Below, one piece after another: positions 1 to 39,186 of a stretch of 39,186 nucleotides of DNA. The position numbers were made by a program, and so were the translations under genes. The notes below the pieces were generated by a model. That model saw nothing but the letters and a program-made list of their open reading frames with translations. It did no database searches and was not told where the DNA came from. The DNA is taken from assembly GCA_014804975.1 (NCBI GenBank), contig JAAUYT010000037.1, positions 1-39,186 on the forward strand. The letters run 5' to 3'. The number at the start of each line of letters is the position of its first letter. Within the stretch, counting starts at the first letter, position 1. The DNA comes from Clostridia bacterium (lineage in GTDB: Bacteria; Bacillota; Clostridia; Christensenellales; Borkfalkiaceae).

Positions 1-122
1 CGGGGTATCTTATAAAGGCGCGCGAATTCTTTTCGCAGTACGAGTGGAAGAGCGCGGAAGAGATTTCGGAAAAATACGCCCTGCCTTCGGCGTTTAAGGC
101 TTTTATGGAATGGATTAAATAA
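1..122 (+). CDS. 3' end of a CDS truncated by the window edge (…GYLIKAREFFSQYEWKSAEEISEKYALPSAFKAFMEWIK*), function unknown
   Basis: Open frame from the window start to TAA at 120-122, followed by a hairpin terminator. Confidence 0.6.
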   Translation, partial: GYLIKAREFFSQYEWKSAEEISEKYALPSAFKAFMEWIK

Positions 123-129
123 TAAAAAA

Positions 130-158
130 GTCGCACGCAAGCGTGCGACTTTTATTTA
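130..158. terminator. Intrinsic terminator, probably bidirectional between convergent genes
   Basis: GTCGCACGC-AA-GCGTGCGAC followed by a T-rich stretch, preceded by an A-run. Confidence 0.8.
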
Positions 159-397
159 TCTTTTTTAGATTCCATACAAAAAATATCATCGTATTCCACA
201 TTTAGAATTTGTTTGAGTAAAATAATTTCGTCGGGATAGAGGTGCCTTTGTCCGACTTCGATTTTTGCAAAAGCGCTTCTTGTTATATCGCAGCCGTTGA
301 TTTGCAGCTTGGTTGCGACGTATTCCTGCGTATATCCCGCCTTCTCCCGAAGCCGTCTTATATTGTTCCCGATTTGTTTTTCAATATTCGAATTCAT
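152..397 (-). CDS. XRE-family HTH transcriptional regulator (start MNSNIEKQIGNNIRRLREKAGYTQEYVATKL)
   Basis: HTH_3-like sequence; start moved from 421 to an internal ATG at 395-397. Confidence 0.75.
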   Translation of the reverse strand: MNSNIEKQIGNNIRRLREKAGYTQEYVATKLQINGCDITRSAFAKIEVGQRHLYPDEIILLKQILNVEYDDIFCMESKKDK

Positions 398-416
398 AAA
401 ATTTCCGCCAAATATC

Positions 417-492
417 TGCACTTAATTCGGTGCAAACGCTTGACATTATTATAATTTCCCTTTATAATCATTTTGCACCCATATAAGTGCAA
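417..492. promoter_or_regulatory. Consensus promoter (TTGACA 440-445, N17, TATAAT 463-468) flanked by two inverted operator-like dyads
   Basis: TGCACttaattcgGTGCA (417-434) and TTGCACccatataaGTGCAA (473-492). Confidence 0.75.
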
Positions 493-515
493 TACATTCA
501 AAGGAGAAGAAAAAA

Positions 516-1232
516 ATGAAAAAAGGAATTGCAGCGATTTCCGCGGTTACAATGGCGGCGGTAATGTGTGTGGGCTTAGTTGCTTGCGGAGATTCGAAGT
601 CGGAGGCGGAAAAGATCGTTTCCGAAGAGGTTACCCAAGCGGAGTGGGAGGCGGCATTCGCAGAAGAAAATTTTGCAAATTGCAAATTGGTGCTTACTAC
701 AATATATGCATACAAGGGAACAATAACGGAAGCTCGTGAGAGTTCGTCGGGAGGCACCATTATAAATGGTCAAGTTAGCGAGGCGAAACAAACAATTACG
801 AGTACTTACATTCAAGACGGGGCAATGGTGCACTGTAATCTGAAAGCAGTAAGCAAGGGCGGAGCCGATCTTATGATTCCGGATGGTGAATCCGAGTACT
901 ATTGGGCGGACGGCAACAGATACACTGTGACAAAAAAAGGCGTGACGGTGGAAGAGGGCGTAGAAATGGTAACTATTTATAGTATGGTTCCTAATATTAG
1001 TGATAAATATCAATATTTTGAATACAGCAAAGAAGCAAAGGGATACGTTTATAAACAGGGCGCTCCAAATTCTAACGAATATTTTGGAAGCGGAATTTTC
1101 AAATTTCAAAACGGAAAACTCGCCGCTTGTATTTTCTCGGATACGGAAACGTATGATGAGGGCATGGAAAGCGTAACGGAAACGTTTGTATTCACTTACG
1201 GCGGGCAGACGATTACGTTGCCGAAGGTTTAA
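516..1232 (+). CDS. Lipoprotein of unknown function
   Basis: Signal peptide with lipobox (…GLVACGDSKSE), upstream AAAGGAGA SD. Confidence 0.75.
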   Translation: MKKGIAAISAVTMAAVMCVGLVACGDSKSEAEKIVSEEVTQAEWEAAFAEENFANCKLVLTTIYAYKGTITEARESSSGGTIINGQVSEAKQTITSTYIQDGAMVHCNLKAVSKGGADLMIPDGESEYYWADGNRYTVTKKGVTVEEGVEMVTIYSMVPNISDKYQYFEYSKEAKGYVYKQGAPNSNEYFGSGIFKFQNGKLAACIFSDTETYDEGMESVTETFVFTYGGQTITLPKV

Positions 1233-1259
1233 GAAAAACCTTTCAAAATTCACAAATCA

Positions 1260-1286
1260 ACCGCGTTGACAAGAACGCGGTTTTTT
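1260..1286 (+). terminator. Intrinsic terminator after the lipoprotein gene
   Basis: ACCGCGTT-GACAAG-AACGCGGT-TTTTT. Confidence 0.75.
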
Positions 1287-1294
1287 GTTATAAT
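1266..1294 (+). promoter_or_regulatory. Consensus sigma-A-type promoter for tmk, overlapping the terminator
   Basis: TTGACA 1266-1271, 17-bp spacer, TATAAT 1289-1294. Confidence 0.75.
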
Positions 1295-1303
1295 GGACGC
1301 ATT

Positions 1304-1936
1304 ATGAACGAGAATACGAAAAGAGGAAAATTTATCGTTTTCGAGGGGCTTGACGGAAGCGGGAAAACGACGCAGATGAAACTGCTTTCCAAATTTTTGG
1401 AGAGCAAAGGCGAGCCGTGCTATTCTACGCACGAGCCGACCGATTCGCCCTTCGGCGGACTACTCAAAAGCTGTCTTACGGGCAGAATCGATACGGACGA
1501 GCGGGCGATCGCCGCGCTCTTTGCGGCGGACAGGCTCGACCATATTACGAATAGCGTAAACGGGATAAAAAAGAAACTCGACGAGGGCGTGAACGTCTTC
1601 TGCGACAGATACTACTTTTCGTCCTTTGCCTACAACGGGGAGTTCGTACCCTTCGAGTGGGTCGTCGAACTCAACCGCCCCGCAAGGGAAATTCTGCGCC
1701 CCGATTTGACGGTGTTCATCGATCTTCCTTCGGACGAGAGCATGAAGCGGGTCGCGCGCCGTAGAGAGGTGGAACGCTACGAAACGACGGACAAGCAGAA
1801 AAAAATCCGCGAACGGTTCTATTCGGCGTTCAAGCGTTTCCCCGATGAAAAGATCGCGATCGTTACGAGCGAAGAGGATAAAGAGAGAACGCAGGCGAAG
1901 ATTCGCGAGGCGGTTTTACCGCTGTTCGGTTTGTAA
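1304..1936 (+). CDS. tmk: Thymidylate kinase
   Basis: FIVFEGLDGSGKTTQ P-loop, DRLDHI and DRYYFSSFAYNG motifs. Confidence 0.95.
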   Translation: MNENTKRGKFIVFEGLDGSGKTTQMKLLSKFLESKGEPCYSTHEPTDSPFGGLLKSCLTGRIDTDERAIAALFAADRLDHITNSVNGIKKKLDEGVNVFCDRYYFSSFAYNGEFVPFEWVVELNRPAREILRPDLTVFIDLPSDESMKRVARRREVERYETTDKQKKIRERFYSAFKRFPDEKIAIVTSEEDKERTQAKIREAVLPLFGL

Positions 1937-1945
1937 GGGGCTTTT

Positions 1946-2440
1946 ATGGACTTAGTCATCGGCAAAATTTTAAAACCGCAGGGGATACGCGGCGAAGTGA
2001 AGGTGCTGCCCTACACGGACGGCGCGGAGGTTTTCTGCGATCTCAAACGCGTGTTTATTGACGGCGTTGAATATAAAATCTTAGGCGCGCGCGTTGGGGA
2101 CGGTACGGCGTATCTTGCCCTTCGCGGCGTGCCCGACAGGAACGCAGCCGAGCTCTTGCGCGACAAGGAATTGACCCTTCCCCGCGAAGAGGCGCCCGAG
2201 CCCGAAGAGGGGAGCTATTACATTGCCGACGTCTTGGGAAGCGAGATCGTGACGGATACGGGAAAGGTTTTGGGAACGCTCAAAGATATCCGTCAGGCGG
2301 CGACGGATATTTACACGCTCGAAACGGAGAGCGGAGAAATTCTCTTCCCCGCGGCGAAGGGCGTTGTTCTTTCCATTGATATTGAAAACAAAAAAATGAC
2401 CGTTTCGGAGAAGCGGTTCAAGGAAGTGGCGGTACTGTGA
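1946..2440 (+). CDS. rimM: Ribosome maturation factor RimM
   Basis: IGKILKPQGIRGEVKVLPYTD N-terminus; next to trmD. Confidence 0.95.
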   Translation: MDLVIGKILKPQGIRGEVKVLPYTDGAEVFCDLKRVFIDGVEYKILGARVGDGTAYLALRGVPDRNAAELLRDKELTLPREEAPEPEEGSYYIADVLGSEIVTDTGKVLGTLKDIRQAATDIYTLETESGEILFPAAKGVVLSIDIENKKMTVSEKRFKEVAVL

Positions 2441-3102
2441 AAATTACCATTCTGACCCTCTTCCCCGAAATGTTTACGCCGCTTGAAAAGAGTATTATCG
2501 GCAGAGCGCAAAACGACGGGAAGGTGCAAATACAAACCGTGAATATCCGCGACTATACCGAGGACAAGCATTTGAAGTGCGACGATTATCCCTTCGGCGG
2601 CGGCGCGGGCATGGTGATGACGGTTCAGCCCATCGGCAGCGCGGTCGAAGCCCTAGATCCCGACCATAAGGCGCGGCGCATCTATCTTTCCCCCAAGGGG
2701 AAACGGTTTTGTCAGGAGAAGGTGTTCGAGCTCTCTGCGCTCGAACATATTCTGCTTTTATGCGGGCACTACGAGGGCGTCGATCAACGCGCGATCGATT
2801 TGTTTTTCGACGAGGAGCTCTCGATCGGGGACTACGTTTTAACGGGGGGCGAGCTTCCCGCAATGGTGGTTGCGGACGCGGTTGCCCGCTATGCGGAGGG
2901 GGTGCTCTCTCCCGAATCGCTCGTGGACGAGAGCTTTTCGGAAAATCTTTTGGAATATCCGCAGTACACCCGCCCCGTCGAGTATCGGGGACAGAGGGTG
3001 CCCGAAATTCTTCTTTCGGGCGATCACGCAAAAATCGATTCTTGGAGAAGGGAACAGGCTCTTAAAATCACGAAAAAGAACCGTCCCGATTTGCTGAAAT
3101 GA
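2437..3102 (+). CDS. trmD: tRNA (guanine-N1)-methyltransferase TrmD, GTG start
   Basis: MKITILTLFPEMF, DDYPFGGGAGMVM, LLCGHYEGVDQR, SIGDYVLTGGELPAM motifs. Confidence 0.97.
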   Translation: MKITILTLFPEMFTPLEKSIIGRAQNDGKVQIQTVNIRDYTEDKHLKCDDYPFGGGAGMVMTVQPIGSAVEALDPDHKARRIYLSPKGKRFCQEKVFELSALEHILLLCGHYEGVDQRAIDLFFDEELSIGDYVLTGGELPAMVVADAVARYAEGVLSPESLVDESFSENLLEYPQYTRPVEYRGQRVPEILLSGDHAKIDSWRREQALKITKKNRPDLLK

Positions 3103-3947
3103 AGACGGTGCAATGGTACCCCGGGCACATGGCAAAAGCCATGCGTATGCTCGAAGAAAATCTTAACTTAGTCGACGCCGTGCTGTTGGTGCTTGACGCG
3201 CGCGCGCCGCTCTCTTCCTATAATCCCCGCCTTGAAAAGCTCGTCAAGAACAAACCCGTTTTATTCGTGTTCAATAAGCGCGATCTTGCAGACTTCAAGT
3301 CGGAGGAAATCGGCGAAGCGTTTAGGGCAAAGGGAAAAGAGGTCGTCTTTATCTCCGCAGTCAAGGGACAGCCCCGTCCGCTTTTGAACGCCATGTCGGC
3401 CGTTACCAAAGAGAAAGCGGAGCTGCTTAAAAATAAAAATTCCTCCCGCCCCCTGCGCTTTATGGTGGCGGGCGTTCCGAACACGGGCAAGAGCTCGCTT
3501 ATCAATCTTCTTTCGGGCGGCAAGAAAGCAGTTACGGGCGACAAGGCGGGCGTGACGCGCTCTAAGCAGTGGGTCAAGTGCGGGGAAGTGGAGCTTTTAG
3601 ATTCACCGGGGCTCATGCCGCCCGCGCTCGAAAATCAGACCTTTGCAAGACGGCTTGCGGCGCTTGGCTCCGTCAACGACGATATTTTGGAGTTTGACGA
3701 AATCGCGCTCTTCGTTTTGGAAGAGCTCGCATCTTCCTACCCCGACCGTTTGAAAGAACGGTACGGGATCGAGGGCGGAACGCCTCTTGAAATGCTCGAA
3801 GCGCTGTGTAAGAACCGCGGTTTTTTGTTAAAGGGGAACGACTTTGATTACGAGCGCGGCGAACGCGCACTTATCGACGATTTGAGAAAGGGACGATTAG
3901 GCGCTCTTACTTTTGATAGTAAAGAGGAAATAAATTCGCTGTTTTAA
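3099..3947 (+). CDS. rbgA: Ribosome biogenesis GTPase RbgA/YlqF
   Basis: VQWYPGHMAKA, NKRDLAD (G4), VAGVPNTGKSSLIN (G1), circularly permuted order. Confidence 0.95.
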   Translation: MKTVQWYPGHMAKAMRMLEENLNLVDAVLLVLDARAPLSSYNPRLEKLVKNKPVLFVFNKRDLADFKSEEIGEAFRAKGKEVVFISAVKGQPRPLLNAMSAVTKEKAELLKNKNSSRPLRFMVAGVPNTGKSSLINLLSGGKKAVTGDKAGVTRSKQWVKCGEVELLDSPGLMPPALENQTFARRLAALGSVNDDILEFDEIALFVLEELASSYPDRLKERYGIEGGTPLEMLEALCKNRGFLLKGNDFDYERGERALIDDLRKGRLGALTFDSKEEINSLF

Positions 3948-3949
3948 TT

Positions 3950-4585
3950 ATGGACGAGCTTACCTACGAAAGAGAATTTTTCAATAACGGCTATTCGCTC
4001 GTTGCGGGCGTTGACGAGGTCGGCAGAGGCCCGCTCGCGGGTCCCGTGGTCGCGGCGGCGGTGATTCTTCCGCTCGAAGAGGAGAAGCGCATTTTAGGGA
4101 TAGACGATTCCAAAAAGCTCTCCAAAAAGAAGCGGGAATGCTTGGCGGAGAAAATCAAGGAAGCGGCGGTTGCCTACGCAATCGAAGAGGTCGACGAAGA
4201 GACGATCGACGAAATCAATATTTTACAGGCGACCCGCCTTGCCATGAAGCGGGCGATAGAAAAACTTTCGCCCCGTCCCGACTTCGTTTTAACGGACGGG
4301 AATATGACGCTCGATATTAGTGTGCCGCAAAGAAGTATCGTCAAAGGGGACGCGAAGGTCGCTTCGATCGGGGCGGCAAGCATACTTGCAAAGGTGTACC
4401 GCGATACGCTCATGGAAAAGTACGCTACGGCGTTTCCCTATTACGGGTTCGAACGCAACGCGGGCTACGGCACGAAAGCGCATATCGAAGCGATTCGGGA
4501 GATTGGAATATGTACGATTCACCGCAAGACTTTCATAAAAAAGTTTTGGGACGGAAAGCGGAAGATCAAACCGCAAAATACTTAA
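3950..4585 (+). CDS. rnhB: Ribonuclease HII
   Basis: VAGVDEVGRGPLAGPVVAAAVIL and HRKTFIKKFW motifs. Confidence 0.95.
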   Translation: MDELTYEREFFNNGYSLVAGVDEVGRGPLAGPVVAAAVILPLEEEKRILGIDDSKKLSKKKRECLAEKIKEAAVAYAIEEVDEETIDEINILQATRLAMKRAIEKLSPRPDFVLTDGNMTLDISVPQRSIVKGDAKVASIGAASILAKVYRDTLMEKYATAFPYYGFERNAGYGTKAHIEAIREIGICTIHRKTFIKKFWDGKRKIKPQNT

Positions 4586-4869
4586 AAAAACACGGTTATA
4601 AAATTATCGAACGCAATTTTAAAACGCCCTTCGGCGAGGCGGATATCATCGCTTTCAAAGACGGCTGGTATTGCTTCGTAGAGGTCAAGGCAAGGGAGAG
4701 CGACGCGTTCGGGCTTCCCGCCGAGGCGGTGGATAACCGCAAAAGGGAGCGCTACCGCAAAATTGCTTGGTATTTCTGTAATATGAAACGGCAGGAAGTG
4801 CCGTGTAGATTTGATATCGCATCAATTTATGAAGGCGAGTTGGAATATTTTGAGAACGCATATATTTAA
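4510..4869 (+). CDS. YraN / UPF0102 family endonuclease-like protein
   Basis: LGRKAEDQTAKYLKKHGYKIIERNFKTPFGEADIIAFKDGWYCFVEVKARES; overlaps rnhB in another frame. Confidence 0.9.
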   Translation: MYDSPQDFHKKVLGRKAEDQTAKYLKKHGYKIIERNFKTPFGEADIIAFKDGWYCFVEVKARESDAFGLPAEAVDNRKRERYRKIAWYFCNMKRQEVPCRFDIASIYEGELEYFENAYI

Positions 4870-4878
4870 TTGATTTTC

Positions 4879-4911
4879 GTCCCGTGCGCTTTTGCGCACG
4901 GGACTTTTTAT
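4879..4911 (+). terminator. Intrinsic terminator
   Basis: GTCCCGTGCGC-TTTT-GCGCACGGGAC followed by TTTTTA. Confidence 0.9.
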
Positions 4912-4964
4912 ATGATTAAAAAATTTTCTTTCTGTCAAAAATTCTCATTTGTATAGGAGAGTTT

Positions 4965-7900
4965 ATGACGGAGCTTACGGAAAAAGAAAAAGGTAAAATA
5001 TCCTTTCATACGGCAATCCCGCGGTACGCGGGTTATTGCGATTGCTTTTTGAGCACGAAAATACAATTTCGCTTGGAAAACCAAAACGACAGAAGCGTGC
5101 TTCTCAAAGTCAGGGGCGGGGAGAGCGAGCTCTTTCTTCCCTTTGAAAAAGAGGCGGAAGTGGGCTTCGAGAGCGCGGTATCCTTGAACGCGGACAAAGT
5201 ATTCTCGCCCCGCTTTTTGGCGGAAAACGAAACGATCAGAAATTTCACTTTCCACGCCGATCTTTTTTGCGGTGACGAAAAGATAACCTCGAAAGAGGCG
5301 GAAATCACCGCGCTTCCCTTCGACTATTGGGAAGGGCTTTTCGGCGTTCCCGAAAAGGTCTCCTGCTTCGTGCGCCCGCGGGCGTTTCAGACGGCGCGCG
5401 TCGTAAAGGAAGTGAAGCACCGTCTTTTAAGGTGCGGCGTAAGAGATTTTTGCGGCTACGAAAACGCGGATAAGAGCGAAGTTAAGAAGGCGGTCGCGGC
5501 ATTCTTTTCCGCCGTCAAGGAGATGGGGTTCACCAAATCGGGCGGCTTCGATCTATCCTATCCGTCGCTTGCCTCTCCGCCTGCGGTGACCTCCGCACGC
5601 AAGACGGACGCCTTCCGCCTTGCCCTCTTTACGGCGGCGTGTATGGAGCGGGCGGGGCTTCACGCCGTGCTTGCGCTCTCGAAAAATAAAGTCGGCGTGG
5701 GGGCGTGGCTCTTCGACAGCTGTTTTTTGGAGAGCTCCTTCGACGACTTGAAAACGGTGGAACGCTATCTTAGGGACGATCACCTTGCGTTCTTTAATGC
5801 GGAAGACCTGTTCACGGAGAGCGTAGCGGAAGCGTCAGATTCCGAAGAGCGCTTTTTGCGCGAGCTCAAAGCGGATGCATTCGATTGCTTTGTCGATATT
5901 GCCCGTTGCCGCACTGCGGGCTTTGTGCCCTGTCCCGCGCGCGGGGAAGTCGGCTGCGGACTGTACGGAGAGAGCGAAGAGAACACGCCGAAGGTGGGCA
6001 AGGCGTTTGCGCGGCAGGGCAAGGAAAAGCTTTGGGAGAGGGGACTTTTGGACTTCTCCTCGCGCAATCCGCTTCTCGATTTTAAGGGAAAGAACGCCCT
6101 GCAAGTGCTTGCGCCCGATGCGGATATTCTTATGAAATATCTTTCAAAAGACGGGTTAAAGCTCACGGGCGGCGGAAAGGTCGACTGCGGGCGCGAACTG
6201 CTTGACGAGGTGAAGGACGGCGTTTTGAGAACGGCGCTCTCCCCGCGCGAGACGGAAGCGGTTGCGGGCAAATTAAGGCGCAGGAACCGCGAGGCGGTCG
6301 AGGAGACGGGCGCGAAGATTTTATTTCTTGCGTGCGGGTTCTTGAAGTTCGGCGCGAGGGAAGAGCGCAAATGCGCCCCCGTCGTTCTGCTGCCCGTAGA
6401 GCTCAGCCGTGCAAAGGGGAAGGAGGGATATGCGCTCACCTCTTCGGGGGAGTACTTCGTCAACCTGACCCTCGTCGAATATTTGAAACAGGAATACGAA
6501 ATCAATTTAAGGGGGATCGAAAATTCCGCGCTTTCCGTCAAGGAAATTTTAAACGTTTTCAGGAAGGAGACCTCCTCTATGGCGGGGTGGGAAGTGAGCG
6601 GGGAGCTCTATCTTTCGACCTTCTTCTTTCAGCGTTTTTTAATGTGGAACGACTTGAAGGAGCACTTTCAGGAGTTCAACAAGAACCGCGCCGTGCGTGC
6701 GCTCTACTTCGGAAAGTCGCAGGAGCTGTCCGCACAGGAGAGCGAGCCCGAAGCGGAGGATATGTCGCTGCCCCTTCCCTCGGACGCGTCGCAGCGAAAG
6801 GCGCTCGCTCTTTCTAAAAGCGGCAAAAGCTTCGTTCTGCACGGTCCCCCCGGCACGGGCAAGAGCCAGACCATTACGAACATGATCGCGCTTGCGCTCG
6901 AAAAAGGGAAAACCGTCTTATTCGTCGCGGAGAAGAAGGCGGCGATCGACGTCGTAAAGCGGCGGCTCGACGAGATCGGGATCGGTGATTTCTGCTTGGA
7001 GCTCGGCTCCAAAACGGACTGCGGAGAAGCGTTTAAACAGCTCGACAAAACCCTGCGTTTAAAAGGGAAGTCGAATGAAGAGGACTTTGCAATTACGGAA
7101 GAATATAAAAGGGCGCAGAAGGAGCTTGCCGCCATGCAAAACGCCCTGCACGAAAAGCGCAAACTGTCCCTCTCCGTGCACGAGGCGATCACGAAGTTTT
7201 TCGAACGCAAGAGCTATCCCGATATTTTGAAGATGGGCGGTGATTTTTACGAGTCGCTCGATGAGGTGAAATTTATAAAGGCGCGGGAGCTCATCCTTTC
7301 CGCCGCTGCCGCCGCAAAGGAGTGCGGGGGCGTGTTCAATTCCCCCTTCGAGAACTTCAATTTGAAAGAGTACTCTCCCGCCGTGCGCGACAGAGCGGTG
7401 TTTGCGGGGCGGGCGCTTTTAGGGGAAGCCGCGCACTTTAAGTGTTTTCTCTCCCTCGTGCTCGACTTTTTCAAGCAGAAAATTTCCTCGTTCACCGAGG
7501 AGAGAGCGAACGCGCTTGCAAAGGTTTTAAGCGGACTTCTTTCGGGAAAATACCGCGCCTATTTTGAGGGCGTGACCGCAGAAGAATTTTCCGCGTTCAG
7601 AAGCGCGAATCTTCGGCTTGATTCCTGTCTTGCCTTTTATGAAAAGCATTTCAAAATTCTCTTGAATCTCGAAGAAGAGTTCACTGCGCTCGAAGAGTTT
7701 TTAAAGTCGGGCGGGGACTATAAATTGAACCGCACCGCGCTTTCGCTCAGAAAACGGTTGGAGCGCGTTGCTCTTCGTCCGCTTTCGGAAAAGGATATTC
7801 CGAAGTATATCGAGGCGGCGGTCGGCGTGTTCAGCGCGCGCAAACAAATTGCGGCAAGTCCGCTTGCAAAGAGCTTTATTGACCGCGGCGGGCGCATTTC

Positions 7901-10421
7901 GGAGAAGAAGCGGACGGAGTTTCTTGCCCCCTTAAAGGAACTCTCAGCTGCCTGCGCCTTTGTATTCACCGAGTGGGCGCCCGAGCTCTTTTTCGACGGC
8001 TGCGTCCGCGCTGTAAGCGGCTGTGCGGAGCCTCTGTTTTCGGGTTATCTCTCGGCAATGGAGGAATTTTTCAAAGCGGAGGAGAGCTATCTCGTTGCCA
8101 CGGGAGCGAAGCGCGACCGCTTCAAAGGCGAGGATATTTTGGGGTACTTTTCCGCAAAGGCCGCCGCGCTCTTGGAGAACGCCGACCTACTCAGCGGGCG
8201 GTGCGCCTATAAAGCGGCGGAAGAGGAGCTTATAAACGGCGGAATGAAGTTTATCGGCGACGCGCTCGAAAGCGGCTCTCTCTCCCCCGACGACGCTCTG
8301 GGCGGGTTTGAAAAGAGTTTGATGGAGCATTTCCTCTCCGTGAATATTCCGCGCGATCTCTTTCTTTCGCGCATGACGAGTGCAAGCGTGGAGAGCGAAA
8401 AGGAAAAGTTTGCCCTTCTCTACGAAAAGCAAACGGCGTATGCAAGGCGGCGCTTGCGCGAAACCTTGATAAGCCGCCTGCCCGAGCGGGGAGAATTTCA
8501 GGAGGAGCTTTCCCTCCTGTTCCGTCTCGAAAAGGGGGCGCGGCGGGGGCGGCTGAGGACTCTGCTTTTGGAAGCGCCCAAACTCGTCAAACGCGTGTGT
8601 CCCTGTCTGTTACTCAGCCCCGACGCGGCGGCGCAGTACCTTGCGCCCAAGGCGGACGAATACGATCTCGTGATTTTCGACGAGGCCTCGCAGATGACGA
8701 CGGCGGAGGCGATCCCCGCCCTTGCGCGGGCAAAGCAGGCGGTCATAGTCGGCGACAACCGTCAGCTCCCGCCCACCTCCTTTTTCCGCACCTCCTTCTT
8801 CGGGGAGGAGGACGAGGAGGAATCTCTTGAAAGCGTTCTGGACGAGGCGATCGCGGCGGGCTTCGAAGAGCGGAGCTTGCTGTGGCACTACCGCAGCCGT
8901 CACGAAAGCCTGATCGCCTTTTCAAACGCCGCCTACTACGAGAACCGCCTCAACACCTTTCCCTCTCCCGTAGCTTCCGAGAGCAGAGTCAAGCTCAAAA
9001 AGGTCGGGGGCGTGTACGACAGGGGGAACACCAAGCGCAACAGGCGGGAAGCGGAAGCACTTGCGGAAGAGGTGATAAGAAGGCTCTTGGATCCCGTGCT
9101 TTCGCGGCAAAGCATCGGCGTCGTGACCTTTTCGAACGTACAGCGGGAGGAGATCGAAAGGATACTCACCCGCGAAATCGCGAAGCGCTCGCTTGAAGAA
9201 ATTGCCTACGGCGGCAGGGAGCCCCTCTTCGTGAAGAACCTCGAAAACGTGCAGGGGGACGAGCGGGACGTCATTCTCTTTTCGGTGTGCTACGGCTTCG
9301 ACAAAGAGGGAAGACTCTCCTATAACTTCGGCGCGCTCAACCGCGCGGGCGGGTGGCGGAGGCTCAACGTTGCGTGCTCCCGCGCCCGCGAAGAGATGCT
9401 CGTGTTCTCCTCGATTTCGGCGGGGGATATCGATCTCAACCGCACTTCGTCGAGGGGCGTTGCGGGGTTGAAAGCATTTTTGGAATTTGCGGAAAAGGGA
9501 CGCGCGGCACCTCTTCCCTTCGACGGTGCGAAAAGGCGGGGGATCGGAAAGTATCTTGCCGAGGAGCTCTCCGCCTACGGCTACGAGTGCCGCGCGGGCG
9601 TGGGAGCGAGCAATTTCAAAATCGAGGTCGCCGTGCTCGATCCCAAGGATAAGAACCGCTATATCCTCGGCATTCTCTCGGACGGAGCGGCGGAAAGCTC
9701 CGCTGCGGACGGGGCGGCGCTCCTTCCCGCGCTTCTCAAACGCGGGGGCTGGAATCTTATGACGGTGAGCGAGGTCTCCTATTTCAATAACCCCAAGCGG
9801 GAAATCAAGCGCATTAAAGACCGTCTGGACGAATTAACGGGTGCGAATCAGGAGAGCGGGCTCACGCGCTATATAAAGCCCTACCGCCACGTTCGGGACA
9901 CGGGCGGCAAGACGCTTGCGTTCGTCACGGACGGCAAGAACGATAACGAAATCAAAGAGCGGCTTTGTGAGATCGTCGCAAGGGAAGAGCCCATCTCCCG
10001 CGCCTTTTTGAAAAAGCGCTGTATGGAGAGCTTCGGGATCGTAAAGTGGGGACTTCACGCGGAGAGCCGCCTCGACGAGATCATCACCCGTTCCGCTTTC
10101 CCCTTCGAAAAGGTGGGAGGAGTAGAATACTTCTATAAGAATCCCAAATCTCTTTTGCCCGTCAAGTTCAGAATCGAGGGCAAGAACAAGCGCCGCAGTG
10201 CGGAAGAGGACTTTACCCCCTTCGAGACCGCCGCGCTCATCAAGGGCATTCTCGAAGAGAAGGTCACCCTCTACGACGACGAGCTCGCTTCCCTCGTGGC
10301 GGCGGAGTACGGGGTCAAGGAGACGGACGCGTTTTCCTCGTTCGTTTCGCGCACGCTCGCCTACGGAGAGGGGAAGGGAATGTTCCGCCGCTCCCTTTCG
10401 GGAAGAATTTCTCTTGCGTAA
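4965..10421 (+). CDS. Giant (1818 aa) DUF4011 / SF1 helicase / Vsr-like nuclease fold / DUF3320-type protein
   Basis: LLDFSSRNPLLDFKGKN (DUF4011-like), VLHGPPGTGKSQTITNMI (Walker A), YDLVIFDEASQM (Walker B), LPPTSFF, WHYRSRHESLIAFSN, ENVQGDERDVILFS, LNVACSRAREEMLVFSS; C-terminal YILGILSDG and DUF3320-like tail. Confidence 0.9.
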   Translation: MTELTEKEKGKISFHTAIPRYAGYCDCFLSTKIQFRLENQNDRSVLLKVRGGESELFLPFEKEAEVGFESAVSLNADKVFSPRFLAENETIRNFTFHADLFCGDEKITSKEAEITALPFDYWEGLFGVPEKVSCFVRPRAFQTARVVKEVKHRLLRCGVRDFCGYENADKSEVKKAVAAFFSAVKEMGFTKSGGFDLSYPSLASPPAVTSARKTDAFRLALFTAACMERAGLHAVLALSKNKVGVGAWLFDSCFLESSFDDLKTVERYLRDDHLAFFNAEDLFTESVAEASDSEERFLRELKADAFDCFVDIARCRTAGFVPCPARGEVGCGLYGESEENTPKVGKAFARQGKEKLWERGLLDFSSRNPLLDFKGKNALQVLAPDADILMKYLSKDGLKLTGGGKVDCGRELLDEVKDGVLRTALSPRETEAVAGKLRRRNREAVEETGAKILFLACGFLKFGAREERKCAPVVLLPVELSRAKGKEGYALTSSGEYFVNLTLVEYLKQEYEINLRGIENSALSVKEILNVFRKETSSMAGWEVSGELYLSTFFFQRFLMWNDLKEHFQEFNKNRAVRALYFGKSQELSAQESEPEAEDMSLPLPSDASQRKALALSKSGKSFVLHGPPGTGKSQTITNMIALALEKGKTVLFVAEKKAAIDVVKRRLDEIGIGDFCLELGSKTDCGEAFKQLDKTLRLKGKSNEEDFAITEEYKRAQKELAAMQNALHEKRKLSLSVHEAITKFFERKSYPDILKMGGDFYESLDEVKFIKARELILSAAAAAKECGGVFNSPFENFNLKEYSPAVRDRAVFAGRALLGEAAHFKCFLSLVLDFFKQKISSFTEERANALAKVLSGLLSGKYRAYFEGVTAEEFSAFRSANLRLDSCLAFYEKHFKILLNLEEEFTALEEFLKSGGDYKLNRTALSLRKRLERVALRPLSEKDIPKYIEAAVGVFSARKQIAASPLAKSFIDRGGRISEKKRTEFLAPLKELSAACAFVFTEWAPELFFDGCVRAVSGCAEPLFSGYLSAMEEFFKAEESYLVATGAKRDRFKGEDILGYFSAKAAALLENADLLSGRCAYKAAEEELINGGMKFIGDALESGSLSPDDALGGFEKSLMEHFLSVNIPRDLFLSRMTSASVESEKEKFALLYEKQTAYARRRLRETLISRLPERGEFQEELSLLFRLEKGARRGRLRTLLLEAPKLVKRVCPCLLLSPDAAAQYLAPKADEYDLVIFDEASQMTTAEAIPALARAKQAVIVGDNRQLPPTSFFRTSFFGEEDEEESLESVLDEAIAAGFEERSLLWHYRSRHESLIAFSNAAYYENRLNTFPSPVASESRVKLKKVGGVYDRGNTKRNRREAEALAEEVIRRLLDPVLSRQSIGVVTFSNVQREEIERILTREIAKRSLEEIAYGGREPLFVKNLENVQGDERDVILFSVCYGFDKEGRLSYNFGALNRAGGWRRLNVACSRAREEMLVFSSISAGDIDLNRTSSRGVAGLKAFLEFAEKGRAAPLPFDGAKRRGIGKYLAEELSAYGYECRAGVGASNFKIEVAVLDPKDKNRYILGILSDGAAESSAADGAALLPALLKRGGWNLMTVSEVSYFNNPKREIKRIKDRLDELTGANQESGLTRYIKPYRHVRDTGGKTLAFVTDGKNDNEIKERLCEIVAREEPISRAFLKKRCMESFGIVKWGLHAESRLDEIITRSAFPFEKVGGVEYFYKNPKSLLPVKFRIEGKNKRRSAEEDFTPFETAALIKGILEEKVTLYDDELASLVAAEYGVKETDAFSSFVSRTLAYGEGKGMFRRSLSGRISLA

Positions 10422-10434
10422 GAGCCGTAAAGTA

Positions 10435-10463
10435 TTGCAAAGAGAGTGAATAAATGTTATAAT
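10435..10463 (+). promoter_or_regulatory. Promoter for holA
   Basis: TTGCAA 10435-10440, 17-bp spacer, TATAAT 10458-10463. Confidence 0.6.
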
Positions 10464-10469
10464 AACGGC

Positions 10470-11465
10470 ATGAAATTCACGCAGCTTTCAAAATCGTTAC
10501 AACAAGCCGTCGATCCCGCATATCTTATCGAGGGGGAAGAGGCGTATTTTCGCGACGCGGCGGTAAAGGCTATCACGGAAGCGGTGAATATCACGCAGCC
10601 CCTTTTGAATAACGTAAGATACGAGGGGGAATCGCTCAAAGGCGACAGACTCTTGTCCTTCCGCGACGAGCTCTATACGATGCCCTTTTTCGACGAAAAG
10701 CGTATCGTTCGGGTGTACGGGTTTTTCCCCACCGAGCGGGAATGGGAGAGCGTGCTTGCGCCTTACTTTGAAAACCCCTGTTCTTCGACGGTGCTTTTAA
10801 TCGTGAACGAGGGAAAAAAGGCGAATACCGCGGAGCTCAAAAAGAAGAAAGGTCTGACCTTCGTAGACTGTTCCCGTGAGGACGAGGAGACGCTTTCGCG
10901 CTGGCTCTTTGCGCTCATGCGCCGCAAGGGGCTCGTGCCTGACGCGGATGCCTGCGCGCTCATGGTGCGCTTCTGTGCCCGCGACGCAAGCCGCATGAAG
11001 GCGGAGACGGATAAGTTCGTCTCCCTTCTCGGCGAGGGCGGAGAGGTGACGCGGGAGCATATCGAGGAATACGTTTCGAAGGACGCGGAATATAAAATTT
11101 ACGAAATGACGCAGGCGGCTTCCCGCGGGAACTTTGCAAAGTTTCAGGAGATCGCGGACGATCTCATGAAGAAGGGTTTCGACGAGCACGCACTTTTATC
11201 TTCGCTCACCTCGCACTTCGAAACGCTGACTGCGGTATCGGGCATGAAGGGGAGCGACGAGGAGATCGCAAAGGCGCTTTCGCAGAACGCCTACGCCGTG
11301 AAAAAGAACAGAGAGGCGGCGCGGCGTTTGGGAAGGGAACGCGTGAAGGAGCTTTACGAAGAGCTGTACGCTCTCTCTTCGGGTGCAAAGGGCGGCAAGT
11401 ATTCCAAACAGGGAGCGCTCTTTTTAGCGGTTGCGAAAATTTTTTTCGGCGGGGCGGAAAAATAA
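10470..11465 (+). CDS. holA: DNA polymerase III subunit delta
   Basis: MKFTQLSKSLQQAVDPAYLIEGEEAYFRDAAVKAI…; internal ATG preferred over the GTG at 10446, which lies inside the promoter. Confidence 0.88.
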   Translation: MKFTQLSKSLQQAVDPAYLIEGEEAYFRDAAVKAITEAVNITQPLLNNVRYEGESLKGDRLLSFRDELYTMPFFDEKRIVRVYGFFPTEREWESVLAPYFENPCSSTVLLIVNEGKKANTAELKKKKGLTFVDCSREDEETLSRWLFALMRRKGLVPDADACALMVRFCARDASRMKAETDKFVSLLGEGGEVTREHIEEYVSKDAEYKIYEMTQAASRGNFAKFQEIADDLMKKGFDEHALLSSLTSHFETLTAVSGMKGSDEEIAKALSQNAYAVKKNREAARRLGRERVKELYEELYALSSGAKGGKYSKQGALFLAVAKIFFGGAEK

Positions 11466-11512
11466 ATTGATTTTTCGGGTAAATCCGCTATAATAAGAAC
11501 GAGAGGAAGAAT

Positions 11513-12349
11513 ATGTTAGATTTAACGTTGATAAAAGCAAGCGAGGTTTGGCAGAACATTGCCAAAGTGTTTACGCAGTTTCACTGGACGTTCATTTTCG
11601 AATTTCTCGTTCTGGCGTTTATGATCTACTGGGTTTTCAAGACCCTGTACGAGAGTAATTCGGGTCGGCTTATATTCGTCTACGTCTTTTTGCTCGTGTC
11701 TGTCGGGATCGTGGCGCTCTTCCAAGACGAATTTACCGCAAGCGGATTCCTGATATTCATTACGCTCGTTTCGGCGTTCTTCCTGCTGCTCTTCAATATC
11801 GAGCTCAAACGCGTTATTTATAAGGGCTCGCGCGGTCAGTCGCGTGAAAAGGTTTCGTCCGTAAAAAAATCGGGTGCGGAATTCCATGCGGACGAGTGTA
11901 TTTCGGGAATCGTTAAGGCGGTACAGAATCTTTCCAAGAACAATACCGGTGCGCTGATCGTGCTCTCGAACGGTAACCTTCCCCGCGAGATCGTAGAGAG
12001 CGGCGTCGGTCTGAACGCGAAAATTTCCAACCAGCTCATCGAGGGTATCTTTATCAATAAAGCGCCCCTGCACGACGGCGCGATGATCATCTTCGGCGAC
12101 AAGATACAATCGGCAGGGTGCTTTTTGCCGCTGACGCAGAAGGACTTTCCCAAGGACTTTGGCACGCGCCACCGCGCGGGCATCGGCGTTACGGAGGTCG
12201 CGGACGTTTCCACGATCATCGTATCGGAGGAGACGGGAATCGTTTCCGTCGTCCGCCGCGGAGAAATCACCCGCTACGTCGATTCGGAAACGTTAAAGAA
12301 GTTCCTGCGCGAGTACTATTGGAAAGAATTCAACACCGAGAAGAAGTAA
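11513..12349 (+). CDS. cdaA: Membrane diadenylate cyclase CdaA/DacA
   Basis: N-terminal TM helices; LHDGAMIIFGDKI and FGTRHRAGIGVTEVADVSTIIVSEETG motifs of the DAC domain. Confidence 0.95.
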   Translation: MLDLTLIKASEVWQNIAKVFTQFHWTFIFEFLVLAFMIYWVFKTLYESNSGRLIFVYVFLLVSVGIVALFQDEFTASGFLIFITLVSAFFLLLFNIELKRVIYKGSRGQSREKVSSVKKSGAEFHADECISGIVKAVQNLSKNNTGALIVLSNGNLPREIVESGVGLNAKISNQLIEGIFINKAPLHDGAMIIFGDKIQSAGCFLPLTQKDFPKDFGTRHRAGIGVTEVADVSTIIVSEETGIVSVVRRGEITRYVDSETLKKFLREYYWKEFNTEKK

Positions 12350-12362
12350 GGAGAGCAGAGAA

Positions 12363-12476
12363 ATGAAATTCAAAGAATTTTTGAAAAACTTATTCACGAA
12401 AAATATCGTGTTGAAGCTGTGCGCCATCGGGTTTGCGTTTATCCTTACCATAGTTCTGGGCGCGGCAATGGTATGA
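12363..12476 (+). CDS. 37-aa protein resembling only the N-terminal TM segment of CdaR/YbbR (MKFKEFLKNLFTKNIVLKLCAIGFAFILTIVLGAAMV)
   Basis: Immediately after cdaA with GGAGAG SD; stop TGA overlaps the next ATG (ATGA at 12473-12476). Confidence 0.6.
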   Translation: MKFKEFLKNLFTKNIVLKLCAIGFAFILTIVLGAAMV

Positions 12477-13624
12477 AGAATTGCTTTTATATCCCGCGAC
12501 TTTTGATTCCTTCGAAGGAGCGGACAAATTGGAGTGTGATCGCTTGCGATCGCTTTAAGAATGAGCGCAGTTATTGGGAAAGCGAAACCGCAGCGCGCGG
12601 CGCAAACCCTTCCGCGCTCAATTTAATTCTGCCCGAAGTTCAGCTCGGCGAGAACGACGAAGAGGAATTTGCCCGTATGCGCGAAGAGGCGTACGCCGCG
12701 CTCGAAAACGATTACCTCGAAAAGCTGTTGCGCGGCTGGGTTTTAACGGAGCGGAAAACTTCTTCCTATACGCGGTACGGAATCGTAGGCGCGATCGATT
12801 TGGAATGCTTCTCCTACGGGGGCGGCGACGGGCAGGTGCGCTCTTTGCAGGGTGCGGACGACGAGCTCGTTCGCGCCTATCTGAAACAGCGGGAAAACGC
12901 TCCCATCGAGATGCCGCATATCATGATATTGTACGACGATCCCAAGGACAGAGCGGTTAGCGCTCTTTTCAAAGAGGACCTCGAAAAGCTGTACGATTAT
13001 AAAATCACGGGCGGCTCTTTGAAGGGGTATTTCCTTTCCGAAGAGATTGCCGAGGAAACGGCGGAGCGCATTTTATCGCGCGTGCAGAACCTGTACGTTA
13101 TAGAGGGCGTCGCTGCGGCGGAGGCAGCCAAAGTGTTCTGGCAGAAGGTCAAGGCGGGCATTACGAAAGGGGAGATGGGACGGCACCCCGCGCGCTTCCT
13201 GCTTGCGGAGTTCGTGAATCTGAGCGATGACGCAGTCGATATTCAACCGGTGCACAGGCTCGTGAAGGAGACGGAAAAAGAGGCGTTTTGCGATTTCTTC
13301 TCCAAAAAATTCAAGTGCGAAAAGAAAGGCTCTCTCCTCGTGCCGAAGATCGCTTTTTCGAAAGAGAATATTCAGGCGGTAGACGAAGCGATCGCCGAGT
13401 TTTTGAAGGCGGACGGCGGAAAGGTTGCGTGCGTTCACGGCGAGGAACGGCTTAAAAAGTTTGCGGAAGAAGAGGGCTCTGCGGGCGTTCTAATGCCCCG
13501 CCCCAAAAAAGAAAGTCTTTTAAAAGAGATAGGGGAAGGACTCCTTCCCGCCAATTCTTTGTGCGTGGGCGGCGCGGAGGGCGCGCGTTATTACGTGGAG
13601 GCAAGGGAAATCAGCTATGATTAA
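12473..13624 (+). CDS. DUF1015 family protein
   Basis: MKNCFYIPRLLIPSKERTNWSVIACDRFKNERSYW…PSALNLILPEV; start moved to the ATG at 12473. Confidence 0.85.
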   Translation: MKNCFYIPRLLIPSKERTNWSVIACDRFKNERSYWESETAARGANPSALNLILPEVQLGENDEEEFARMREEAYAALENDYLEKLLRGWVLTERKTSSYTRYGIVGAIDLECFSYGGGDGQVRSLQGADDELVRAYLKQRENAPIEMPHIMILYDDPKDRAVSALFKEDLEKLYDYKITGGSLKGYFLSEEIAEETAERILSRVQNLYVIEGVAAAEAAKVFWQKVKAGITKGEMGRHPARFLLAEFVNLSDDAVDIQPVHRLVKETEKEAFCDFFSKKFKCEKKGSLLVPKIAFSKENIQAVDEAIAEFLKADGGKVACVHGEERLKKFAEEEGSAGVLMPRPKKESLLKEIGEGLLPANSLCVGGAEGARYYVEAREISYD

Positions 13625-14936
13625 GGTTTGTAAGTTCGGCGGCACTTCCATGTCGGACGGTATGAATTTCCGCCGCGTTGCGGATATTATGGACAGCGAT
13701 CCCGACCGTCGTTTTTTGGTGGTTTCCGCGCCCGGCAAGCGGTTCGGCAACGACAGCAAGGTGACCGATTTACTGTACGACGCGCACGCCGCACTCGAAG
13801 CGGGCGGAGATTTTCACGCGGCGTTTACGAAGGTGCGCGACCGCTTCTTGGGGATCGTGCGCGAAATCGGACTCAGTTTCGATATAAATTCCATACTCGA
13901 CGAGTGCGAACGGGAGATCGAAGCGGAGAAGAGCCGCGACTTCACGGCTTCCCGCGGAGAGTATCTCTCGGCGCGCGTCATGGCGCAGCTTTTGAACGTG
14001 CCTTTTATCGACGCAAGGGACGTGGTCAGGTTTTTCGAGGACGGCAGACTGAACGATAAGGAGACCTTCGCTCTTGTAAAAGAGGCGATCAAGGGTAAGA
14101 AGCGCGCCGTCGTTTCGGGCTTTTACGGTGCGTATCCGAACGGGAAGGTCAAGACCTTTTCACGCGGCGGGAGCGACGTTTCGGGCGCGATCGTAGCGCG
14201 CGCTGCGGGCGCTGACTTATACGAGAACTGGACGGACGTGAGCGGTTTCCTTGCCTGCGATCCCAGAATCGTCGAAAATCCCGCGCGTATTCCCGCGCTC
14301 TCCTATCAGGAGCTTCGCGAGCTTTCTTACATGGGTGCGAACGTTTTACATAGCGAAGCCATTTTCCCCGTGCGCGAAGCGAATATTCCCATACGCATAA
14401 AGAATACCTTCCGTCCCGACGACGAGGGCACAGATATTCTTCCCGTAGAGAAGTATCATTTCACGGGCAAGACGGTCACGGGCATTGCGGGGAAGAGGCA
14501 CTTTACCGTTATCTATCTTGAAAAGTCGCTCATGAATGCGGAAATCGGCTTTACGCAGCGCGTGCTTTCCGTGCTCTTGGAGTACGGCATTTCCTTTGAA
14601 CATATTCCGTCCGGAATCGATACGATGTCGCTTATCATCGACAGCTCGCTTTTGGGCGGCGGCGTTCTGGATAAGCTCTGCGCCGATATCAAAGAGGCGG
14701 TTCAGCCCGACCATCTGCGCGTGTTCGACGATATCGCACTTCTTGCGGTCGTGGGTCACGGCATGAGCAGGAACGTGGGTACGAGCGCAAGGCTCTTTTC
14801 GGCGATCGCGGCTTCGGGCGTGAACGTGAGAATGATCGATCAGGGCTCTTCGGAGCTGAATATCATCGTAGGGGTGGACGGCGGGGACTACGAACGCACC
14901 CTCCGCGCAGTTTACCGCGAATTCTTCGAAGAATAA
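13617..14936 (+). CDS. lysC: Aspartate kinase with C-terminal ACT domains
   Basis: KVCKFGGTSMSDG N-terminus, FSRGGSDVSGAIVARAAGADLYENWTDVSGFLACDPRIV. Confidence 0.93.
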   Translation: MIKVCKFGGTSMSDGMNFRRVADIMDSDPDRRFLVVSAPGKRFGNDSKVTDLLYDAHAALEAGGDFHAAFTKVRDRFLGIVREIGLSFDINSILDECEREIEAEKSRDFTASRGEYLSARVMAQLLNVPFIDARDVVRFFEDGRLNDKETFALVKEAIKGKKRAVVSGFYGAYPNGKVKTFSRGGSDVSGAIVARAAGADLYENWTDVSGFLACDPRIVENPARIPALSYQELRELSYMGANVLHSEAIFPVREANIPIRIKNTFRPDDEGTDILPVEKYHFTGKTVTGIAGKRHFTVIYLEKSLMNAEIGFTQRVLSVLLEYGISFEHIPSGIDTMSLIIDSSLLGGGVLDKLCADIKEAVQPDHLRVFDDIALLAVVGHGMSRNVGTSARLFSAIAASGVNVRMIDQGSSELNIIVGVDGGDYERTLRAVYREFFEE

Positions 14937-14950
14937 ACAGCGTATTAAAA

Positions 14951-14976
14951 AAACCACCCGTGAAGGGTGGTTTTTT
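14951..14976. terminator. Bidirectional intrinsic terminator
   Basis: AAACCACCC-GTGAA-GGGTGGTTTTTT between convergent genes. Confidence 0.85.
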
Positions 14977-14977
14977 A

Positions 14978-15175
14978 TTATGCTCTTTGTGCCGTGATTT
15001 TGAATTTTTGTCCGTTCGGTAAGCGGTAAAAAATTGCGCGTCCGTCGAAGGAAATTTCCCCGATAAAATATTCTTTTAAAAAGGGCAGAATTTCACAAAG
15101 CAAGCTTTCCGCTTCGATAGGGGGTTCCTCTTTTAATAACAGTTCGTCGTCAGTTCTACAAATAGTGCATTCCAT
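14978..15175 (-). CDS. 65-aa small protein of unknown function
   Basis: ORF with TAGGAGGAAATTTT SD and TTGCGC-N17-TATAAT promoter on the minus strand. Confidence 0.65.
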   Translation of the reverse strand: MECTICRTDDELLLKEEPPIEAESLLCEILPFLKEYFIGEISFDGRAIFYRLPNGQKFKITAQRA

Positions 15176-15207
15176 AAAATTTCCTCCTAAGCGTTTTTCT
15201 ATCCGCG

Positions 15208-15330
15208 TCGCGAATAAGTGTACTTATATTATAACTTTTGTCGAATTTTAGCGCAAGTAAATGATTTCTCTTCTAGGGGGGTTATTTTGTAGAATAAAAA
15301 CTACTTTTGTCGAATTATGTCGAATGATAA
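15208..15330. promoter_or_regulatory. Intergenic regulatory region with three TGTCGAAT (0A-box-like) sites and a dyad
   Basis: TGTCGAAT at 15239, 15308 and 15318; 14-bp ACTTTTGTCGAATT occurs twice; ATAAGT-GT-ACTTAT at ~15214-15227. Confidence 0.6.
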
Positions 15331-15539
15331 AAAAGAGAGGGAAATTTTATCTAAGAAAAAATCCAAAAACCGACAAAAAAACCACCCCAACGACTGGTTG
15401 TTCATTTTGCATAAAAATGAAAATATACAAAATTTTTAACGGTTTAGCAATATTTATTCATAATAGCCGTAAAAAACAGTTGTAATATTTGTTTGGTTTA
15501 TGTTAAAATGCATAAATAAAAAACGTAGCGAGGTTATGT

Positions 15540-17843
15540 ATGAAAAAGAAGTTTTTATCGCTTGGCCTCCTTCTCGCTTGTTGCTTATGTCTGATCTTCG
15601 GACTTGCGGCGTGCAACAGGGGGGGGGTACTATTTAAGGTCTCGGTAAAAGAAGACAACGGCTATACCGTTCAGGGCATCAATGCCAACGGTTATAAAGA
15701 AGGCGACGAAGTTGCGTTTACGGTTACAGTCACCGGCGTATACAAGCAATTGAAAGAAGTTTCGGCGGACGATCAAGTTCTCACCGTTCAGGAAGACGGA
15801 TCGTATAAGTTTACGATGCCGAAGAAAAACGTAGAAGTCTCCGTCGTTTTGGAAAACAAGGAGTTCGTGGTATCGCTGTCCTTGACTTCGGTTGTTCTGA
15901 ATGCGAAAACCTCTGATTCCGTAAGCATTACGGCGACGGTAACGCCGGATCAAGACGGGTTGGAACTCGAATGGAAAACCGGCAACAAAGACGTAGCAAC
16001 GGTTTCGGCGAACGGAAAAACTGCTGAAATCACTGCGGTTGCAAAAGGTGAAACGAATATATCCGTATCGATCAAGGGCATCGACGGCATCGTAGCGTCC
16101 AGCACCGTATCCGTTATCAACGTGAGACCGTGGACGGAAGCCGAAGAAGCGGCTATGAAAGAGCATTTGTACGGCATCGTTCTCAAACCCACGGAAAAGG
16201 ACGATATGCTTGCGAAATGGGACGCAAATTACGGTCAGATTACCATAGAAGGCGATTGGGTCGAGGGCAACGAGCTTGCCGAGTATGCCGAGCAATATAC
16301 CGCACAAGACGGTTGGGTAGACGTGACGCATTTGTATTCGGTTGGGGCAGGTACTGCCTACATATTCGAGAAAGCGGTCGAAGTTTCCGGGGAGACGAGA
16401 TACGTTCGCGTATTCATTTACGCAATTGAGGACGAGTCAAGCGGTGAATTATCCAAAGAGGGTAGTTTCTACATCACGGCGTACGACCCGTACGTCTACG
16501 AATGGCCCGCTAATTATTTGAGGGATTGCCTGAAAGAAGTTCTTTCGACGACTGTGATTCCTTCTGTCTCCGCCCAACATTATTATCTTAATAATTACGG
16601 CGTGACGGCTTATTACGATTCTGCCGAAAAAGACGGCGGATACGGAGCTATTTTGACGGCAGCCGGCTATACGGTGGAAGAGAAAGACGGATATTACAGC
16701 GCAGTATCTCCCGACGAGCTGTTTAGCCTGGCGTATATCTATAAAGACGGCGCTTTGGAAATTTCGATAAGATATTATATGGACGGCTCTTGGCCCTCAA
16801 AAGCCGTTGCGAACGCTTTTAATTATTATAAAGCCATAGACGTGACTGCCGGGGTAACTGCTTTCGTAGTTCCCGAATTCGAAGGTGACGACGTTTCGTT
16901 TATGTTTGCTGACAATATCTATAATAAGTTCTGGATCAACGAAGGTAGAGAACGCGAGATATACGGAACGATAACCGTAACGGACTCGACTTCGGCTCTT
17001 ACCGAGGCTTACTTGCAGAAACTTCTCGATAACGGTTGGGTTGCAGTCGGAACGGACGGAACTTACATTAAGCCGATTGCGGAAAGCAATCAGGTAAACA
17101 AAATCAAGGTAAACTTCGAGAATGAAAAAACGCTCATAACCATTGATTATTTCTCGATCAAAGACCCGACTAAGGGTTGGAACGACGATTTAATCAAAGA
17201 AAATAATATGTTCTATAAATACTGTACGGATATCCTTCCCGAATATACCGGTGAGATAACTGCATTCTCCGTAGATAAGGATACCGTCTATATTACCGTG
17301 CCCGAAGAAGACTTTGCCGATTTATTGGACACATACAAACAGATACTTTTGGATGCGGGTTTTGTGCTCACGGGAACTTCGACTTGGACTCAGCAGTACG
17401 TTTCCCCGAACGGACAATATGGTCTAAAACCGAGTGTTCGTTCTTCCGTACCGAATACTATTCAAATCTACTTTTCCAGCGAAATGCCTTCGGCATGGAA
17501 TGATGGCAGAATAGAGGACAGCTTGCAGCTTATAGGCTCTTCTGTCAAATCCATTCCCCTGTTTGAATCGGAAACGAGCTTCTTGTGCTTATATGAGATA
17601 AAAAAAGATTATTCCACGAACAAGGATTATTTGAGGATTACGATTTCGGCGAGCGAGTCGGGTGAAACGATTTCCCAAGATGATCTTGACGCATATAAGG
17701 CAATACTCGTGGCGGATGCCGGCTGGACTCAGGATGCCGAAAACGCCAATAAATTTGTGGCAAGCGACGGAACAACGATAACGTTATCTTACTCATCATA
17801 TAGCGGCAGCGTTACCATTGAAATCAAATACGTTGCGGCATAA
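15540..17843 (+). CDS. Large lipoprotein with a Big_2-like Ig domain and degenerate tandem repeats
   Basis: Lipobox LAAC; VVLNAKTSDSVSITATVTPDQDGLELEWKTGNKDVATVSANGKTAEITAVAKGETNISVS is Big_2-like; repeated W…/…AG[WFY]… units after it. Confidence 0.75.
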   Translation: MKKKFLSLGLLLACCLCLIFGLAACNRGGVLFKVSVKEDNGYTVQGINANGYKEGDEVAFTVTVTGVYKQLKEVSADDQVLTVQEDGSYKFTMPKKNVEVSVVLENKEFVVSLSLTSVVLNAKTSDSVSITATVTPDQDGLELEWKTGNKDVATVSANGKTAEITAVAKGETNISVSIKGIDGIVASSTVSVINVRPWTEAEEAAMKEHLYGIVLKPTEKDDMLAKWDANYGQITIEGDWVEGNELAEYAEQYTAQDGWVDVTHLYSVGAGTAYIFEKAVEVSGETRYVRVFIYAIEDESSGELSKEGSFYITAYDPYVYEWPANYLRDCLKEVLSTTVIPSVSAQHYYLNNYGVTAYYDSAEKDGGYGAILTAAGYTVEEKDGYYSAVSPDELFSLAYIYKDGALEISIRYYMDGSWPSKAVANAFNYYKAIDVTAGVTAFVVPEFEGDDVSFMFADNIYNKFWINEGREREIYGTITVTDSTSALTEAYLQKLLDNGWVAVGTDGTYIKPIAESNQVNKIKVNFENEKTLITIDYFSIKDPTKGWNDDLIKENNMFYKYCTDILPEYTGEITAFSVDKDTVYITVPEEDFADLLDTYKQILLDAGFVLTGTSTWTQQYVSPNGQYGLKPSVRSSVPNTIQIYFSSEMPSAWNDGRIEDSLQLIGSSVKSIPLFESETSFLCLYEIKKDYSTNKDYLRITISASESGETISQDDLDAYKAILVADAGWTQDAENANKFVASDGTTITLSYSSYSGSVTIEIKYVAA

Positions 17844-17863
17844 CGGCGCGAAATTACAAAAAC

Positions 17864-17892
17864 AACCCCACGCTTAGCGTGGGGTTTATTTT
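17864..17892 (+). terminator. Intrinsic terminator
   Basis: AACCCCACGC-TTA-GCGTGGGGTTTATTTT. Confidence 0.85.
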
Positions 17893-17901
17893 ATAAACGA
17901 A

Positions 17902-17929
17902 AAAGACCTTGCATTTGAGCAAGGTCTTT
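17902..17929 (-). terminator. Intrinsic terminator-like hairpin for the rpsF-ssb-rpsR operon
   Basis: AAAGACCTTGC-ATTTGA-GCAAGGTCTTT. Confidence 0.65.
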
Positions 17930-17943
17930 CATGTTGAATAATC

Positions 17944-18267
17944 TTAGTCTGCTTTGAAAGGAATCAAAGAAGCAACTCTTGCGCGTTTGATCGCGGTCGA
18001 AAGCTCTCTCTGGTGCTTTGCGCAGGTGCCCGTCATGCGGCGGGGAAGAATCTTGCCGCCCTCGGCGATAAAGCGTTTGAGCTTGTTCACGTCCTTATAG
18101 TCGATCGTGGACTTCTCCTGGCAGAACAGACAGAACTTTTTAAAAGCCTGCTTCTTATAGTTTTTCTTAGCGGGTTTTCCGTCGCGTCCTTCCTTGGGAG
18201 CTTTGAGGTCCTTCGTCTCTTCGCTCTCTTCCGCCGCTACGGGTTCCTGTTGGATATTTTCTTCCAT
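17944..18267 (-). CDS. rpsR: Ribosomal protein bS18
   Basis: [62 protein letters not shown]. Confidence 0.97.
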
Positions 18268-18301
18268 GATGAATCTCCTTGAAAATTACTTTTGCGTCCG
18301 C

Positions 18302-18730
18302 TTAAAAGGGAATGTCGCCGTCGTCGTCGAACGCCTGCAACGCGGGTTTCTTGCGGGGAGACGAAGCGGGTTTGCTTTCTCCCGCGTCGTAATAATCGTC
18401 GCCCTGGTTTTGGTTCTTCGAGCTGAGGAATTCCACGTCCTGCGCAATGATATCCACAGCGGTGCGTTTCTGACCGTTGTTGTCCTCGTAGTTGCGCAGC
18501 TGAATGCTTCCCGATACAGCCACTTTACTGCCTTTTTTGCAGAAACGCGAAACGGTGTCGGCCAAGCCCCTCCATGCGGTCACGTTGAAGAAGTCCGTCT
18601 GTCTTTCTCCGTCTCCGTTCGTATAATTCCTGTTTACGGCAATCGCAAAGTGACAAACGCTCACCCCGCCCGAAGTTTCGGTAAGTTCGGGATCGCGCGT
18701 CAAATTTCCGATCAAGAACACTTTGTTCAT
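18302..18730 (-). CDS. ssb: Single-stranded DNA-binding protein
   Basis: MNKVFLIGNLTRDPEL OB fold and C-terminal DDDGDIPF tip. Confidence 0.97.
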   Translation of the reverse strand: MNKVFLIGNLTRDPELTETSGGVSVCHFAIAVNRNYTNGDGERQTDFFNVTAWRGLADTVSRFCKKGSKVAVSGSIQLRNYEDNNGQKRTAVDIIAQDVEFLSSKNQNQGDDYYDAGESKPASSPRKKPALQAFDDDGDIPF

Positions 18731-18742
18731 ACGTTTTTCTCC

Positions 18743-19027
18743 TTACTCCGCTTTTGTGATCATGCGTCTTAAAACAACGCTGGAAAGTCCCGCTACACGG
18801 TCAAGTTCCTTTACCGCGTCCGCCTCTGCCGAAAACTTCATAAGGACGTAGAACGCCTCCGATTGGAAGCGGATAGGGTAAGCCGTTTTCTTTACGCCCC
18901 ACTTGTCGGTGGATTCAACGGCGCCGCCCTTCGAAGAAACGATTTCGCGGTATTTTGCAAGTTCCGCTTCGCGCGCTTCTTCTTCCATGTCGCTTTTCAG
19001 CAGCAGGAGCATTTCGTACTTTTTCAT
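18743..19027 (-). CDS. rpsF: Ribosomal protein bS6
   Basis: MKKYEMLLLLKSDMEEE…, YPIRFQSEAFYVLMKFSAE; operon order rpsF-ssb-rpsR. Confidence 0.96.
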   Translation of the reverse strand: MKKYEMLLLLKSDMEEEAREAELAKYREIVSSKGGAVESTDKWGVKKTAYPIRFQSEAFYVLMKFSAEADAVKELDRVAGLSSVVLRRMITKAE

Positions 19028-19039
19028 GATTTTTCACCT

Positions 19040-19135
19040 CCCGGTCTTTAACGGCATATCTTCGTGATATGCAAGGTATTTGGACGGGCTTTCCGTCCGT
19101 TTCTTTATTCTACACTATTTTTTAACGTAAGTCAA
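19040..19135 (-). promoter_or_regulatory. rpsF promoter and structured 5' leader
   Basis: Minus-strand TTGACT-N17-TAGAAT (19135..19107); hairpins GGACGG/CCGTCC and GCATATC-acgaa-GATATGC followed by CCG. Confidence 0.55.
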
Positions 19136-19243
19136 TGCGTTTTGCCCTTCGATTGCTTGAAATTTTTTATTCCGCAACAAAAATTCAAACCCGAAGTATA
19201 AACGCCGTGCGTTTCGTCAATGATTTTGCAAGAGGTGGCGAAT

Positions 19244-19666
19244 ATGCGCGGAGCGTTTCTTACAATCAAGGCGTTTATCATAACGGCGGTTGCAATTTTT
19301 TGCGTACTCTTCGTGTATGCGCTCACTTCGGTTTCCGTGTTTCCGAAAGGTAGCCGCTACGAATATTACACGGGGACTTCCTCGGAAGAGATTATCGTCT
19401 CCCGCTCGCCTATCAAGAAGCTGTTTTTATCCAATATAAAGGGGGAGAGCGTGCGCTATACGGGGGACAGGGCGGAAGAGCTGATTGCCCGCTTCCATGC
19501 GGAAATTCTCTTTACGGAGGAAGCGGCGGGTATCGTAAATTATTACTGCTATTCTCCCTCGCTCAAAAACTCGGTGATCATCGGCGACAAGACGGTGAAT
19601 CTGCATATCGCAACGAGCGGCAGCGAAACGGCGGCGGGAACGCCCATTATCTTCGGAGGATTTTGA
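19244..19666 (+). CDS. Membrane-anchored protein of unknown function (weak YwmB-like resemblance at the C-terminus)
   Basis: One N-terminal TM; …YYCYSPSLKNSVIIGDKTVNLHIATSGSETAAGTPIIFGGF; SD AAGAGGTGG. Confidence 0.5.
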   Translation: MRGAFLTIKAFIITAVAIFCVLFVYALTSVSVFPKGSRYEYYTGTSSEEIIVSRSPIKKLFLSNIKGESVRYTGDRAEELIARFHAEILFTEEAAGIVNYYCYSPSLKNSVIIGDKTVNLHIATSGSETAAGTPIIFGGF

Positions 19667-19736
19667 TTTTCAAATACCGAGTATAAAAAAGCGGAAAGTC
19701 GTTCATCATCTACATAACAAATTTCGGAGGATCAAA

Positions 19737-20381
19737 ATGAAAGAGGAAAAAACAAAAAAAAGAAGGCTACTTTACTACTTGGTGCTTGTAATCAGCGTGT
19801 GTCTTTTGACGGCGGCGACGGTGCTTACGGTCTACTTCGTGACGGGCGACAAAGCGGGCTCGCTCGATAACGACCCGCCCGGACAGGTGGTCACGCCCCC
19901 GGACGGCGATAAAGACCCGGACAAAGACAAAGACCCCGACGACGACAAGCCCACGAACGGAGGGGCGGAGTCCTTCTGCGACCCCGTCGCTTATAGCGCC
20001 GCGTCGGTGTATAACGAGATCTATACGGACTCTTATAATTTCAGCACACGTCATGAGGGCGTAGACTTCGCGGCGGAAGAGGGCGCGAAGGTTGCCGCGA
20101 TCGCAGACGGTACCGTGACTTCCATCAGTCTGAACGAAAATACGGGCAACATTATCACCGTCGATCACGGTGACGGACTCGTAGGCATCTACCGTTTCGT
20201 CGATCCCACCTCCACACTCAAAGTGGGCGCAAAGGTAACGAAGGGAGAGTGCATTGCAACGGTTTCGGCGGCGTGCGGTCCCGAAAAGCTGGACGGTACG
20301 CACCTGCACCTCGAATTGGAAATGAAGGGGAAGAAAGTCGACCCCGCTTCCTACCTCGATATCAAATATCAGGAAAAGTAA
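19737..20381 (+). CDS. M23-family metallopeptidase with N-terminal TM anchor and Asp/Pro/Lys linker (SpoIIQ-like)
   Basis: TRHEGVDFAAEEGAKVAAIADGTV and HLHLEL motifs; GGAGG SD. Confidence 0.85.
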   Translation: MKEEKTKKRRLLYYLVLVISVCLLTAATVLTVYFVTGDKAGSLDNDPPGQVVTPPDGDKDPDKDKDPDDDKPTNGGAESFCDPVAYSAASVYNEIYTDSYNFSTRHEGVDFAAEEGAKVAAIADGTVTSISLNENTGNIITVDHGDGLVGIYRFVDPTSTLKVGAKVTKGECIATVSAACGPEKLDGTHLHLELEMKGKKVDPASYLDIKYQEK

Positions 20382-20387
20382 TCAACG

Positions 20388-20426
20388 AAAAATCGGGCTT
20401 CTTTACGGAAGCCCGATTTTTTTTAT
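20388..20426 (+). terminator. Intrinsic terminator
   Basis: AAATCGGGCTTC-tttacg-GAAGCCCGATTTTTTTT. Confidence 0.9.
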
Positions 20427-20444
20427 AAATTTTAAAAAGAACGA

Positions 20445-20473
20445 TTGATTTTTACTTCCGTTTATCGTATAAT
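20445..20473 (+). promoter_or_regulatory. Promoter
   Basis: TTGATT-N17-TATAAT. Confidence 0.65.
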
Positions 20474-20503
20474 GTAATAAACTTTATAATAAAAGAGGTA
20501 ACT

Positions 20504-21067
20504 ATGGAAACTTTGAATGAAAATGCAGGTCTTATCGTTCTGATCGTTGCAGTCGTTCTCATTGCGCTTTTGGGCATTGTGATTTGGCAGATCGTCGAAA
20601 TGAAAAAGAAGCTTGCGATCCAACGGCTTAAATTTATCGGTCACTTTGCCGCCGATCCCGATACGAGAAAAATGGTGGCGAACGTCACGGTCTCCAACCG
20701 TTCCCTGAACGACATTACGATCACGGAGCTTGGAATCAGAAACGGAAAAGTCAACTTCGACTTCACGGACGTATACAAAAAGCAGAACAAGCTCAATAAA
20801 GACGCGCGCATCGTCGTAGGGCAACGCGACGCTATCCGCTTTACGCTTTCGGCGGAGGACCTTGTAAAATCGCTCATTCAGAACGCAAACGGCAAAGTCG
20901 TTTTAAAGACGATTTCCGTCTACGCAATGGACTCCACGGGCATTGCCTATATCGGCAAGGTCGGCGACGTAAAGAAGCTGCTCGGAGAGCTTGCAAAGAA
21001 CGGCGTCGATTACCTCGCGCCCGCATTCGAATCGCAGAGCAACAACAATACGCAGTCCGCGGCTTGA
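20504..21067 (+). CDS. Single-pass membrane protein of unknown function
   Basis: N-terminal TM (GLIVLIVAVVLIALLGIVIW) and soluble beta-rich domain; SD AGAGGT. Confidence 0.6.
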   Translation: METLNENAGLIVLIVAVVLIALLGIVIWQIVEMKKKLAIQRLKFIGHFAADPDTRKMVANVTVSNRSLNDITITELGIRNGKVNFDFTDVYKKQNKLNKDARIVVGQRDAIRFTLSAEDLVKSLIQNANGKVVLKTISVYAMDSTGIAYIGKVGDVKKLLGELAKNGVDYLAPAFESQSNNNTQSAA

Positions 21068-21112
21068 AAATAAAGTTCGGGCATAACTAAAATAAGGACG
21101 AGCATAAAATAA

Positions 21113-21160
21113 CCTGTCGGCACGGGCGCACTTTAAGCGCCGCTGTCGGGAGGTTTTTTT
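21113..21160 (+). promoter_or_regulatory. Terminator-like hairpin whose 3' arm carries the SD of the next gene
   Basis: CCTGTCGGCACGGGCGC-actttaa-GCGCCGCTGTCGGGAGG followed by TTTTTTT and ATG. Confidence 0.55.
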
Positions 21161-22594
21161 ATGCGTAAAATCAAGGCGATGATTTCCGTTTCCGTTGCGG
21201 TATCGCTCCCGTTCGTTTTCTTGACCGCCTGTAAGGGCGGCGGGGCGGGGGCGCGCTACGAATACGAGATACAGGCGGAATACTTTTCGGAGGAGGGACG
21301 CCTCGACGGGGATATGAAGGTCACCGTTCCGAACAACACCGAGGGCGTCATTAACGAGATTCCCTTCGCGCTCTACGGCAACGCCTTCCGCGAGGGGGCG
21401 GACCCCGAGCCCGTCTCCGAGCTCTTTTCTTCCGCCTGCTACTACGACGGGGTAAGCTACGGCGGAATGGAGATCAAAGAGGTTACGGGCGGCAAGAGTT
21501 GGAGCGTAGACGAGAGCGGAAACGTTTTAACGGTAAGCCTTAATAAGCCGCTCTATCCCGACGAGAGCGTAACGCTTAGCGTGCAATATTCTCTCACTCT
21601 TGCCAAGGCTAATCACCGTCTGGGAGTGGGAGAGCACTGCGTGAATCTCTCCTATTTCTATCCCATGCTCTTTGCGGAAAAGGAGGGCGGGTTCTATCAA
21701 TATACGCCCGCACAGTACGGCGAGCCATTCGTTTTATCGTGCGCCGATTTTAAAGTTACTTTGACCGTACCCCAAGATACGAAAGTTGCGTGCGGGGGAA
21801 AGATAGAACAGGCTTCAAACGGCGGCAAAACGGTATATCGTTACAAGGCGGAAAACGTGCGCGACGCGGCGTTCGTTCTGGGTGATTTTTCGCTTGCTTC
21901 CGCGGAGCTGGACGGCGTTCAAATCGACTATTACTATTTCGCGGACGAGGCTCCCGACCAAACCTTGAAAGCGGCTTGCGATGCGCTTACGACTTACTCC
22001 GGGCTCTTCGGGGACTACGCTTATTCGCGCTACGCCTTAGCCGAGACCGACCTCTTTTTGAGCGGCATGGAGTACAGCGGCTTCACGGCGCTCTCGTCGC
22101 TGCTCAGAAAAGAGGAGCGCGCCGCGGTCGTCGCGCACGAAACGGCGCACCAATGGTGGTACGCCTCGGTGGGCAGTAATCAGGCGGAGTGCGCCTGGCA
22201 GGACGAGGGGCTTGCGGAATATTCCGTCGCGCTCTTTTACGAAAAGTGCCCCGAATACGGGAACTACCGCGACGTCGTTACGACTTCCGAGAGCGCGTAC
22301 CGCAACTATTATTCGGTGGCAAGTCAGCTTTCGAAGGAGGTCGATACCAAGATGAGCCGCCCTTTAAGCGATTATTCGGGAGACTACGAATACCGCATTC
22401 TCTCCTACGATAAGGGGGTCGTGCTCTTTGATCGGCTGCGCGAGACGATAGGCAACAGACGCTTCTTTTCCGCACTCAAAGATTACGCGGAAAAGTATGC
22501 GGGAAGGGTGGCGGCGGAAGCCGATCTGATCGGCTGCTTCTCTTCGCAGGAACAGCTGATTTTGTCCTTTACGGAGGGGCGCTGCGTCATTTAA
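21161..22594 (+). CDS. M1-family (gluzincin) metallopeptidase, lipoprotein
   Basis: Lipobox LTAC; HETAHQWWYASVGSNQAECAWQDEGLAEY (HEXXH…E). Confidence 0.9.
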   Translation: MRKIKAMISVSVAVSLPFVFLTACKGGGAGARYEYEIQAEYFSEEGRLDGDMKVTVPNNTEGVINEIPFALYGNAFREGADPEPVSELFSSACYYDGVSYGGMEIKEVTGGKSWSVDESGNVLTVSLNKPLYPDESVTLSVQYSLTLAKANHRLGVGEHCVNLSYFYPMLFAEKEGGFYQYTPAQYGEPFVLSCADFKVTLTVPQDTKVACGGKIEQASNGGKTVYRYKAENVRDAAFVLGDFSLASAELDGVQIDYYYFADEAPDQTLKAACDALTTYSGLFGDYAYSRYALAETDLFLSGMEYSGFTALSSLLRKEERAAVVAHETAHQWWYASVGSNQAECAWQDEGLAEYSVALFYEKCPEYGNYRDVVTTSESAYRNYYSVASQLSKEVDTKMSRPLSDYSGDYEYRILSYDKGVVLFDRLRETIGNRRFFSALKDYAEKYAGRVAAEADLIGCFSSQEQLILSFTEGRCVI

Positions 22595-22612
22595 AAAAGT
22601 TTGAAAAAACAG

Positions 22613-22641
22613 TTGCCAAAATTCCGAAAAAAGGGTATAAT
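22613..22641 (+). promoter_or_regulatory. Promoter of the corA leader transcript
   Basis: TTGCCA-N17-TATAAT. Confidence 0.7.
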
Positions 22642-22668
22642 GAGAATAAGGAAATAAAGGAGCGAATA

Positions 22669-22734
22669 ATGGACGTTAGCCCATATCGAAGTAGTTTCTT
22701 CGGAACAATCGAATTTCTTTCCATGCGAAGTTAA
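22669..22734 (+). CDS. Putative 21-aa leader peptide MDVSPYRSSFFGTIEFLSMRS
   Basis: AAAGGAGCG SD 8 nt upstream of ATG; sits between promoter and attenuator-like terminator. Confidence 0.45.
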   Translation: MDVSPYRSSFFGTIEFLSMRS

Positions 22735-22770
22735 AAACGGATAACCGCTTTCGGTTATAACGGTATTTCA

Positions 22771-22803
22771 CGCACGGAAAGTTTTCCGTGCGTTTTGTTT
22801 TTT
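22771..22803 (+). terminator. Intrinsic terminator in the 5' leader of corA
   Basis: CGCACGGAA-AGTT-TTCCGTGCG followed by TTTTGTTTTTT, only ~30 nt before the corA start. Confidence 0.8.
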
Positions 22804-22832
22804 CAAAAAATACCAACGAGGCGGTATACTGT

Positions 22833-23816
22833 ATGGTCAAATATTTTAAGAACGACGAACTGAATAAAATCAAGCGCCTCGATTCGTTTGAGAACCAATG
22901 TTGGGTGGACCTCGTCAACCCGACGGACGACGAAATCGAGGACGTAGCTGTCATTACGGGCATTCCCGAAGAGACGCTCAAAGCGGCGCTCGACGAGGAG
23001 GAGACGGCGCGTATCGAGCGCGACGACGGGTACTTTATGTGCCTTATCGATACGCCCACGATCACCGATACCGACGAGGGCGATACCTACGAAACGATCC
23101 CTATGTCGATCATTCAAAACGAAAAGTGCGTTGTGACGGTCTCTTTGCGCGGCAACCCCGTTTTGGGGGACTTCATCTCGAACCGCGTGAGCGTGGATAC
23201 CTCGAAACCCGTTTTGTTTATGCTGACCTTTATGTTCGGCAATGCGAAAAGGTTTCTTTCGAATCTTCGCCAAATCGATAAAAAGTCCCTGCGCGTGCAG
23301 GCGGAGCTTCACCGCTCCATGAAGAATAAAGAGCTCATTCAAATGCTTGCGCTCGAAAACTCGCTCGTGTACTTTTCGACTTCTTTAAGCTCGAACATCG
23401 GCGTTTATAAGAAGATGGAGAAGCTTCCCGAAATTTCGGGCAACGAGGACTATCAAGATTTGTACGACGACGTCTTGATCGAGACCCGTCAGGCGGTGGA
23501 AATGTGTAACATTTACCGCGACATTTTATCGGGCACGATGGACGCTTACGCTTCGGTCATCTCGAATAATCTGAACGTCGTCATGAAGCTCTTGGCAGTC
23601 ATTACGCTCATTCTCTCCGTGCCCACTGTGATTGCAAGTTTGTGGGGCATGAACGTGGGCGTTCCCTTCGAGGGGAAGGCGTGGGGCTTCTGGGTCGTCA
23701 TCGCTATCAGTGTTGTGGTAACCGCAGTCGTCTCGATTTTCGTGATCCGTATGTCGAATTCGATCAAAATCAAGACGCCCAAGGAAATCAAACGAAAGCG
23801 CAGAAGAGGGGACTGA
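22833..23816 (+). CDS. corA: CorA-family divalent cation transporter
   Basis: C-terminal two-TM region with ASLWGMNVGVPFEGKAWGFW (GMN motif); start moved to the ATG at 22833. Confidence 0.9.
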   Translation: MVKYFKNDELNKIKRLDSFENQCWVDLVNPTDDEIEDVAVITGIPEETLKAALDEEETARIERDDGYFMCLIDTPTITDTDEGDTYETIPMSIIQNEKCVVTVSLRGNPVLGDFISNRVSVDTSKPVLFMLTFMFGNAKRFLSNLRQIDKKSLRVQAELHRSMKNKELIQMLALENSLVYFSTSLSSNIGVYKKMEKLPEISGNEDYQDLYDDVLIETRQAVEMCNIYRDILSGTMDAYASVISNNLNVVMKLLAVITLILSVPTVIASLWGMNVGVPFEGKAWGFWVVIAISVVVTAVVSIFVIRMSNSIKIKTPKEIKRKRRRGD

Positions 23817-23817
23817 A

Positions 23818-24015
23818 ATGCCCATTTTACAGTACAGATGTACGAACTGCAAAAAAGAGTTCGAAGAACTCGTAAAAAATTGTAACGAAGAGGTCGTCTG
23901 TCCCGACTGCGGAAAGAAGGCGGAACGCGACTGGTCGGGCAAGGTGTATTCCGCTACGGGGAAACCCGTTCAACATTGCAGTGGAAAATGTAGCACTTGT
24001 TCGGGGTGCCATTAA
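23818..24015 (+). CDS. FmdB-family zinc ribbon protein
   Basis: MPILQYRCTNCKKEFEELV…CPDCG…CSGKCSTCSGCH. Confidence 0.85.
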   Translation: MPILQYRCTNCKKEFEELVKNCNEEVVCPDCGKKAERDWSGKVYSATGKPVQHCSGKCSTCSGCH

Positions 24016-24072
24016 AAATAGAAACGGCGTTAAAGGGTGTGTTCCGTACGGAATTTCCCTGTGGTAAAATTA

Positions 24073-24118
24073 ATAGTCCGCGATACTTCGCAAGCGAAGT
24101 ATCGCGGACTATACTTTT
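24073..24118. terminator. 19-bp perfect-stem hairpin between convergent genes
   Basis: ATAGTCCGCGATACTTCGC-AA-GCGAAGTATCGCGGACTAT-ACTTTTTT. Confidence 0.7.
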
Positions 24119-24129
24119 TTATCGTTTTG

Positions 24130-24588
24130 TTATTCAAAACTATATTCAAGAGAGCCCTTTTGCAATATGTGATTTTCGGCTTTTTTGAGTAAATGTTTTT
24201 TCCTTTTACTTGCAGATAATTCCAAAGAACAATCCAATGAATATACCGTAATACGATATTTATGTGTTTTACCGTGCGGCGGCTTCGGACCTGCGTATCT
24301 GTGCATACCGTACGCCGCGCCTTGTACTGTGCCCGCTTCCAAAACGCTCTTGCCTTTTGGGACAGCCTTTTCGATTTTGCTTGCGGCAGGAATATTCCAA
24401 ATGACCCAATGTGTAAAATTTTTAATCGGGTGGCTAATATCTTCCAAAGTAACGGCAAGCGTTTTTGCGTTTTCAGATAAATTCTCTATTAAAATTTCGG
24501 GCGACAGGTCTTTGCCTCTACCCGTATAATCAAGAGGAAATTTATCTCCGTTCGTAAAATCGGGTAAATTGAATTTCAACTGTTCCAT
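24130..24588 (-). CDS. YbhB/YbcL (PEBP, Raf kinase inhibitor-like) family protein
   Basis: DLSPEILIENLSENAKTLAVTLEDISHP…FTHWVIWNIPA…YAGPKPPHGKTHKYRITVYSLD. Confidence 0.9.
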   Translation of the reverse strand: MEQLKFNLPDFTNGDKFPLDYTGRGKDLSPEILIENLSENAKTLAVTLEDISHPIKNFTHWVIWNIPAASKIEKAVPKGKSVLEAGTVQGAAYGMHRYAGPKPPHGKTHKYRITVYSLDCSLELSASKRKKHLLKKAENHILQKGSLEYSFE

Positions 24589-24615
24589 AAGCGCTCTAAT
24601 TTTTATATTAGGTGA

Positions 24616-24644
24616 ATTATAACAAAATCATAGTAAAAAAGCAA
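24616..24644 (-). promoter_or_regulatory. Promoter for the PEBP gene, -35 inside the hairpin
   Basis: Minus-strand TTGCTT-N17-TATAAT. Confidence 0.6.
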
Positions 24645-24675
24645 GGAAGAATTATTGATTCTTCCTTGCTTTTTG
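24641..24675. terminator. Terminator-like hairpin between divergent genes
   Basis: AAAAAA-GCAAGGAAGAAT-tattg-ATTCTTCCTTGC-TTTTTG. Confidence 0.75.
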
Positions 24676-24732
24676 TCCTAAGCACAGAGGCGGCTTGTCA
24701 TAATCTTGTCCGAAAAATCATATTTTAACCGT

Positions 24733-27444
24733 ATGAAACGGTTTGGACGAAAAAAGGAAAAACTGAAATCTGCACCCGAAACCACGAGCGGGACGGAGCC
24801 GTATATTCTTAAAAAGCAAGAGGTATTAAAAACCTTCTCAACTTCCGAAGCGGGACTTTCTTCGGAAGAAGCAAAAAAGCGGCTCGAACAAAACGGCAGA
24901 AACGCCTTGAAAGAGGGCAAAAAGAAGAGCAAGATTTTGATTTTCTTCGAGCAGTTCAAGGACCTTATGACGATCATTCTCGTTTTGGCGGCATTCCTTT
25001 CGGGCGTGCTTGCCTTCGTCACGGGAGATAAGAGCGAGCTAGCCGATACGGGGATACTTCTGTTTATCATCGTATTGAACGCGTTCGTCGGGTTCTTACA
25101 GCAGTACCGTGCGGACGCCGCGCTCGAAAAGCTGAAACAGATGTCCGTGACCGAAGCAAAGGTCGTGCGCGACGGCAAGGTGGTCGTAATTAACGCCGAA
25201 GAGGTCGTCGTGGGCGATATCGTGGAAATCGAAGAGGGGGACAGAATTCCCGCCGACTGCCGCGTGCTTCAAAGCGACGATTTCCGCACGGACGAATCTG
25301 CGCTCACGGGCGAGAGCAGACCCGTGAAAAAGTGCGACTGCATCGTAACCGTTCCCGCGCTTGCGGAGCGGAAAAACACGGCGCACTTTTCAACCTTCTG
25401 CGTGAAGGGCTCGGCGCGGTGCGTCGTCACCGCCACGGGCATGGATACCGAGATGGGCAAAATTGCGAACCTTCTCGAAAAGAGCAAGCCCGCACCCACT
25501 CCCTTGGATAAGACGATAGCAAGGCTTGGAAAGATCATATCGATTTTCGTTTTATCGGTTGCATTGATTCTCTTTATCGGCGGACTTTTATCGCACAGAG
25601 TCAGCTTTTTACAGAACATCATGAACGCGGTCGCGGTCGCGGTTGCCGCCATTCCCGAGGGCATGGGCGCAGTCGTCACCATTATACTTGCAATGGGCGT
25701 ACAGCGCATGGCAAAGGCGCGCTCCGTCATGCGCAAGCTCTCTGCGGTGGAGACCCTCGGCGGGTGCACGGTCATCTGTTCGGATAAGACGGGCACCCTC
25801 ACCGAAAACCGCATGACCGTGCAGGAGATCGCAACTTGCTTTTCTTCCGATTCCGCACAAGTACAAGGATACACGGGCACTGCAACGGAGAACCGTCTTT
25901 TGGAATGTATCCGCGTGTGCCATTCCTTGAAGAAGAGCGCGGCGGGGTACGTGGGCGACCATACCGAAATCGCGCTTTTAGAATACGCGGACAAGTGCGG
26001 TTTTTTATACGAGGCGAATGCGGTGGGCGGGATCGCCTTTTCCTCCGAGCGCAAGATGATGAGCGTTGCCGCCGAGCACGCGGGAGAGTCCCGCCTCTAC
26101 GTGAAGGGCGGCGCGGACGTCCTCTTAAAGAAGTGCGACAAAATCTATACGGAGCGGGGTGCCGTTCCGCTCGACGAAAAAACGCGCAGAGCGATTTGGG
26201 ATAAAATCAAAGAAATGTCGGGCAAAGCCATGCGGGTTTTGGCGTTTGCCGAGGGCGCTTTCATGCACGAGGTGCGCGAGGAGAATTTGACCTTCTTAGG
26301 GCTTGCCGCCATGCTCGACCCGCCCAAGGCGGGCGCGAAGGAAGCGGTTCTTGCCTGCAAGCGTGCGGGCGTGCGCACGGTCATGATCACGGGCGACAGC
26401 GCGGACAGCGCGTTCGCGATCGCAAAGCGGCTCTCTATCGCTTCTAAGATAGAAGAGGTCGTCACGGGCGACGAGATCGACGCCATGAGCGAAGAGGAAT
26501 TCTTCCGCCGCGTAAGGGGCTATTCGGTCTACGCCCGCGTATCTCCCAAGCACAAGACGGAAATCGTGAAGGCGTTGCAGTCGCACGGTGAGATCGTTGC
26601 CATGACGGGGGACGGCGTGAACGACGCGCCCTCGATCAAGACGGCGGATATCGGCGTCGCGATGGGCTCGGGCACGGACGTTACGAAAAACGCCGCCGAT
26701 ATGGTCATCACCGACGACGACTTTAAAACCATGACGCACGCGATCGAAGAGGGGCGCAACGTCTTTTACAATATCAAAAAGACGATTGCTTTCTTCCTTG
26801 CCACGAACCTTGCGGAAGTATTAGCGGTGTTGATCGTTTCGCTCTTTTTGTGGAAGTACGAATTTTTGACTTCCACGCAGCTGCTGTTCGTGAACCTCAT
26901 TACGGACTCCCTGCCCGTGCTCGCTCTGGGCGTGGAGCGCACGGAGAACGCCATGCTCCGTCCCCCCGTTTCGGAAAAGGAAATCTTCTCGAAAAAGTCC
27001 CTTCTGGAAATGGCGTTCTACGGGCTCGTGCAAACGGCGATCGTCGTAGGACTGTTCGTGTTCGCGCTCGGCGCATGGGGGAACGGCGCGGCAAGCACGG
27101 CGGCGTTCGTAGTGCTCTCGCTGTTGGAGCTCTTCCACGCGTTCAACGTGAGAAGGGACGGAAGCAGTCAGCTTAAAAAATTCTTCTCGAACAGAACGCT
27201 CCTTCTGACGGTGCTTGCGGGAATCGTCGTGAACGTGATGCTCGTCGTCTGCCCGCCTCTTCGGCTCATGTTCGGGCTGACCGAGCTCAACCTCGTGCAG
27301 TGGGTCGTCGTGTTCCTGCTCTCGGTAAGTATCGTGCCGATCGGTGCGCTTGCGGATCTCTTCTTCCGCCGCCTCGAAAGAAACACGAAAAAAGCGCGCC
27401 CGCATAAAAGCAGACGCGCGAAGAAAATCAAATCAAGTCAATAA
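24733..27444 (+). CDS. P-type cation-transporting ATPase (Ca2+-type, PII)
   Basis: [69 protein letters not shown] at 24733 preferred over the TTG at 24706. Confidence 0.93.
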
Positions 27445-28118
27445 GTTCGGAAGGTATAGCCTTGCTCTTTGTAATAGGAGATAATATCTTTGAGGGCGGC
27501 GGCGGTCGCCTTGCGGGGTGCGGAGTCGTGCATTAACAGCACGACTTTTGCTTTGCCCTTCGAAGTGTCGATCGTCGTTTTTAAAAGGGTTTCCGCGCTT
27601 GCGCTTTGTATCTCTTCGTCTCCGCACACCGCGTTCCAATCGACGATGCGGTAGCCGTGCGCTTTCACGAGCGCGCGCTTTTCTTTATTCTTAAAGCCTC
27701 CGCCGGGGAAGCGGTACACGGTGGGCGTTATGCCCGTCGTCTTTTTGATGAACGCGGCGCAGGTGTCGATGTCCTTTAAGAGCGCTTCTTCGGAAGCGTA
27801 AATTTTTTGATAGTCGTGCGAGGCGGAGTGCACGCCGAGCGTGTGTCCCTCGCTTGCCATGCGCTTTAAAATATCCTCCCGTCCGTGCGCGCGGTCGCTC
27901 ACGATAAAAAAGGTCGCCTTGACGTTCTCTTCTTTAAGAGTGTCGAGAATGGGCACGGTCACCGAATTGCTTGGACCGTCGTCAAAGGTCAGATAGACTT
28001 CCTTGCCTTCCGCATAGGTAAAGGAGGCGGGTACTGCAAGCGCTCTGCCCGAAACGTGCGCAAGGATCATGAGAAGAACTACAAAAAATACCGCGATCGG
28101 AATATAGCGTTTCTGCAT
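27438..28118 (-). CDS. Polysaccharide deacetylase (NodB homology, PdaA-like)
   Basis: VYLTFDDGPSNSVTVPILDTLKEENVKATFFIV…HTLGVHSASH…YRFPGGG. Confidence 0.9.
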   Translation of the reverse strand: MQKRYIPIAVFFVVLLMILAHVSGRALAVPASFTYAEGKEVYLTFDDGPSNSVTVPILDTLKEENVKATFFIVSDRAHGREDILKRMASEGHTLGVHSASHDYQKIYASEEALLKDIDTCAAFIKKTTGITPTVYRFPGGGFKNKEKRALVKAHGYRIVDWNAVCGDEEIQSASAETLLKTTIDTSKGKAKVVLLMHDSAPRKATAAALKDIISYYKEQGYTFRTY

Positions 28119-28149
28119 ACAGGAAGTTTGTGCGGATACAAAATTTTTA

Positions 28150-28178
28150 TTTACAAACGGGCAATCGTGTGATATAAT
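28150..28178 (+). promoter_or_regulatory. Promoter for galM
   Basis: TTTACA-N17-TATAAT. Confidence 0.7.
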
Positions 28179-28219
28179 CATTTCGATTAAAACCCCGCAA
28201 AGGGGACTTGGAGAAGGCT

Positions 28220-29257
28220 ATGATCACGACGAAACAATTCGGAAAAACCGCAGACGGTAAAACGGTTACTGCGTATACTCTGCACGACGGAAATAATTCT
28301 ATGACGGTGCTCGATCTGGGCGGAACCGTTCAGCAGATTTTAGTGCCCGATAAAAACGGGAATCTGACCGACGTCATTCTCGGCTATAACACCGTAGAAG
28401 AATACGAACAAAACGGCGGCTATCTCGGCGCGCTCATCGGGCGGTTCGGCAACCGTATCGGCGGGGGCAAGTTCGTAATCGACGGCAAGGAATATCAGCT
28501 CTACTTGAACGACAGAGGCAACCACCTGCACGGCGGAAAGGACGGCTTCAATAAAAAGATCTGGAATGCGGAAATTGTAGGGGATAAACTCAAACTCAGC
28601 ATTCTTTCTCCCGATATGGAAGAGAACTATCCCGGCAATCTGAAAGTGGAAGTCACCTATTCGTTCGCGGGCGGGGAGTGGAAAATCGAGTACCGCGCGG
28701 TGAGCGATAAAAAGACCTGCGTAAACCTTACCAACCACGCATACTTCAACTTAGACGGCGAAGGGAAGGGGGACGCGCTCGATCACCTTCTTCAAATCGA
28801 CTGCGACTATATTACCCCGACTTCTCCCACGATGATTCCCGAAGGGGGATATCGCGCCGTCAAGGGAACGCCCTTCGACTTCAACGCGCCCAAGGCAATC
28901 GGCAGGGATATCGAAGCGGACGACAACGACTTAAAGCAGGGGGGCGGGTACGATCACTGCCACGTGTTAAAGAACAAGTGCGGGGAATATATTAAGTATG
29001 CGGAAGCCGTAAGCCCTAAGACGGGTATCAAAATGGAGTGCTTTACCGATATGCCCGCCGTGCAGTTCTATGCGGGCAACTTTCTTTCGCAGAAGGGAAA
29101 GAGCGGTTTTTACGCAAAGCGCTACGGCTTCTGTTTGGAGACGCAGGCGATCCCCAACAACGTGAACGTGCCCGAGTATGCGGAAAAGGGAAGCTCTATT
29201 TTAGAGGCGGGGCAGGAATATCACTTTACCGCCGCTTACCGCTTTTCGGCAAAATAA
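28220..29257 (+). CDS. galM: Aldose 1-epimerase
   Basis: DVILGYNTVEEYEQNGGYLGALIGRFGNRIGGGKF, NLTNHAYFNLDG, GNFLSQKGKSGFYAKRYGFCLETQAIPN. Confidence 0.95.
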   Translation: MITTKQFGKTADGKTVTAYTLHDGNNSMTVLDLGGTVQQILVPDKNGNLTDVILGYNTVEEYEQNGGYLGALIGRFGNRIGGGKFVIDGKEYQLYLNDRGNHLHGGKDGFNKKIWNAEIVGDKLKLSILSPDMEENYPGNLKVEVTYSFAGGEWKIEYRAVSDKKTCVNLTNHAYFNLDGEGKGDALDHLLQIDCDYITPTSPTMIPEGGYRAVKGTPFDFNAPKAIGRDIEADDNDLKQGGGYDHCHVLKNKCGEYIKYAEAVSPKTGIKMECFTDMPAVQFYAGNFLSQKGKSGFYAKRYGFCLETQAIPNNVNVPEYAEKGSSILEAGQEYHFTAAYRFSAK

Positions 29258-29272
29258 AGAACGGAAAAAGAT

Positions 29273-30298
29273 ATGAACGCATTTTACGTGATTGCCGCGG
29301 CAATCTCGTGGGGGTGCATAGGAACCGTCTTGATCTTCGATATCGTGTTCGGCTTCCGTGCGCTCTTCCACGTTAAAAGAGAATACGTGACCGAGCTTCC
29401 CAAGGGGTTTTCTCCGCTCGATTATCAGCGCGTCATGCGGGCGAAAACGAGTCCGCATAGGCTGACGCGCGCCCTTCTCGTATGGTGGGCACAAAAGGGG
29501 TATATCCGTATCGAGGGGCGCGGCGGCTCGATGGTGCGCGTGTGGAAGCTGAAAAATATGCCCTCGCACGAAGAGGCGGAGTTTTACGATAGGGGAACCT
29601 ACGTGCGCGAAAGGGAAATTTTCAACTACGTATTTTCCGAGGTGAACCTGAATACGGGTTTTAAGGATATCAATCTCCACAAACCTCTCGTGGGGCAAAA
29701 GTCCGGCGAGGCGATCAATAAGAGCTTTTCGATCGGCGAGAACGAGGGCGTGTTCGGCACGGGGCACTTTCTTTTAAAAATCATAACGCAGGTGCTGTGT
29801 ATCGTGCCCTACTTCCTTGCGATCGCGTGGGCGACTTACAACACGGGAAACACGGCTGAGTACGTAGGGTTCTCTATTTTTTCGGTCATCGGCGTGCTGG
29901 CGCTCAAATATCTGACTCCCTTGCCCGCCGCGATCCGTTATCCGTTTTTTGCGATCTGGGGCGGCGCGCCCTACGGAGCGCTGGTTAGCTCTTACGTTCA
30001 GAACGTATACGACCCGTGGTATTTCGGATACGCCGCTCTTGCCCTTTACGTTGTCGGCACCTTTATATTGATTCTGTTCGCCGACTACCGCGAAAAGGAG
30101 AATCTCAAAGAATACTCCTTACTGTTTAATTACAGGAATCACCTTTTCTTTATGCCGAAAAAGGCGGTCGATCCGGAGGACTATTACAACGTTTTACCCT
30201 TCCTCTATACGATCCGTCTTGCGCCCGTTTTAAAACGTAAGTTCCGCAGTGAAAAGCTGCCCGACTGGTATCAAGGTAAGAGGGGGTCGTTGTTATGA
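29273..30298 (+). CDS. Membrane protein with DUF2207 C-terminal-like module
   Basis: LPKGFSPLDYQRVMRAKTSPHRLTRALLVWWAQKGYIRIEGRG and TM helices. Confidence 0.6.
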   Translation: MNAFYVIAAAISWGCIGTVLIFDIVFGFRALFHVKREYVTELPKGFSPLDYQRVMRAKTSPHRLTRALLVWWAQKGYIRIEGRGGSMVRVWKLKNMPSHEEAEFYDRGTYVREREIFNYVFSEVNLNTGFKDINLHKPLVGQKSGEAINKSFSIGENEGVFGTGHFLLKIITQVLCIVPYFLAIAWATYNTGNTAEYVGFSIFSVIGVLALKYLTPLPAAIRYPFFAIWGGAPYGALVSSYVQNVYDPWYFGYAALALYVVGTFILILFADYREKENLKEYSLLFNYRNHLFFMPKKAVDPEDYYNVLPFLYTIRLAPVLKRKFRSEKLPDWYQGKRGSLL

Positions 30299-31338
30299 GC
30301 GAGTTTTCGGTTTTCCTTGCTTCCATGATTCTTTTGGGACTGTTCACGATATTCTGCATTGCGGTCGACCTTGCCTCCTACGCAAGGAGGAAAAACGTCA
30401 TAAAGCCCGTGGAATTCTACGCGCCCAAGGGCTTTTCGCCTATCGACGTAGCGCTCGTCTATTCGGCGCGCGGCTTGAAGGCGGGGAATATGCTCAATCC
30501 TCTTTTGCTGTACTGGGCGGATCAGGGCTACGTTAAAATCGACGACGACGGACGCGGGCTTAAAATCACCAGAGTGAAATGGCTCCCGCCCTTCGACGAG
30601 AGCGGAAGGGTCGATAAAAAGACCTACGACTGCGAGCAAAGCCTTTTCACGGCAATGTTTACGGGCAACAGCAGCAGCGACGGCAAAGTTTTCTATACGC
30701 TTGCCGCGCGCAAGTCGATGAACGATACCTACGACGAGGCAATCGGCGAGTGCAAAAAAATGTCGCGCTCCGTCGTGGGAAAGAAGGGTAAAAAGCTGTC
30801 CCTCATTATGAAATTCGGCGCGGTAGTCGTCGCGTTCCTCGTCGGCGTGCTTGCAAGCTTTCTCGTCAGTATGCCGATCGTGCTCTGTATGCTCTTTCCC
30901 GTGATAGGGGCGTTCCTCATCAAGTTCATGCCCGCGCCCTTCTATATACGCGTGCCGTTCATGCTGGTATGGGGCGGCGTGCCGCTCGTTGCGATGCTCT
31001 TTATGTTCCCGATGGGAACGCTCTTAAAAATCTCGGTCGGCATGGCGGTTCTCGTGTTGGTGTTGACGATCAGTATCTTTGCGGAAAAGGCGGACTTCCG
31101 CGAAGAAGAAGATTTGAAAATTTACGGAAAGGTGTGCTCGTTCAAGCGGTTTTTGACGGTTGCCGACAAGGCAAGACTGGAAGCGCTCGTCGAGGAGAAT
31201 CCCGATTACTTCTTCGACGTACTGCCGTACTTCTACGTGTTCGGCATTACGAAGAAGATGAAGAAGAAGTTCGACAAGATCATTCCCGACGGTTCCTTCC
31301 GCTTCTTAGGCGGTATCCGTGACGTGTATATCGATTAG
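30295..31338 (+). CDS. Paralogous membrane protein with DUF2207 C-terminal-like module
   Basis: APKGFSPIDVALVYSARGLKAGNMLNPLLLYWADQGYVKIDDDG; 4-bp overlap with the previous CDS. Confidence 0.6.
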   Translation: MSEFSVFLASMILLGLFTIFCIAVDLASYARRKNVIKPVEFYAPKGFSPIDVALVYSARGLKAGNMLNPLLLYWADQGYVKIDDDGRGLKITRVKWLPPFDESGRVDKKTYDCEQSLFTAMFTGNSSSDGKVFYTLAARKSMNDTYDEAIGECKKMSRSVVGKKGKKLSLIMKFGAVVVAFLVGVLASFLVSMPIVLCMLFPVIGAFLIKFMPAPFYIRVPFMLVWGGVPLVAMLFMFPMGTLLKISVGMAVLVLVLTISIFAEKADFREEEDLKIYGKVCSFKRFLTVADKARLEALVEENPDYFFDVLPYFYVFGITKKMKKKFDKIIPDGSFRFLGGIRDVYID

Positions 31339-31358
31339 TCGGAAGCGTTCAAAATTCG

Positions 31359-31387
31359 TTGACAAAGCTAAGACGCCTCGCTATAAT
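31359..31387 (+). promoter_or_regulatory. Consensus promoter
   Basis: TTGACA-N17-TATAAT. Confidence 0.8.
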
Positions 31388-31416
31388 GAATCTAATAAAA
31401 TTTTTAGGAGAGTATT

Positions 31417-32529
31417 ATGAAAAAAGTATTTGCAGGCATTCTTTCTGCGACAGTGCTCGTCGCTTGCGCAGTAGCGGCAGTCGGCTGCGGAAACAATTAC
31501 GGTGAAACCTATACGGGCGCCCTTTCCGAACAGTCGTACACGAGCTCGGCGGACGCGGTTCAGGGCTTCCTTTCCGAAGAACTGAGCGGTATGGCGGTCA
31601 CGGCGGTTTACGTGGATTCCACGGTAGAGAAAACGTACACCGCGGCAGAGGCGGCTCAGCTTCTTACGCTTAGCGAAGAGGACGCGAACGGACTTCAATC
31701 GGCGGAGCAGATCGAGGTGCAGTATACCGAAACCACTTTGAATGCAGGAACCTATTCGCTGTACGCTGCGGATCAGCCCCAGACGTTCAGACGTATCGTC
31801 TACGTGCTTTGCTATACGGACGGCGGATATAAGTACTTCACGCCCGTTCTCGAAAAGGGAGAAACGCTCACGGCAAGCTATTTCGATTCCGTGTTCGATT
31901 TACATAAATACCTTAACTGCACGATGAATACGAGCGGAAAAATTCAGGTTTCCATGATGGGTCAGACCCAAAAAGCGAACGTCAGCGCAGTCACGAAGTG
32001 CACGGAAACGGCGCTCTACGGAAAATCGACTGCCCAGGGACAGACCTATGAAGTCTATCTTTTAGATTCCCCGAGCGGAATAAAGGCGGCAGTGAAAGAG
32101 AACAAAAGTCCTTGGATGATTGAAGAAGGAATGTTTGATGAGATCTTTGGCGGAGAGATCAAAACGGTAAGCGAATATCTGCTTGCGAATTTCGATATGG
32201 AGTTCGGCGGACTCGATCACACCTGCTTTAAAAAGACCGCTACGGGATATGAGCTCAGAGAGGGAATGGGCAGTTTGTACGTACAGAAGCTTTTGGATCA
32301 GTATATGCCCGGTTTCACCGAGCAATTCGGTACTTTGCCCGATTGCGATTTGACTTACGAAATCAAGATTGCAGACGGCAGAGTTTCAGATCTTAGAATG
32401 AAATTCAGTTTCACGCTTACCGCAAGCGGCATTACCGTTTCCGAAAAGATCGATGAAACGGTGAAGTTCTCGAACTTCGGCTCTACGAAGGTAACCGTTC
32501 CCGCCGAAGTACAGGCGTTGCTCGGCTAA
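31417..32529 (+). CDS. Lipoprotein of unknown function
   Basis: Signal peptide with AVGCGNN lipobox; SD TAGGAGAG. Confidence 0.75.
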   Translation: MKKVFAGILSATVLVACAVAAVGCGNNYGETYTGALSEQSYTSSADAVQGFLSEELSGMAVTAVYVDSTVEKTYTAAEAAQLLTLSEEDANGLQSAEQIEVQYTETTLNAGTYSLYAADQPQTFRRIVYVLCYTDGGYKYFTPVLEKGETLTASYFDSVFDLHKYLNCTMNTSGKIQVSMMGQTQKANVSAVTKCTETALYGKSTAQGQTYEVYLLDSPSGIKAAVKENKSPWMIEEGMFDEIFGGEIKTVSEYLLANFDMEFGGLDHTCFKKTATGYELREGMGSLYVQKLLDQYMPGFTEQFGTLPDCDLTYEIKIADGRVSDLRMKFSFTLTASGITVSEKIDETVKFSNFGSTKVTVPAEVQALLG

Positions 32530-32547
32530 GAAAAAATTACAACGAAA

Positions 32548-32574
32548 AAAGCGCACCGAAAGGTGCGCTTTTTA
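32548..32574 (+). terminator. Intrinsic terminator
   Basis: AAAGCGCACC-GAAA-GGTGCGCTTTTT. Confidence 0.9.
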
Positions 32575-32679
32575 CTTTTCAATAGCGATAGGGGAAGACA
32601 AAAGGCGCACGCAGTTTTTGACGGTTGCATAGTATGAAGTAACCGCCCTCATTGGGGCAGTTTACGGGGGTTCTTACGA

Positions 32680-33456
32680 ATGCAATGGTTTACTTCATTA
32701 GATGCTTGGGTGCAGGCGCTCCTTGCCTCGCTCATGATGTACTTGATGACGGCGCTCGGCGCGGCGACCGTGTTCTTCTCCAAAAAAATCAATAAGACCG
32801 TTATCACGGCGCTCACCGCACTTGCGGCGGGAATCATGATCGCGGCAAGCTTCTTTTCGCTTCTTCTTCCCGCAATCGAATACGAGAGCGCAGTGCCCTC
32901 CTATATCACCGTGACCGTCGGCTTTTTGCTCGGCGGCGCGTTTATCATTTTGAGCGATTTCGCGCTCTCCCGCTCGAAGCTATCCTTTTCTGCAATCGGC
33001 GATAAAAAGAACGCGCTTTTGTTCATTGCCGTAACGCTACATAATATTCCCGAGGGAATGTCGGTAGGGGTGGCGTTTGCGGTGTCCACCGTCGCTTCGG
33101 GGAACGCCGCGCTCTCCGCTTTTCTGCTTGCGGTGGGTATCGCGGTGCAGAACCTGCCCGAGGGAATGTGCGTTGCCTTTCCGCTCCGCGCAAAGGGCAT
33201 GAGCCCTTTAAGGAGCTTTCTCTTCTCGCAGGGCTCGGGCGCGATCGAAATTCCCGCCGCGATCATCGGCGCGCTTGCGGCGGGGGCAATCAGCGGACTG
33301 CTTCCGTGGGCGCTCTCCTTCTCTGCGGGCGCAATGATCGCAGTCGTCTGCTCCGAGCTCATTCCCGAATGCTTTTCGGGCAATAAGACGGTGGCGAGCG
33401 CGGGACTCGTCGCGGGGTTCTGTATCATGATGATTCTCGACGTGGCGCTGGGGTAA
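32680..33456 (+). CDS. ZIP-family metal transporter
   Basis: TLHNIPEGMSVGVAF and QNLPEGMCVAFPLRAKGMSPLRSFLFSQGSGAIE. Confidence 0.92.
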   Translation: MQWFTSLDAWVQALLASLMMYLMTALGAATVFFSKKINKTVITALTALAAGIMIAASFFSLLLPAIEYESAVPSYITVTVGFLLGGAFIILSDFALSRSKLSFSAIGDKKNALLFIAVTLHNIPEGMSVGVAFAVSTVASGNAALSAFLLAVGIAVQNLPEGMCVAFPLRAKGMSPLRSFLFSQGSGAIEIPAAIIGALAAGAISGLLPWALSFSAGAMIAVVCSELIPECFSGNKTVASAGLVAGFCIMMILDVALG

Positions 33457-33513
33457 AAAGAATTTGCGGCTACGGGTATAAAATAACAAACGTTTGGAAA
33501 AAATCAATACGCT

Positions 33514-34383
33514 ATGGAAAAGAACGAAAAACGGGAACAGGAGACCGCAGAAAAGACTGCGGAAAAGACCGCAAACAAAATGGTGGAAAAGGCGCCCTAT
33601 AAGACGGCGGTGGTCGTAGGCGCGTCGTCGGGGATCGGCAGAGAGGCGGCGCTCATGCTTGCTTCGAAGGGCTACCGCGTGGTGAATATTTCGCGCACGC
33701 CCTGCAAGGGAGAAAAGGTCAAATCGATCTCCGCGGACGCGGCGCAGGAAGGGGAGCTTAAAAAGGCGATCGCAGACGCAGCCGAAAACGGAGGGATAGA
33801 CCTTCTCATCTATTCGGCGGGCTTCTCCATGTCCGCGCCCCTCGAATACGCCAAGAGCGGCGATTATCGGTATCTGTTCGAGGTCAATTATTTCGGCGCG
33901 ATCGAAGCAATCAAGGCGGCGCTTCCGTATCTCAAAAAAAGGGGCGGAAGGGCAATTTTGGTCGGGTCGCTCGCGGGGGATATTCCCGTTCCGTACGACG
34001 GCTTTTATTCCGCTTCGAAGGCGGCTCTCGTCATGCTTGCGCGCGAGGCAAACATGGAGCTTCGCGGGCGCGGCGTCAGAGTGAGCGCGCTTCTCCCCGG
34101 AGGCACTGCAACCGACTTCACCTATAACCGCATGGTGTATAAGGACGAAGCGACCGAGTACGCAGGCAGCGTAAAAAAGGCTTCGGCGGCGCTTGCGAAT
34201 ATGGAGCAGGGCGGTATGAGCGCTTCGCTCGTCGCGGGAGCGATCGTAAAGCTTGCCGAACGCAAAAACCCTCCGCCCGTCGTTTCGGTGGGACCTAAGA
34301 ACAGCTTCGTGCGGTTTATGAACAGAGTTCTCCCCGCCGAGCTCGTCGACCGCATGGTCATGCGCAAATTCAATCAAAAGTGA
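33514..34383 (+). CDS. SDR-family oxidoreductase
   Basis: AVVVGASSGIGREAALMLASKGYRVVNISR, SAGF, YSASKAAL. Confidence 0.9.
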   Translation: MEKNEKREQETAEKTAEKTANKMVEKAPYKTAVVVGASSGIGREAALMLASKGYRVVNISRTPCKGEKVKSISADAAQEGELKKAIADAAENGGIDLLIYSAGFSMSAPLEYAKSGDYRYLFEVNYFGAIEAIKAALPYLKKRGGRAILVGSLAGDIPVPYDGFYSASKAALVMLAREANMELRGRGVRVSALLPGGTATDFTYNRMVYKDEATEYAGSVKKASAALANMEQGGMSASLVAGAIVKLAERKNPPPVVSVGPKNSFVRFMNRVLPAELVDRMVMRKFNQK

Positions 34384-34397
34384 TATTGTAAATAAAA

Positions 34398-34432
34398 ACA
34401 GCCGACAGAAATTATTCTGTCGGCTGTTTTTT
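34398..34432. terminator. Bidirectional terminator overlapping the end of the minus-strand small CDS
   Basis: ACAGCCGACAGAA-ATTA-TTCTGTCGGCTGTTTTTT. Confidence 0.85.
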
Positions 34433-34663
34433 ATTTTTCTTGGGTATCGGCTCCACAACGATACGGAATTGCAGCTGTTTTTTACGAAGATAAATTTTCA
34501 GCTCGTTATCCTTGCGGTATATTCTTCCGCCGAAACATACGTGTAACATCAAGTCAAGCTCCGCGCAAAATTCCTCTAATGGCGGAAGATTCAGTTCATT
34601 TATTTTTTTAATAATGTCAAATTCTTCTTCCTCTTCGATAAACGGTTTCTGTTCTTCGTCCAT
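34412..34663 (-). CDS. Small acidic/basic protein of unknown function (83 aa from MDEEQ)
   Basis: ORF with AAAAGGAAAA SD; divergent from an XRE regulator. Confidence 0.6.
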   Translation of the reverse strand: MDEEQKPFIEEEEEFDIIKKINELNLPPLEEFCAELDLMLHVCFGGRIYRKDNELKIYLRKKQLQFRIVVEPIPKKNKKQPTE

Positions 34664-34728
34664 AATCGTTTTCCTTTTGTAAATATATTTTTCTATCAAT
34701 ATGCGCAGATTAGTGTGGCTCCATTATA

Positions 34729-34776
34729 CTGTGCGGAACTACGAAAATGCAAGCATTTTTTCGTACTTTCGCACAG
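34729..34776. repeat. 48-bp imperfect inverted repeat in the divergent promoter region
   Basis: CTGTGCGGAACTACGAAAATGC-AA-GCATTTTTTCGTACTTTCGCACAG. Confidence 0.75.
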
Positions 34777-34801
34777 AATATTTTTCGAAAGGTCTATATT
34801 T

Positions 34802-35242
34802 ATGAGTAATCTGTCGAAATTGTCTGACACACTGAACGAAATACTTGCCATTCGCGGTCTTACGAAAAGTTCGCTTGCAGAGGGAAGCGATATTCCCGTA
34901 TCGTGTATTTCGCAATATGCGAACGGAAAGCAAGCGCCTTATCTTGATACTTTAATAAAACTTGCCGATTATTTGCATTGTTCGATTGAGTATCTTTTAG
35001 GGCGTACGGACGATTGCTCCGAAAAAATTTATAAACCTTGCCCGCCCTTTGGGAAAAGACTTGAAGAATTAAGAAAGAAAAAGAATTACACTTCTCAATA
35101 CATTTATAGTCAAGATGGCATTTCCAAAAGTTCCTATTATTCATGGCGGCGCGGTGAAAGTTCGCCGACGCTTGAAAATTTGGTGACATTAGCGAAAGTA
35201 TTCGATTGTTCCGTAGACGAACTGCTCGGAAGAGAAGGCTAA
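34802..35242 (+). CDS. Regulator with two tandem XRE-type HTH domains
   Basis: LSDTLNEILAIRGLTKSSLAEGSDIPVSCISQYANGKQAP… and FGKRLEELRKKKNYTSQYIYSQDGISKSSYYSWRRGESSPTLENLVTLAKVF; SD GAAAGG. Confidence 0.75.
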   Translation: MSNLSKLSDTLNEILAIRGLTKSSLAEGSDIPVSCISQYANGKQAPYLDTLIKLADYLHCSIEYLLGRTDDCSEKIYKPCPPFGKRLEELRKKKNYTSQYIYSQDGISKSSYYSWRRGESSPTLENLVTLAKVFDCSVDELLGREG

Positions 35243-35264
35243 ACAGATATTTGGCATAAAACTC

Positions 35265-35300
35265 TTGACAAAGCGCATATTATGTAGTACAATCGTATTA
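35265..35300 (+). promoter_or_regulatory. Promoter and operator dyad of the toxin-antitoxin operon
   Basis: TTGACA-N17-TACAAT; TAgTACaATcGTAtTA dyad overlaps the -10. Confidence 0.65.
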
Positions 35301-35319
35301 CAAACAGGAGGAATCAGCA

Positions 35320-35544
35320 ATGGCTATTTCGTTGCGCGTAACCGAAAAGGAAAACGAACTCATCAAATCTTTTGCGAAACTCTACGGAGAATCCGTTTCG
35401 GAATATATCCGCCGCACCGTCATGGAGCGTATCGAGGACGAATTCGATTTACAGTGCTATCATACGGCAAAAGCCGAATACGACGAGAATCCCGAAACCG
35501 TAACCACCGAAGAGCTTGCCAAAGAGTTGGGCATTGATTTATGA
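35320..35544 (+). CDS. RelB/DUF6290-like antitoxin
   Basis: MAISLRVTEKENELIKSFAKLYGESVSEYIRRTVMERIEDEFDL (RHH-like). Confidence 0.8.
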   Translation: MAISLRVTEKENELIKSFAKLYGESVSEYIRRTVMERIEDEFDLQCYHTAKAEYDENPETVTTEELAKELGIDL

Positions 35545-35813
35545 TAAAGTTTCGGGTCGAATGGTCTTTAAGGGCGCAAAAACAAATGCGGAAATTCGAT
35601 AAATCTATTTCCGAATTGCTTTTGCGTTGGGTACATAAAAATTTAGACGGCTGTACGAATCCGCGCCAACACGGAAAAGCGTTGACCGCAAACCATGCGG
35701 GACAATGGCGCTACCGTGTGGGGGACTATCGGCTTATCGCCGAAATCGAAGACGACAAAGTTATCATTTTGATACTTTCCGTCGGGCACCGTAAAGAAAT
35801 ATACGAGAACTGA
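35541..35813 (+). CDS. RelE/ParE-family toxin
   Basis: VEWSLRAQKQMRKFDKSI…GQWRYRVGDYRLIAEIEDDKVIILILSVGHRKEIY; ATGA overlap with antitoxin. Confidence 0.88.
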   Translation: MIKFRVEWSLRAQKQMRKFDKSISELLLRWVHKNLDGCTNPRQHGKALTANHAGQWRYRVGDYRLIAEIEDDKVIILILSVGHRKEIYEN

Positions 35814-35829
35814 ATCACAAAAACAAAAA

Positions 35830-35850
35830 ACACCCTCGCGGGTGTTTTTT
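35830..35850. terminator. Intrinsic terminator
   Basis: ACACCC-TCGC-GGGTGT-TTTTT. Confidence 0.8.
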
Positions 35851-35866
35851 GTTATCCTGATAACTT

Positions 35867-36511
35867 TTAAAGTTTCGAGTATCCGTAGCTATTCACGACG
35901 GCGTCTACCTTGACTCCCGCCTTACAGAGGGGACATTCGTTAGGCGCGTAGGAATCGTATTTGCCGATATCCATTGCATAGAAAAGTCTTTCCACGGGAA
36001 CGGAGAATTCGCCCACGTTAATTTGTTCGCCGAATTCGCCGCCGAACACGGTCGCCGCGCCTGCGGGCGTTCCGCCGTAGTAGACGATCCCTTCGAGCGC
36101 GCTTTTCAGCGTCATACCCGTCGTCGCCGTGGCAGTCAAAAGAAGCACGCTCTTATGCTGTACGTAGGGAACGAGGTTGTCCCTGAGAAAAAGTTTTTCG
36201 TTCGTGATTTCGGGCGTGATGACCGCGATATTCCGATCGACGTTGATGCCCGTTTTCGTAAGCTCCTCGGCAAGGAACGCGCCGATCATCTTCGTGCGTT
36301 CGAGCGTGATGACGGTATCGACGGGTTCGTTTTGAAAGCGGGCGGCAAACAGCTTTGCCGCGGCGCGGGCGCTCACCGATTCCGACTTGACGCGCGTCAT
36401 ATCGATAAAGTGGCTTACGTGCGAATGCTGCGTTGCAAAGTGTCCGTCCACGATTTTAATCGTCACTTGTCTGTTGCGCGCGGAAATGAGTTCGTAGGTA
36501 TCGTTATTCAT
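35867..36511 (-). CDS. Orotate phosphoribosyltransferase-like protein
   Basis: PRTase-like VDTVITLERTKMIGAFLAEEL and VLLLTATATTGMTLKSALEGIVYYGG; C-terminal CPLCKAG. Confidence 0.7.
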   Translation of the reverse strand: MNNDTYELISARNRQVTIKIVDGHFATQHSHVSHFIDMTRVKSESVSARAAAKLFAARFQNEPVDTVITLERTKMIGAFLAEELTKTGINVDRNIAVITPEITNEKLFLRDNLVPYVQHKSVLLLTATATTGMTLKSALEGIVYYGGTPAGAATVFGGEFGEQINVGEFSVPVERLFYAMDIGKYDSYAPNECPLCKAGVKVDAVVNSYGYSKL

Positions 36512-36624
36512 AAATATGTTTCCCCTTAACAACATTTTAATATAAAACGGCGGCGTTGTAAAGGGCGAAAGAAAATTTATTTTAAAAAAATAAGAAAATT
36601 TTTACAATTTAATTATGAAAAGTG

Positions 36625-36667
36625 TTTAAGTTCCTTAAAATGTAGTTATATAAATTAGTGTTATATA
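36625..36667. promoter_or_regulatory. Two dyads upstream of grpE
   Basis: TTTAAG-TTC-CTTAAA (36625-36639) and TATATAA-ATTAGTG-TTATATA (~36647-36667). Confidence 0.4.
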
Positions 36668-36709
36668 GGAAAATGAGGTTTAAACGTTAAGGAGAAGGCG
36701 GAGAGATAT

Positions 36710-38053
36710 ATGAAAAAATCAAAAGATCGTCTTCCCGAAAGAGGCAACGGAAATTCCTATAACGGTTACGGCTACGGGTATCCGCAGAACGGCTACGGTT
36801 ATTCGCAGGACGGGCATCAACAAAACAATGCGTATCAGCCAAGTGGCGGCTACGGCGGTTATCAGCAGGAGGGTTATCCGCAGAACGGCGGATATCAGCA
36901 ACAGCAGAATAACGGCTACCCCAATTACCAACAGGAAGGCTATCCGCAAAGCGCTTATCAACAGAACAACGGGTATCAGAACGGTTACGGCTACGGCTAT
37001 CCCGGTTACGGTTACCCCGGTTACGGTGCGTACGGCGGTTACGGAAGCTACGGTGGTTACGGCGGCTACGGTGGCTACGGCTATGGCTATCCCGGTTACG
37101 GTTATCCCGGCTACGGCGGATACGGCGGTTACGGAGGTTATCCCCAAATGAACTATATAGCGGACAACTATCCGCAGGAAGATTACGGAAATCCGTACGC
37201 CACGAACGGGCAGGCACAACCTGAAAACGGAACGGTCGCGGCTCCGCAAAACAATGCACAGCCTGCGGCGGCGCAACAACCCGCAACGCAAGCTCCCGTG
37301 CAAACGGTTTCGCAGCCCGCTCCCGAACCTGCACCCGGGCCCGCTTCCGAGCCCGTAGAGGCGCCTGCACCTGCGGCGCAACAGTCGGCGCAAGAAGCGC
37401 AACCTGTTCAGCCTGCGCAGCCCGCACCTGATCAACCCGCACCCGCGCAGCCCGCTCCCGAGGAGACGACGGAGCCTGCTCCCGCAGAAACGCCTGGGCC
37501 GCAAGAGACACCCGCACCCGAAACTGCGACGGCGCCCGAGACGGCGGCACCGCAAGCGGACGCGGAGAGCTCGTTGAACGGGAATGAAGAGACCGCATCC
37601 GAGGAAGGTTCTTCCGAAGAGGTCGATCCTTTGAGGGCGGAGGCGGAAGATCTCAAACGCAAGTGGTACGCGGTCACTGCGGAGTACGAAAACTACCGTA
37701 AGCGTACTGCGAACGTCAGACAGGAAGCCTATCTTGAAGGAAGAGCGGATATCGTAAAGAAACTGTTCCCCATCGGGGATAACCTCGACAGAGCGGTCAA
37801 GAGCTGTCAGGACGAGACGACGAGAAAGGGTATCGAAATGGTGCTTGCCGCATTCGACAAGCTGCTCGAATCGGAAAATATCACGGTGATCGATCCTGTG
37901 GGGCAACCCTTCGATCCGAACGAATGCGAAGCAATCATGGCGAATGATCCCGTAGAGGGGCAGGAGAGCGGCATCGTAACCGAAGTGTACGTGAAGGGTT
38001 ACGCACAAAACGGAAAGGTGCTCCGTTACGCGCAAGTCATCGTAACGAAGTAA
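36710..38053 (+). CDS. grpE: GrpE nucleotide exchange factor with a ~300-aa low-complexity N-terminal extension
   Basis: C-terminal LKRKWYAVTAEYENYRKRTANVRQEAYLEGRADIVKKLFPIGDNLDRAV…GIVTEVYVKGYAQNGKVLRYAQVIVTK; dnaK follows. Confidence 0.93.
   Translation: MKKSKDRLPERGNGNSYNGYGYGYPQNGYGYSQDGHQQNNAYQPSGGYGGYQQEGYPQNGGYQQQQNNGYPNYQQEGYPQSAYQQNNGYQNGYGYGYPGYGYPGYGAYGGYGSYGGYGGYGGYGYGYPGYGYPGYGGYGGYGGYPQMNYIADNYPQEDYGNPYATNGQAQPENGTVAAPQNNAQPAAAQQPATQAPVQTVSQPAPEPAPGPASEPVEAPAPAAQQSAQEAQPVQPAQPAPDQPAPAQPAPEETTEPAPAETPGPQETPAPETATAPETAAPQADAESSLNGNEETASEEGSSEEVDPLRAEAEDLKRKWYAVTAEYENYRKRTANVRQEAYLEGRADIVKKLFPIGDNLDRAVKSCQDETTRKGIEMVLAAFDKLLESENITVIDPVGQPFDPNECEAIMANDPVEGQESGIVTEVYVKGYAQNGKVLRYAQVIVTK
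36980..37142 (+). repeat. Degenerate short tandem repeats encoding GGYG/YPGYG units
   Basis: Repeated ggctacgg/ggttacgg and taccccggttacgg units in frame. Confidence 0.8.
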
Positions 38054-38104
38054 GCAATAAAAAAATATAATTCAAAATAAGGTTTAAAAAAAGGAGAAAA
38101 AACA

Positions 38105-39186
38105 ATGGGCAAAGTAATCGGTATCGACTTAGGTACTACCAACTCGTGTGTTGCTGTGATGGAGGGCGGCGAGCCTATCGTCATCACGAATGCGGAAGGA
38201 GCCCGCACGACCCCCTCCGTCGTAGCGTTCCAAAAGGACAATTCCCGTATCGTCGGTCAGGTCGCAAAGCGTCAGGCGGTTGCGAACCCCGATAAGACGG
38301 TTATTTCCATCAAACGCCACATGGGTTCCGATTTCAAGGTGAAGATCGACGATAAGAAATATTCCCCTCAGGAAATTTCCGCAATGATCCTGACCAAACT
38401 CAAAGACGACGCAGAGGCGTACCTCGGCACGACGGTTACGGACGCAGTTATTACCTGCCCCGCATACTTCACCGACTCCCAGCGTCAGGCAACCAAGGAC
38501 GCGGGCAAGATCGCGGGACTTAACGTTCTTCGTATCATCAACGAGCCCACGGCGGCGGCTCTTTCCTACGGACTTGACAAGGGCAAGCAGAGCGCGAAGG
38601 TCATGATCTACGACCTTGGCGGCGGTACGTTCGACGTTTCCATTCTCGAAATTTCCGACGGCGTGTTCGAAGTTCTTGCGACCCGCGGCGACATGATGCT
38701 CGGCGGTGACGACTTCGATAAAAAGCTCATGGACTACATGATCGACGAATTCAAGAAGTCGAACAAGGTAGATTTGGGCAAAGACAAGATCGCCCTTCAA
38801 CGTTTGAAGGAGGCTGCGGAAAAAGCGAAGATCGAGCTTTCGGCTTCCAACTCGACTTCCGTATCCCTTCCCTTCGTAGCACAGTCCGAAGAGGGCACGG
38901 CGCTCCACCTCGAAATGGAGATCACCCGTCAGAAGTTCGACGTCTTGACGAAAGACCTCGTAGACAGAACGGAAGAGCCCATGAAGCTTGCTATGGAAGA
39001 CGCAGGCGTTTCCTACAAGGATATCGATAAAATCATTCTCGTCGGCGGTTCGACCCGTATCCCCGCAGTCGTTAAGAAGGTTAAGGACATGACGGGCAAG
39101 GAACCCTTCAAGGGAATCAACCCCGACGAATGCGTTGCAGTCGGCGCGGCAATTCAGGGCGGCGTTCTCACGGGCGAAGTCAAAGA
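38105..39186 (+). CDS. dnaK: Chaperone DnaK (Hsp70), 5' portion, truncated by the window end
   Basis: [42 protein letters not shown]…[14 protein letters not shown]…[13 protein letters not shown]. Confidence 0.98.

Follow-up and report, generated by a model that had tools for sequence, protein, structure and literature searches.

We identify a GrpE whose core is preceded by an N-terminal extension of 291 residues, the first part of which is a Gly/Tyr/Gln/Asn-rich domain that is predicted to be disordered and appears to be maintained by selection at the protein level. The gene lies in the window, the whole stretch of 39,186 nucleotides analyzed here, from a genome bin of the genus Candidatus Gallimonas, which comprises uncultured Clostridia from gut metagenomes. 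GrpE is generally regarded as a simple exchange factor, and what its disordered tail does became clear only recently. A naturally occurring GrpE whose tail spans 290 residues, with an aromatic half under selection, could thus serve as a test of whether condensate-type domains place or tune bacterial Hsp70, with same-genus relatives that lack the tail as natural controls. Such a tail may let the chaperone machinery gather in droplets or hold DnaK more tightly.

An extended GrpE encoded next to dnaK

The gene is a single open reading frame (36710-38053, forward strand) with an ATG start and without internal stop, encoding 447 amino acids (Table 1). Its extension (36710-37582) continues in frame into a GrpE core (residues 292-447) that matches PF01025 at 122.1 bits (curated cut-off, 25.8), over positions 7-165 of the 165-position profile. 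The preliminary description of this DNA had reported about 300 residues of extension in one continuous frame with a normal GrpE core, and on both points we arrive at the same result. GrpE was the only Pfam family matched, and a J-domain is absent from the protein. We infer a genuine nucleotide exchange factor, its exchange function being that of the family and consistent with dnaK as the next gene. No CIRCE operator was found upstream of grpE or elsewhere in the window.

Table 1. Features of the extended grpE locus (window coordinates)
Feature	Coordinates	Strand	Details
grpE with long N-terminal extension	36710..38053	+	447 aa, stop included
Gly/Tyr/Gln/Asn-rich low-complexity domain	36710..37234	+	residues 1-175
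Pro/Ala/Gln/Glu-rich linker	37235..37579	+	residues 176-290
MNYIADNYPQE segment	37148..37180	+	residues 147-157; candidate DnaK-binding segment
GrpE core	37583..38050	+	helix 302-365, helix 369-388, C-terminal beta domain
Purine-rich Shine-Dalgarno-like stretch AGGAGAAGGCGGAG	36690..36703	+	before ATG; largely conserved in the sister species
dnaK, 5' part	38105..39186	+	adjoins grpE downstream; ends with contig

The two-part composition noted earlier, rich in G, Y, Q and N and then in P, A, Q and E, is confirmed. The Gly/Tyr block (residues 1-175) contains 48 Gly, 40 Tyr, 22 Gln, 18 Asn, and 14 Pro, and runs from a basic start, MKKSKDRLPERGNGN, through a Q/N-rich half and a GYGYPGYG half to the conserved PQMNYIADNYPQEDYGNPYA. 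Ser and Arg account for 6 and 2 of its 175 residues, RGG is absent, and the first 150 residues are almost uncharged, with 5 basic and 5 acidic residues. The linker that follows is composed largely of Ala (31), Pro (28), Gln (17), and Glu (12). The sole Ile of the extension is found in the MNYIAD segment and is kept in the sister species described below.

Several neighboring genes were also observed. Divergent to grpE is a gene for a 222-aa protein (35867-36535, reverse strand) without Pfam match that looks phosphoribosyltransferase-like by eye, and that adjoins grpE in the window, in the sister genome, and on a further contig of the window bin (C2). Beyond it lies a toxin-antitoxin-like small pair (35320-35813), in which a ParE-family toxin gene comes after one for a DUF6290 protein; no DNA match to this stretch was found in the sister genome. 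Farther away, positions 4965-10421 encode an 1818-aa protein with a DUF4011, AAA helicase, and MTES_1575 nuclease-like mix of domains, which we take to be of the kind seen in anti-phage systems.

Predicted disorder and regular tyrosine spacing

The extension is predicted to be disordered. In an AlphaFold2 model based on an alignment of 16 sequences, where low pLDDT serves as a proxy for disorder, the mean pLDDT of 10-residue blocks is 38-51 over residues 1-300, and no secondary structure is seen before residue 302. The core, modeled as two helices and then beta strands, has block pLDDT values of 73-92 over residues 311-447, and its closest solved structures are GrpE proteins, including 4ani and 1dkg (PDB).

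In each species, none of 2000 shuffles was as even in its tyrosine spacing as the block itself; GY dipeptides number 30 for 40 Tyr, and YY is absent. In sticker-and-spacer models, even aromatic spacing is typical of liquid condensates and not of solid aggregates. It may also have arisen incidentally as short repeats expanded; the grpE DNA contains imperfect tandem arrays of 9-27 nt. By the Michelitsch-Weissman rule, a prion-like domain has at least 30 Q/N per 80 residues, and the extension just passes in both species, with 31 in the window and 37 in the sister. The prion-like composition proposed in the preliminary description is therefore supported, and its likeness to FUS holds in part: the tyrosines are evenly spaced and mostly follow Gly, but Ser is scarce and RGG is lacking. 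As no signal peptide and no hydrophobic or membrane stretch was found in the sequence starting MKKSKDRLPERGNGN, the protein should be cytosolic, and the cell-surface role that had also been suggested is unlikely.

Conservation and selection in a sister species

The same extension, at the same locus and with the same flanks, was recovered from a separately assembled MAG of a sister species (G092; JAIDSX010000110.1), the DNA being 80-91% identical to the window locus over the aligned parts (L032/L052). Common to both species are the start MKKS[K/R]DRLPERGNGN, the order of the blocks, and the segment PQMNYIAD.YPQEDYGNPYA. In this single comparison of two species, we obtained a dS of 0.78, a dN of 0.065, and a dN/dS of 0.08 for the Gly/Tyr block, and a dS of 0.80, a dN of 0.088, and a dN/dS of 0.11 for the GrpE core (Nei-Gojobori), values that point to purifying selection on the block as strong as that on the core. 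An alignment of DNA only, without protein guidance, counts 20 differences at first, 18 at second, and 53 at third codon positions, and its five gaps (42, 3, 3, 3, and 6 bases) are all multiples of three. The non-repetitive residues 1-41 alone show 10 synonymous and 3 nonsynonymous changes. Together, the dN/dS values, the codon-position pattern, the frame-preserving gaps, and the counts in residues 1-41 argue that the extension is translated and held by protein-level selection. The linker, with 47% identity over 64 aligned codons and several large indels, seems to evolve freely and so would act as a spacer.

These data bear on two ways in which the extension could be misleading. An assembly artefact had been named as a possible refutation, together with the lack of any such extension in related genomes; the window bin is indeed fragmentary and includes one chimeric-looking contig (C2), yet the recurrence of extension, locus, and flanks in an independent assembly refutes an assembly or binning artefact for practical purposes, and we give it next to no weight. 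The extension could also be real DNA that is mostly bypassed, with an internal Met, e.g., Met147, as the main start and the Gly/Tyr block rarely translated or present in a second isoform. One Shine-Dalgarno sequence had been reported before the first ATG, and the purine-rich, Shine-Dalgarno-like AAGGAGAAGGCGGAGAG does precede it; it is not the only candidate, however, as TACGGAGGTTATCCCCAAATG, identical in the sister, puts a perfect GGAGG 10 nt upstream of Met147. Against such a start, Tyr-Gly-Gly-Tyr codons can yield GGAGG by chance, and the longest identical run (31 nt) is not above expectation under codon-pair shuffling (p = 0.43), so that conservation of the site is no better than chance. 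Moreover, the part of the block that precedes Met147 evolves under protein-level constraint, which implies that it is translated. We therefore rejected Met147, and consider an internal main start highly improbable.

Distribution and origin of the extension

The search of GrpE homologues for extension length and composition, suggested in the preliminary description, was run here. With the first 172 residues as query, the extension was detected in 2 of 103 genomes of the genus, i.e., the window genome and its sister; a further match, in G019, scored 17 bits, contained an internal stop, and was discarded as meaningless. GrpE open frames in the genus are mostly near 200 aa, versus 458 and 430 in the extended pair. 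The tails of the other members, where readable, are short, charged, and mostly acidic, in agreement with the earlier statement on ordinary GrpE, and the extended tail occupies their place.

Across the 396 order-level genomes searched, no GrpE matched the tail. The best matches at this level are Gly/Tyr/Phe-rich linkers of small J-domain proteins (E-values, 5e-7 to 2e-4), a likeness that we read as compositional. Among these J-domain proteins, L162 to L165 have a GGYGGYG or GGFGGYG linker following the J-domain and a Cys-rich C-terminal tail (e.g., ...CRFCYC). At the level of the phylum (150 genomes), other GrpE frames reach at most 357, counted stop to stop. Long frames in G041, G055, G020, G014, G721, and others were rejected as being stop-to-stop frames or having charged or Ala-rich tails, with no Gly/Tyr tract, in a reading that left out G764 (frame 357). 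Within the searches made, with partial samples of order and phylum, such a GrpE appears confined to one small uncultured gut lineage, and we found none described in the open-access literature that we searched.

In a tree of the GrpE core and DnaK, the pair stands beside the rest of the genus (64 tips, support 100), and the simplest history would thus be a gain of the extension on the stem of the pair. Loss of the tail in the other members of the genus is a possible alternative. An origin by fusion with another gene was rejected, as no other Gly/Tyr protein was found in either genome of the pair at an E-value of 0.1. A horizontal origin of dnaK was likewise rejected, since the best matches outside the pair lie within the genus (82-85%).

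A second grpE and the divergence of DnaK

The window bin (57 contigs, 77% complete) contains another grpE-dnaK locus on contig C2 (L132), with an ordinary GrpE. C2 is 66-79% identical to the sister genome over grpE and 5' dnaK and 81-95% identical, mostly about 90%, over the 3' part of dnaK, dnaJ, and purine genes. This jump crosses an N-speckled stretch of dnaK (about 15700-17000) that begins where the window contig ends, and the DnaK/grpE end of C2 groups with other Gallimonas. On these grounds we rejected the C2 gene as a paralogue. The simplest reading would be that C2 is a chimera of two species joined across the conserved dnaK, its grpE end being foreign and its dnaJ-purine end native to the bin, so that the extended protein is probably the only GrpE of its lineage, as it is in the sister genome.

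The DnaK of the pair is itself divergent. Over the nucleotide-binding domain (window positions 38105-39186; L142), identity between the pair and the other members of the genus is 83.8%, compared with 94.2% among those other members and 98.6% within the pair. At 24 positions of this domain that are nearly fixed in the genus, both members of the pair are changed. The excess divergence of the pair is about 2.8-fold for the nucleotide-binding domain, compared with about 1.6-fold for the DnaK substrate domain and DnaJ, and 1.3-fold, 1.25-fold, and 1.1-fold for TrmD, YlqF, and RimM, respectively, in a comparison based on those genomes that are nearest to the window by TrmD. DnaK could have adapted to the altered GrpE, although part of the divergence is explained by the lineage being deeper in general.

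Possible roles of the tail

The most likely role of the tail, and the best-supported reading, is weak multivalent self-association, which we put forward tentatively on the conserved architecture, the constraint, the predicted disorder, the even tyrosines without YY, and the 31 to 37 Q/N per 80 residues. The block would form a sticker-and-spacer domain of evenly spaced Tyr stickers separated by Gly/Pro/Gln/Asn spacers, and the free Pro/Ala-rich linker would connect it to the coiled coil. A GrpE dimer would present two such tails, both leaving the coiled coil at its end near the DnaK substrate-binding domain. Self-association could then lead to reversible GrpE clusters or to recruitment into stress-induced assemblies, possibly under stress control of the tail, and DnaK might be carried along via GrpE. 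A precedent is the essential Rho of the gut bacterium Bacteroides thetaiotaomicron (BtRho), which gained a disordered region driving phase separation and gut fitness (PMC10284900, PMC13269538). Against condensation, BtRho works by charged motifs and RNA, whereas the tail is almost uncharged; moreover, the even spacing could stem from short-repeat growth, and only two species carry the tail. A stronger version, in which GrpE scaffolds a chaperone condensate, its tail phase-separating and gathering DnaK, and the 24 changes in DnaK are an adaptation to it, seems unlikely.

The matches to J-protein linkers suggest a second mechanism, absent from the preliminary description, in which the tail engages the DnaK substrate-binding domain and MNYIAD or the tyrosines act as a weak pseudosubstrate, tuning client release and complex lifetime. 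The tails of E. coli GrpE compete for the DnaK substrate site via an Ile-Ile-Met motif (PMC12915176), substrate release is blocked when M. tuberculosis GrpE lacks 42 tail residues (PMC10803776), and the Hsp70 substrate-binding domain recognizes the GF-linker of DNAJB6, and that of DNAJB1 when collapsed (PMC12126530). The retention of MNYIAD, with its Ile, in the sister makes it a natural candidate motif. However, a short motif would be enough for a pseudosubstrate, which does not need some 175 constrained residues with even Tyr, and the modest E-values of the J-protein matches are of a compositional likeness; we regard this mechanism as a real but somewhat unlikely contender, and one that is not mutually exclusive with condensation. 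The tail might, finally, be mostly passive, as an entropic bristle or as a repeat expansion that drifts slowly and is tolerated without being used. Imperfect tandem arrays in the DNA, the drift of the linker half, and a GrpE N-terminal length that varies across the phylum fit this picture, but the dN/dS of the Gly/Tyr block is as low as that of the folded core, the constraint extends to the non-repetitive flank, and a synonymous divergence equal to that of the core speaks against recent homogenization, all of which make passivity improbable.

Comparison with known systems

In its core fold, with a long helix and a beta domain, and in its adjacency to dnaK, the protein resembles the canonical GrpE of E. 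coli, M. tuberculosis, and Geobacillus. In E. coli and M. tuberculosis, the disordered N-terminal tail acts on the DnaK substrate-binding domain (PMC12915176, PMC10803776). Those tails are short, however, with 33-42 residues removed in the cited work against 291 here, and the nearly uncharged, Gly/Tyr/Gln/Asn-rich first half of the tail sets it further apart.

The extended GrpE also parallels BtRho, both being housekeeping proteins of a gut bacterium with a lineage-specific low-complexity region that includes a prion-like Q/N part (PMC10284900, PMC13269538). Unlike BtRho, whose condensation needs charged motifs and RNA, the present tail, a candidate for condensation, is Tyr/Gly-rich and belongs to a chaperone co-factor. 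As in the Gly/Phe linkers of J-proteins (DnaJ, DNAJB1, and DNAJB6) and the Gly/Tyr linkers of L162 to L165, an aromatic-glycine tract is found on an Hsp70 co-chaperone, though with Tyr for Phe, in an N-terminal position, at much greater length, and without a J-domain. Finally, even tyrosines, high Gly and Q/N, and predicted disorder are shared with FUS-type domains and yeast-like prion domains, from which the tail differs in having very little Ser, no RGG, and no nucleic-acid-binding domain, and, for the FUS type, no serine-rich SYG/Q repeats.
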